54,216 bases of DNA from contig JAIVHI010000168.1 of NCBI GenBank assembly GCA_020201155.1, positions 1-54,216 on the forward strand, read 5' to 3'. This DNA is from Loktanella sp. GTDB taxonomy: Bacteria > Pseudomonadota > Alphaproteobacteria > Rhodobacterales > Rhodobacteraceae. The first letter of the stretch is position 1; each line of letters opens with the position of its first letter. Shown piece by piece: positions 1 to 54,216 of the stretch. The notes under the pieces were generated by a model. It was not told where the DNA came from, made no database searches, and saw only the letters and a list, made by a program, of their open reading frames with translations. The translations under genes and the position numbers were made by a program.

Positions 1-738
1 CGCCTTGGACGGGTTAAGCCCCTTGGGACAGGTTTTTGCGCAGTTCATGATGGTGTGGCAACGGTAAAGCTTGAACGGGTCTTCGAGGTCATCCAGACGC
101 TCGCCCGTTGCTTCGTCGCGGGAGTCAACGATCCAGCGATGGGCGGCCAGAAGCGCTGCCGGTCCGAGGAACTTGTCGCCGTTCCACCAATAGGACGGGC
201 AGGCCGTCGAACAACAGGCGCACATGATGCATTCGTATCGGCCATCAAGCTTTTCGCGATCCTCGATGGACTGCTTCCACTCCTTGGCGGGGGCGTTCGT
301 CTTGGTTTCGAGCCACGGCATGATGCTGGCGTGCTGGGCGTAGAAATGTGTGAGGTCGGGGATCAGATCCTTGACCACCGGCATGTGCGGCAGCGGGTAG
401 ACCTTCACGTCGCCCGACACTTCGTCCAGCCCGTAGATGCAGGCCAGCGTATTGATCCCGTCGATATTCATCGCACAAGACCCACAGATGCCTTCGCGGC
501 AGGACCGACGGAAGGTCAGGGTCGGGTCGATCTTGTTCTTGATGTAGATCAGCGCGTCCAGAACCATTGGCCCGCAATCGTCGAGATCGACGAAATAGGT
601 GTCGATCGCCGGGTTCTTTCCGTCATCGGGGTTCCAGCGGTAAATCTGGACCTTCTTGACGTTGGTCGCACCATCGGGCTTGGGCCATGTCTTGCCCGTC
701 GTCATGCGAGAGTTCTTCGGGAGGGTCAGTTGAACCAT
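1..738 (-). CDS. sdhB: Succinate dehydrogenase iron-sulfur subunit (C-terminus cut by window edge)
   Basis: Iron-sulfur subunit of complex II; it passes electrons from the SdhA flavin to quinone at the inner membrane. All three cluster motifs are visible: a plant-ferredoxin-type 2Fe-2S loop ([15 protein letters not shown]), a 4Fe-4S motif ([12 protein letters not shown]) and the last Cys group ([14 protein letters not shown]). The ATG at 738 follows AGGAG about 7 nt upstream. 246 codons are present; family members are near 260 residues, so only the last dozen or so are missing. It is the last sdh gene seen, 12 bp after a small lipoprotein gene. Confidence 0.97.
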
Positions 739-750
739 TGTAAGGCTCCT

Positions 751-1038
751 TTATTGGCGCAGCCGTGGGGGACGGATCGGGTTTTCACCCGTCGCCCGCA
801 CGACGCAGTCTTGATAAACGGCCAGCGGATCGCGCCCCGCCAGAAAGTCCGATGTCACGCCGATGCTGGCCCCGGACCTGAGGCCGTCGCGGTTGTTGAT
901 GCCGACGGCAACCGTGCCTGTCGGCCCCTGCGCCGCACGCGCCCGCTGTTCGCAGCGAAGCGCGGCCGTTTCCGGGTCCGGCGGCGGCAGATCGCAGGCC
1001 GCAAGAGGCACCAGCAAGGCAAGGGCGGCAAGGCGCAT
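751..1038 (-). CDS. Small lipoprotein of unknown function in the sdh operon
   Basis: A 95-residue protein with a lipoprotein signal: MR, a hydrophobic stretch and lipobox VPLAAC with the lipid-accepting Cys at residue 15. The mature part is proline-rich at first (DLPPPDPE) and holds two more cysteines (LRCEQ, YQDCV) that could form a periplasmic disulfide. The ATG at 1038 overlaps the upstream stop by one base (TGATG), indicating translational coupling; a GTG one codon earlier is possible. It lies between sdhA and sdhB, so it is made with complex II, but its function is not evident from sequence. Confidence 0.75.
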   Translation of the reverse strand: MRLAALALLVPLAACDLPPPDPETAALRCEQRARAAQGPTGTVAVGINNRDGLRSGASIGVTSDFLAGRDPLAVYQDCVVRATGENPIRPPRLRQ

Positions 1039-1325
1039 CACTGAGACAGCGCCTCCATCAGGCAGTCCTGAAAGTCGGGTGCGCTGGCGACCACGTCAAC
1101 GATCTGGCCGCGTGCATCCATATCGGCTGCCGCATTGATCTGAACGATCTGCGCATCTTCCAGACGTGGGATGGCGCATTGGCCGAGCGCGACACCGGCG
1201 GCCTGCGGCAGCCCCTGTTCCACAACGTCCTGCACGATCAGCGTGTAGGCTTGGTTGCGCTCTTCCTGATCGGCCAGCGCCGGGGCGGCGGCCATGATCA
1301 GGGCGGCGGTGAGGAAGCGTTTCAT
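1038..1325 (-). CDS. Small secreted protein of unknown function in the sdh operon
   Basis: A 95-residue protein starting [11 protein letters not shown] with a signal peptide that probably ends at ALA-18 before Asp19. The mature part (about 77 residues) is mostly helical in character and has two cysteines (LGQC, QDC), so a periplasmic disulfide is plausible. Start and stop overlap sdhA and the next lipoprotein gene by one base each (TGATG), making a tightly coupled sdhA-x-x-sdhB array. No domain recognised. A role in complex II assembly is only a guess from position. Confidence 0.75.
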   Translation of the reverse strand: MKRFLTAALIMAAAPALADQEERNQAYTLIVQDVVEQGLPQAAGVALGQCAIPRLEDAQIVQINAAADMDARGQIVDVVASAPDFQDCLMEALSQ

Positions 1326-3130
1326 CAGTAAACCCGTGCTTTAGGAGCAATTTTCTTCAGATCGATCCCGCCCTCTTCTTCGGACGTCAGCGGATCGGTG
1401 TGAACCGGACGGTAAGACAATTCGGTGCGGTTCCCAGTCACCTTTGCGAGAGTGTGCACACGCCATTTTTCATCGTCACGATCAGGATAGTCCTCGTGCG
1501 CGTGGGCGCCACGGCTTTCCTTGCGGGCGTCCGCACTGACGACCGTTGCCAGCGCATTGGGCATGAGGTTCGCCAGCTCGAAGGTTTCCATGAGGTCCGA
1601 GTTCCAGACAAGGCTGCGGTCGGTCACCTTGATGTCGTCCAGCTTGGCCGCGATGTCGGTCATCTTCTTGACCCCTTCCGCCAGCGTCTTGTCGGTGCGG
1701 AAGACGGCAGCATCGTCCTGCATCGCCTGCTGCATCTCGTCGCGCAGATCGGCGGTGGGTGTGCCCCCGTCGGAGTGGCGGACAGTGTCGAAACGGTCCA
1801 GCGCGGACTGGACCGAGGCCTGGTTCATCGGCGCATTGGCGGTGTTCGGATCGACGACCTGACCGGCCTTGATGGCCGCAGCACGGCCAAAGACCACGAG
1901 GTCGATCAGCGAATTGGATCCCAGACGGTTCGCGCCGTGCACGCTGGCACAGCTTGCTTCGCCCACGGCCATCAGGCCGGGCACGATGGCGTCGGGGTCG
2001 TCAGCGGTCGGCTTGAGCACCTCGCCCCAGTAGTTCGTCGGAATACCGCCCATGTTGTAGTGCACGGTCGGCAGCACGGGGATCGGTTCTTTCGTCAGGT
2101 CCACGCCGGCGAAGATGCGGGCGGATTCGCTGATGCCGGGCAGACGCAGGTCCAGCGTTTCGGGCGGCAGGTGGTTGAGGTGCAGGTGAATATGGTCGCC
2201 CTTGGGGCCGACGCCGCGCCCTTCGCGGATTTCCATCGTCATGCAGCGGCTGACCACGTCACGCGATGCCAGATCCTTGTAGGTCGGCGCATAACGCTCC
2301 ATGAACCGCTCGCCTTCGGAGTTGGTCAGATATCCGCCCTCGCCCCGCGCACCTTCGGTGATCAGGCAGCCTGCGCCATAGATGCCGGTGGGGTGGAACT
2401 GAACGAACTCCATGTCCTGAAGCGGCAGGCCCTGACGGGCGACCATGCCGTTGCCGTCACCGGTGCAGGTGTGCGCGCTGGTCGCGCTGAAATAGGCGCG
2501 ACCGTAGCCGCCTGTCGCCAGAACGGTGGTCTTGGCGTTGAACAGGTGCAGCGTGCCATCGTCGAGCTTCCATGCCAACACGCCCTGACACTGGCCGTCC
2601 TCGGACATGATCAGGTCGGTGGCGAAATACTCGATGTAGAACTCGGCCTTTTGCTTGAGCGACTGGCCATAGAGCGTATGCAGGATGGCGTGTCCCGTGC
2701 GGTCGGCGGCGGCACAGGTGCGCTGCACCGGTGGACCTTCGCCAAATTCTGTGGTGTGGCCGCCAAAGGGACGCTGGTAGATCGTGCCTGTTTCGGTCCG
2801 GCTGAACGGAACGCCGTAGTGTTCCAGCTCATAGACCGCCTTGGGGGCCTCGCGGGCCAGATATTCCATCGCGTCGGTGTCGCCCAGCCAGTCAGATCCC
2901 TTGACGGTGTCATACATGTGCCACTGCCAATGGTCGGGGCCCATGTTGGACAGCGACGCGGCGATGCCACCCTGCGCGGCCACGGTGTGGGACCGCGTCG
3001 GAAACACCTTGGTGATGCAGGCGGTCTTGAGCCCCTGCTCGGCCAGACCCAGCGTCGCACGCAGGCCCGCGCCGCCCGCACCGATCACGATGGCGTCGAA
3101 AGTATGTGTTTCGTAGTCGTAAGCAGCCAT
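1325..3130 (-). CDS. sdhA: Succinate dehydrogenase flavoprotein subunit
   Basis: Catalytic subunit of complex II, oxidising succinate to fumarate on the cytoplasmic face. It has an N-terminal dinucleotide-binding motif ([14 protein letters not shown], about residues 16-29), the covalent FAD histidine context [10 protein letters not shown] (His48) and the active-site loop [20 protein letters not shown]. At 601 residues it is full length for the family. ATG at 3130 has an upstream GGAGA. It follows sdhD by 18 bp and overlaps the next small gene by one base. Confidence 0.98.
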
Positions 3131-3148
3131 GTGCTGTCTCCGATTGAA

Positions 3149-3520
3149 TTAAAGGGCGAGCCGGACGACAGCGAGAATGCCGATCGCGGCTGCGGCGTAG
3201 GAAATGCAGATCGCGGCAATAAGGCAGACCTTGCCGGCGAAGCCGTGGACGTAGTCCTCGATCAGGGTCTGAACACCCTTGCGGAAATGATAGAAGCTGA
3301 CGGCAATGGTCAGCGCCGCGATGGCCGATGGCCAAGGCCGGGCGTAATAGGCCAGCGCGGTTTCATAGTCGCTGCCCAGCGCCGCGCCGAAGGTGAAGAC
3401 AAAAACCGGGATCAGCACCAGCAGCGCGACCGATGTCACGATCATCTTCCAATGGTGGTCGGTGCCGGTGTGGGCGGCGCCCATGCCAGAGGCGCGCTTG
3501 CGGTCGGTAAGATAAGCCAT
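3149..3520 (-). CDS. sdhD: Succinate dehydrogenase membrane anchor subunit SdhD
   Basis: A 123-residue membrane anchor with three predicted transmembrane helices (about 27-48, 62-80 and 95-120). The conserved helix II region SFYHFRKGVQTLIEDYVHG carries the likely haem b ligand His78 and the Asp-Tyr pair near the quinone site. With SdhC it anchors SdhAB and reduces quinone. It starts 10 bp after sdhC on the same strand. Confidence 0.95.
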   Translation of the reverse strand: MAYLTDRKRASGMGAAHTGTDHHWKMIVTSVALLVLIPVFVFTFGAALGSDYETALAYYARPWPSAIAALTIAVSFYHFRKGVQTLIEDYVHGFAGKVCLIAAICISYAAAAIGILAVVRLAL

Positions 3521-3530
3521 GCGCCGCTCC

Positions 3531-3914
3531 TTATATGACGATTGCGGTGAAGATGGTCAGCATGACGGCCACGATGATGGCGGCCATGCCGAAGGTTTCG
3601 GACTTGTCGACCGCCAGCATGCGTCCGGAATCCCAGATCAGGTGACGCAGTCCGAACAACAGGTGATACCAGATCGCCGCCATCGACAGGAACATGATGA
3701 TGTCGCCGAACCAGCTTGTGATGAACCCGTTCGCGGTGGCGAAGGCGTCCGGTCCGGCAGCGAGTGCCGCGAACCACCAGACGATCAGCAGGGCCGCCAC
3801 GATCACCGCGTTGCCGGTAATGCGGGTGAAGATCGAGGTCATTGATGTCAGCTGCGGTCGGTAGATCGTCAGGTGCGGTGAAAGCGGGCGATTGCCCCGG
3901 TTCACATCGGCCAT
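3531..3914 (-). CDS. sdhC: Succinate dehydrogenase cytochrome b556 subunit SdhC
   Basis: First gene of the sdh operon, 127 residues. The N-terminus has the family signature RPLSPHLTIYRPQLTSMTSI, with serine and arginine residues of the quinone pocket. Three transmembrane helices follow; His84 in WYHLLFGLRHLIWD is the expected haem b ligand. AAGGGA precedes the ATG at 3914. The leader upstream (3915-4110) carries paired palindromes, annotated separately. Confidence 0.96.
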   Translation of the reverse strand: MADVNRGNRPLSPHLTIYRPQLTSMTSIFTRITGNAVIVAALLIVWWFAALAAGPDAFATANGFITSWFGDIIMFLSMAAIWYHLLFGLRHLIWDSGRMLAVDKSETFGMAAIIVAVMLTIFTAIVI

Positions 3915-4050
3915 ATCGGGTCCCTTTTGGTTGCGCAGCGCAATACAGCACCGCGTTTGCAGTCTTTTGCATCATCCCCACGCAAGAGTCACGGCCCGCA
4001 ATCCTGAAAACACGCGTGAAATCGCCACAGTGAGTGTCTTTTTTGCCTCT

Positions 4051-4081
4051 TGTGATCACACCAATTTCTGCCGTGATCACA
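4051..4081. promoter_or_regulatory. Paired palindromic operator upstream of sdhC (candidate GntR/AkgR sites)
   Basis: A perfect 10-bp palindrome TGTGATCACA lies at 4051-4060 and a one-mismatch copy CGTGATCACA at 4072-4081, centres 21 bp apart (two helical turns). The pair is about 137-167 bp upstream of sdhC. The same element, also doubled, precedes sucC, and a single copy precedes the GntR gene at 20246. A distal dimer pair is compatible with activation; binding by that GntR protein is inferred. Confidence 0.6.
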
Positions 4082-4110
4082 AAAATCGCGGGTTTCACGC
4101 AGTGCGCCCA

Positions 4111-5136
4111 TCACACCGGCATCAGCGCCCAATAATCGAGATCGAGCAGGACATCCGGATGATACTTGCCGTCATCCCCCCGCAAGACACCTGCGGCGCC
4201 CTTTGTCGCGACAAGCCGCAACCGGATCGCGCCGACGCCGGGGGCGGTGGTGCCCGCGGTATCCAGCACCTCGGACCACGCCCGCACGGTGTCACCTGCA
4301 AAGCACGGGTTCGCATGGGCACCACCGTTCAGTCCGACGATCATCTGCGCATTCGCCAGCCCGTTGAACGACAGCGCCCGCGCAAGGCTGATGACATGAC
4401 CGCCATAGATCAGCCGCTTGCCGTCGGGGCGCTGGGTCGCGTCGAAATGCACCTTGGCGGTGTTCTGCCACAGACGGGTGGCCAGCATGTGCTCGGCCTC
4501 TTCGATCGTGACACCGTCGACGTGGTCGATCACTTCACCCACCGCGTAATCACCCAGGCGATGCGGCTCGCCCGCCAGCGCAAAGTCGTAGCCGGTGAAA
4601 TCCAGACCCTCGGGCACCACCAGATCGGCGGCGCTTACCGCGTCGTCCAGATCGGGGATGATCGCTTCGGGGGCCGGCCCGTCACCGCGTTTGCGGACCA
4701 TCACCCAGCGGACGTAGCTCATCAGCGTCTCGCCGTGCTGGTTGCGCCCCGTCGTGCGGACCCAGACGACACCGCTTTTGCCGTTCGAGTTCTGCTTGAC
4801 GCCGATCACCTCGCTTTCCGACGTGATGGTGTCGCCGGGCCAGAGCGGTGTGATCCAGCGGCCTTCCGCATATCCAAGATTGGCCACGGCGTTGAGCGAG
4901 ACATCGGGCACGGTCTTGCCGAAGACGGTATGAAAGGTAATCAGATCGTCCAGCGGACTGAACGGCAACCCGCAGTCCTGCGCGAACCGGTCAGCGGAAT
5001 GCAGCGCGTGGCGTGCGGGATAAAGCGCGTGGTAAAGCGCCCGTTCCCCCATCTTGATGGTGCGCGGCACGGCGTGGCGCATGACATCGCCGACGCGGTA
5101 ATCCTCAAAGAAGCGGCCCGCACTGGTCTTGGTCAT
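4111..5136 (-). CDS. mch: Mesaconyl-CoA hydratase (MaoC-type double hot-dog)
   Basis: Probable ethylmalonyl-CoA-pathway enzyme that hydrates mesaconyl-C1-CoA to beta-methylmalyl-CoA. It has 341 residues with two MaoC-like hot-dog halves: N-terminal FFEDYRVGDVMRHAVPRTI and C-terminal IYGGHVISLARALSFNGLAN. Length and the motif ALYHALYPARHALHSADRFA match the rhodobacterial hydratase. The ATG overlaps the upstream DUF1737 stop (ATGA). An mcl2-type thioesterase in the same operon supports the assignment; a generic MaoC dehydratase is the alternative. Confidence 0.88.
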   Translation of the reverse strand: MTKTSAGRFFEDYRVGDVMRHAVPRTIKMGERALYHALYPARHALHSADRFAQDCGLPFSPLDDLITFHTVFGKTVPDVSLNAVANLGYAEGRWITPLWPGDTITSESEVIGVKQNSNGKSGVVWVRTTGRNQHGETLMSYVRWVMVRKRGDGPAPEAIIPDLDDAVSAADLVVPEGLDFTGYDFALAGEPHRLGDYAVGEVIDHVDGVTIEEAEHMLATRLWQNTAKVHFDATQRPDGKRLIYGGHVISLARALSFNGLANAQMIVGLNGGAHANPCFAGDTVRAWSEVLDTAGTTAPGVGAIRLRLVATKGAAGVLRGDDGKYHPDVLLDLDYWALMPV

Positions 5137-5339
5137 TGCTGACCCAGCTTCATGTCGGGGTGGTAGTCCTCCGCGATCTCTTTGGTCACGGCCTGTCCGC
5201 AGCGCATCACACCGTTCGCCTCATCGAAGGCATAGGTGGGCGTGCCGTAAAGCTCCCATCCCTTTGACAGGGCGTCCGACACCTTGTGGCAGAAGGCAGA
5301 GGTATCGTCTTCGGTCAGCAGGCGGTAAATCTTGGGCAT
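5133..5339 (-). CDS. DUF1737 family small protein
   Basis: A 68-residue soluble protein with the DUF1737 pattern: FCHKVSDALSKGWELYGTPT, then FDEANGVMRCGQAVTKE. The family's function is not known to me. It sits between the NnrU-type gene and mch, overlapping mch by 4 nt (ATGA), so it is translated with the ethylmalonyl-CoA genes. Confidence 0.85.
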   Translation of the reverse strand: MPKIYRLLTEDDTSAFCHKVSDALSKGWELYGTPTYAFDEANGVMRCGQAVTKEIAEDYHPDMKLGQQ

Positions 5340-5342
5340 GGG

Positions 5343-5888
5343 CTATCCGAACGGGTTGTAGCCGAGCGCGGCGTGAATGCCGGCCACGACGATGTAAAGA
5401 ACAAGGGCCGCCACGACAGCGATCCATTCCGACTTGATAGGGGGCGCATGGTAAGCGCCCCGCGGCCCCTCGGCGCGGTTGACCACGATCATTTCCGCGA
5501 TGGCCCAAATCGCCAGACCGCCGAACAGGACAAACGACGGCGTGTCGCCATTCACCATGATATGCGCCACGGACCAGACGACCACGGCGGTCAGCTGCGG
5601 ATGACGGATGGTGCGCGTGATCCGTGTCTTTTTGCCGGATGCGGCAAAAAGGTAAAACGCCAGCAGGATCAGAAGGTTGTTGATGCCCGTCCAAGGCTGG
5701 GCCTTGCCCCAGTAAACCGCGCCGTCCCAGCCGCGATAGCCGATCACCATCAGCACGATGGCCAGAATCGACAGCACCGCCACGATGGCCTTGCCGCGGT
5801 CGCCGAAGCGCGCACGGCTGTCGGGTGAAATCCGTTTCCAGAAATGTGCGCCTGCCCAGATCAGCAGGCCGAGGATCGTGAGGGTCAT
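5343..5888 (-). CDS. NnrU-family integral membrane protein
   Basis: A 181-residue protein with about five hydrophobic segments. Features typical of NnrU-domain proteins are the start MTLTILGLLIWAGAHFWKR, the central RHPQLTAVVVWSVAHIMVNGD and the C-terminal AALGYNPFG. NnrU was named from denitrification clusters, but no denitrification genes occur here, so its role is open. The ATG at 5888 overlaps the mcl2 stop (ATGA) and the gene ends 3 bp before DUF1737. An in-frame extension upstream of 5888 lies inside mcl2 and is not believable. Confidence 0.85.
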   Translation of the reverse strand: MTLTILGLLIWAGAHFWKRISPDSRARFGDRGKAIVAVLSILAIVLMVIGYRGWDGAVYWGKAQPWTGINNLLILLAFYLFAASGKKTRITRTIRHPQLTAVVVWSVAHIMVNGDTPSFVLFGGLAIWAIAEMIVVNRAEGPRGAYHAPPIKSEWIAVVAALVLYIVVAGIHAALGYNPFG

Positions 5889-6724
5889 GCGCTTTCCAAT
5901 CGTGCAATCATGTCGGCTTGCGCCAAGGTCGCGCGGGCCGTCTCGATATGCAAGTTCTCGACGATCTTTCCATCGACGACTGCCACCCCCTGCCCTTCGC
6001 GCATCGCCGCCTCGAAGGCGTCGATCTGGCGGCGGGCCAGCGCCACTTCGGCCTCGGTGGGGCCAAAGCACGCATTGGCGATCTCGATCTGGGCGGGGTG
6101 GATCAGGCTTTTGCCGTCGAAGCCCATGTCCCGCCCCTCTTCGCATTCGGCCCGCAGGCCGTCTGTATCCCGAAACGCGTTGTAAACACCGTCGACTACG
6201 GCGACGCCCTGCGACCGCGCGGCCAAAAGGCAATGCTGCAAGGCGGCGGTCAAGGCTGCGCGGGAGCGCGTTCGCAGATCCTTGGCCAGATCGTTGGTGC
6301 CCATCACGAAACCTTCGAGGCGCGGATGGGCCGCGATGGCGGCGGCATTCAGCACGCCCTGCGGCGTTTCCATCATCGCCCAGATCGCCTTGTCCGGCAC
6401 ACGGCGGGCCAGCGCGTCGACGTCTTCGGGGCCGTTCACCTTGGGCAGCAGCACCGCGTCGCAGTTCATCGCAGCGACCGCCGCGGCATCTTCCTTACCC
6501 CATTCGGTGTCCAGCGCATTGATCCGCACAATGGTCATGCGCGGGCCGTAACCCTCTTCCAGCGCGGCATATAAGGTGTCGCGCGCCGGAATCTTGGCAT
6601 CTGGCGACACCGCGTCTTCCAGATCGAACAGGATCACATCGACCGGCAGGCTGCGCGCCTTTTCCAACGCACGCTCCTTGGAGCCGGGGATGTAAAGGGC
6701 GGAGCGAAGCGGGCGGTCGAGCAT
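5885..6724 (-). CDS. mcl2: (3S)-malyl-CoA thioesterase (CoA ester lyase family)
   Basis: A 279-residue protein of the HpcH/HpaI-CitE family. Visible motifs are RSALYIPGSKERALEKA at the N-terminus, the metal-site element FDLEDAVSPD, AMMETPQGVLNA, GTNDLAK and the C-terminal VVDGKIVENLHIETA. Overall pattern and length match Rhodobacter Mcl2, which hydrolyses (3S)-malyl-CoA to malate and CoA, rather than the longer Mcl1 lyase. The ATG at 6724 is chosen because similarity begins at MLDRPLRSALY; an upstream in-frame extension to 6844 looks non-coding. First gene of the mcl2-nnrU-DUF1737-mch array. Confidence 0.87.
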   Translation of the reverse strand: MLDRPLRSALYIPGSKERALEKARSLPVDVILFDLEDAVSPDAKIPARDTLYAALEEGYGPRMTIVRINALDTEWGKEDAAAVAAMNCDAVLLPKVNGPEDVDALARRVPDKAIWAMMETPQGVLNAAAIAAHPRLEGFVMGTNDLAKDLRTRSRAALTAALQHCLLAARSQGVAVVDGVYNAFRDTDGLRAECEEGRDMGFDGKSLIHPAQIEIANACFGPTEAEVALARRQIDAFEAAMREGQGVAVVDGKIVENLHIETARATLAQADMIARLESA

Positions 6725-6760
6725 GGGGGCCTCATTGGTAACAAAGTTGCGCCGATATGA

Positions 6761-9070
<2,310 letters not shown>

Positions 9071-9093
9071 ACACGGGTTCAGACGGAAGACAG

Positions 9094-9123
9094 GGGGGCG
9101 TCCCAAGCGGGGCGCCCCCTTTT
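9094..9123 (+). terminator. Intrinsic terminator after mdh
   Basis: GGGGGCG and CGCCCCC arms, extended by TCCC/GGGG around an AAGC loop, are followed by TTTT. It starts about 24 nt after the mdh stop and separates mdh from the sucC promoter region. Confidence 0.88.
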
Positions 9124-9166
9124 CGTTGGCGCCGCGAATCACTTTGTGTCGCACGCACCATATTTT

Positions 9167-9196
9167 TGTGATCACACCTAAAATGCTGTGATCACA
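9167..9196. promoter_or_regulatory. Paired palindromic operator upstream of sucC (candidate GntR/AkgR sites)
   Basis: Two perfect copies of TGTGATCACA at 9167-9176 and 9187-9196, centres 20 bp apart. The pair begins 44 nt after the mdh terminator and ends 95 bp before the sucC ATG. Flanking bases (TTTTG on the left, CAAA on the right) match the sdhC doublet read on its coding strand. The remainder of 9197-9291 should hold the sucC promoter and leader, but I see no clear -35/-10 pair. Confidence 0.62.
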
Positions 9197-9291
9197 AATG
9201 TCGGATTTCTGCGGCCTGACATGCGACTTTTGTTCCTATTGCAAGAGTTTCATGTTTTCAGAAGGCAAACCCAAGCCGTCGAGGGACCGAT

Positions 9292-10485
9292 ATGAACATC
9301 CATGAATACCAGGCCAAAGCTTTGTTGCGCGATTACGGCGCCCCTGTCAGCGATGGCCGCGCCGTCATGCGGGCCGAAGAAGCCAAGACCGCAGCCGGCG
9401 AACTTGATGGCCCGCTGTGGGTCGTCAAGGCGCAGATCCACGCCGGTGGCCGCGGCAAGGGCAAGTTCAACGAAGCCGACGCCGGTGAAGCCGGTGGCGT
9501 GCGTCTGACCAAATCGGTCGAAGAGGCCGCGCAGGAAGCCAAGAAGATGCTGGGCCGCACGCTGGTCACTCATCAGACCGGTCCCGCGGGCAAGCAGGTC
9601 AACCGCGTCTACATCGAAGACGGCTCTGGCATCGAGACAGAGCTTTACCTCGCGCTTGTGATCGACCGCGCCACATCGCGCGTCGGCTTCGTCTGCTCGA
9701 CCGAGGGCGGCATGGACATCGAAGAGGTCGCCGCATCGACCCCCGAGAAAATCCTGAACTTCACCGTCGATCCCGCCACCGGCTACCAGCCGTTTCACGG
9801 GCGCCGGGTGGCTTTCACGCTTGGCCTTGAAGGGCAGCAGGTCAAGCAATGCGTCAAGTTGATGGGTCAGCTTTACAAGGCGTTCATCGAAAAAGACATG
9901 GAGATGCTCGAGATCAACCCCCTGATCGTCACCGACAAGGGTGATCTCAAGGTGCTGGATGCCAAGGTCAGCTTTGACAGCAACGCGATCTACCGCCACT
10001 CCGATATCGGCGCCCTGCGCGACGAGACGGAAGAAGACGCCAAGGAACTGCAGGCCAGCAAGTACGACCTGAACTACATCGCTCTCGATGGCGAGATCGG
10101 CTGCATGGTCAATGGCGCAGGCCTTGCCATGGCAACGATGGACATCATCAAGCTTTACGGGGCCGAGCCTGCCAACTTTCTTGACGTGGGCGGCGGTGCG
10201 ACCAAGGAAAAGGTCACCGAGGCCTTCAAGATCATCACCAGCGATCCGCAGGTCAAAGGGATTCTGGTGAACATCTTCGGCGGCATCATGCGCTGCGACG
10301 TGATCGCCGAAGGCGTCATCGCCGCGGTGAAAGAGGTCGGCCTCAAGGTGCCGCTGGTCGTCCGACTGGAAGGCACGAACGTCGAAAAGGGCAAGGAGAT
10401 CATCCAGAACTCCGGTCTTGACGTGATTGCCGCCGACGACCTCAAGGACGGTGCGCAGAAGATCGTGAAAGCCGTCAAGGGGTGA
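9292..10485 (+). CDS. sucC: Succinate-CoA ligase (ADP-forming) beta subunit
   Basis: A 397-residue ATP-grasp subunit that makes nucleotide triphosphate while converting succinyl-CoA to succinate. Start [16 protein letters not shown], the ATP-grasp segment [15 protein letters not shown], the metal-site segment [13 protein letters not shown] and the C-terminal ligase element [15 protein letters not shown] are all present. GAGGGA precedes the ATG. First gene of the suc cluster; its stop is 8 bp before the start of a small membrane protein gene. Confidence 0.98.
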
Positions 10486-10493
10486 ACAGACGC

Positions 10494-11048
10494 ATGGCCA
10501 TGCGCGAGACCGACAAGACATGGGAATTCCGGCAACGTCCCGGTTTCTTCCTTGCAGGGGGCGTGTTCATGCTGCTGCTGGCGGTCCTACCTCTGGTCAT
10601 TGCACTGTTCAGTCTGGCCTATGCCGAAGAGCGGCGACAAGTGCTCTTTGGTCTGGCCGCCGCCGGAGCATTCGCGATTTTCTTTTATGGCGGTTTCACG
10701 GCACTGAAACGTGGGGTCAGGGGCAATGCCGTCGTCATGCGTATCGATCCCAAAGGCTTCTGTCACCAAGTGTCCGCCCGGGGGCGGGTGATCGCCTGGC
10801 CTGTGGTCGAACGTGTCTACTACGGGGGCAGCCTTTACACGAGGGGCACAAGGGTGCGCGTTGATCAGGCCGCGTTCAGGGCGATCTTTCCTCGGAAAAT
10901 GGACCGCGTTTTTCATGCTGTGAACTGGCTCGAGATCGGGCCAGTGCTCCCCATTGTCACCGGTGGCCTCGACATGCGGCCCCGTCAGATCCATGACCTT
11001 CTGACCTCCTACGCAGTCGCGCATGGCGGAATGCGGCAGGAAAGATGA
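10494..11048 (+). CDS. Two-helix membrane protein of unknown function between sucC and sucD
   Basis: A 184-residue protein with a short N-terminal cytoplasmic tail, two transmembrane helices (about 18-42 and 49-68) and a cytoplasmic-type domain of about 115 residues (motifs [32 protein letters not shown]). The architecture resembles small PH-like membrane-associated proteins, but I do not recognise a family firmly. ATG 10494 fits the AAGGGG at 10477-10482 better than the GTG at 10482, which overlaps the sucC stop. Confidence 0.7.
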
Positions 11049-11068
11049 ACACAAGGAAACTCCGCACG

Positions 11069-11161
11069 ATGACCGTCCTCATCGACGAAAACACAAGCGA
11101 CAGGGCAATCAAGACATCAACGTGTCGGATATCCGGCACTTTCCCTCAGTTCGATAGGTAA
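11069..11161 (+). pseudogene. Decayed copy of the sucD 5' end
   Basis: A 30-codon reading frame starting MTVLIDENTS, closely parallel to the SucD N-terminus [10 protein letters not shown]. The first 27 nt match sucD at about 22 positions, and both starts follow an AAGGA-type ribosome site. Similarity then fades, though SGTFPQF resembles [10 protein letters not shown] of SucD, and the frame ends at TAA 11159. It lies about 620 bp upstream of true sucD. A remnant of a partial duplication is most likely; a translated leader peptide is the alternative. The rest of 11162-11280 shows nothing further. Confidence 0.45.
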
Positions 11162-11280
11162 GCCGCGAAAGCGCCATGACATGACCGTCAAAAGAACCAC
11201 ATCGTCCGATAGGACAGGTCAAAGCATCACGGGGGCCCTGTACCCCTCCGCCCAAACCCTGACCGAAAGGACACCCTTCG

Positions 11281-11478
11281 ATGACCAAAACGCTTTGCTT
11301 GACTCTGTTCGCCAGCCTGTCGCTTTCCGCCTGTGTGGGGATCGACGGCGGCCCATCCGTGACACGCGATATCGTGGACCATGGGCTGTCCTGCCCCAGT
11401 TCGCCCCACATGGTGACCACCTCGAACCTGCCGGTGCGCTGCGGACCCCAGCGCCCGATGCCCTATTCGATGAACTGA
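11281..11478 (+). CDS. Small lipoprotein of unknown function
   Basis: A 65-residue protein with a lipobox (ASLSLSAC, lipid Cys at residue 18) and a short mature part of 48 residues with two further cysteines (LSCPSSPH, VRCGPQ). AAAGGA lies about 12 nt before the ATG. It lies between the membrane protein and sucD on the same strand. No family recognised. The following 209 bases to sucD have no supportable gene. Confidence 0.6.
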   Translation: MTKTLCLTLFASLSLSACVGIDGGPSVTRDIVDHGLSCPSSPHMVTTSNLPVRCGPQRPMPYSMN

Positions 11479-11687
11479 CCCCGATCGCAGCCCCGCGCTG
11501 CACACCACCATCTGCAGTCCGCTCGCCGCGTGCCTCGACACGGCGGGCCGATTGCATGTCACACCCCCGGCCCTGCGGGCAGACCCCGCAACCTGTCCGG
11601 ACCGTGGCACGGCATGGGCATTCTCATGACCGGCGCCGCCGACCAAGCGCTGCCTGATCGAAATAAGAAACCGAAGGACCGAAACTT

Positions 11688-12575
11688 ATGGCCATTCTCG
11701 TCGACGAAAACACCAAGGTGATCTGCCAGGGCCTGACCGGCAGTCAGGGCACCTTCCACTCCGAGCAGGCCATCGCCTACGGCACCAAGATGGTCGGCGG
11801 CGTGACGCCCGGCAAAGGCGGCCAGACCCATCTGGACCTGCCCGTCTTCAACTCGGTCCACGAGGCGAAGGCCAAGACAGAAGCCAACGCATCCGTCATC
11901 TACGTCCCGCCCCCCTTTGCCGCCGATTCGATCCTTGAAGCGATCGACGCCGAGATGGAGCTGATCATCTGCATCACCGAAGGCATCCCCGTGCTGGACA
12001 TGATGAGCGTCAAGCGCGCCCTCGAAGGATCATCGTCGCGGCTGATCGGCCCGAACTGCCCGGGCGTCATCACGCCGGACGCCTGCAAGATCGGCATCAT
12101 GCCCGGCCACATCCACAAGCGCGGCTCTGTCGGTGTCGTCTCTCGCTCGGGCACGCTGACCTATGAAGCCGTCAAGCAGACATCGGACAGCGGGCTGGGC
12201 CAGTCCACCGCCGTTGGCATCGGCGGTGACCCCATCAAGGGCACCGAACATATCGACGTGCTGAACATGTTCCTCGACGACGACGAAACCCATTCGATCA
12301 TCATGATCGGCGAGATCGGCGGCACCGCGGAAGAAGAAGCGGCCGAGTTCCTCGCCGAGCAGCGCAAGAAGGGCCGCTGGAAACCCACGGCGGGCTTCAT
12401 CGCGGGCCGCACCGCGCCTCCGGGCCGCCGCATGGGCCATGCCGGTGCCATCGTGGCAGGCGGCAAGGGCGACGCCGAAAGCAAGATCGAGGCGATGAAA
12501 TCCGCCGGGATCGTCGTGGCGGACAGCCCCGCCACGCTCGGCGAAGCCGTGCTGGACGCCATCGACAAGGGTTGA
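11688..12575 (+). CDS. sucD: Succinate-CoA ligase (ADP-forming) alpha subunit
   Basis: A 295-residue CoA-binding subunit carrying the phosphorylated active-site histidine (His251 in [10 protein letters not shown]). Other marks are [14 protein letters not shown] near the N-terminus, the CoA loop [19 protein letters not shown] and [20 protein letters not shown] precedes the ATG. Unlike the common arrangement, sucC and sucD are separated by 1.2 kb holding a membrane protein, a sucD-like fragment and a lipoprotein. Confidence 0.98.
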
Positions 12576-12600
12576 TGGGACAGTTTCCGACATACAAAAG

Positions 12601-12630
12601 GGTCCAAGCCACACCTCTATGGCTTGGACC
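12601..12630 (+). other. Perfect 10-bp stem-loop between sucD and sucA
   Basis: GGTCCAAGCC and GGCTTGGACC form a perfect inverted repeat around a 10-nt loop, 26 nt after the sucD stop. No T-run follows. The CAAGCC part of the left arm could also pair with GGCTTG at 12656-12661 in the next hairpin. Confidence 0.75.
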
Positions 12631-12652
12631 ACCGATCACAGCGTCGCGCTGC

Positions 12653-12674
12653 AACGGCTTGAAAGGCCGTTTTT
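12653..12674 (+). terminator. Terminator-like hairpin just upstream of sucA
   Basis: AACGGCT and GGCCGTT pair (one G-T wobble) around TGAAA and run into a T tract (GTTTTTCC). It ends 21 nt before the sucA ATG, so it would act as a partial terminator or attenuator between sucCD and sucAB. The stem is short, so strength is uncertain. Confidence 0.5.
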
Positions 12675-12695
12675 CCACTTAACCGAGGTCATGCC

Positions 12696-15668
12696 ATGAA
12701 CGACCAGTCCCCCAACGACGCCTTCCACGCCTCCAGCTTCCTGCAGGGTCACAACGCGGAATATGTCGAACAGCTTTACGCCCGCTATGCCGACAACCCG
12801 CAAGCGGTCGATGAAAGCTGGCGCCAGTTCTTCGAAGCCTTGGGCGATGCTCCGCAAGAGGCGCAGGCCGAAGCAGCTGGCCCCAGCTGGGCGCGGACCG
12901 ACTGGCCGCTACAGCCGATGGACGACCTGACGGCGGCGCTGGACGGGCAATGGCCTTCGGACCCCAAGGATGCGAAGGCCGCAGCAGACAAGATCAAGGC
13001 CAAGGCTGCCGAAAAGGGCGAAGAGGTCTCTGACGCGCAGGTGCAATCGGCCGTGCTGGATTCGCTGCGCGCGCTGATGTTGATCCGCGCCTACCGGATC
13101 AGGGGCCACCTGGTGGCCGACCTCGATCCGCTGGACATGCGCGAAGACGTGCCGCACCCCGAACTCGACCCCGAGTCCTACGGCTTCGGCGCCGGCGACA
13201 TGGACCGACCGATCTTCATCGACAACGTGCTGGGTCTCGAAGTCGCCACGATGAATGAGATCATGGCGATCGTGAAGCGCACCTACTGCGGCACCTTCAC
13301 GCTGCAATACATGCACATCTCGAACCCCGACGAGGCCGCTTGGCTGAAAGAGCGGATCGAGGGTTACGGCAAGGAAATCCAGTTCACCAAGAACGGGCGC
13401 AAGGCGATCCTCGACAGTCTGGTCGAAGCCGAAGGCTTCGAGAAGTTCCTCCATGTCAAATACATGGGCACCAAGCGCTTCGGTCTGGACGGTGGCGAAA
13501 GCCTGATCCCCGCGATGGAGCAGATCATCAAGCGCGGCGGCCAGCTGGGACTGGAAGAGATCGTCATCGGCATGCCCCACCGGGGACGCTTGTCGGTGCT
13601 GGCGAACGTGATGGAAAAGCCCTATCGCGCGATCTTCAACGAATTTCAGGGCGGCAGCTTCAAGCCCGAGGATGTCGACGGCTCCGGCGACGTGAAATAC
13701 CACCTCGGCGCATCCTCGGACCGCGAGTTCGACGGCAATTCCGTTCACCTGTCGCTGACCGCGAACCCGTCGCACCTTGAGGCGGTGAACCCTGTTGTTC
13801 TCGGCAAGGTCCGCGCCAAGCAGGACCAGAAGAACGACAAGGACCGCACCAAGGTCATGGGCGTGCTGTTGCACGGGGACGCGGCCTTTGCCGGTCAGGG
13901 TGTCGTGGCCGAAGGCCTGCAGATGTCCGGTATCCGCGGACACCGCACCGGCGGCACCATGCATATCGTGGTGAACAACCAGATCGGTTTCACCACCGCG
14001 CCGCACTTCAGCCGCTCCAGCCCCTACCCCACCGACATCGCGCTGATGGTCGAGGCGCCGATCTTCCACGTGAACGGGGACGATCCCGAAGCCGTCGTGC
14101 ACGCGGCGCGGGTCGCCACCGAATTCCGGCAGAAGTTCCACAAGGACGTGGTGCTCGATCTCATCTGCTACCGCCGCTTCGGTCACAACGAAGGCGACGA
14201 GCCGATGTTCACCAACCCGGTGATGTACAAGAAGATCAAGAACCAGAAGACCACGCTGACGCTCTACACCGAGCGGCTGATCAAGGACGGCCTGATCCCC
14301 GAAGGCGAAATCGAGGACATGAAGACCGCGTTCCAGGCCCACCTGAACGAAGAGTTCGAGGCCGGGAAAGAGTACAAGCCGAACAAGGCCGACTGGCTGG
14401 ACGGCCGTTGGTCGCATATCGACCGCCGCGACGAGGCCGAATACCAGCGCGGCGCCACGGCCATCAGCGAGGAAACCTTTCGCGATGTCGGCAAGGCGCT
14501 GAGCACGCTCCCCGAGGGGTTCAACACCCACCGCACGATCGACCGCCTGATGAAATCCAAGGCCGAGATGTTCGAGACCGGCACCGGGATCGACTGGGCC
14601 ACCGGCGAGGCGCTGGCCTTCGGGTCGCTTCTGACAGAGGGGTACAACGTCCGTCTGGCCGGTCAGGACAGTGTGCGCGGCACGTTCAGCCAGCGCCATT
14701 CCGCCCTTGTCGATCAGAAAACGGAAAACCGTTATTATCCGCTCAACCACATCCGCGACGGTCAGGCACAATACGAAGGCATCGATTCGATGCTGTCGGA
14801 ATATGCGGTTCTGGGCTTCGAGTATGGCTATTCGCTGGCCGAACCCAACGCATTGGTCATGTGGGAAGCGCAGTTCGGTGATTTCGCCAACGGCGCGCAG
14901 ATCATGTTCGACCAGTTCATCAGCTCGGGCGAAAGCAAGTGGCTGCGAATGTCGGGGCTGGTCATGCTGCTGCCCCATGGCTTCGAAGGTCAGGGTCCGG
15001 AACATTCCTCTGCCCGGCTCGAGCGGTTTCTGCAGATGTGCGGGAACGACAACTGGATTGTGGCGAACTGCACGACGCCCGCCAATTATTTCCACCTGCT
15101 GCGCCGCCAGTTGCACCGCGACTTCCGCAAGCCGCTGGTTCTGATGACGCCCAAGTCCCTGCTGCGCCACAAGATGGCCGTATCGCGGACCGAGGAGTTC
15201 ACCACCGGGTCGTCCTTCCACCGCGTTCTCTGGGACGATGCGGAATACGGCAACTCGGACACCAAGCTGGTCAGCGACGACAAGATCAAGCGCGTCGTGA
15301 TGTGTTCCGGCAAGGTCTACTTTGACCTTCTGGAAGAACGCGACGCCCGCGGGATCGACGACATCTACCTGATGCGGTTCGAACAGTTCTATCCCTTCCC
15401 GGCCCAATCCGCCGTGAAAGAGCTCGAGCGGTTCAAGAATGCCGAAATGATCTGGTGTCAGGAAGAGCCCCGCAACCAGGGTGGTTGGACCTTCATCGAA
15501 CCCAACCTTGAATGGGTTCTGACCCGCATCAAGGCCACGCACACCCGGCCCCGCTATGTCGGCCGCAACCCCTCGGCCAGCCCGGCGACGGGTCTGGCCA
15601 GCCAGCACAAAGCCCAACAAGCCGCGCTCGTGAACGACGCGCTGACCATCGAAGGAACCACCAAATGA
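12696..15668 (+). CDS. sucA: 2-Oxoglutarate dehydrogenase E1 component
   Basis: A 990-residue thiamine-diphosphate decarboxylase of the 2-oxoglutarate dehydrogenase complex. The N-terminal E2-binding region ([20 protein letters not shown]) is followed by a low-complexity Ala/Lys linker, [13 protein letters not shown], the ThDP-binding stretch from [13 protein letters not shown] to [17 protein letters not shown] and the C-terminal [14 protein letters not shown] lies 8 nt before the ATG at 12696. Stop and sucB start overlap (ATGA), coupling E1 to E2. Confidence 0.98.
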
Positions 15669-16936
15669 GCACCGAAGTCCGCGTCCCGACCCTTGGCGAA
15701 AGCGTCAGCGAAGCGACCGTCGCCACATGGTTCAAGCAACCCGGCGACACCGTCGCCGTGGACGAAATGCTTTGCGAGCTTGAAACCGACAAGGTGACCG
15801 TCGAGGTGCCCAGCCCGGTCGCCGGTACGCTGTCCGAGATCGTGGCGAACGAGGGCGACACCGTCGGCGTCGATGCCCTGCTCGCACAGATCAGCGAAGG
15901 CGACGCCAAGCCCGCCGCCAAGAAAGACGACAGCGCGAAAGAGAACGAAACGCCCGACACCGCCGAAACCGAGAAATCCGCCTCCTCCGAGGATGTGCCG
16001 ACGGCGGCTGCCACCGGCGCTCATCCCGACCCGCGCGGCGATGTGGAGGATGCACCTTCGGCCAAGAAGATGATGGCCGAGAATGACCTCAAGGAGGGTG
16101 ACGTTCAGGGCACGGGCAAGGACGGCCGCGTGATGAAAGAGGACGTGCTCAAGGCGCTGTCCACCAAGTCCGAAGCGCCTGCCCCCGCCCCCGCGGCCAA
16201 GCAAGCCCCCCGCGCACCGACCGCCGCCGATCAGGCCGATCGCGAGGAACGGGTCAAGATGACCCGCCTGCGCCAGACCATCGCCAAGCGCCTGAAAGAC
16301 AGCCAGAACACTGCCGCGATGCTGACCACCTACAACGAGGTCGACATGACCGCTGTCATGGATCTGCGGAACGAATACAAGGACCTGTTCCTCAAGAAGC
16401 ACGGCGTGAAACTGGGCTTCATGTCCTTCTTCACCAAGGCCTGCTGTCATGCGCTGAAAGAGGTTCCAGAGGTCAACGCCGAGATCGACGGAAACGAGAT
16501 CGTCTACAAGAACTTCGTCAACATGGGCATCGCCGCCGGCACGCCCACGGGTCTTGTGGTGCCGGTCATCAACGACACCGACGCCATGTCGTTCGCCGAG
16601 ATCGAAAAGGCCATTGCCGAAATGGGTGCGAAAGCCCGCGACGGCAAACTGTCCATGGCCGAGATGCAGGGCGGTACCTTCACCATCTCGAACGGTGGCG
16701 TCTACGGGTCGCTCATGTCCTCGCCCATCCTGAACCCGCCGCAGTCGGGCATCCTCGGCATGCACAAGATCCAGGACCGCCCGATGGCCATCGGCGGAGA
16801 GGTCGTGATCCGCCCGATGATGTATCTGGCCCTGTCCTACGATCACCGGATCGTGGACGGCAAAGGTGCCGTGACGTTCCTTGTCCGCGTGAAAGAGGCG
16901 CTGGAAGACCCCCGCCGGCTGTTGATGGATCTGTGA
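15665..16936 (+). CDS. sucB: 2-Oxoglutarate dehydrogenase E2, dihydrolipoyl succinyltransferase
   Basis: A 423-residue core of the 2-oxoglutarate dehydrogenase complex. Domains in order: lipoyl domain (about 2-77, lipoylated Lys in ETDKVTVEV), an Ala/Pro/Lys/Glu-rich linker, the peripheral subunit-binding domain (about 131-165, [17 protein letters not shown]), a second Ala/Pro linker, and the catalytic domain ending with [13 protein letters not shown], which holds the active-site His-Asp pair. Start ATG 15665 overlaps the sucA stop by 4 nt; an in-frame upstream extension lies in sucA and is rejected. Confidence 0.98.
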
Positions 16937-16937
16937 G

Positions 16938-16995
16938 GGTGTGGCAGGCCGAAGCCTGCCACACCGTGCAGGCGTAGGGCGGGCTTCAGCCCGCC
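16938..16995. repeat. Two adjacent palindromes, REP/BIME-like element after sucB
   Basis: First palindrome: GGTGTGGCAGGC-CGAA-GCCTGCCACACC (16938-16965, perfect 12-bp arms). Second: GGCGGGCT-TC-AGCCCGCC (16978-16995, perfect 8-bp arms), preceded by GTA. The second has the look of dispersed GTAGGG(C/T)GGGCTTCAGCCC-type repeats that I recall from other proteobacterial genomes. It begins 2 nt after the sucB stop, so it may also protect or end the sucB message. Confidence 0.65.
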
Positions 16996-17031
16996 TTGGG
17001 ACAGCGAAACGATTAAGGAAGGAAAAGGCTC

Positions 17032-17418
17032 ATGACTGTCGAACTGACCTATCTGCTTTGGGCGACGATCCTGTTGATCGCTCATGTTCTTTTGCAGGCG
17101 ACCTTTTCCGACCTGTCCAAAGGGCTGGGCTGGGCGCTTGGGCCACAGGATGAAAAGCGGGACCAAAACGTGATCGCGTCGCGGATCGAAAGGGCATTGC
17201 GCAACTATCTGGAAACGTTGCCCGCTTTCGTCGCGCTCGCACTCATGTTGGCTGTCACCGAAAGCGGCACGGCGACGACAGCCCTTGGTGCTGCGATCTG
17301 GTTCTGGGCGCGGGTCGTCTATATTCCGGCTTATGCGTCGGGTATTCCGCTGGTCCGATCAGTCGCCTTTTTTGCGTCACTGGTCGGGTTGGTCATGATG
17401 ATGACTTCGCTGTTCTGA
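17032..17418 (+). CDS. MAPEG-family membrane protein (copy 1)
   Basis: A 128-residue protein with four hydrophobic helices and MAPEG features: RIERALRNYLETLPAFVAL after helix 1, and WFWARVVYIPAYASGIPLVRS before the last helix. Related enzymes are glutathione-dependent, but substrate cannot be inferred here. AAGGAAGGAAAAGG precedes the ATG. One base separates it from a second MAPEG gene, and both lie between sucB and lpd. Confidence 0.82.
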   Translation: MTVELTYLLWATILLIAHVLLQATFSDLSKGLGWALGPQDEKRDQNVIASRIERALRNYLETLPAFVALALMLAVTESGTATTALGAAIWFWARVVYIPAYASGIPLVRSVAFFASLVGLVMMMTSLF

Positions 17419-17419
17419 T

Positions 17420-17833
17420 ATGACACCCGAACTTCAGGTCCTCGCCCTCGCCGGTCTTCTGCAAGGCATCCAATTCGTGCTGATGTCCGTGCCTGCCAAC
17501 CGCGAGCTGGGCACCGGCAAGACGGCATCCCCCCGCGATCCGCAGCGGATGGGCGGCAAGCGGTTGGACGAAATGGTCAGCCCCCGCACGGGCCGCCTGT
17601 TCCGCGCGCTCAACAACCACTTCGAGGCGCTGATCCTCTACACGATCGCCGTGGTCGTCGTTGTGCTGGGCGACAAGACCACCGGCTTCACCGCGATCTG
17701 CGCGTGGACTTATCTTGGCGCGCGCGTGCTTTACGTGCCCGCCTATGCCTTCGGCTGGGTGCCGTGGCGCAGCGCGATCTGGCTCGTTGGCTTCGGCGCC
17801 ACAATGCTTATGTTACTCTCGACAGTTATTTGA
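17420..17833 (+). CDS. MAPEG-family membrane protein (copy 2)
   Basis: A 137-residue paralogue of the previous gene. It shares the pattern [20 protein letters not shown] and [20 protein letters not shown], with a longer basic cytoplasmic loop after helix 1 ([20 protein letters not shown]). The ATG follows the previous stop by one base; its ribosome site would lie inside the previous gene, suggesting coupling. It ends 16 bp before lpd. Confidence 0.82.
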
Positions 17834-17849
17834 ACGGAAAGGCGCTTTC

Positions 17850-19238
17850 ATGGCCCAATACGACGTCATCTTCATCGGCTCCGGCCCCGGCGGCTACGTA
17901 GGCGCCATTCGCGCGGCACAACTGGGTCTGAAAACCGCCTGCGTCGAAGGACGCGAGACGCTGGGCGGCACCTGCCTGAACATCGGCTGCATCCCGTCCA
18001 AGGCGCTGCTGCACGCAACCGAGATGCTGCACGAAGCGGAACACAACTTTGCCGAGATGGGCCTCAAGGGCAAGGCACCCTCGGTTGACTGGGCCCAGAT
18101 GCTGGCCTACAAGGACAAGACCGTCGGGCAGAATACCGGCGGCATCGAGTTTCTGTTCAAGAAGAACAAGGTGGACTGGCTCAAGGGGTGGGGCTCTATC
18201 CCCGAGGCCGGCCGCGTCAAGGTGGGCGACGAGGTTCACGAGGCCAAGCATATCATCATCGCCACGGGGTCCGAGCCGTCCAGTCTGCCGGGCATCGAGG
18301 TCGACGAAAAGACCGTCGTGACCTCGGAGGGTGCGCTGAAACTGTCCAAGGTGCCCAAGTCGATGGTCGTGATCGGTGCCGGCGTGATCGGGCTGGAGCT
18401 GGGGTCGGTCTATGCCCGCCTTGGCACCGAGGTGACCGTCGTCGAATACCTTGACGCGATCACCCCCGGTCAGGACGCCGATACCGCCAAGCAATTCCAC
18501 AAGCTTCTGAAAAAGCAGGGCCTGAACTTCCACCTTGGCTGCGCCGTGCAAGAGGTGACGACCAAGAACAACAAGGCGACGGTCAAGTACAAGTCCCGCA
18601 AGGACGACAGCGAGTCCGAGATCACCGCGGATGTCGTGCTGGTCGCCACCGGCCGCAAGCCGTTCACCGACGGGCTGGGCCTGAGCGATCTGGGCATCGA
18701 GACCACCAAGGGCGGTCAGGTCAAGGTCGATGGCCACTACAAGACCAGCATCGACGGCGTCTATGCCATCGGTGACGCCATCGAAGGCCCGATGCTGGCC
18801 CACAAGGCCGAAGACGAAGGCATGGCCGTAGCCGAGGGCATCGCGGGCCAGAAGCCGCATGTGAACTATGGTGTGATCCCCGGCGTGATCTACACACACC
18901 CCGAAGTCGCCAGCGTCGGCGAGACCGAGGAAAGCCTCAAGGAGCAGGGCCGCAAGTACAAGGTCGGCAAATTCAGCTTCATGGGCAACGCGCGGGCCAA
19001 GGCCTATTTCCAGGGCGACGGTTTCGTCAAGATTCTGGCCGATGCGGAAACCGACCGCGTGCTGGGCGCACATCTGATCGGCCCGATGGCCGGGGACCTG
19101 ATCCACGAAATCTGCGTCGCAATGGAGTTCGGCGCCGCCGCCGAGGATATCGCCCGCACCTGCCACGCGCACCCCACCTTCAGCGAAGCGGTCCGCGAAG
19201 CCGCACTCGCCTGCGGTGACGGCGCGATCCACATGTAG
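17850..19238 (+). CDS. lpd: Dihydrolipoyl dehydrogenase (E3)
   Basis: A 462-residue FAD/NAD disulfide oxidoreductase that reoxidises the lipoyl groups of the 2-oxoglutarate dehydrogenase complex. FAD motif [17 protein letters not shown], redox disulfide [20 protein letters not shown] motif [18 protein letters not shown] and the catalytic His-Glu segment [15 protein letters not shown] are all present. ATG 17850 has GGAAAGG upstream; an in-frame extension to 17661 runs through the MAPEG gene and is rejected. Confidence 0.97.
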
Positions 19239-19243
19239 CCTTT

Positions 19244-19272
19244 CCTTGGCCCGTCCCCGCGGCGGGCCAAGG
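19244..19272 (+). terminator. Hairpin after lpd
   Basis: CCTTGGCCCG and CGGGCCAAGG form a perfect 10-bp stem around a 9-nt loop, 5 nt after the lpd stop. There is no T-run, so it is not a canonical intrinsic terminator; mRNA 3'-end protection is equally possible. Confidence 0.5.
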
Positions 19273-19295
19273 GACGTTCAGGGTAGATCCTTCAC

Positions 19296-19586
19296 ATGCC
19301 ACCCGAGACGACCCTCCTTGTCGTGAATGCCGTGTTTCTTGCCTTCGCCTATGGCTGGGTCTACCCACGGCTGCCCGAAAAGACGACCAGCGCGATCATG
19401 GCCTACGACCTTGCCATCGGTGGTGCGGCACTTCTGGTTGCGGGGCTGCTTTACTGGGGCAGTGGCGTGGCGTTCAGCCTGATCCTTTTCGATGTGAATT
19501 GGCTATTTTTCTCGATAATCACCATGACGATCATGGAAGTGCCCTTGTTCCTGTGGCTGATGAAGACCTACGACATCGAGCTCTGA
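19296..19586 (+). CDS. Small three-helix membrane protein of unknown function
   Basis: A 96-residue protein made of three hydrophobic helices (about 5-20, 37-55 and 62-90) with short polar links (YPRLPEKTTS) and a polar tail (KTYDIEL). No catalytic motif. AGGGTAG lies 10-15 nt before the ATG. Last plus-strand gene of the suc-lpd stretch, convergent with the GntR gene 9 bp away. Confidence 0.7.
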   Translation: MPPETTLLVVNAVFLAFAYGWVYPRLPEKTTSAIMAYDLAIGGAALLVAGLLYWGSGVAFSLILFDVNWLFFSIITMTIMEVPLFLWLMKTYDIEL

Positions 19587-19595
19587 GCCAGTCGC

Positions 19596-20246
19596 TCAGC
19601 CCTTCAACATCCGCAAACCCTGCGTCGCATCGGTGCGAACGGCCAGCCGCAGGCTGGGCTCGTCCCCGGCCCGCAGGGCGGCAAGGATGTGCTTGTGCTG
19701 GACGGGCGGCTCCGTGCGGTTCAGACGCCCGTAAAGCGACCGCATCGTCGGTCCCAGCTGCAGCCAGACCGTTTCCGTCATCGCCAGAAATGCAGGGGCC
19801 TGCGCCCGCAGGTAGAGCGTTCGGTGAAATTCGAGGTTCATGCGAATGTAGCCGCTGGCATCGTGCTGCCGCACCATCTGTTTGACGCGGTCGTTGATCG
19901 CCTCCAGCCGTTCGATCAACGCGAGGTGGGCGCGCGGCAAGGCGCGGCTGGCCAGTTCGGTTTCCAGCAACGCCCGCAGGCTGGCCAGTTCCTCGATCCG
20001 TTCGTTCGACAAAAGCGGTGTCGAGACGCGGCCCGAGGACGACAGCGACAGCGCGCCCTCGGCCACAAGCCGCCGCACCGCTTCGCGCGCGGGCGTCATC
20101 GAGACGTCAAAGCTCTTGCCGATCCCGCGCAGGGTCAGCGACGCGCCTGGCTCGATCTCTCCGTGCATGATCCGGGTCCGCAGCGCACGAAACACGCGGT
20201 CATGGGCGGCAATCGAGGGGTCGGTGACACGGATCGGTGGCTGCAT
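19596..20246 (-). CDS. akgR: GntR/FCD-type transcriptional regulator, probable AkgR (TCA-cycle regulator)
   Basis: A 216-residue regulator with an N-terminal winged helix (LTLRGIGKSFDVSMTPAREAVRRLVAEGAL) and a C-terminal FCD effector domain with metal/acid-binding histidines (NLEFHRTLY, QHKHILAALRAGD). In Rhodobacter sphaeroides a GntR-family protein, AkgR, is reported to activate TCA genes directly. Position beside the sucAB-lpd stretch, together with TGTGATCACA sites before sdhC, sucC and this gene, suggests the same role; that identity is inferred. The ribosome site AGGTGG nearly touches the ATG, so the exact start is a little uncertain. Confidence 0.72.
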   Translation of the reverse strand: MQPPIRVTDPSIAAHDRVFRALRTRIMHGEIEPGASLTLRGIGKSFDVSMTPAREAVRRLVAEGALSLSSSGRVSTPLLSNERIEELASLRALLETELASRALPRAHLALIERLEAINDRVKQMVRQHDASGYIRMNLEFHRTLYLRAQAPAFLAMTETVWLQLGPTMRSLYGRLNRTEPPVQHKHILAALRAGDEPSLRLAVRTDATQGLRMLKG

Positions 20247-20253
20247 CCACCTA

Positions 20254-20263
20254 TGTGATCACA
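20254..20263. promoter_or_regulatory. Single TGTGATCACA palindrome before the GntR gene
   Basis: Perfect TGTGATCACA, 7 bp upstream of the GntR start codon and overlapping its leader. The same 10-mer is doubled before sucC and, with one mismatch in one copy, before sdhC. A site this close to the start would block the gene, fitting negative autoregulation. Confidence 0.6.
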
Positions 20264-20276
20264 AATCGCGGCCCGG

Positions 20277-20963
20277 TCAATCCGTCAGGATCACGCGATG
20301 CAGGTCTTCCCCGTTGTCGCGCAGCCATTGGCGCAGCGGGGCATAGTCAGGACAGATGCTTTGGACGACGCTCCAGAAGGCCGCAGAGTGGTTCATCTCG
20401 ACCAGGTGCGCGACCTCGTGGGCGGCGACGTAGTCCAGCACGGCGGGCGGCGCCATGACCAGCCGCCACGAATACATAAGCCCGCCCTGCGACGAACAGG
20501 ACCCCCAGCGCGACCGCGTGTCACGCAGCGTGATCTTGCGGTAGCTGCGTCCGACCTGTGCGGCATAACGGTCCGACGCTTCGGTCAGGGCCGCCCGCGC
20601 CTGCGTCTTGTAGAAGGCCGAAAGCTGCGGCCCGACGGGTTTGCCGCTGTGCAGGATCAGACTGTCCCCCTCGCGCCTGATGCGTCCGGTGCCACCGACA
20701 AGGGTCAGCGTTTCACCGGCAAACGGAACCTGTCCACCCAAACTGGGGCGGTCACTCGGGACGATGGCCGCAAGGTGACCGGCGATCCAGTCTTCGCGCG
20801 ATTCCAGAAAGGCCAGCGCTTCGCGTTCGGGTGCACGCTGGGGGATCGTCAGCGTCACGGCACCGGTCAGCCGCGAGACGCGCAGCGACAGGCGGCGTGC
20901 CCGCTTCGATCGTCTGAGATCGACGGAAAACGGGGGGTTGCCAAGCGTGATCGCGCGTCCCAT
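20277..20963 (-). CDS. YgjP/M48-like metallopeptidase domain protein
   Basis: A 228-residue protein of the DUF45/YgjP family, a predicted zinc peptidase. The zinc motif HEVAHLVEMNHSAAFW shows HExxH followed by the third ligand histidine about five residues later. The conserved RDTRSRWGSCSSQGGLMYSW segment of the family is also present. Substrate unknown. It lies 30 bp upstream of the GntR start on the same strand, with the TGTGATCACA site in between. Confidence 0.88.
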   Translation of the reverse strand: MGRAITLGNPPFSVDLRRSKRARRLSLRVSRLTGAVTLTIPQRAPEREALAFLESREDWIAGHLAAIVPSDRPSLGGQVPFAGETLTLVGGTGRIRREGDSLILHSGKPVGPQLSAFYKTQARAALTEASDRYAAQVGRSYRKITLRDTRSRWGSCSSQGGLMYSWRLVMAPPAVLDYVAAHEVAHLVEMNHSAAFWSVVQSICPDYAPLRQWLRDNGEDLHRVILTD

Positions 20964-21071
20964 ATGCCTCTCCTACACTGGGTGATCATAAGCCTTTGAC
21001 ACCCTCGTCCGCTTATGGCAGTTGGCATCGATCACCCGCAAGCGTGACCTGCATTTTGAAAGGGGAAGCCT

Positions 21072-21401
21072 ATGCCGAAGGAAGAATGGGGCACCAAACG
21101 CGTCTGCCCGACAACCGGCAAGCGTTTCTATGACCTGAACGCCGATCCCATCGTTTCGCCCTACACCGGCGAAGTCGTGACCTTCGACACCTCGAAGACC
21201 CGCACCATGGTGGCGGACGCCGAGGACGCACAGTCCAAGAAAGCCAAGGACGACGTTGAAGAGGACGATATCGTTCTGGAAGACGACGACAGCGATGAAG
21301 AAGATGTCGATCTCGGCGATGACGTGCTGGACGACGACGATGATGACGATACTGTCAGCCTCGACGATCTGGCCGATGTGGCCAAGAACGACGACGACTG
21401 A
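21072..21401 (+). CDS. TIGR02300 (FYDLN acid) family protein
   Basis: A 109-residue protein. The N-terminal 30 residues form the family signature (EEWGTKRVCPTTGKRFYDLN, then PIVSPYTGE), a small zinc-ribbon-like head with one Cys visible. The rest is a highly acidic tail with runs of Asp and Glu. Function unknown to me. AAAGGGGAAGCCT provides the ribosome site. Monocistronic, divergent from ygjP and upstream of tRNA-Ala. Confidence 0.9.
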   Translation: MPKEEWGTKRVCPTTGKRFYDLNADPIVSPYTGEVVTFDTSKTRTMVADAEDAQSKKAKDDVEEDDIVLEDDDSDEEDVDLGDDVLDDDDDDDTVSLDDLADVAKNDDD

Positions 21402-21441
21402 GACGGTTGTGAAAATCGCGTCGGGCGGGTGAATTTTTCCC

Positions 21442-21470
21442 TTGAACTCGCCCCGCGCCGCTTCTACGAA
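21442..21470 (+). promoter_or_regulatory. Sigma-70-type promoter of tRNA-Ala
   Basis: TTGAAC (21442-21447), a 17-bp spacer and TACGAA (21465-21470) match vegetative promoter spacing. Transcription would start near 21477, about 27 nt before the mature tRNA. Confidence 0.65.
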
Positions 21471-21503
21471 GCACCACGCAACGCAAGACGTTGCACCCGT
21501 GAT

Positions 21504-21579
21504 GGGGCCTTAGCTCAGCTGGGAGAGCGCCTGCATGGCATGCAGGAGGTCAGCGGTTCGATCCCGCTAGGCTCCACCA
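21504..21579 (+). tRNA. tRNA-Ala (anticodon GGC)
   Basis: A 76-nt cloverleaf with encoded CCA. Acceptor stem GGGGCCT/AGGCTCC (one G-T pair), D arm TAGCTCAGCTGGGAGAGC, anticodon arm CCTGC-ATGGCAT-GCAGG giving anticodon GGC, and T arm CAGCGGTTCGATCCCGCTA. Single gene, not in an rRNA operon here. Confidence 0.97.
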
Positions 21580-21660
21580 TCACCCCCGTTTGATTTGGTT
21601 TACCGCGTTTTGGCGCCGCACTATCCGGTGTTTGGCCATCTTTCGGTGTCGAACCAAAAA

Positions 21661-21680
21661 GGCCCGCGTCAAAGCGGGCC
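21661..21680. terminator. Bidirectional intrinsic terminator between tRNA-Ala and frcA
   Basis: GGCCCGC and GCGGGCC arms with a 6-nt loop, flanked by AAAAA on the left and TTTTT on the right (after one A). It can end the minus-strand frc transcript, whose last stop is at 21707, and plus-strand read-through from the tRNA. Confidence 0.85.
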
Positions 21681-21706
21681 ATTTTTCGTGTCAGGTGACT
21701 GATGTC

Positions 21707-22471
21707 TCAGGCCGCTTCTGGCTCCTTGGCGCCGGTCATATAGGCCACGGCATCCGACATTGTGTGGTTCTTCGGATCGATGACGGTCAGCCGCTTGCCA
21801 AGGCGGTGCACATGAACGCGGTCGCAGACCTCGAACACATGGGGCATGTTGTGGCTGATCAGAATGATCGGGATGCCGCGGTTGCGCACGTCGGCGATCA
21901 ATTCCAGCACCTTGCGGCTTTCCTTGACGCCAAGGGCGGCTGTCGGCTCGTCCAGGATGATGACCTTGGACCCGAATGCCGCGGCCCGCGCCACCGCGAC
22001 GCCCTGCCGCTGCCCCCCTGAAAGCGTCTCGACCGCCTGATTGATGTTCTGGATCGTCATCAGGCCGAGATCGGACAGCTTTTGACGGGCGAACTGCTCC
22101 ATCGCCTGTTTGTCCAGCTGGCGAAGCAGCTTTCCCCTGAGCCCCTTTTTGCGAATCTCGCGGCCCATGAACATGTTGTCGGCAATGGACAGCGCGGGGC
22201 TGACGGCAAGGGTCTGATAGACCGTTTCGATCCCCGCGTGCCGGGCGTCGTTGGGCGTGGCGAAACGCACCCGCTTGCCTTCGAGCCAGACCTCGCCGCC
22301 GTCGGGGACCACGGCGCCCGAAAGCGCCTTGATCAGGGTTGATTTGCCTGCGCCGTTGTCCCCGATCACACCGAGGATTTCGCCGGGATAAAGTTCGAAA
22401 TCGCAGTTATCCAATGCCACGACCTTGCCATAACGCTTGGTCAGGTTCACGCCTTTCAGGATAGGGTCCAT
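21707..22471 (-). CDS. frcA: Fructose-type sugar ABC transporter, ATPase
   Basis: A 254-residue ABC ATPase of the single-domain sugar type (CUT2). Walker A GDNGAGKS, signature LSGGQRQG, Walker B VIILDEPTAALG and the H-loop ISHNMPHVFEV are visible. The sequence GLMTIQNINQAVETLSGGQR and the end MTGAKEPEAA match rhizobial FrcA. ATG 22471 overlaps the permease stop by one base (TGATG); a longer in-frame form reads into the permease gene and is rejected. Confidence 0.9.
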   Translation of the reverse strand: MDPILKGVNLTKRYGKVVALDNCDFELYPGEILGVIGDNGAGKSTLIKALSGAVVPDGGEVWLEGKRVRFATPNDARHAGIETVYQTLAVSPALSIADNMFMGREIRKKGLRGKLLRQLDKQAMEQFARQKLSDLGLMTIQNINQAVETLSGGQRQGVAVARAAAFGSKVIILDEPTAALGVKESRKVLELIADVRNRGIPIILISHNMPHVFEVCDRVHVHRLGKRLTVIDPKNHTMSDAVAYMTGAKEPEAA

Positions 22472-23625
22472 CAGTTCGATACCTTTCTGATCCATTGGTC
22501 GACAGCGACCGCGCCGATGATGAGGAAGCCGATGATGAGGTAGGTCCACTGCGCGTTGGCCCCGGCCATCCGCAACCCAAGCTCGAAGACACCGACGATC
22601 AAGGCTCCGAAAAACGCCCCCCAGATCGATCCTCTCCCCCCGAAAAGCGATATCCCCCCGATGACGACAGCGGTGATCGACTGGATATTGCCCACCACCC
22701 CCGTCGAGGCCGAGGGCGAGACCGAGCCGATCCGTCCGATCATGATCCAACCGGCCACGGCGCAGATGAAGCCCGAAAGCATGTAGACACTCATCAGCGT
22801 GCGGTTGACGTTCACACCGGCCAGCTGCGCCGCCTCGGGGTCATCGCCCACGGCATAGACGTGACGGCCCCAAGCGGTCGCGCGCAGCATGTAGGACAGC
22901 ACGAAGGCCATCGCGATCAGCAGCAGGACGCCATAGGTGATCTTGGTCTGCCAGATCAGGTCGAGCCAGAACTGGTCGGTGACGTTCGGTCGGATCCGTT
23001 CGTAGGTGATGCCGCGCAATCCCTCGATCCAGACCACCAGCTGTTCGTTGGGTGTATTGCCCAGCCATTGCAGCACCGGGGCCTCTTCGCGGATATCACG
23101 GGCACGGATGGTTTCGTTGCGCGAATAGATATAGTTGGCCGCCAGCACGATCTGCCACATGCCCAGCGTCGCGATGAAGGGCGGAATCTTGACGCGGCTG
23201 ACCAGCCACCCCGATACGGCACCAAGGCCGGTACCGACCGCGAAACCGACCATCAGGGCCACTGCGGGCGGCAGGCCGTATCGGAAGGTCGCCTGCCCCA
23301 TGATGACCGAGCAGAAGACGGCGATGGCCCCCACTGACAGGTCGATCCCGGCGGTCAGGATGATGAGAGACTGCGCCAGCGCGAGGATACCGACGATCTG
23401 GATCTGCTGGAACACCAGCGACATCTGCGGCAGGAACCGAGGCCCCAGCCAGCCGGTAAAAATCAGGATCGCGCCGACCAGCACGATCAAAGGCACAAGC
23501 GAGGGCGTGTGGTGCAGCGTCCCCTGCAGGCGCATCAGTGGCGTCTTGCGGCTGTTTTCGAAGCTGGCGACATTCTGTGTCGCGCCCCCGAGAACGGATT
23601 CGTAATTGTCGGATTTGTCAGCCAT
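22471..23625 (-). CDS. frcC: Fructose-type sugar ABC transporter, permease
   Basis: A 384-residue integral membrane permease of the ribose/fructose (CUT2) class, with about ten helices and family motifs LIILTAGIDLSVGAIAVF, YAVGDDPEAAQLAGVNV and GGISLFGGRGSIWGAFFGAL. ATG 23625 is preferred because GGAGAAGGG lies about 8 nt upstream; a GTG 33 bp earlier is possible. A hairpin separates it from frcB; frcA overlaps its end. Confidence 0.9.
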   Translation of the reverse strand: MADKSDNYESVLGGATQNVASFENSRKTPLMRLQGTLHHTPSLVPLIVLVGAILIFTGWLGPRFLPQMSLVFQQIQIVGILALAQSLIILTAGIDLSVGAIAVFCSVIMGQATFRYGLPPAVALMVGFAVGTGLGAVSGWLVSRVKIPPFIATLGMWQIVLAANYIYSRNETIRARDIREEAPVLQWLGNTPNEQLVVWIEGLRGITYERIRPNVTDQFWLDLIWQTKITYGVLLLIAMAFVLSYMLRATAWGRHVYAVGDDPEAAQLAGVNVNRTLMSVYMLSGFICAVAGWIMIGRIGSVSPSASTGVVGNIQSITAVVIGGISLFGGRGSIWGAFFGALIVGVFELGLRMAGANAQWTYLIIGFLIIGAVAVDQWIRKVSN

Positions 23626-23666
23626 CTGGTTGCCCTTCTCCGGTGCCTGTGTCGTCACTTTACCAG

Positions 23667-23693
23667 AAAGGGCGGGCTTTTCGCCCGCCCTTT
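23667..23693 (-). other. Intercistronic hairpin between frcB and frcC
   Basis: AAAGGGCGGGC and GCCCGCCCTTT form a perfect 11-bp stem with a 5-nt loop. It lies between the frcB stop (23716) and the frcC start. No T-run follows on the minus strand; such a stem would shield the frcB message or reduce downstream expression, as expected for a binding protein made in excess. Confidence 0.7.
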
Positions 23694-23715
23694 GCAGGTT
23701 TGCGCTCGCTTGGGA

Positions 23716-24735
23716 TCAGCCCCAGCACAGCTCCTGGCCTTCTTCGACCGAGATGCTGTCGATGCCATCGACGGGGGCGTCGGTCACCAGTGCCACGCCC
23801 GTGTCGGTGAAGGACTTGCCTTCGGTCGGCTCGGGCAGCGTGCCATCCTCGGCGTATTGGGCAATTGCCTCGATACCCAGCGATGCCATCAACAGCGGAT
23901 ACTGCTGGCTGGTCGCTCCGATCACCCCGTCAGCGACATCGGCCACGCCGGGGCAGCCGCCGTCGACAGAGACGATCATCACGTCGTTCTGGAGACCGAC
24001 AGCCGACAGGGCCTCAAAGGCACCGGCGGCGGCGGGCTCGTTGATGGTGTAGACCACGTTGATGTCGGGATCGATGGCAAGGCAGTTTTCCATCGCCGTA
24101 CGACCGCCTTCTTCGTTGCCGGCTGTCACCTCGTTGCAGATGATCCGTTCGTCCGTTTCGTCGCCCCACCGGGTGACGTCGACGGTGTCGATGCCGAAGC
24201 CCGTCAGGAAGCCCTGATCGCGCAGCACGCCGACCGACGGCTGGCTGATGGCCAGATCAAGCATCGCGATCTTGGCGTCTGCGGCCTCATCGCCCAACGT
24301 GGCCGCAGCCCACTGACCGATCAATTCGCCGGCAAGGAAGTTGTCCGTGGCGAAGGTCGCATCGGCAGCATCGATCGGCTGCAGCGGCGTGTCGAGAGCG
24401 ATGACCAGAAGACCGGCGTCGCGGGCGTCCTGAATCGAAGGCACGATACCGGCAGTGTCCGACGCGGTGATCAGGATGCCCGATGCACCGTTGGCGATGC
24501 AGGTTTCGATCGCGGCGACCTGCGCCTCGTTGTCGCCGTCGACCTGACCGGCATAGCTGTTCAGTTCGATCCCCAACTCGTCCGCCTTGGCCTGAGCGCC
24601 TTCGCGCATCTTGACGAAGAAAGGGTTGGTATCGGTTTTGGTAATCAGGCACGCACTGGTCGCATGCGCCTCGGCGAAGGCGGAACCTGCGGTGCACACA
24701 AGGGCCATGGCCGACCCGGCAAGTAGTTTTTTCAT
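23716..24735 (-). CDS. frcB: Fructose-type sugar ABC transporter, periplasmic binding protein
   Basis: A 339-residue periplasmic binding protein of the ribose-binding fold. Signal peptide [21 protein letters not shown], probably cut after residue 21. The mature protein begins with [20 protein letters not shown] and contains [14 protein letters not shown] and [17 protein letters not shown], matching FrcB-type proteins. ATG 24735 with GGGAGGAC 8 nt upstream is chosen over an upstream in-frame start. Fructose is the likely but not the only possible ligand. Divergent from the ROK regulator. Confidence 0.9.
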
Positions 24736-24776
24736 AGATTGTCCTCCCAATGAGCAACGATCCTCCCGACCGCTGC

Positions 24777-24837
24777 AATGTTTGAAACATTATGGGATTC
24801 GACCGCAACGTCAATAAATAAATCACCTTGATTTATT
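24777..24837. promoter_or_regulatory. Two palindromes in the frcB/ROK divergent promoter region
   Basis: AATGTTT-G-AAACATT at 24777-24791 is a perfect 7-bp inverted repeat about 42 bp upstream of frcB. AATAAATC-ACCTT-GATTTATT at 24817-24837 is a perfect 8-bp inverted repeat, AT-rich like known ROK (NagC/Mlc) operators, and about 45 bp before the ROK gene. Either or both may bind the ROK protein; this is inference from position and symmetry. Confidence 0.55.
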
Positions 24838-24881
24838 AAAGCCGCTTTCTTTAGCTTCCTTCGTGGAGGAGATCTGGAATC

Positions 24882-26075
24882 ATGACCAACCCAGACGCGA
24901 CAAGGATGTCGGCGGGCGCGAACCAGCACGGCGTGCGCGACCACAATGAACGACTGATCCTTTCGATGATTCAAAGACTTGGTCCAATGCCGGGGTCAGA
25001 GATCGCCAAGCAGGCGGGCCTGTCGCCGCAGACCGTTTCGGTGATTCTGCGGTATCTTGAAACCGACGGCGTTCTCATCAAAGGGGAACCGCAACGCGGA
25101 CGGGTGGGCAAGCCATCGACGCCCATGGCCCTGTCACCTGACGCGGCCTTCGCAGTCGGGCTCAAGATCGGACGCCGAAGTGCGGACTTCGTGCTGACGG
25201 ATATCATGGGAAACATCCGGTCAAGGGCGCAGATGGCCTATGGGTTCCCACAACCGCCTCCGATTCTCGACTTTCTCAAGACCCAACTGGCCAAAGCGAA
25301 TGTTCAGCTGGGGCTTCGGAAAAGCGAAAGGCTGGCGGGGATCGGCATCGCCATGCCGTTCGAGATCTGGAACTGGCATGATGCCATCTGTGCGCCACCG
25401 GGATCCCTGTCGCGCTGGCAGGGCTTTGACCTGATCGACGCCATCTCGGATTTTACGGGCGTTCCGGTGTTCATCGAGAACGATGCGACAGCCGCTTGCC
25501 GGGCCGAATTGTCCTTTGGTCACGGGCGCGAGCTTCAGAATTTCGCTTATTTCTACCTTGGATCGTTCATCGGTGGCGGTCTGGTCCTGAACGGGTCCGT
25601 CTATGATGGTGCAAACGGAAATGCGGGCGCTTTCGGGTCGCTTCCTGCTTCGGTTGCGGGCGAACCGGACCGGCAGTTGATCGATGCCGCATCGATCTAC
25701 CTGCTCGAAGACAGATTGGGCCGCATGGGCATCCCGCATGATCGTTTATGGGCGGCCCCGCTGGACTGGTCCGGCTTTGAAGAGCCGGTCGCCGACTGGA
25801 TCGCGGATACCGCGCGCCATCTGGCCCGCTCTGCCCTGACGGTCTGCGCCGTGATCGACTTTGAAGCGATCGTCATCGACGGGGCCTTTCCCGCCGACGT
25901 CAAGGAAAGGCTGGTCGAACGCACACGGACAGAACTGGGCAACCTCGATTCCCGCGGCATCATCCGCCCGCGCATCGAAGAGGGTCTGGTCGGCCCTTCG
26001 GCGCGCGCGCTTGGCGCCTCCTCTGCCCCGATCCTTGCCAGCTTTTTCCTGCGCCCGGGCGGTTTGAACGTCTGA
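24882..26075 (+). CDS. frcR: ROK-family transcriptional regulator of the frc operon
   Basis: A 397-residue repressor-type ROK protein. N-terminal helix-turn-helix (GSEIAKQAGLSPQTVSVILR, about residues 39-58) with a wing (GEPQRGRVGKPS), followed by a sugar-kinase-like ROK domain (IENDATAACRAELSFG, GSFIGGGLVLNG). GGAGGAGAT precedes the ATG. Divergent placement from frcBCA matches rhizobial frcR, so it probably senses the transported sugar or its phosphate. It lacks the CxCGxxGCxE zinc motif of ROK kinases such as glucokinase. Confidence 0.85.
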   Translation: MTNPDATRMSAGANQHGVRDHNERLILSMIQRLGPMPGSEIAKQAGLSPQTVSVILRYLETDGVLIKGEPQRGRVGKPSTPMALSPDAAFAVGLKIGRRSADFVLTDIMGNIRSRAQMAYGFPQPPPILDFLKTQLAKANVQLGLRKSERLAGIGIAMPFEIWNWHDAICAPPGSLSRWQGFDLIDAISDFTGVPVFIENDATAACRAELSFGHGRELQNFAYFYLGSFIGGGLVLNGSVYDGANGNAGAFGSLPASVAGEPDRQLIDAASIYLLEDRLGRMGIPHDRLWAAPLDWSGFEEPVADWIADTARHLARSALTVCAVIDFEAIVIDGAFPADVKERLVERTRTELGNLDSRGIIRPRIEEGLVGPSARALGASSAPILASFFLRPGGLNV

Positions 26076-26077
26076 AG

Positions 26078-26104
26078 AAAGGCGTCCACGACGGGACGCC
26101 TTTT
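26078..26104. terminator. Intrinsic terminator shared by frcR and aglK
   Basis: AAAGGCGTCC and GGACGCCTTT form a perfect 10-bp stem with a 6-nt loop, followed by a T on the plus strand (TTTT in all). It begins 3 nt after the ROK stop and sits 4 bp beyond the minus-strand aglK stop, so it can serve both converging transcripts. Confidence 0.85.
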
Positions 26105-26107
26105 GGC

Positions 26108-27199
26108 CTACCGGTAATAAAGCGACTGGCCATTGGCGAAGATCTGCACCTTCTCGGGCGCTGCGGCCATGCGGACAGCCTTGCCACGCAGGCCCGAATG
26201 AATGCCCTGCAGCTTGCCGATCACGGCGTCGTTGTCGCCGACCTTGTCGAAGTAAAGCAGTGTCACCTCGCCCAAGGCCTCGGTGATGTTGACGGTGCCT
26301 TCGAAGGCATAGTCCTCGCCGCTTGTCTCGACCATGTCTTCGGGGCGGATGCCGATGTTGACCTTCATCCCCTTGTCCGCGTCCTGCGTCGGCACAGCAG
26401 ACGCGACGGTCCCACCCCCGTCGAGCTTGACCATGGTCGTGGCTCCTGTACCGACGATTTCGCCCGCCAGCAGGTTCATCGCCGGAGAGCCGATGAATTG
26501 CGCGACGAATTCGTTCTCGGGACGCTCGTAAAGCTCCAGCGGTGTGCCCACTTGGGCGATGCCTTTGTTGGCCAGAACCACGATGCGCGACGCCAGCGTC
26601 ATCGCCTCGACCTGATCGTGCGTCACGTAGATCATCGTCGATTCGGGCATCGATTCCTTGAGCTGGGCGATTTCGATCCGCGTGGCGACGCGCAAGGCTG
26701 CGTCGAGATTCGAGAGAGGCTCATCGAACAGGTAGACCTTGGGGTCGCGCACGATGGACCGCCCGATAGCCACGCGCTGCCGCTGCCCGCCCGACAGCGC
26801 CTTGGGCAGACGGTCGAGGTAGGCATCGAGCTGCAGGATCTTTGCCGCCTTGTTGACCGCTTCGTCGATTTCGGCCTTGGACTTCTTCGCCAGCTTGAGC
26901 GCAAAGCTCATGTTGTCGCGCACCGTCATATGCGGGTAAAGCGCGTAGGACTGGAAGACCATCGCGATGCCCCGTTGCGCTGGCGGCACGTCGTTGACCT
27001 TCATGCCATCGATTTCCAGCTCGCCTTCGGTGATCTTTTCCAGACCGGCGATCATGCGCAGCAGCGTGGACTTGCCGCAGCCCGACGGGCCGACGAAGAC
27101 GATCAGCTCACCTTGATTGATGTCGAGGTTGATGTCGTTGAGGACATTGATCGTCCCGCCGTAGGTCTTGCCGACATCCGTCAGCTTCAGGTTCGCCAT
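26108..27199 (-). CDS. aglK: Alpha-glucoside ABC transporter, ATPase
   Basis: A 363-residue MalK-type ATPase. Walker A GPSGCGKST, signature LSGGQRQRVAIGRS, Walker B VYLFDEPLSNLDAALR and the regulatory C-terminal TOBE region (about 240-363, IGIRPEDMVETSGED). GGGAGGG precedes the ATG at 27199. Last gene of aglEFGAK; AglK energises the AglFG permease. Confidence 0.9.
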   Translation of the reverse strand: MANLKLTDVGKTYGGTINVLNDINLDINQGELIVFVGPSGCGKSTLLRMIAGLEKITEGELEIDGMKVNDVPPAQRGIAMVFQSYALYPHMTVRDNMSFALKLAKKSKAEIDEAVNKAAKILQLDAYLDRLPKALSGGQRQRVAIGRSIVRDPKVYLFDEPLSNLDAALRVATRIEIAQLKESMPESTMIYVTHDQVEAMTLASRIVVLANKGIAQVGTPLELYERPENEFVAQFIGSPAMNLLAGEIVGTGATTMVKLDGGGTVASAVPTQDADKGMKVNIGIRPEDMVETSGEDYAFEGTVNITEALGEVTLLYFDKVGDNDAVIGKLQGIHSGLRGKAVRMAAAPEKVQIFANGQSLYYR

Positions 27200-27220
27200 T
27201 GGTGTCCCTCCCGATGAAAT

Positions 27221-28876
27221 TCAAATGCCCCGCGCCGCGAAGAACGGCTGCCAGGGTCCAAGGTTGAGCGTATCGCCCGTGATGTTCTGCAGGCCGCCGA
27301 CCTCGGCACCGATGGGCGTCCAGTCGCCCTGCGGCATGGTCAGCTTGGCCGGGTCGCCCGACAGGTTGAACGCGCAAAAGATCGTCTCACCCTCGGTCCG
27401 GCGGGTGAAATAGACACAGGTGCCAACGTGACCCAGCCCGTCCTGTTCACCCTTTGCCAAAGCCGGGTGGGCATGCCGAAACGCGATTGCCCGCCGGTAA
27501 TGATGCAGGATCGCACCCGGGTCATCCTCTTGTGCTGCGACCGAAAGCTTCAGATGATCGCGGCTGACCGGCAGCCACGGCTTGTTGTCGGAGAAACCGG
27601 CGTTCAGAACGTCATGCTCCCAGACCATCGGCGTGCGGCAACCATCGCGCCCCTTGAACTCTGGCCAGAAACGGATGCCGTAAGGGTCCTGCAAGTCATC
27701 GAAGGCGACATCGGCTTCCGGCAGGCCCAACTCCTCGCCCTGATAAATGCAGGCCGACCCCCGAACGGACATCATCAGCGTGGCCATCAACCGCTGGGCG
27801 TGGTCCGTCAGGTGCCAACGCGAGGTATGGCGTTTGCAATCGTGGTTCGAAAACGCCCAGCAGACCCAGCCGTCGGGCACCGCACGATCCACATGCGCCA
27901 TCAGGTCGGCGATGCGCGCAGGTGTCGGAAGGTCCGCCGCCAGCATGTCGAACGCATAGCACATCTGCACCAGATCCTGCCCAGTGGTATATTCGCCGAT
28001 GATTTCGAGCCCGCGCTGGCCATCCCCGATCTCGCCCACGGCGGCGGCATTGTAACCATCCAGCAGCTTGCGGTAGCGACGCAGGAAGTCGAACATCTCG
28101 GGTCGATTCCGGTCGTAGACATGACGTTGGTAATTGTAGGGATTGACCTTGGGCGCGCAGATATCCGTCCGCTCTTCCGGCGGACAGACGGGGTTGTCGC
28201 GCAATGCGGCATCGTGGAAATAGAAATTCAGCGTGTCCATGCGAAAGCCGTCGACGCCACGATCCAGCCAGAACCGCGCCACATCAAGCACGGCGTCCTG
28301 AACCTCGGGGTTGTGGAAGTTCAGGTCCGGCTGGGACGCAAGGAAGTTGTGCAGGTAGTATTGCTCGCGCCGCGTGTCCCACTCCCATGCCGAGCCACCG
28401 AAGACCGACAGCCAGTTGCTTGGCGGCGTGCCATCGGGTCTGCTGTCGGACCAGACGAACCAATCCGCCTTGGGATTGTCGCGGGATGCGCGGCTTTCTT
28501 CGAACCACGGATGCTCTTCGCTGGTGTGGCTGATGACAAGGTCGATCAGGATGCGGATCCCGTGACGATGAGCCGCCGCCACGACCTGATCGAAGTCAGC
28601 CAGCGTGCCGAACATCGGATCGACATCGCAATAATCGCTGACGTCATACCCGAAATCCGCCATGGGCGAGGTGAAGAACGGAGATATCCAGATCGCATCC
28701 ACGCCAAGGCTGGCGATGTAGGGAATCCGCTTTGCAATCCCCTGCATGTCACCGATGCCGTCGCCGTTGGTGTCCTGAAAGCTGCGTGGATAAATCTGAT
28801 AGATCACGCAACCACGCCACCAGTCGCGGTCTACGGATGCGTCGGCGTCGATCTGTGCTGTCGCGGTCCCGGTCAT
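27221..28876 (-). CDS. aglA: Alpha-glucosidase, GH13 family
   Basis: A 551-residue cytoplasmic enzyme that hydrolyses imported alpha-glucosides such as sucrose, maltose or trehalose. GH13 regions: VIYQIYPRSFQDTNGDGIGD at the N-terminus, DLVISHTSEEHPWF, nucleophile Asp in DGFRMDTLNF, acid/base Glu in AAVGEIGDG and transition-state Asp in FSNHDCKRH. No signal peptide. ATG 28876 lies 9 bp after the aglG stop. Exact sugar specificity is not readable. Confidence 0.92.
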   Translation of the reverse strand: MTGTATAQIDADASVDRDWWRGCVIYQIYPRSFQDTNGDGIGDMQGIAKRIPYIASLGVDAIWISPFFTSPMADFGYDVSDYCDVDPMFGTLADFDQVVAAAHRHGIRILIDLVISHTSEEHPWFEESRASRDNPKADWFVWSDSRPDGTPPSNWLSVFGGSAWEWDTRREQYYLHNFLASQPDLNFHNPEVQDAVLDVARFWLDRGVDGFRMDTLNFYFHDAALRDNPVCPPEERTDICAPKVNPYNYQRHVYDRNRPEMFDFLRRYRKLLDGYNAAAVGEIGDGQRGLEIIGEYTTGQDLVQMCYAFDMLAADLPTPARIADLMAHVDRAVPDGWVCWAFSNHDCKRHTSRWHLTDHAQRLMATLMMSVRGSACIYQGEELGLPEADVAFDDLQDPYGIRFWPEFKGRDGCRTPMVWEHDVLNAGFSDNKPWLPVSRDHLKLSVAAQEDDPGAILHHYRRAIAFRHAHPALAKGEQDGLGHVGTCVYFTRRTEGETIFCAFNLSGDPAKLTMPQGDWTPIGAEVGGLQNITGDTLNLGPWQPFFAARGI

Positions 28877-28885
28877 GCCCCGCCC

Positions 28886-30040
28886 TTACTTGACCGAGCC
28901 GGCCAGAAGACCGCGCACGAGGTAGCGTTGCAAGGTGAAGAAGACCAGCAGCGGGATCGAAATCGACACGAAAGCCGCGGCCGCAAGGATGCCCCAGTCG
29001 CCGCCGCGCGATCCCAGAAGATCGTCGGCGATCTTGACCGTCATCACCTTGGCTTCCTCGGACGACGGCAGGAAGACCTTGGCAATCAGCAGGTCGTTCC
29101 ATGTCCACAGGAATTGGAAGATGGCGAAGGCGGCCAAAGCAGGAAAGGACAGCGGCAGGATGATCTTCATGAAGATCTGAAAGTCGGTGCCGCCGTCCAC
29201 GCGCGCGCTTTCGATGATGTCGCGCGGCAGGCCGATCATGTAGTTGCGCAGCAGATACACCGCCAAGGGTTGCCCGAAGGCCGAGTGTGCCAGCCAGATG
29301 CCAAGAAACGACTGACCGATCCCAAGGTTGTAGTGAAGCTGCAGCATCGGCACGAGCGCAAGCTGCAAGGGGACGACCAACAGCCCGATCACGGCCGCAA
29401 TCAACCAGGCGCGCCCGCGAAAATCCATCCACGCCAGCGCGTAGGCCGCAAAGGCCGCCATCAGGATCGGGATGATCGTGGTCGGCACCGTGACGGTCAG
29501 CGTGTTGATGAACGCCTGCCCCATCCCGCCTGCGGTCAAGACCGTCCGGTAGTTGTCGAGCGTGAAACTGGGCGGGGTCACGGCGTTGATATAGAACCGT
29601 GGCCCCCTGTCACCGGGATCTTCCGTCACGGTGAAGATATAGTCGCCGTTCCTCTCCATGATCAGGGACTCGCCGTCCCCGAGGTCTGCAACCGCGCCGG
29701 GGGGGTATTCACCCGGCGAGCGGCCTGAATTGCCAAAGCCCGCGATCGTGCCTTCCCGGTTCGGAAAAGCAGACTCGATTTCGGGATCGTTGAAGGCATT
29801 GCCCGTCAGGACGAACAGATCACCGTCCTGGGTCACGTCTTCGACGTTGCCGCGTCCGCGAAACGTCTGCTCGGTCGAGAAAGGGGCAAGCCACCAGCCC
29901 GAGGCGGAAATCGCGTCACGGTCCCGGAAGGACGACACGAAAAGCCCGACCGTCGGGATCAGCCAGAGCAACACGATAAAGGCCACAGTGACGTGGGTGA
30001 CGACGATAAGGGCGGGTTTGCGTCCTGCGATGTTATCCAT
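28886..30040 (-). CDS. aglG: Alpha-glucoside ABC transporter, permease AglG
   Basis: A 384-residue MalG-type permease with the EAA motif at IIESARVDGGTDFQIFMKII near residue 280. Between the first helix (about 15-35) and the second there is a soluble segment of roughly 110 residues (EDVTQDGDLFVLTGNAFN to YIFTVTEDPGDRGPRFY), which would lie in the periplasm and is longer than in MalG. AGGAG lies 11 nt before the ATG. It follows aglF by 13 bp. Confidence 0.9.
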   Translation of the reverse strand: MDNIAGRKPALIVVTHVTVAFIVLLWLIPTVGLFVSSFRDRDAISASGWWLAPFSTEQTFRGRGNVEDVTQDGDLFVLTGNAFNDPEIESAFPNREGTIAGFGNSGRSPGEYPPGAVADLGDGESLIMERNGDYIFTVTEDPGDRGPRFYINAVTPPSFTLDNYRTVLTAGGMGQAFINTLTVTVPTTIIPILMAAFAAYALAWMDFRGRAWLIAAVIGLLVVPLQLALVPMLQLHYNLGIGQSFLGIWLAHSAFGQPLAVYLLRNYMIGLPRDIIESARVDGGTDFQIFMKIILPLSFPALAAFAIFQFLWTWNDLLIAKVFLPSSEEAKVMTVKIADDLLGSRGGDWGILAAAAFVSISIPLLVFFTLQRYLVRGLLAGSVK

Positions 30041-30053
30041 TGATCCGATCTCC

Positions 30054-31034
30054 TCAGCGCATTTCGGCGCGCGCTTGGCGAATGTTCTGAACCATGACCG
30101 GGGTCACGATCAGCATGATGACGATGGCAACGGCCGTGGCCCGCCCGTCGTCGCGGAACATGAATTGCATCATGTAGCTGGGCAAAATCTGCGTGTTAAA
30201 GTTGCCGCCTGTCATGGCGTAGACGATGTCGAACACCTTGAGCACGAGGATCGTCGTCGTGGTGAAGACCACGATGATCGTGTTCGTCACCTGCGGCACC
30301 TGGATCTTGAAGAACACCTGGAACGGATTCGCGCCGTCGATGATCGCGGCTTCGATGGTTTCTTCGGGGATCCCGCGCAGGGCGGCCGACAGGATCACCA
30401 TGGCGAAGCCGGTCTGAACCCAGATCAGAATGACCATGAGGAAGATGTTGTTCCAGAAGGCCACCTGCAGCACGTCGAGCGGCGCCGCCCCGAAGAGGTT
30501 CACGCGCAGGGCGTTGATGACACCCAACTCGGGGTCGATGGCGTAGACGAACTTCCAGATCAGCGACGCGCCGACGAAAGAGATCGCCATCGGCATGAAG
30601 ATCAGCGATTTGGCGATATTGCCCCAGCGCAGCTTGTCGGTCAGCTGCGCGATCAGAAGGCCCAGGAAGGTCGAAACCGAAGGCACGACAAGCGCCCAAA
30701 GCACGTTGTTGAAGAATGCGGTTCTGAACTCGGACGAGGCGAACATCGTCGTATAGTTGGTGAACCCGATGAAATCCGCGCCGGACCGGTTGAAAAGCGA
30801 CCGGTAGAACGAACCGATCACCGGATAAACGAGATAAAGAGACAGCGCGATGATCGTTGGCGCCATGAAAAGCCACGGGCGGATCGTGTTCGCGCGGTTG
30901 ATGTTGCGAGAGGTGTTCGGACCCTTTGCGGGAAACAGCACCTTATCGAGAAAGGCGTTGGACGCGATGAAGTAGAGAAAGATACCCCCGACACCGATCG
31001 CGATCGTAATGAGGCCCTGAAAAATCGGATTCAT
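30054..31034 (-). CDS. aglF: Alpha-glucoside ABC transporter, permease AglF
   Basis: A 326-residue MalF-type permease with about seven helices and the EAA loop IEAAIIDGANPFQVFFKIQV. Typical AglF start MNPIFQGLITIAIGVGGIF. ATG 31034 is preferred because GGGAGGGG lies 7 nt upstream; an in-frame extension to 31088 crosses the hairpin and lacks a ribosome site. Pairs with AglG to form the pore. Confidence 0.9.
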   Translation of the reverse strand: MNPIFQGLITIAIGVGGIFLYFIASNAFLDKVLFPAKGPNTSRNINRANTIRPWLFMAPTIIALSLYLVYPVIGSFYRSLFNRSGADFIGFTNYTTMFASSEFRTAFFNNVLWALVVPSVSTFLGLLIAQLTDKLRWGNIAKSLIFMPMAISFVGASLIWKFVYAIDPELGVINALRVNLFGAAPLDVLQVAFWNNIFLMVILIWVQTGFAMVILSAALRGIPEETIEAAIIDGANPFQVFFKIQVPQVTNTIIVVFTTTTILVLKVFDIVYAMTGGNFNTQILPSYMMQFMFRDDGRATAVAIVIMLIVTPVMVQNIRQARAEMR

Positions 31035-31087
31035 GCGCGTCCCCTCCCAAGTCGCACGGCCAGATTGGTTCTGGCGCCGGAGTAACA

Positions 31088-31111
31088 TTGGGCCACCCTT
31101 GGGTGGCCCAA
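31088..31111 (-). other. Intercistronic hairpin between aglE and aglF
   Basis: TTGGGCCACCC and GGGTGGCCCAA form a perfect 11-bp stem with a 2-nt loop as written, 33 nt after the aglE stop on the minus strand. No T-run follows. It mirrors the frcB-frcC hairpin in place and design. Confidence 0.72.
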
Positions 31112-31144
31112 ATCAATACTTATTTAACCATACACATCAGAGCC

Positions 31145-32509
31145 TTACTGGATTTCTTCCCAGCGGGCCTGAATGGCGTCTGCCACGGACTGGGCGTCCG
31201 CACCCGTCGTGTAGTCGACCATGCCGGTCCAGAACGCATTGGTGCCGATCTCGCCCGGCATCAGGTCGGACCCGTCGAAACGGAACGACGTGGCCGTCGT
31301 CAGGATCTCACCCAAGGCGCGCTGAACGTCCGACGTGTAGATGTCGAGGTTCGCATCCTGATGCGGTGACAGGAACTGACCTTGTGCCATCATGATCTCG
31401 TGCGCGATGGGGGTGCCCAGGAACTCGAGGAAGCCCGTGGTCACGTCACGGTCGTTGGTCGGCGATGCGATACCACCGGAACCCAGAACCGGGCGACCCA
31501 GCTCTTCGTTTGCTTCGAACGGCGGGAAGTAGAAGAACTCCACGTCCGTGCCCGCTTCGACATCATCGGGGAAGAAGATCGGGATGAATGACGCCTGTTT
31601 GTGCATGTAGCAGGCAGGCGGAAAGTCGAACATGCCGTCGGGGCTGTCGCGGAAGTCGGTTGTCGCGGCAGCCGCGGGGCCGCCATCGACGAAACCGTCG
31701 GTCAGCGCGTACATGCCGTACTGCTCGATCGCATTCACGACGATCGGGTCGTTGAACGGCAGATCGTTTGACACCCAGCGGTCGTAGTCCTCAAGGGACG
31801 CGGTGCGCAGCATCATGTCCTCGACCCAGTCGGTCGCGGGCCAGCCCGTCGCGGCACCGGATCCCAGACCGATGCACCAGGGCGTGCCGCCCTCGTCCAC
31901 GATCTGCTGGGACAGGGCCATCAGCTCTTCCTGCGTTTCGGGAATATCGTAGCCGGCTTCCTCGAACTGCTCTGGAACGTACCAGACAAGCGACTTCACG
32001 TCGGTGCCGAAAAAGATGCCGAAAACGTCCTCTTCGCCGTCGGCACCGGGATAGGTGGCCAGCTGGTTCCAGCTTTCACCGGCAGCATAGTTGTCGAGCA
32101 TGAAGCCGTCGAGGCTATCGGCCACCGGCACCAGCACGCCTTGGCTGGCAAGGTCCTTGGCCAGACCGGGCTGCGGGAACAGCGCCACGTCGGGCAGACC
32201 ACCGGCCTGACCGGCGATCACGATGTCCTGCTCGAAGCTTTCAGAGCCGGAATAGTTCACGGTCGCGCCCGTCGCATCCGCGAAATAGGCGTAAAGGTTG
32301 CGATAGCGCTGCGCGTCGTCACCGGTGGTGGCACCGGTCACATCCATGGTTTCGCCGGAATAGTCGTGTTCGGCTGCGAATGCGTCGAGAGCGTCCCAGC
32401 TGAAATCACCATCGCCCTTCGGATAAAGCAGGTCCTGTGCAAAAGCACTGGTTGCCCCGAGGGCTACGACAAGTGTCGCTGCGCTGACGAGTGTTCTCTT
32501 GGTCTGCAT
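31145..32509 (-). CDS. aglE: Alpha-glucoside ABC transporter, periplasmic binding protein
   Basis: A 454-residue binding protein of the maltose-binding type. Signal peptide MQTKRTLVSAATLVVALGAT followed by SAFA, cut after residue 24; mature start QDLLYPKGDGDFSWDALDAF. Ligand-binding features include WCIGLGSGAATGWPATDW and PPACYMHKQASFIPIFFPDD. GGAGGAAAAGA precedes ATG 32509; the longer in-frame start at 32578 crosses an operator-like region and is rejected. First gene of aglEFGAK. Confidence 0.92.
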   Translation of the reverse strand: MQTKRTLVSAATLVVALGATSAFAQDLLYPKGDGDFSWDALDAFAAEHDYSGETMDVTGATTGDDAQRYRNLYAYFADATGATVNYSGSESFEQDIVIAGQAGGLPDVALFPQPGLAKDLASQGVLVPVADSLDGFMLDNYAAGESWNQLATYPGADGEEDVFGIFFGTDVKSLVWYVPEQFEEAGYDIPETQEELMALSQQIVDEGGTPWCIGLGSGAATGWPATDWVEDMMLRTASLEDYDRWVSNDLPFNDPIVVNAIEQYGMYALTDGFVDGGPAAAATTDFRDSPDGMFDFPPACYMHKQASFIPIFFPDDVEAGTDVEFFYFPPFEANEELGRPVLGSGGIASPTNDRDVTTGFLEFLGTPIAHEIMMAQGQFLSPHQDANLDIYTSDVQRALGEILTTATSFRFDGSDLMPGEIGTNAFWTGMVDYTTGADAQSVADAIQARWEEIQ

Positions 32510-32561
32510 TCTTTTCCTCCCTGAATGCTGAAACTTCGGGCAAAGCATAATCCGCCTTCCA

Positions 32562-32592
32562 AAGCGGTTGCAATACACCGTAATCGTTTACG
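32562..32592. promoter_or_regulatory. Two LacI-type operator motifs upstream of aglE
   Basis: CGTAATCGTTTACG (32579-32592) and AAGCGGTT (32562-32569) both contain the LacI-family core AAnCGnTT, with centres 20 bp apart. They lie 53-83 bp upstream of aglE. In rhizobia the agl operon is controlled by LacI-type AglR, but no LacI-family gene occurs in this window. Confidence 0.55.
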
Positions 32593-32637
32593 AAAATAAA
32601 GATTTTCAACTATTCGGGGGATATTCGCCTGTCAACT

Positions 32638-32665
32638 GACGGCGCGCATCATGGCGCGCGCCGTC
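32638..32665 (-). terminator. Hairpin downstream of xylB
   Basis: GACGGCGCGC and GCGCGCCGTC pair perfectly (10 bp) around an 8-nt loop, 40 bp beyond the xylB stop. There is no T-run, so termination is only suggested by place; it could separate xylB from aglE, which are transcribed in the same direction. Confidence 0.5.
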
Positions 32666-32705
32666 TGGCCGTTGGCGCTAACAGGTCGCGAGAATCAGTT
32701 TGGCG

Positions 32706-34157
32706 TCACTGCACCGCTGCGATCGCCGGGTAAGTGGCGCGGAACGCGGCATAGGCGGCATCGAACGCGGCCGCTTTTTCCGCGACCGGCGCGATGATCT
32801 CGCTCGTGGCGGGTGCTGTCATGATCGCGTCCGGGTCCCGACCGGTCACTGCCGCCATGCCAAGCCTTGCCGCACCAAGGGCTGCGCCGAACTCGCTGCC
32901 CGCCGGCAGGTGTAGCGGGACACCAAGAACGGTGGCGATCATCTGCAGCCAGTAGCGCGATCCCGTCCCGCCGCCGATTGCGGTCAGGGCATCGAGTTGC
33001 GCGCCGGTGCCCTTGAGCGCCTCGAAGCTGTCACGCAGACCAAAGGCCACGCCTTCCAGCACTGCGCGGGTCATGTCGTCCCGCGTGGTCGAGGCGGACA
33101 GGCCCGTAAAGCTGCCGCGGATATCGGCGTCGTTGTGCGGCGTGCGTTCGCCCGACAGGTAAGGCAGGAACCGCACCTTGCCCGGCGCCTGCAAGTCGTC
33201 GCCCAGCGCTGCAGTGAGCTCTGCGGGCTTGGTGCCGGTGATCCGCGCCAGCCAGTTCAGGCTGTCGGTGGCGGACAACATGACCCCCATCTGGTACCAC
33301 CGGCCCGGAACCGCGTGGCAAAAGGTATGAAGCGCGGTTTCGGGCGCAGGGCGATAGCCGTCACGCGCTGCAAGCAGCACCCCCGAAGTGCCAAGCGACA
33401 CAAAGCCCTGCCCCTCGGCCATCGCGCCGATCCCACAGGCGGCGGCGGCATTGTCGCCCGCCCCGCCCGCGACTGTCACAGGCTCTGTCAGCCCCCATCG
33501 CGCAGCCAGATCACTGCGCAGCTGTCCCGCAGCTTCCGAACCCTCGACCAGTTTCGGCATCTGGTCACGGCGCATATGGCCCGCATCCAGCAGGAGATCC
33601 GACCAGTCGCGCGCGCCCACGTCCAGCCAGGACGTGCCGGCACTGTCGGACATATCGGCCACGTGATCGCCGGTCAGATAATAGTTGAGGTAGGCCGCAG
33701 GCAGCAGAACCTTGGCGACCTTGGCATAGGTCTCGGGCTCGTTCTTGCGCACCCATTCCAGCTTGGGTGCGGTGAAGCCCGGAAAGACGATGTTGCCGGA
33801 CAGGTCGCGCACCTTTTGCGTTGCATCGAGGGTCGCGGCCTCGGCATGGCTTCGGGTGTCGTTCCACAGGATGCAGGGCCGCAGGACAGCGTTCCTGTCG
33901 TCCAGAAGTGTCGCGCCATGCATGTGGCCCGCCACCCCGATGCCCCGCAGTTCCTTGAAGGCAGGCTGGCTGTCGCGCAGTTCCCCGATCGCACCGTCAA
34001 GAGCGACGATCCAGTCCGCAGGGCCCTGTTCGGACCAACCGGGGTGCGGATTATCGACATCGTAGTGCCGCTCGGTCGATGCAATCGGCTGCCCAGTGTC
34101 ATCCACCAAAAGCGTGCGGAGGCCAGAAGTGCCAAGATCAATTCCAAGATAGCTCAT
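32706..34157 (-). CDS. xylB: Xylulokinase (FGGY family)
   Basis: A 483-residue FGGY sugar kinase that phosphorylates D-xylulose. N-terminal phosphate-binding motif YLGIDLGTSGLRTLLVD, GHMHGATLLDDRNAVLRPCI, ILWNDTRS, central GGAGDNAAAACGIG and C-terminal adenosine motif AIGGGTGSRYWLQ. AAGGACA precedes ATG 34157; the in-frame extension to 34559 overlaps the divergent gene and is rejected. No xylose isomerase or transporter is adjacent; a different ketopentose substrate is possible. Confidence 0.88.
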   Translation of the reverse strand: MSYLGIDLGTSGLRTLLVDDTGQPIASTERHYDVDNPHPGWSEQGPADWIVALDGAIGELRDSQPAFKELRGIGVAGHMHGATLLDDRNAVLRPCILWNDTRSHAEAATLDATQKVRDLSGNIVFPGFTAPKLEWVRKNEPETYAKVAKVLLPAAYLNYYLTGDHVADMSDSAGTSWLDVGARDWSDLLLDAGHMRRDQMPKLVEGSEAAGQLRSDLAARWGLTEPVTVAGGAGDNAAAACGIGAMAEGQGFVSLGTSGVLLAARDGYRPAPETALHTFCHAVPGRWYQMGVMLSATDSLNWLARITGTKPAELTAALGDDLQAPGKVRFLPYLSGERTPHNDADIRGSFTGLSASTTRDDMTRAVLEGVAFGLRDSFEALKGTGAQLDALTAIGGGTGSRYWLQMIATVLGVPLHLPAGSEFGAALGAARLGMAAVTGRDPDAIMTAPATSEIIAPVAEKAAAFDAAYAAFRATYPAIAAVQ

Positions 34158-34479
34158 TGCGTGTCCTTCCCGGTCGCATTTTGATTTTCGACGGCTTGCT
34201 GCGCCAGTTGCCCCTGATGTGACACGTTTTGCATGGAAGGACGATCCACTTTTTGTCGCCCTTAGGTTGTGCCACCTCTTTTGCATCGCCCAGCGCACAA
34301 CCGATCGAAACAGCTGATCGTCGCAGGTCCCATGTCGCATGCAACGCGGGCGAAGTTGCGCGGAAATGCGGCGCATGTTCGGACCAGTGGCCGTCATCCC
34401 TGTTTCGGTCATCTTCACCGTTGCAAACAGACCGACTTTTGTCGTCTGGTCCGGGAAAGACGTGGAAGAGGACAGCCAC
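34158..34479. other. 322-bp divergent intergenic region between xylB and the HisD-family gene
   Basis: No gene is supportable here; in-frame extensions of both neighbours run through it but lack ribosome sites and family similarity. It should hold two divergent promoters. The only structure seen is a short CGAC-TTTT-GTCG inverted repeat at about 34432-34443; a similar ACTTTTTGTCG lies near 34248. No known riboswitch is recognised. Confidence 0.6.
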
Positions 34480-35787
34480 ATGGCCCGCAGGTATTTGAAG
34501 AAAGCCGTGCTGACACCGCAGTCGGACGCAACGCAGGTCGGCGATACCGTCCGCAGCATCCTGGCCGATATCGAAGCGGGAGGTGATGCCGCGGCTCTGT
34601 CCTATGCCGCCAAGCTCGACGGCTACACCGGCGATGTGATCCTGTCCCCCGCCGACATCGAGGCCGCGATCAGTCAGGTGCCCGAGACGTTGAAGGCCGA
34701 TATCCGCTTTGCCCACGATAACGTGCGGCGCTTTGCGGAAATGCAGCGCACGACCATCGGCGATTCGGAGATGGAGCTGTCGCCGGGCTTCGTGGCCGGT
34801 CAGCGCACGATACCGGTCGACGCGGCGGGCTGCTATATTCCGGGCGGACGCTATAGCCACGTGGCCAGTGCCGTCATGACGGTCACCACGGCCAAGGTTG
34901 CGGGGTGTGCCCATGTCACGGCCTGTTCCCCGCCCCGACCGGGATCGGGCGTGCCCCCTGCGATTGTCTACGCGGCCCACCTGTGCGGGGCCGATTGCAT
35001 CATGGCGATGGGCGGCGTGCAGGCCATCGCGGCGATGACATTTGGCCTCTTCGGGCTGCCCAAGTCGAAGATCCTCGTCGGACCGGGCAATCAGTATGTC
35101 GCCGAGGCAAAGCGTATCCTGTTCGGGCGCGTGGGCATCGACATGGTGGCAGGGCCGACGGACAGCCTGATTCTGGCGGACCGGACGGCGGATGCGCTGA
35201 TCGTCGCCACCGATCTCGTCAGTCAGGCCGAGCATGGCTACAATTCGCCCGTCTGGCTGGTCACCGACGATCAGGCGCTGGCCGAACGGGTCATGGAGAT
35301 CGTTCCGGGCCTCATCGCAAAGCTGCCGCAACCGAACCGGGACAGCGCCGCCGCCGCATGGCGCGACTATGCCGAGGTGATCCTCTGCGCCGACCGCGCC
35401 GAGATGGCGGCCTGTTCGGACGATTATGCACCAGAGCACCTGACCGTGCAGGCCGCCGATCTGGATTGGTGGCTGGACAGGCTGGTGTCCTACGGATCGC
35501 TGTTTCTGGGCGAGGAGACGACCGTGGCCTATGGCGACAAGGCTGCCGGCACGAATCACGTGCTGCCCACATCGGGTGCAGCCGGCTACACAGGTGGCCT
35601 GAGCGTCCACAAGTTCATGAAGTTCGTGACATGGCAGCGCGCCACCCGCGACGGATCACGCCGGGTGGCCGAGGCCACCGCGCGCATATCGCGGCTGGAG
35701 GGCATGGAAGGGCACGCCCGCTCTGCGGACGTGCGGCTGGCCAAGTATTTCCCCCGCGAGACCTTCGATCTGACCGGTGAGCCCTAG
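34480..35787 (+). CDS. Histidinol dehydrogenase-family zinc dehydrogenase (HpsN-like)
   Basis: A 435-residue NAD-dependent dehydrogenase of the HisD fold. Zinc-site residues are kept: Gln and His in VSQAEHGYNS, Asp in YGDKAAGTNHVLPT and the C-terminal His in MEGHARSADVR; the His-rich PEHLTV is also present. No histidine-biosynthesis gene is near, and sequence such as AGCYIPGGRYSHVASAVMTV resembles catabolic members such as sulfopropanediol dehydrogenase HpsN. True substrate unknown. AGAGGA precedes ATG 34480. Divergent from xylB, and its stop overlaps the convergent hemN stop. Confidence 0.68.
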   Translation: MARRYLKKAVLTPQSDATQVGDTVRSILADIEAGGDAAALSYAAKLDGYTGDVILSPADIEAAISQVPETLKADIRFAHDNVRRFAEMQRTTIGDSEMELSPGFVAGQRTIPVDAAGCYIPGGRYSHVASAVMTVTTAKVAGCAHVTACSPPRPGSGVPPAIVYAAHLCGADCIMAMGGVQAIAAMTFGLFGLPKSKILVGPGNQYVAEAKRILFGRVGIDMVAGPTDSLILADRTADALIVATDLVSQAEHGYNSPVWLVTDDQALAERVMEIVPGLIAKLPQPNRDSAAAAWRDYAEVILCADRAEMAACSDDYAPEHLTVQAADLDWWLDRLVSYGSLFLGEETTVAYGDKAAGTNHVLPTSGAAGYTGGLSVHKFMKFVTWQRATRDGSRRVAEATARISRLEGMEGHARSADVRLAKYFPRETFDLTGEP

Positions 35788-37136
35788 ATCGCGACCGCGT
35801 GGGCCGCGCCCTGCGTGCTGAACGTGTCGAGAGCATGGGCCACGATCCGTGCAAGAGGTTGAGCGGGTGCGGGCAATACATAGTCGGCGTCGATCTTGTT
35901 CAGGACATCACCGAACTGTTCGATCAGTTGAAGGCGCGTGCGTTCGATCTCGGCGGTCTGCTGCGGGAAATCCGCAGCCAGAGCCTTGGGGCGGAAGGCG
36001 AAGCTGCACATCAGGTCTTCGACCATCCGCGCCACCAATCGGTCCAGCGCCGTCATCTCGTAGCCCCTGTGCCCCGCCAGACCACCGGTTGCGATGCGTT
36101 CGTGGTAGGCCGAGGTCGCGACGGCGTTCTGCACGTATCCGCCACGGAACTGCGAAATGGCCGAGGCCCCAAGGCCGATCAGCGTTTCATCCGTGTCGTC
36201 CGTGTAGCCCTGAAAGTTCCGCCGCAGGCGGCCTTCACCCTGCGCGCGGGCAAGCGAATCGGTGGGCCGGGCAAAATGGTCGATCCCGACAGCCGTATAG
36301 CCCGCCGCTTCGAAGGCAAGGCGCGCCCGCTCGGCCAGCGCGAAACGCACGTGCGTATCCGGGAGAGCCTCTTCGTCGATCATGACCTGACGTTTCGACA
36401 TCCACGGGACATGGGCATAACCGTAGATCGCCAAGCGGTCGGGCGAGAGGGCCAGAACATGCTCGAGTGTCGCATCGAAGCTTTCGGGGGTCTGGCAAGG
36501 CAGGCCGTAAAGCAGATCGACATTGATGCTGGGCACGCCCTGATCGCGCAGAAAGTCGATGACATGGCGCGTCTCTGCGACACTTTGCTGGCGGCCGATC
36601 GCAGCCTGAACGAGCGGGGAAAAATCCTGCACGCCGATGCTGGCACGGTTCAGCCCGTAATCCACAAGCGTTTTCAATAGCGGATCCGAGGCTTCAGTCG
36701 GGTCGATTTCGACCGAAAATTCGCAATCGTCGTCACGTTCGAAGGCAGCAAAGACCGCATCCAGCAACAGCCGCATCAGTTTGCATGACAGGATCGTGGG
36801 GGTGCCGCCGCCGAGATGTAGCCGTGACAGGCGCACATTGGGAAGAAGCTTGCGCACTTCGGTAATTTCTTTCAGCAGTGTCCGCAGGTAGGTTTCGACC
36901 GGTCGCAGCGTCCGGGTGCCCTGCGTCCGGCAGGCGCAGAACCAGCACAGCCGCTTGCAAAAGGGAATGTGGATATAAAGCGATATCGCCTCGCCATCGC
37001 GAACGGCAGAGAGCCAGTCGTGCTGATGGCGCTGGCCTTCGCCCGCGCGGAAATGGTTCGCGGGGGGATAGCTGGTGTAGCGGGGGACGCGCAGGTCAAA
37101 CAGGCCGTGGCGTTCGAGTTGATGTAGTGTGTCCAT
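35784..37136 (-). CDS. hemN: Oxygen-independent coproporphyrinogen III oxidase
   Basis: A 450-residue radical-SAM enzyme that decarboxylates coproporphyrinogen III without oxygen, for haem (or bacteriochlorophyll) synthesis. Start MDTLHQLERHGLFDLRVPRY, then PRYTSYPPANHF, radical-SAM Cys motif CKRLCWFC, HLGGGTPT and a C-terminal HemN domain. Start 37136 fits family N-termini; ATG 37151 and longer forms are possible. An FNR box lies about 35 bp upstream, fitting FnrL induction at low oxygen. Confidence 0.92.
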   Translation of the reverse strand: MDTLHQLERHGLFDLRVPRYTSYPPANHFRAGEGQRHQHDWLSAVRDGEAISLYIHIPFCKRLCWFCACRTQGTRTLRPVETYLRTLLKEITEVRKLLPNVRLSRLHLGGGTPTILSCKLMRLLLDAVFAAFERDDDCEFSVEIDPTEASDPLLKTLVDYGLNRASIGVQDFSPLVQAAIGRQQSVAETRHVIDFLRDQGVPSINVDLLYGLPCQTPESFDATLEHVLALSPDRLAIYGYAHVPWMSKRQVMIDEEALPDTHVRFALAERARLAFEAAGYTAVGIDHFARPTDSLARAQGEGRLRRNFQGYTDDTDETLIGLGASAISQFRGGYVQNAVATSAYHERIATGGLAGHRGYEMTALDRLVARMVEDLMCSFAFRPKALAADFPQQTAEIERTRLQLIEQFGDVLNKIDADYVLPAPAQPLARIVAHALDTFSTQGAAHAVAI

Positions 37137-37170
37137 TTCACTAGAGTGCATCTCAGACCTGACCCTGACT

Positions 37171-37184
37171 TTGACGCAGATCAA
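37171..37184. promoter_or_regulatory. FNR box between hemN and fnrL
   Basis: TTGACGCAGATCAA matches the FNR consensus TTGAT-N4-ATCAA at all but one position. It is upstream of hemN and ends 5 bp before the fnrL ATG. For a class II site the hemN start of transcription would fall near 37136. For fnrL a site over the leader suggests negative autoregulation. Confidence 0.8.
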
Positions 37185-37189
37185 GCCAC

Positions 37190-37918
37190 ATGACCGTATT
37201 GCTCGATTCCCCTGTGAAATGTTCCTCTTGCCCCATCAGGCACAGGGCGGTCTGCGCGCGATGTGACGAGGACGAACTGTCGATCCTGGAAGGCATGAAG
37301 TCCTACCGTACCTTCGAGGCCGGACAGCTGATTCTGTGGCGTGGCGAACCTTTGACCTACGTCGCCTCGGTCGTGCATGGTGTCGCCTCTTTGTCCAAGA
37401 CGCTGGAGGACGGGCGCACGCAGATGGTCGGGCTGTTGCTGCCCTCCGACTTCATCGGTCGCCCCGGTCGCGACGAGATCGAATTCGACGTGACCGCGAC
37501 GACGGATGTGACGCTTTGCTGCTTCGACCGCGCGCCCTTCGAACGTCTGGTGGATGAGACCCCCCACGTCGCCCAGCGCCTGATGGAGCTGGCCCTGGAC
37601 GAGCTTGACGCGGCCCGCGACTGGATGCTGCTTCTGGGTCGCAAGACCGCCCGCGAAAAGATCGCGACCTTCATCGAAATGCTGGCACGTCGCAGTCATT
37701 CAGAGAATGTCCTGACGACAAAAGTCGTGCTTCCCATGACCCGCGACCAGATCGCCAACTACCTTGGATTGACGCTGGAAACGGTCAGCCGTCAGTTCAA
37801 TGCCCTCAAGAAAGACGGCATCATTTCCCTGACCGACCGCCGCCATGTCGACGTTCTGGACTACGCCGCGCTTCACGAAGCGACAGGTGACGATGCCGAC
37901 GGCGGCGTGTTGAGCTGA
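37190..37918 (+). CDS. fnrL: FNR-type oxygen-sensing regulator FnrL
   Basis: A 242-residue CRP/FNR-family activator. The 4Fe-4S cysteines are Cys14, Cys22 and Cys25 or Cys11 near the N-terminus (KCSSCPIRHRAVCARC), plus an internal Cys in TLCCFDRAPF. A cyclic-nucleotide-like beta barrel follows, then the dimer helix and a helix-turn-helix (MTRDQIANYLGLTLETVSRQ) with the ETVSR recognition motif for TTGAT half-sites. Downstream cco genes carry matching boxes. ATG at 37190; a ribosome site is poor (CAAGCCAC), overlapping the FNR box region. Confidence 0.95.
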   Translation: MTVLLDSPVKCSSCPIRHRAVCARCDEDELSILEGMKSYRTFEAGQLILWRGEPLTYVASVVHGVASLSKTLEDGRTQMVGLLLPSDFIGRPGRDEIEFDVTATTDVTLCCFDRAPFERLVDETPHVAQRLMELALDELDAARDWMLLLGRKTAREKIATFIEMLARRSHSENVLTTKVVLPMTRDQIANYLGLTLETVSRQFNALKKDGIISLTDRRHVDVLDYAALHEATGDDADGGVLS

Positions 37919-37993
37919 CACACAGACGCGCCGGCTGTCCCTGTTCGAGCGGGCAGAAACAGGTGCAACAAATGCCGCACCCCGCATCGTGAT

Positions 37994-38007
37994 TTGACCC
38001 AAATCAA
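37994..38007 (+). promoter_or_regulatory. FNR box upstream of ccoN
   Basis: TTGACCCAAATCAA, identical to the box before ccoG. Its centre at 38000.5 predicts transcription from about 38042 (class II, -41.5), giving a 45-nt leader before ccoN. A weak -10 (CTTAGG, 38028-38033) fits. Confidence 0.85.
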
Positions 38008-38086
38008 AGTGACATCTGCGCAGACCGCTTAGGCAGACTGCGGACAGGGCGCCCTTTCTGCGTCCGGATGCAAGAGGTTCGGGGAC

Positions 38087-39691
38087 ATGGACTATGTGAA
38101 ATTGGCGCTGTTGGGCGTCGTGACTTTGGTTGCAGCCATCGCAACCAACTGGGCAAGGGATCTGGCATTTCAGGTTCACGCCGTTCTTATCATGTTGATT
38201 GCAGGCGGCATGTTCGTCTGGGTTCTGCGCGGCATCGGAGAGCCCGCGATGAAGCCGGTGCCGAACGACGTCTATCACGACGGAATCATCCGTGCGGGCG
38301 TGATCGCCACCGCCTTCTGGGGCATCGCGGGCTTTCTGGTAGGGACGTTCATCGCCTTCCAACTGGCGTTTCCCGCGCTGAACTTCGACTGGGGGCAGCC
38401 CTTCACGAACTTCGGGCGCCTGCGGCCACTTCACACAAGTGCCGTGATCTTCGCATTCGGGGGCAACGCCCTGATCGCCACCTCGTTCTACGTTGTCCAG
38501 CGCACCAGCGCCGCGCGCCTTTGGGGTGGCAACCTTGGATGGTTCGTCTTCTGGGGTTATCAGCTTTTCATCGTTCTGGCCGCGACCGGCTACGTTCTGG
38601 GGTCCACCCAGTCCAAGGAGTATGCCGAGCCTGAATGGTATGTGGACATCTGGCTGACAATCGTCTGGCTGGCCTATCTGGCCGTCTTCATGGGCACGAT
38701 CTTCAAGCGGCGCGAGCGTCATATCTATGTCGCCAACTGGTTCTTCCTCGCCTTCATCGTCACCGTGGCGATGCTGCACGTGGTCAACAACCTCAGCGTG
38801 CCGGTCAGCATCTGGGGCAGCAAGTCCGTGCAGGTCTTCAGTGGCGTGCAGGATGCCATGACGCAGTGGTGGTACGGCCACAACGCGGTGGGCTTCTTCC
38901 TGACCGCAGGCTTCCTGGGGATGATGTACTACTTCGTGCCCAAGCAGGCCGGTCGTCCGATCTACAGCTACAAGCTGTCGATCATCCACTTCTGGGCGCT
39001 GATCTTCCTGTATATCTGGGCCGGCCCGCACCACCTGCACTACACCGCACTGCCCGACTGGGCGTCGACCTTGGGCATGGTGTTCTCGATCGTGCTCTGG
39101 ATGCCCAGCTGGGGCGGCATGATCAACGGCCTGATGACCCTGCAGGGGGCATGGGACAAGCTGCGCACGGACCCGATCCTGCGGATGTTCGTCCTGTCAC
39201 TGGGCTTTTACGGCATGTCCACCTTCGAGGGTCCGATGATGTCGATCCGCGCGGTGAACTCGCTGTCGCACTACACCGACTGGACGATCGGTCACGTCCA
39301 CTCCGGCGCACTTGGCTGGAACGGCATGATCACCTTCGCCTGTCTCTATTTCCTGACACCTAGACTGTGGGGTCGCGCTCAGATGTATTCGATACGTGCA
39401 ATCAGCTGGCACTTCTGGCTCGCAACACTTGGCATCGTTCTCTACGCCGCCTCGATGTGGGTCACCGGCATCATGGAAGGCCTGATGTGGCGCGAGGTCG
39501 ATGACCAGGGCTTCCTCGTCAACTCCTTCGCCGACACCGTGAGCGCCAAGTTCCCGATGTATGTGGTCCGTGGTCTGGGCGGGGTTCTGTTCCTGTCAGG
39601 CGCGCTGGTCATGGTCTGGAACATGTTCATGACGATCCGCGGCGCCGATCCGGCGACCGCGACCGTCCCTCACGCACAACCTGCTGAATAA
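38087..39691 (+). CDS. ccoN: cbb3-type cytochrome c oxidase, catalytic subunit I
   Basis: A 534-residue haem-copper oxidase subunit with about 13 helices; reduces O2 with high affinity. Haem b ligand His in [15 protein letters not shown], Cu(B) His and the cross-linked Tyr region in [20 protein letters not shown], the His pair in [15 protein letters not shown], and haem ligands in [10 protein letters not shown]. First gene of ccoNOQP, behind an FNR box. AAGAGG lies 8 nt before the ATG. Confidence 0.97.
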
Positions 39692-39703
39692 GGAGCCGCG
39701 ATC

Positions 39704-40534
39704 ATGGTCGATCACGAAAACGATAAAATCCCGCCGGCAGAGAAAGACCCCAAGGTCAGCACCGTGTCGGACTTTCCGGACGAGATTCCGAACGAACTGC
39801 CGCATCACACCAAGCTGATCGAAAAGCACGCGATCCTCGAGAAGTCCCCGACCCTGCTTCTGGTCGCATCGCTTCTGGTGGTGACGATCGGCGGTATCGT
39901 GGAAATCGCGCCGCTGTTCTGGCTGGAAAACACCATCGAAGAAGTCGATGGGGTGCGTCCTTACTCGCCGTTGGAACTGACCGGGCGGGACATCTACGTC
40001 CGCGAGGGCTGCTATGTCTGCCACAGCCAGATGATCCGGCCCATGCGCGACGAGGTCGAGCGTTACGGCCACTACTCGCTGGCGGCGGAATCGATGTATG
40101 ACCACCCGTTCCAGTGGGGCTCCAAGCGCACTGGGCCGGATCTGGCCCGCGTCGGCGGACGCTATTCGGACACGTGGCACGTGGATCACCTGATGGATCC
40201 GCAATCCGTGGTGCCGGAAAGCATCATGCCGAAATACGCCTTCCTTGCGGATACACCCATCAATGCCAACGGGGTCGAAGACCTGCTGGCAACGCACCGG
40301 TTCGTCGGTGTTCCCTATACGGACGAACAATTGGAAAACGCCGGCAGCGACTTCATCGTGCAGGCGAATGTCGAAGCCGATACCGATGGGCTTCTTGAAC
40401 GCTATCCCGGTGCGGTGGTTTCGAACTTCGACGGACAGGCCGCGCTGACCGAAATGGATGCGTTGATCGCTTACCTGCAAATATTGGGCACGATGGTCGA
40501 TTTCTCGACCTTCACACCCGATGCCAGCCGCTAG
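39704..40534 (+). CDS. ccoO: cbb3-type cytochrome c oxidase, monohaem subunit II
   Basis: A 276-residue membrane-anchored cytochrome c. One N-terminal helix (about 46-66, [20 protein letters not shown]), then a haem c motif [11 protein letters not shown] and a distal Met region [24 protein letters not shown] overlaps the ccoN stop. It receives electrons from CcoP and passes them to CcoN. Confidence 0.96.
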
Positions 40535-40543
40535 GAGGACACA

Positions 40544-40783
40544 ATGGATAACCCGTCACTATTCCAGCAACTCGCCGACAACTGGCTTCTTGTCTCGATG
40601 TTCTCGTTTTTCGTCGGCGTTGCCGTCTTCGCTTTCCTGCCCAGCCAACGGGCGGCGCGCGAAGACGCCAGCATGATCCCCTTCCGCAACGATACGATCC
40701 CCGAAAAGACCTGCAAGGGCACGTGCAAGACCTGCGCCTGCAAGGATTCGGAATTCAAACTTGAAGGACAAGCCGATGTCTGA
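40544..40783 (+). CDS. ccoQ: cbb3 oxidase small subunit CcoQ with a cysteine-rich tail
   Basis: A 79-residue protein with one transmembrane helix (about 12-33, NWLLVSMFSFFVGVAVFAFL) and a cytoplasmic tail. Position between ccoO and ccoP and the RNDTIPEK segment identify CcoQ, which stabilises the complex. The tail has four cysteines in ten residues (TCKGTCKTCACKD, pattern CxxxCxxCxC), so metal binding is conceivable. AGGAGGAC precedes the ATG. The stop lies inside the start of ccoP (8-base overlap). Confidence 0.85.
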   Translation: MDNPSLFQQLADNWLLVSMFSFFVGVAVFAFLPSQRAAREDASMIPFRNDTIPEKTCKGTCKTCACKDSEFKLEGQADV

Positions 40784-41483
40784 CCGCAAGATCGACAAGG
40801 AGACCGGCGTCGAAACCACCGGCCACAACTGGGACGGTATTGAAGAGCTCAACAACCCCCTGCCCCGCTGGTGGCTGTGGACCTTCTACATCACGATCAT
40901 CTGGGCCATCGGCTACACGATCGCCTATCCGGCCTGGCCGATGATCTCGGGCGCGACGGCAGGTGTAATGGGCTACTCGACACGCGCAGAGGTCACCGAG
41001 GCAATCGCGGCCCACGAAGAACGGAACGTGGACCTTGTGGCTTCGCTCAATCAGGGCGATCTGAACGTGATCGAGGCCGGCAGCGACCTGCACCGCTATG
41101 CCACGGCCCGCGGTGGCGCGGTGTTCCGCGCCCAGTGCAGCCAGTGCCATGGTGCGGGCGCGGCGGGTGCGACAGGCTATCCCAACCTGCTGGATGACGC
41201 ATGGCTGTGGGGCGACTACGACGCCACCCTCGCCTCTGCGGGAGAATCCATTTTCATGGACAATTGCGCGGCGTGCCACGGCGAAGACGCACGGGGAAAC
41301 CGCATGCTTGGTGCGCCGAACCTCAGCGACGAGATCTGGCTCTATGGCGGGGATCGCGACACGCTTGAATACACCGTCCGAAACGCCCGGTTCGGTGTCA
41401 TGCCGGCCTGGGGCCAGCGGCTGTCGGAAGAGGACGTGCGGGCGGTCTCGATCTACGTGCACGCCCTGGGCGGCGGCGAATAG
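40776..41483 (+). CDS. ccoP: cbb3 oxidase dihaem subunit CcoP, first haem domain apparently truncated
   Basis: A 235-residue dihaem cytochrome c with one N-terminal helix (about 33-56). Haem motifs are CSQCH (121-125) and CAACH (164-168), 43 residues apart. As I know the family, the spacing is roughly twice that and the first domain has a distal Met segment (MPAFG-like) before the second domain. Here WLWGDYDATLASAGESIF joins the first domain directly to the second motif, with no usable Met. The second domain is intact (GVMPAWG, then YVHALGGGE). ATG 40776 has GAAGGA upstream. Confidence 0.9.
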   Translation: MSDRKIDKETGVETTGHNWDGIEELNNPLPRWWLWTFYITIIWAIGYTIAYPAWPMISGATAGVMGYSTRAEVTEAIAAHEERNVDLVASLNQGDLNVIEAGSDLHRYATARGGAVFRAQCSQCHGAGAAGATGYPNLLDDAWLWGDYDATLASAGESIFMDNCAACHGEDARGNRMLGAPNLSDEIWLYGGDRDTLEYTVRNARFGVMPAWGQRLSEEDVRAVSIYVHALGGGE

Positions 41484-41585
41484 ATCAGCGGCATCGGTGT
41501 CGTCCCGCATGGCCGGGGCGGCATCGACCCCGGGCCGGCCCTGTTCGCATCCGAGCCGGTTCGGGGGACTTCTTGGAACGGCATC

Positions 41586-41617
41586 AAGGCCCGGCACCTC
41601 GTGTCGGGCCTTGTCGT
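41586..41617 (+). terminator. Terminator-like hairpin after ccoNOQP
   Basis: AAGGCCCGGCAC and GTGTCGGGCCTT pair over 12 bp (one G-T) with a CTC loop, followed by TTGTCGTT at the 3' side. It separates ccoNOQP from the FNR-controlled ccoGHIS operon. Confidence 0.65.
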
Positions 41618-41665
41618 TCAAGCGGTCGTGATCGTGATCGCAAAAGGCCCGGATGCTGGCGTGGT

Positions 41666-41679
41666 TTGACCCAAATCAA
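41666..41679 (+). promoter_or_regulatory. FNR box upstream of ccoG
   Basis: TTGACCCAAATCAA, the same 14-mer as before ccoN. A class II site predicts transcription near 41714, with TATTCC (41702-41707) as -10. This places the ATG at 41712 upstream of +1 and supports 41733 as the ccoG start. Confidence 0.85.
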
Positions 41680-41732
41680 AGCGGTGGCCGCGGGGTGCGC
41701 CTATTCCAACAATGGCGAACAGGATTGGACCA

Positions 41733-43274
41733 ATGACAGACACATCACTTTATGCACCGCGCGTCCCGATTTTCCCGCGCCGGGTTTCGGGGCGGTTTCG
41801 CCGTTTCAAATGGATCGTGATGATCGTCACGTTGGGCATCTACTATATCACGCCCTGGATCCGCTGGGATCGCGGCCCGAACCTGCCCGATCAGGCGGTC
41901 CTGATCGACATGGCGACACGGCGCTTCTACTTCTTCTGGATCGAGATCTGGCCGCACGAATTCTACTTCGTCGCGGGGCTCTTGATCATGGCGGGGCTGG
42001 GGCTTTTCCTGTTCACCGCAGCCCTGGGTCGCGTCTGGTGCGGCTATACCTGCCCCCAGACGGTCTGGACCGACCTTTTCATCCTTGTCGAGCGCTGGAT
42101 CGAAGGCGACCGCAACGCGCGGGTCAGGCTGCACAACGCCAAGTGGGACGTCCGCAAATGGCGGCTGCGGCTGACCAAGTGGATCGTCTGGCTGCTGATC
42201 GCCGTCGCCACGGGCGGTGCGTGGGTGTTCTACTTTACCGACGCGCCGACGCTGGCCGTCGACCTTGCGACATTCGACGCACCGGCGGTCGCCTATATCA
42301 CGATATTGATCCTGACCCTCACCACCTTTGTCTTTGGCGGGTTCATGCGCGAGCAGGTCTGCATCTACATGTGCCCCTGGCCCCGGATTCAGGCCGCCAT
42401 GATGGACGAAGGCACCATCACGGTCGCCTACCGCGAATGGCGGGGCGAACCGCGCGGCAAGGGCAACCTCAAGAAGCGCGCCAAGCTCAAGGCGTTGAAC
42501 GCCGAGGCCATCACGCCCGCCGCAGGTCCGGGCGAGGCCCGCTACGCGCCGACGCCCTACCCCAAGCCCGCGCTGCAGATCGGCGGTGACGGCCTTGTCA
42601 CCGCGGCCGAAGGACCGGGCGATTGCATCGATTGCATGGCCTGCGTGAACGTCTGCCCGATGGGCATCGACATCCGCGAAGGACAGCAGATGGAGTGTAT
42701 CACCTGTGCGCTGTGCATCGATGCCTGCGACGACGTGATGGACAAGATCGACCGCCCGCGCGGCCTGATCGGGTATCTCGCCCTGTCCGACGAAGATCTG
42801 GAACGTCAGGGCAAGCCCGGGAAACCGCTGCTGTCACACGTTCTGCGACCACGCACCCTTTTGTACACGGGTCTGTGGCTCTTGATCGGTGTGGGGCTGA
42901 TGTGGGCGCTGTTCATCCGGTCGGACATCGAACTGACGGTCAGCCCGGTCCGCAACCCGACCTTCGTCGTTCAGGCCGATGGCGCGGTGCGCAACATCTA
43001 CGACGTGCGTTTGCGCAACAAGTCCGGCGATGACCGCGAATTTCAGCTGAGCCTCACGACCGATGCGGCCTTGCAGGTCGATCTGGAAGGCGAAGACGAT
43101 CTGACCGTCAACGTCCCCGCCGACACGACCATCCTGCAGCGGCTCTACGTGACGGCCCGGCCAGAGGCACAGGCCGCGTCCGTGGACGCAACCCCGCTGC
43201 GGATATGGGTGGAAGACAGTAGCACCGGCAACCGCGCGGGTGTCGCGACAACATTCAATGGGAGAGTGCAATGA
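41733..43274 (+). CDS. ccoG: CcoG (FixG-like) membrane ferredoxin-type protein for cbb3 assembly
   Basis: A 513-residue protein that acts in copper handling for cbb3 oxidase assembly. Start MTDTSLYAPRVPIFPRRVSG, about five helices, cytosolic double 4Fe-4S motif (CIDCMACVNVCPMGI and CITCALCIDACDDV) and a C-terminal Ig-like periplasmic domain after the last helix. ATG 41733 is preferred over 41712 from family N-termini and the FNR-box geometry. The stop overlaps ccoH by 4 nt. Confidence 0.94.
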   Translation: MTDTSLYAPRVPIFPRRVSGRFRRFKWIVMIVTLGIYYITPWIRWDRGPNLPDQAVLIDMATRRFYFFWIEIWPHEFYFVAGLLIMAGLGLFLFTAALGRVWCGYTCPQTVWTDLFILVERWIEGDRNARVRLHNAKWDVRKWRLRLTKWIVWLLIAVATGGAWVFYFTDAPTLAVDLATFDAPAVAYITILILTLTTFVFGGFMREQVCIYMCPWPRIQAAMMDEGTITVAYREWRGEPRGKGNLKKRAKLKALNAEAITPAAGPGEARYAPTPYPKPALQIGGDGLVTAAEGPGDCIDCMACVNVCPMGIDIREGQQMECITCALCIDACDDVMDKIDRPRGLIGYLALSDEDLERQGKPGKPLLSHVLRPRTLLYTGLWLLIGVGLMWALFIRSDIELTVSPVRNPTFVVQADGAVRNIYDVRLRNKSGDDREFQLSLTTDAALQVDLEGEDDLTVNVPADTTILQRLYVTARPEAQAASVDATPLRIWVEDSSTGNRAGVATTFNGRVQ

Positions 43275-43723
43275 TCCGGGAACTGAAAGGCTGGCATGTC
43301 GCCAGCGGCTTTGTGGTGGCCTTCGGCATCATCATCACCGTGAACCTGACACTGGCGTTCAATGCCGTTCAGACTTTCCCGGGACTGGAGGCCAAGAACT
43401 CCTATGTCGCGAGCCAGAGTTTCGACGTCAATCGCGACGCTCAGTTGGCGTTGGAATGGGATGTCGCGGCAGAGTTGGACGGTGACCAGCTTCAGCTGAC
43501 GATTCTCGAGAAGGGCACACCCATCGCGCCCGAGATCGAAGAGGCCATCTTTGGCCGCGCCACCTTTGTCGGTCATGACCAGACACCGGATTTCGTGTTC
43601 CGTGACGGGGCCTTGATGGCACAGGTCGACGCGGGCCCCGGCAACTGGAACCTCCGGCTCAAGGCGCGGTCCGCGGATGGCACATTGTTCCAGCAACGGA
43701 TCATCGTGGGCGACGCCGAATGA
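43271..43723 (+). CDS. ccoH: FixH/CcoH family cbb3 assembly protein
   Basis: A 150-residue protein with one N-terminal helix (about 9-31, HVASGFVVAFGIIITVNLTL) and a periplasmic domain. The start MIRELKGWHVASGFVVAFG and the motif KNSYVASQSFDVNRD match FixH. It supports assembly or stability of the oxidase. Start and stop overlap neighbours by ATGA junctions. Confidence 0.92.
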   Translation: MIRELKGWHVASGFVVAFGIIITVNLTLAFNAVQTFPGLEAKNSYVASQSFDVNRDAQLALEWDVAAELDGDQLQLTILEKGTPIAPEIEEAIFGRATFVGHDQTPDFVFRDGALMAQVDAGPGNWNLRLKARSADGTLFQQRIIVGDAE

Positions 43724-45837
43724 CCGCGGCCTGTGCTGCCTGTTCGGTCGCGCCGCTTGCGGAAGAGACCGCCAAGGCCCGCGGGCAGCAATTTGCCTTG
43801 CCCGGCATTCATTGCGCGGCCTGCATCGGCAAGATCGAACGGGGTCTTGCCAGCCTACCCGGCGCGGGCGACGTACGGGTCAATCTTTCACTGAAGCGGC
43901 TTTCGATCAGTGGCCCTGCACCGGCAGACCGTATCCTGACCGCCCTTTCGGACCTTGGTTACGAGGCTTACCCGCTGGATACCGAGGCATTGGCCCGCGC
44001 CTCCGATTCCGAAGGCCGCACCCTGCTGACGCGCCTTGCAGTCGCCGGTTTCGCGATGATGAACGTGATGCTGTTGTCGGTCGCCGTCTGGTCGGGGGCC
44101 ACCGATGCCACCCGTGACCTGTTTCACCTGATTTCGGCCCTGATCACCCTGCCCGTCATCGCCTATTCCGGGCAGCCATTCTACCAGAACGCATGGAAAG
44201 CGCTGCGAGTCCGGCGGCTCAACATGGATGTGCCGATTTCGCTGGCCATCCTGCTGGCGGCGGGGATGTCGCTTTTCGAGACCTTGATGAGCGGCAAGCA
44301 CGCCTATTTCGATGCCGCCTTGTCGCTGACCTTCTTCCTGCTCATAGGCCGCTATCTGGACCACCGCACGCGCAGCCATGCGCGATCCGCCGCGAAAGAA
44401 CTGACGGCTCTGGAAGTGCCGACCGCGCAACGCGTCGAGGGCGAGAGCCTGCGCAGCGTGCGGATCGATGCCATCGCGCGGGACGACGAATTGCAGGTTC
44501 CCTCGGGTGGGCGGATGCCCGTCGACGGTATCCTGCTGTCCGATACCGCCCTGCTCGACAGGTCGTTCCTGACCGGTGAAAGCGCCGCGCAGACCGTCGC
44601 CTCCGGTGACGCCGTTCAGGCAGGCGAAATCAACCTCGGCGCACCGCTGCGCCTGCGCGCGACTGCCGTGGGCGAGGACACGAGCCTGCGCCGCATGGCC
44701 GCATTGGTGGAAACCGCCGAAAACGCACGCAACAGCTATACAGCGCTGGCCGACAGGGCGGCGCAAACCTACGCGCCGGCCGTCCATCTGCTGGCACTGG
44801 CCGCCTTTCTGGGATGGTTCTTTTACGACGGCGACATCAGGCATGCCATCAACGTGGCCATCGCCGTTCTGATCATCACCTGCCCCTGCGCATTGGGTCT
44901 TGCGGTTCCCGCCGTGTCCACCGCAGCGATCAGCCGCCTGTTCAGCGCGGGCGTGCTTGTCAAACACGCCACCGCGCTGGAGCGGCTGGCAGAGGTCGAT
45001 CACGTGGTCTTCGACAAGACCGGCACCCTGACAAAACCCTCGGTCGTGGTGCCAGAGCAGATGACCGCCGAACAGCGGGACATCGCCCTTTCGCTCGCCC
45101 AACACTCTGCCCACCCCTTGTCGAAGGCGGTCGTGACCGCCCTCAAGGGTGCAACACCCGTTTTCCTGACTGACCTGACCGAGCATCCGGGGCATGGGAT
45201 CGCAGCCGTCAGCGCGGGGGTGCCCGTCAAGCTGGGCCGCGGCGCATGGCTGGATGCGGACTTCGATGGCCTTGGCCTGCGGATCGGGACCGCGCCTGCG
45301 CTGCCGTTCGAAGTGCCCGACGCCCTGCGCCCCGGCGTGAAAGAGGCGCTGTCCGGTTTGAACTTGCCCGCCGAGGTTCTGACCGGTGACGCCCCCGCCC
45401 CCGCCAAGCTTCTGGCCGACCGGCTGGGGCTGCCCGTGCGCGCGCAGGCCCGCCCCGAAGACAAGCTGGCCCGGCTCGACGCCCTGAAAGCCGAAGGCCG
45501 CCACGTCCTGATGGTCGGCGACGGCCTGAACGACACGGCGGCATTGGCCGCAGCCCATGCGTCGATCGCGCCCGCAAGCGCGCTGGACGCATCGCGCAAT
45601 GCCGCGGATGTCGTCATCATGACCGATGGTCTGGAAAGCCTGCCGCTGATCCTGCGCATCGCACGTGCGACACGCGACCTGAGCAAGCAGAACTTTTCAA
45701 TTGCCACAATTTACAATATCATTGCGGTACCGGCAGCGCTCGCGGGATACGCGACCCCGTTGGCCGCAGCCTTGGCGATGTCGATTTCGTCCATCACCGT
45801 GCTTTTGAATTCAGCCCGCATGCGGAGCGTAAAATGA
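43720..45837 (+). CDS. ccoI: Copper-transporting P-type ATPase CcoI (FixI)
   Basis: A 705-residue heavy-metal ATPase that exports copper for cbb3 maturation. N-terminal heavy-metal domain with Cys32-x-x-Cys35 (IHCAACIGK), and an additional C5AAC8 pair at the extreme N-terminus. Membrane ion site TCPCALGLAVP, phosphorylation site DKTGTLT, and the hinge GDGLNDTAAL are present. ATGA overlaps both sides, within ccoGHIS. Confidence 0.95.
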   Translation: MTAACAACSVAPLAEETAKARGQQFALPGIHCAACIGKIERGLASLPGAGDVRVNLSLKRLSISGPAPADRILTALSDLGYEAYPLDTEALARASDSEGRTLLTRLAVAGFAMMNVMLLSVAVWSGATDATRDLFHLISALITLPVIAYSGQPFYQNAWKALRVRRLNMDVPISLAILLAAGMSLFETLMSGKHAYFDAALSLTFFLLIGRYLDHRTRSHARSAAKELTALEVPTAQRVEGESLRSVRIDAIARDDELQVPSGGRMPVDGILLSDTALLDRSFLTGESAAQTVASGDAVQAGEINLGAPLRLRATAVGEDTSLRRMAALVETAENARNSYTALADRAAQTYAPAVHLLALAAFLGWFFYDGDIRHAINVAIAVLIITCPCALGLAVPAVSTAAISRLFSAGVLVKHATALERLAEVDHVVFDKTGTLTKPSVVVPEQMTAEQRDIALSLAQHSAHPLSKAVVTALKGATPVFLTDLTEHPGHGIAAVSAGVPVKLGRGAWLDADFDGLGLRIGTAPALPFEVPDALRPGVKEALSGLNLPAEVLTGDAPAPAKLLADRLGLPVRAQARPEDKLARLDALKAEGRHVLMVGDGLNDTAALAAAHASIAPASALDASRNAADVVIMTDGLESLPLILRIARATRDLSKQNFSIATIYNIIAVPAALAGYATPLAAALAMSISSITVLLNSARMRSVK

Positions 45838-45974
45838 ATGTTCTCGTCATCCTGATCCCCGTGTCCCTGATTTTGGGGGGCCTTGGCCTTGTCGCCTTCC
45901 TGTGGACGGTCCGCTCGGATCAATACGACGACGATCAGGGCAACGCAGCACGCATCCTGCTGGACGACGATTAG
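45834..45974 (+). CDS. ccoS: CcoS cbb3 oxidase assembly protein
   Basis: A 46-residue protein: one N-terminal helix (MNVLVILIPVSLILGGLGLV...), then WTVRSDQYDDDQGNAARILL and an acidic tail, the CcoS pattern with WxxxSxQYDD. CcoS is needed for cofactor insertion in cbb3 oxidase. The ATG overlaps the ccoI stop (ATGA), and the stop is 3 bp from the convergent lldD stop. Short, so easily missed by length-filtered gene callers. Confidence 0.9.
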   Translation: MNVLVILIPVSLILGGLGLVAFLWTVRSDQYDDDQGNAARILLDDD

Positions 45975-45977
45975 ACG

Positions 45978-47126
45978 CTAGCCGCGTGTGCGCAGATTGT
46001 CCGGCGACAACTCCGAGATGCTCTTGCGGCCCATCAGTTGCATGTCGCGCTTGAGCTCGTCGCGCATCAGCCCCAATGCCCGTTCGACGCCCGGACGCCC
46101 CGCCGCCGCCAGCGGCAGCAGGTAGTAGCGCCCCAGCCCCACCGCCTTGGCGCCGCGTGACAGCGCCTTGAGCACATGGGTGCCGCGCGTCACGCCGCCG
46201 TCCATCATCACGTCAAGCCTGTCGCCGGCGACCTGCACCACCTCGGCCAGCTGATCGAAAGCACTGACCGACCCGTCAAGCTGCCGCCCGCCGTGGTTCG
46301 ACAGGACAACTCCCTGACAGCCGATCTCGGCGGCGCGGATCGCGTCATCCGCGCTCATGACGCCCTTGAGGCAGAATGGCCCGCCCCAAAGTTCGACCAT
46401 CTCGGCCACGTCGTCCCATGTCATCGTCGGATCGAGCATTTCGGTGAAATACTGCCCGATCGAGGCCGTGCCGCTGCCCATCTTCACGTGGTCGTCCAGT
46501 TGCGGCAGGGCGAATTTTTCGTGGGTGACGTAGTTGATCCCCCAAGCGGGTTTCATCACGAACTGCACCAGTCCCTGCAGGTTCAGGCGGAACGGGATCG
46601 AGAAACCGGTGCGTTTGTCACGCTCGCGGTTGCCGCCGGTAATGCTGTCCACGGTCAACATCATCACTTCGACACCAGCGGCCTTGGCCCGTTCCATCAT
46701 GGCCCGGTTCAGGCCGCGGTCGCGATGGAAATAGAACTGGTAGACCTGCGGATTGCTGTGCTTGCGCCGCAACTCCTCCAGACTGACGGTGCCCAGCGAC
46801 GACACCCCGAACATCGTGCCGAAGTTCTCGGCTGCGGCGGCGACGGCACGTTCCCCGTCGTGGTGGAACAGACGCTGCAGCGCCGTGGGCGAGCAGTAGA
46901 CCGGCAGGTCCAGCTTCTGGCCCATGACCGTCACCGACAGGTCGACATCCGCGACACCGCGCAGGACGTTCGGCAGCAGGTCGACCTCTTCGAAAGCCGC
47001 CGTATTGCGGGCCTTCGTCACTTCGTCGTCGGCGGCCCCGTCGATGTAGTTATAGATCGGTCCGGGCAGACGACGCCGTGCCAGACGGCGAAAGTCCTCG
47101 TAGTTGTGGCAATCGGTCAGTCGCAT
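45978..47126 (-). CDS. lldD: FMN-dependent alpha-hydroxy-acid dehydrogenase, L-lactate dehydrogenase type
   Basis: A 382-residue TIM-barrel flavoenzyme oxidising L-lactate or a similar 2-hydroxy acid to the oxo acid. Motifs: LPGPIYNYIDGAADDE near the N-terminus, YCSPTALQRLFHHDGE, active-site His and Arg in LSNHGGRQLDG, and the FMN phosphate site DGGVTRGTHVLKAL. GAGGGG precedes the ATG. Convergent with ccoS; 130 bp from the dgcA-like stop. Glycolate, mandelate or other hydroxy acids cannot be excluded. Confidence 0.83.
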   Translation of the reverse strand: MRLTDCHNYEDFRRLARRRLPGPIYNYIDGAADDEVTKARNTAAFEEVDLLPNVLRGVADVDLSVTVMGQKLDLPVYCSPTALQRLFHHDGERAVAAAAENFGTMFGVSSLGTVSLEELRRKHSNPQVYQFYFHRDRGLNRAMMERAKAAGVEVMMLTVDSITGGNRERDKRTGFSIPFRLNLQGLVQFVMKPAWGINYVTHEKFALPQLDDHVKMGSGTASIGQYFTEMLDPTMTWDDVAEMVELWGGPFCLKGVMSADDAIRAAEIGCQGVVLSNHGGRQLDGSVSAFDQLAEVVQVAGDRLDVMMDGGVTRGTHVLKALSRGAKAVGLGRYYLLPLAAAGRPGVERALGLMRDELKRDMQLMGRKSISELSPDNLRTRG

Positions 47127-47256
47127 GGTGAACCCCTCTGTTCGTGACGGGCGCATCCCCCCGACGCTGTCTTGCCCGCCAGCAATATAGGCCGTCGCCC
47201 GGTCAGGCAATGCGTCAGGGCCGCCACGCGGCGATCAGCTTTGGGTCTGTGGCGTG

Positions 47257-49293
47257 CTAAAGCGTGCGCACCAGCCGAAGCGCGTCGTAAATCGCCGCAT
47301 GGGTATTGCGGGCAGCGACCGCATCCCCGATCCGGAAGATCGTGTAGGCGCCGTCCGGGTTGCGCGCGACCTGTTGCGGCGTCCCCGCTACCAATGCCTC
47401 GTAATCCACCTCGCCAAGGTTGGTCGATCCGTCACGCAGGTCAAAGTAAAGATCGTCCAGCGGCCGTGTGCCGTGGTTGACGACGACCTGATCCACCTGC
47501 CGTGCCTTGCCGCCAGCGCCGTAGTCGCTACCGATCATCGCCTTCAACGCATTGCCGTCCCGCTCGACCGCGGTCAGCTTCCACATCACGCTGAAGGTCA
47601 CGTCACCGGCTTGCAGCGCGCGCACCGAGGGCGTCAGCGACATCGCCATGACCTCGGGCGCGAAGCTGCGATCACGTGTCATGATCTCGACCTTCGCACC
47701 GGTCGCGGCAATCGCCTCGGCAGCTTGCAGACCAGCGTAGTCGCCCGCGTCGTCGTAGATCAACACGTTGGACCCTGGCGCGGCATCGCCCGACAGGATG
47801 TCCCAGGTCGACACCACAAGATCGTCACCGCTGTCCAGCACCTCGGTATGCGGCAGACCGCCCGTCGCCACGATCACCACGTCAGGTGTCTCGGCACGGA
47901 TCGTCGCATCGTCCGCGAAGCTGTTGAAATGGAAGGTCACGCCCAGCCGTTCGCATTCCGCGTGACGCCACTGGATCAACTGCATCATCTCGGCCCGCCG
48001 CTTGGTCTGCGCGGTCAGGCGCACCTGCCCACCCGGATCATTTGCGGCCTCGTGGACGACGACGGCATGGCCGCGTTCGGCCGCTACGCGGGCGGCTTCC
48101 AGTCCGGCAGGTCCTGCGCCCACGACGACGACACGCCGCTTTGTGTCAGACGGTGCGATCTCGTGCGGCATCTCGATCTCGCGTCCGGTCGACGGGTTGT
48201 GCAGGCACAGCGCCATTCCGCCCTGATAGATCCGATCAAGGCAATAGTTCGCGCCCACGCAAGGGCGGATGCGGTCCTCTTCGCCGCGCATGATCTTGGC
48301 CACGATATGCGGGTCGGCCATATGGGCGCGGGTCATGCCGACCATATCGAGCTTGCCGCTTGCGATGGCGTGGCGCGCCGTGGCCACGTCCTGAATCTTG
48401 GCTGCATGAAAGGTGGGGAACTGTGTCGCCGCGCGAATCTCGCCCGCGAAGTCCAGATGCGGCGCGCTGGCCATACCCTGCACCGGGATCAGGTCCGTCA
48501 GCCCCGGATCGGTGTCGATATGCCCGCGCACGACATTCAGGAAATCCACAAAACCGCTGCCCTTGAGCCTTTGCGAAATCTCGATTCCTTCGGCCTTGTC
48601 GATCCCGCCTGCCTGACACTCGTCCCCCGCGTAGCGCACGCCGACGATAAAGTCGGGACCGACGCGGTCGCGGATGGCGGCAAGGGTGTCCATCATGAAC
48701 CGCATCCGGTTGTCGAGACTGCCACCGTAAGGCCCCTCCAGCGCGTTGGTGAGCGGCGAGGCGAACTGCTCCATCAGGTGGCCGTAGGCTTCAAGCTCGA
48801 TCCCGTCGAGACCCGCGGCCTGCATCCGTTCGGCGGCGTCCGCGTAGTCGCGGATGATGCGGGCGATGTCCCAGTCCTCGGCCATCTTGGGAAAGGCGCG
48901 GTGGGCCGGTTCGCGTTCATGGCCTGCGGAAATCACCGGCAGCCAGTCGGCCTTGTCCCATCGGGTGCGGCGGCCCAGATGGGTCAGCTGGATCATCACG
49001 GCACAGCCGTGGTCGTGGCAGGCGTCCGTCAGCTGCTTCATCCAGCCGACCACCTCGTCCTTCCACGCGATGACGTTGTTGAAGACGGGCGGGCTGTCCC
49101 GCGACACCGACGCCGATCCGGCCGTCATGGTCAGCGCCACGCCCGCCTTCGCGCGTTCCACGTGATAGGCGCGGTACCGGTCCTTGGGCATCCCGTCTTC
49201 GGGATAGGCCGGTTCATGGCTGGTGATCATCAGCCGGTTCTTCAGCGTCAGATGCTTGAGCTGGTAAGGCTGAAGAAGCGGATCATTGGTCAT
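47257..49293 (-). CDS. NADH:flavin oxidoreductase/dimethylglycine demethylase-like enzyme (DgcA-type)
   Basis: A 678-residue protein of the trimethylamine-dehydrogenase family: N-terminal FMN TIM barrel (about 1-340, LKNRLMITSHEPAYPEDGMP), a Cys segment and C-terminal FAD/NAD Rossmann domains (VVVVGAGPAGLEAARVAAERG). In the Cys segment RPCVGANYC...ALC only three of the four cysteines of the TMADH 4Fe-4S motif are present. With the downstream Rieske pair it suggests N-demethylation of dimethylglycine (after glycine betaine) or of stachydrine-type betaines. AAGGA lies 7 nt before the ATG. Confidence 0.78.
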   Translation of the reverse strand: MTNDPLLQPYQLKHLTLKNRLMITSHEPAYPEDGMPKDRYRAYHVERAKAGVALTMTAGSASVSRDSPPVFNNVIAWKDEVVGWMKQLTDACHDHGCAVMIQLTHLGRRTRWDKADWLPVISAGHEREPAHRAFPKMAEDWDIARIIRDYADAAERMQAAGLDGIELEAYGHLMEQFASPLTNALEGPYGGSLDNRMRFMMDTLAAIRDRVGPDFIVGVRYAGDECQAGGIDKAEGIEISQRLKGSGFVDFLNVVRGHIDTDPGLTDLIPVQGMASAPHLDFAGEIRAATQFPTFHAAKIQDVATARHAIASGKLDMVGMTRAHMADPHIVAKIMRGEEDRIRPCVGANYCLDRIYQGGMALCLHNPSTGREIEMPHEIAPSDTKRRVVVVGAGPAGLEAARVAAERGHAVVVHEAANDPGGQVRLTAQTKRRAEMMQLIQWRHAECERLGVTFHFNSFADDATIRAETPDVVIVATGGLPHTEVLDSGDDLVVSTWDILSGDAAPGSNVLIYDDAGDYAGLQAAEAIAATGAKVEIMTRDRSFAPEVMAMSLTPSVRALQAGDVTFSVMWKLTAVERDGNALKAMIGSDYGAGGKARQVDQVVVNHGTRPLDDLYFDLRDGSTNLGEVDYEALVAGTPQQVARNPDGAYTIFRIGDAVAARNTHAAIYDALRLVRTL

Positions 49294-49314
49294 GGGGCAT
49301 TCCTTGGCTGCGGG

Positions 49315-50256
49315 TCAGGCGTCGATCGACACATCGCCGATGGGGTTCGAACAACAGGCAAGCACATAGCCGTCGGCGATATCCTCTTCGGTGATACCAC
49401 CGTTGTGGACCATGTGAACCTGACCGCCTGCCGTCCTGACCCGGCATGTGCCGCAGACCCCGAAGGTGCAGCCCGACGGCAGGGACACACCGGCGGCCTT
49501 GGCCGCGCCAAGCAGGGTTTCGGTCTCGGCCACCTTGATGGTCTTGCCGGACCTGGCAAAAGTCACCTGCACCGACGCGTCCTCGTCCGGGATCACGTCG
49601 TCCTCGGGGTCGGCGGTCAAGTCGGGCGCGGCAAGTCCCAGGATCAACTGATTCATCTGTCCCTTGATCCCGGTCCAGGGCACGAAGGGGTCCGGCTCCG
49701 ACACCACCCATGTCAGCGACAGGCTGCGCGAACGGGTCGCCATCTGCTCCAACCGCGAGCGAAAGATGATTTCCGAGGGGCGGCGGGCGCAGTTGATGAA
49801 GACGATATCGGGATCGCCACCCGCATCGTACATCTGCGTCGTCATCGACATCATCGGCGTGATCCCCGACCCCGCCGAGATGAAAAGGTATTTGGATGCC
49901 GGATGAACCGCATTCGAGAAGTTGCCGGCAGGTCCGATGGCCTTGACCCGCATGCCGGGGCGCAGATTGTCCAGCATCCAGCGCGAGCCCAACGACTCGG
50001 GCTGCGCCTTGACCGTCACCGTCAGGGACGTCGGGCGCGACGGGGAAGAACTGATCGTGTAGGTGCGGAACAGGGGCTCATTGCCCACGGGCAATGCCAA
50101 GGTCAGGAACTGGCCCGCATTGTAGCGGAACAGTGCCCCCGACGGCGGTCTGAACGTGAAGGTCGCAGTATGCGCTGTCTCGGGCAGGTAATTCACGCAC
50201 TCCAGCGGTTCGTCGTCCGTCCAGAAGCGCAGGGTCGGTTGCGTATCCAAGGCCAT
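49315..50256 (-). CDS. Ferredoxin-NAD(P)H reductase partner of Rieske oxygenase (GbcB-type)
   Basis: A 313-residue electron-transfer flavoprotein: FAD-binding barrel (about 25-120, FRTYTISSSPSRP), NAD-binding domain (SAGSGITPMMSM) and a C-terminal plant-type 2Fe-2S domain (LPSGCTFGVCGTCRVRTAGG and a last Cys in VLACCSNP). It reduces the Rieske oxygenase encoded 2 bp upstream. Order gbcA-gbcB-dgcA-like resembles glycine betaine demethylation loci. Confidence 0.85.
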   Translation of the reverse strand: MALDTQPTLRFWTDDEPLECVNYLPETAHTATFTFRPPSGALFRYNAGQFLTLALPVGNEPLFRTYTISSSPSRPTSLTVTVKAQPESLGSRWMLDNLRPGMRVKAIGPAGNFSNAVHPASKYLFISAGSGITPMMSMTTQMYDAGGDPDIVFINCARRPSEIIFRSRLEQMATRSRSLSLTWVVSEPDPFVPWTGIKGQMNQLILGLAAPDLTADPEDDVIPDEDASVQVTFARSGKTIKVAETETLLGAAKAAGVSLPSGCTFGVCGTCRVRTAGGQVHMVHNGGITEEDIADGYVLACCSNPIGDVSIDA

Positions 50257-50258
50257 GC

Positions 50259-51542
<1,284 letters not shown>

Positions 51543-51572
51543 TCACTTTCAATGGCATTAATTCTCACCTAG

Positions 51573-51589
51573 GATGAATCTGCTTCATC
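51573..51589. promoter_or_regulatory. LysR-type inverted repeat in the gbcA/lysR divergent region
   Basis: GATGAA-TCTGC-TTCATC is a perfect 6-bp inverted repeat containing a T-N11-A core, as expected for LysR regulators. It lies 39 bp before the LysR start and 84 bp before the gbcA-type start. Confidence 0.55.
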
Positions 51590-51628
51590 TAATACACTTT
51601 CCGACACAGACAGACCCGAAAGCGACAC

Positions 51629-52504
51629 ATGGCCCGCACTTATGACTTGCCGTCGTTGACGGCGCTGCACTGTTTCGAGGCCGCTGCCCGGAAATTAAGC
51701 TTCAAGGAAGCCGCGAGCGAACTGAACGTCACCCCCACCGCCGTCAGCCACCAGATCAGGGCGCTTGAAACCGATCTCGGCCAGCCGCTGTTTCGCAGGC
51801 AGCATCGCGGCGTGGAACTGACCGAATCCGGGGCCTACCTGTTTCATGCGGTGCAGCGCAGTTTCGAAGCGATCTCGGACGTTGTGCGTGACATGCGCGG
51901 CGTCACGAGCGGGGAAGATGTCGTGGTCTTTTCCTCGACCGCCATGTCGGCGCTTTGGCTCACGCCGAAGCTGTCGCACTTCTGGCGGTCGCATGCGGAT
52001 ATCGGCGTGTCCCAGATCGTGTCGGACGCACCGGCACCGGATGGGATTGCAGACCTGACGTTGACCTATGGGGATCTCGACCCCGACGATCCATCCTGCC
52101 GATTGATGTTTCAGGACCAGATCTCGGCAGTCGGCTCGCGCAGCTTTGCCGCAGATCACGGCATAAAAACGGCCGCGGATCTGCACCGCGCGCCGCTGAT
52201 CCACGTGGTGGGCGAACGGCAGCACTGGACTGGCTGGATCGACTGGCTGGGCGGCTTGGGATGCCCCGCGCCGACGGGCCAGCGGATCGCGGTCAACAAC
52301 TACATGATCGCGCTTCAGATGGCGAAAGACGGGATCGGCGCCGTGCTGGGATGGGACGGGCTGATCGGCGGCATGATCGACAGCGGCGAACTGGGGCAAC
52401 TCATCCCCGACCGGATCGCCTCACCCCAGTGCTTCTACATCCGCACCCATCGCCGCGCGTCACCCAAGGCGATCCGGTTGCGCGACTGGCTGGTCGCGGC
52501 CTGA
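51629..52504 (+). CDS. LysR-family regulator (GcvA-like)
   Basis: A 291-residue LysR protein with N-terminal winged helix-turn-helix (LSFKEAASELNVTPTAVSHQ, about 25-44) and a substrate-binding domain with GcvA-type layout (YLFHAVQRSFEAISDVVRDM after the DNA-binding part). Divergent from the betaine demethylase operon, which it probably controls. Its stop is 13 bp from the convergent formamidase stop. Confidence 0.85.
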   Translation: MARTYDLPSLTALHCFEAAARKLSFKEAASELNVTPTAVSHQIRALETDLGQPLFRRQHRGVELTESGAYLFHAVQRSFEAISDVVRDMRGVTSGEDVVVFSSTAMSALWLTPKLSHFWRSHADIGVSQIVSDAPAPDGIADLTLTYGDLDPDDPSCRLMFQDQISAVGSRSFAADHGIKTAADLHRAPLIHVVGERQHWTGWIDWLGGLGCPAPTGQRIAVNNYMIALQMAKDGIGAVLGWDGLIGGMIDSGELGQLIPDRIASPQCFYIRTHRRASPKAIRLRDWLVAA

Positions 52505-52517
52505 GTGGTCTGCAGGG

Positions 52518-53330
52518 TCAGTCACCGACGAAGCTCTGCGCCAAGGGATGCGCGGGGTCGCGCAACCCGTCGATCACGTCGAAATGGTGACGTTCCGGTT
52601 CGACCACCAGCGGGACGGCGCGGGTGTCGGTCGTCCACGCCTCGGACAGCAGGGCGGCTTGTCGCAGAAACTCGGGGCGCTCGCGCGCGCCGACCCATGC
52701 GCTGACCGACACATCCGGCAGTGGTTGCAGCAGCGCGGGGCTTTCGGCAATGGCTTCGTCCTGATCCATCCCGAGGATGTCGTTCATGGAATGCAGCCTG
52801 ATGGGCCGCAAATCGTGCACACCGCTGATCGAGACCACGCGTGTGATACGCGTGATCGTGGCAGGTGACAGGGGCGTGTCGGCACAGACCATCCGGCACA
52901 CCAGATGGCCACCCGCTGAATGTCCTGCCAGCCGGATCGGTCCCATGACGCGCATGGCGGCCATGTCGATGGCCCGTGCAACCTGATGGGTGATCTGGGA
53001 CACCCGCGCGTCCGGGGCCAGCGTGTATCCGGGCAAAGCGACGGCCCACCCCAGCGCCAAGGCGCCTTGCGCAAAATGCGACCAGGAGGCGGGATCGAAC
53101 CGGTGCCAGTAGCCCCCGTGCACGAAAACCGCCAAACCTTTGGGGGACTGCCTTGGCCAGAAGAAATCGACCGTCTCACGCGGCGCGTCACCGTAGGCCA
53201 CCCCGATCTCGTTATTGGTGAGGTCACGGAACGCCTGCGCCTCGGCCACCCACCGGTCGGGATAGGCGGAACCGCCCGCGATGTAAGATCCGCATTGGAA
53301 GGCATCCTGCCAATCGATTCCGTCGTCCAT
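52518..53330 (-). CDS. Alpha/beta-hydrolase kynurenine formamidase-like
   Basis: A 270-residue alpha/beta hydrolase with oxyanion motif VFVHGGYWHRFD, nucleophile Ser in LAGHSAGGHLVCRMV, Asp in the 230s region and His in PERHHFDVIDGL. It resembles eukaryote-type arylformamidase (AFMID) rather than the metal-dependent bacterial KynB. Divergent from kynureninase, the next enzyme of tryptophan breakdown, which supports the role. GGAGGA lies 9 nt before the ATG. Confidence 0.8.
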   Translation of the reverse strand: MDDGIDWQDAFQCGSYIAGGSAYPDRWVAEAQAFRDLTNNEIGVAYGDAPRETVDFFWPRQSPKGLAVFVHGGYWHRFDPASWSHFAQGALALGWAVALPGYTLAPDARVSQITHQVARAIDMAAMRVMGPIRLAGHSAGGHLVCRMVCADTPLSPATITRITRVVSISGVHDLRPIRLHSMNDILGMDQDEAIAESPALLQPLPDVSVSAWVGARERPEFLRQAALLSEAWTTDTRAVPLVVEPERHHFDVIDGLRDPAHPLAQSFVGD

Positions 53331-53480
53331 TGTCGCAAGTCCTCCGATGCTGCCACCTCATCGAAACACAGGGGCCCCTTGGTGGGAATGCCCAATCGCC
53401 GCGACCCCGCGGGCTGTCCAAGCCCACCGGGCGATGCTAAGCCATCGACAACATGCCCCCAGCCCGTTCGGAGATGACCC

Positions 53481-54216
53481 ATGGCGCAATTGCCCTTCAA
53501 ACACCTGTTCGCCCTGCCCGAAGACGTGATCTATCTTGATGGCAACTCTTTGGGTCCGCTGCCTGTTTCGGCCCCTGCCCGCGCAGCCCATGTCCTGCAA
53601 GAGGAATGGGGCCAAGAGCTGATCAAGGCGTGGAACACCGCCGGTTGGATGGACCTGCCGCAGCGCGTGGGCGACCGGATCGCCGGGCTGATCGGCGCAG
53701 CTGACGGGTCGGTCGCAACCGGCGACACCCTGTCGATCAAGGTTTATCAGGCACTGGCCGCCGCCTTGAAGATGCGTCCCGATCGGCGCGTCATCCTGTC
53801 CGATGCGCGCAACTTTCCGACCGACCTTTACATGGCCGAAGGGCTGATCGACACGATCGACAAGGACTACGAACTGCGGACCGTCGCCCCCGAAGACGTG
53901 CTGGACCAGATCGGCGACGACGTGGCCGCGGTCTTGCTGACGCAGGTCGATTACAGGTCGGGCCGCCTGCACGACATGGCCGAGATCACCAAGGCCGCGC
54001 ATGCGGCAGGCGCGGTGATGATTTGGGATCTGGCACACAGCGCAGGCGCGCTGCCCGTGGATATCACGGCCAGTGCGGCTGAATTCGCGGTCGGCTGCAC
54101 CTACAAATACCTCAATGGCGGCCCCGGTGCGCCCGCGTTCATCTACGTGCGGCCCGATCTGGTCGACGCCGTGGAGCCTGCGCTATCGGGATGGATGGGG
54201 CATGAGGCGCCCTTTG
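53481..54216 (+). CDS. kynU: Kynureninase (C-terminus cut by window edge)
   Basis: PLP enzyme cleaving kynurenine to anthranilate and alanine (or its hydroxy analogue). The first 245 codons are seen: MAQLPFKHLFALPEDVIYLD, DGNSLGPLP, ILSDARNFPTDLYMAEG, DLAHSAGALPVD and the Schiff-base Lys in GCTYKYLNGGPGAPAF. Family length is near 400, so about 40 percent is beyond the window. The ATG follows GGAGATGACCC. Divergent from the formamidase gene, 150 bp away. Confidence 0.95.
   Translation, partial: MAQLPFKHLFALPEDVIYLDGNSLGPLPVSAPARAAHVLQEEWGQELIKAWNTAGWMDLPQRVGDRIAGLIGAADGSVATGDTLSIKVYQALAAALKMRPDRRVILSDARNFPTDLYMAEGLIDTIDKDYELRTVAPEDVLDQIGDDVAAVLLTQVDYRSGRLHDMAEITKAAHAAGAVMIWDLAHSAGALPVDITASAAEFAVGCTYKYLNGGPGAPAFIYVRPDLVDAVEPALSGWMGHEAPF

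Follow-up and report, generated by a model that had tools for sequence, protein, structure and literature searches.

The cbb3 oxidase operon of this Loktanella contig raises the question of whether a subunit that appears to lack half of a haem domain is an unusual enzyme or a product of the assembly. In the window, by which we mean the whole stretch of 54,216 nucleotides that was analysed, ccoP (40776..41483, plus strand) encodes, as deposited, a subunit III of 235 aa from which about 52 residues are missing. The first haem c motif, CSQCH (residues 121-125; 41136..41150, plus strand), opens a stub of domain 1, and the second, CAACH (residues 164-168; 41265..41279, plus strand), belongs to a domain 2 that is complete to the C terminus. 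The junction lies between the codon of G146, the last residue of WLWG (143-146), and that of D147 (41213..41214, plus strand), and WLWG directly adjoins DYDATLASAGESIF. Re-reading the open reading frame confirms what the earlier note had seen: the motifs, at 121 and 164, are only 43 residues apart, and the sole Met between them is M161, close before CAACH. What is absent is the distal half of the first cytochrome c domain; the gap keeps the frame and has its right edge within the linker that separates the two domains, leaving domain 2 whole.

The protein scores 306.5 bits against the CcoP equivalog model TIGR00782 (curated cut-off 179.95), its N-terminal FixP_N membrane segment is normal (PF14715, 91.2 bits, residues 11-57), and both CxxCH motifs of a CcoP are present, at residues 121 and 164. 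The deposited protein does not contain two complete cytochrome c domains, each with its distal Met, although the organism's own CcoP probably does. It resembles the CcoP/FixP proteins (TIGR00782; Rhodobacter capsulatus CcoP, 6xkw) in its FixP_N segment, its two CxxCH motifs, its complete domain 2 and its position after ccoNOQ, but differs from them in lacking about 52-54 residues between the motifs, the Met segment of domain 1 included. The alignment to the solved CcoP chains that match best breaks in two near residues 147-150 and leaves about 53-54 residues of the structure unmatched. A second copy of ccoP was not found in the genome.

How unusual the gap is becomes clear from the relatives. 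CcoP reading frames were taken from 121 loci, three of which (L001, L111, L122) are the window's own locus and were dropped; the 118 that remain (29, plus the best 80 of 576 matches, plus 9 from a junction-peptide search) were not de-duplicated, and some are near-identical. Among these 118 relatives the motif spacing ranges from 89 to 104 with a mode of 95, the exact value in 72, and every one of them has M-x-x-[FYW] in the stretch from the first motif to the second. The earlier note had given a spacing of 85-90 with a distal-Met segment; the segment is borne out, and the spacing was set slightly low. The loss in the window thus amounts to about 156 nt (about 52 residues) if the lost spacing was 95, and to 138-183 nt over all the relatives' spacings, and the claim that the distal half of the first domain is gone holds against the same 118 sequences, the best 80 of 576 matches among them. 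An alignment of 30 sequences places the nearly invariant columns absent from the window's CcoP between G146 and D149. The closest named relatives (best 80 of 576 matches) are mostly Rhodobacteraceae, and the top one among these 80 is Flavimaricola marinus, with 63% in the best segment. When a 72-aa peptide across the junction was searched against 394 family genomes (threshold 1e-16), 42 passed, and the peptide matched from end to end (1-72) only in the window's own genome; in the remaining 41 the match begins only at residue 25-29, and the open frames that hold it are 284-357 aa long. A search of plasmids contributed nothing further. Among the matches listed in the open-access literature, we found no description of a CcoP without half of domain 1.

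The rest of the operon looks complete. Upstream of ccoP lie ccoN (38087..39691), ccoO (39704..40534) and ccoQ (40544..40783), the last overlapping the start of ccoP; downstream lie three genes that, from position and similarity, we take to be ccoG (41712-43274), ccoH (43271-43723) and ccoI (43720-45837), all on the plus strand. We counted as a missing run any three or more successive columns that at least 80% of relatives fill. No such run was found in CcoN (against 104 relatives), CcoO (107), CcoQ (99), CcoG (87), CcoH (63) or CcoI (60), whereas CcoP, compared with 109 relatives, has three, of 19, 10 and 19 columns. Where at least 98% of relatives share a residue, CcoN has it at 75 of 75 columns and CcoO at 101 of 101; some of the loci compared are partial, so that fewer columns could be counted. 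The gap is thus a true property of the deposited sequence and, as the six other products show no comparable one, is confined within the operon to ccoP.

If the stub had been without function for long, it should have drifted. Over 82 loci that hold N, O, P and G, the mean distance of the window's CcoP is 0.419 against a median of 0.452, with 71 of the 82 relatives more divergent. By segment, the distances for the window and the relatives are 0.488 and 0.486 (residues 1-113), 0.211 and 0.182 (the stub, 114-147, where 28 of the 82 relatives are higher), and 0.430 and 0.445 (domain 2). Between residues 100 and 169 there are 31 positions at which at least 90% of relatives agree, and the window's CcoP departs from them at only one, A142, which gives no sign of adaptation in this region. 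By these distances what is left of CcoP, stub included, does not look as though it were decaying and appears to evolve at a normal rate. The absence of drift in the stub suggests that the gap is either very recent or not real. Structure prediction does not decide the matter, as the models of the short protein (mean pLDDT 61.0) and of an intact relative's CcoP (65.5) are both poor.

The genome is a draft of 342 contigs and 91.48% completeness. To judge the assembly we compared 490,626 bp of it, made up of the window and at most the first 20 kb of each of contigs 1-60, with 1.6 Mb of the single-contig relative G003, the one relative used in this control. In the raw comparison, antisense shadows included, there were 9 losses of at least 20 aa in the Loktanella genome over 156 G003 reading frames, and 2 in G003 over 146 frames in the reverse direction. 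After shadow frames were removed and 55% identity was required, an internal loss of this size was found in 6 of 80 genes here versus 2 of 72 in G003. The six are pncB, purM, glpD, ribA, ppdK and glyS (names from NCBIfam); they do not include ccoP, which the not fully sensitive filter missed, its two matches overlapping too far or being too low in identity. The 20 multi-match pairs on this genome, of which several come from repeated or related genes, include no net shift under 140 nt. Internal stops numbered 2 over 96 genes, 21 of these in the window, and 14 on G003 DNA in the reverse comparison; the latter are probably due to antisense reading frames, and the stop counts are therefore only a rough measure. 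With no small shifts and two internal stops, the pattern of loss is not that of ordinary gene decay. A single stretch of 173 N, perhaps a scaffold gap, was also seen in the sampled contigs.

Two of the affected genes are single-copy and have lost sequence in frame. purM (L158, G000:C34, about 2346, minus strand) lacks 240 nt: it is split at residues 107/187 with zero bases between, and the region is uninterrupted in all 28 of the 36 other genomes that have a match at 1e-30, one of these matches containing an in-frame TGA. pncB, for nicotinate phosphoribosyltransferase (L157, G000:C33, about 8448, plus strand), lacks 141 nt: it is split at 338/386 at adjacent bases, and residues 339-385 are covered in 17 of the 18 genomes with a match (18 of 36 match), the exception being G019, where only residues 3-49 matched; G009 and G022 are split at other places. 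In both cases the absent region is present in solved homologues. In three further genes the frame is broken relative to G003. From ribA (L165, G000:C41, about 2075) about 340-346 nt are lost, a stretch that falls partly within an unbroken alignment of the G003 protein to GTP cyclohydrolase II (2bz0). From ppdK (L180, G000:C56, about 2100) about 173 nt are lost, and the solved homologues, to which this check was limited, span the region in one stretch. From glpD (L158, G000:C34, about 15021) 142-154 nt are lost, but a second, intact copy on C130 means that this damage could be real, so that glpD is a weak case. glyS was dropped as a case of assembly loss, as G001, G006 and G012 are also short there. 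Two large gapped alignments, on L126 (presumably an alpha-2-macroglobulin-like protein) and L148 (presumably an outer-membrane-like one), were set aside at 50-53% identity, below the 55% filter. A sucB-like dihydrolipoyl transferase gene in the window (15665-16936) has one lipoyl domain against two in G003; we judged this to be natural variation and dropped it too, and it is possible that this gene is a collapsed repeat in the assembly itself.

The finding of comparable clean losses in unrelated conserved genes, some of them breaking the frame, makes an assembly error the likelier origin of the ccoP gap, and we put the probability that it is an assembly deletion and not an unusual enzyme at roughly 0.8. 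The organism would then have an ordinary cbb3 oxidase, its CcoP a normal di-haem protein of about 287 aa, and the gap of about 156 nt would have arisen while the fragmented draft was assembled or scaffolded, for example where contig ends were joined over an unsequenced stretch. At a lost spacing of 95 the ccoP loss lies within the size class of the other losses (roughly 140-350 nt), and we infer that the gaps share a technical cause and do not represent a burst of real deletions. Among the features that speak against this reading, the frame is kept, which chance would give in one case out of three, the right edge of the gap sits in the linker, leaving domain 2 whole, and the relatives have no long repeat at the breakpoints. 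That a clean in-frame deletion interrupts an otherwise intact cbb3 operon, as the earlier note had put it, is right for the sequence and the operon; its biological reading probably gives way to assembly error, the very outcome that the note had named as one that would refute it.

A real and very recent in-frame deletion that damaged CcoP, with other terminal oxidases carrying respiration, is an unlikely alternative, under which the cbb3 oxidase would function badly or with only its CcoN-CcoO core. The preserved frame and the complete remainder of the operon fit such an event, as does the lack of a rate increase in CcoP if the deletion is very recent, and the genome also holds two further COX1-type genes and a cytochrome bd subunit I, so that a loss of cbb3 could be survived. 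However, a single event in ccoP would not explain the clean losses in purM and other unrelated conserved genes, and the junction occurs in none of the other family genomes (394 searched). We consider it very improbable that the short protein is a natural working form, produced by one clean in-frame loss, in which domain 1 is a stub, haem 1 is absent, unligated or differently ligated, and domain 2 shifts towards CcoO and passes electrons to it directly as the sole point of entry. The kept frame, the edge in the linker and the complete domain 2 are what such a protein would show, and a shortening of the electron path described for R. capsulatus (PMC7876108) is thinkable; yet the form is seen in 1 of 394 family genomes, and the 30 of 31 unchanged positions bear no mark of adaptation.

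The Met within the deleted part ligates haem 1 in domains of this kind. If the deletion were real, haem 1 would have a changed ligation or be missing altogether, and the locus would offer a natural experiment on whether cbb3 oxidases need the haem closest to CcoO for electrons to enter. PMC7876108 describes electrons in the R. capsulatus cbb3 oxidase as running along cp2, cp1 and co, a path that would be cut here unless domain 2 had moved towards CcoO. The changed ligation of haem 1, or electron flow by way of haem 2 and CcoO, that the earlier note had proposed finds no support once similar clean gaps are seen elsewhere in the assembly.

As to how an assembly deletion could have come about, a simple collapse of repeats does not explain it: in the 118 relatives (the best 80 of 576 matches included) no long repeat was found at the breakpoints, where shared words are 5-10 nt long and the flush match is 0-5 nt. 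A collapse between the two haem domains was likewise rejected, judged from the relatives' alleles, as the breakpoints are at non-homologous places and the longest direct repeat left in ccoP is 9 nt. Several figures of 47 aa had prompted the idea of a fixed loss of 141 nt, set by the assembler's word length; the sizes of 141, 142-154, 173, 240 and 340-346 nt do not agree with it, and in ccoP it would require a lost spacing of 90, seen in 2 of the 118 relatives (the best 80 of 576 among them). For now, the main value of the locus is as a warning that conserved genes of this draft contain clean internal gaps, some of them in frame, where gene callers would report shortened proteins as real.

A natural CcoP with a reduced haem-domain content relative to close relatives is known from Neisseria meningitidis, where a tri-haem form has been truncated to a di-haem one (PMC2924362). 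It lost an extra C-terminal domain through a premature stop codon, a change that marks a species, whereas the window's CcoP lacks half of its first core domain in one draft assembly. In the same operon, the tail of CcoQ (40544-40783 of the window) is cysteine-rich, with the pattern C-x3-C-x2-C-x-C, and a similar C-x(2-4)-C-x(1-3)-C occurs in the CcoQ of 34 of 99 relatives.
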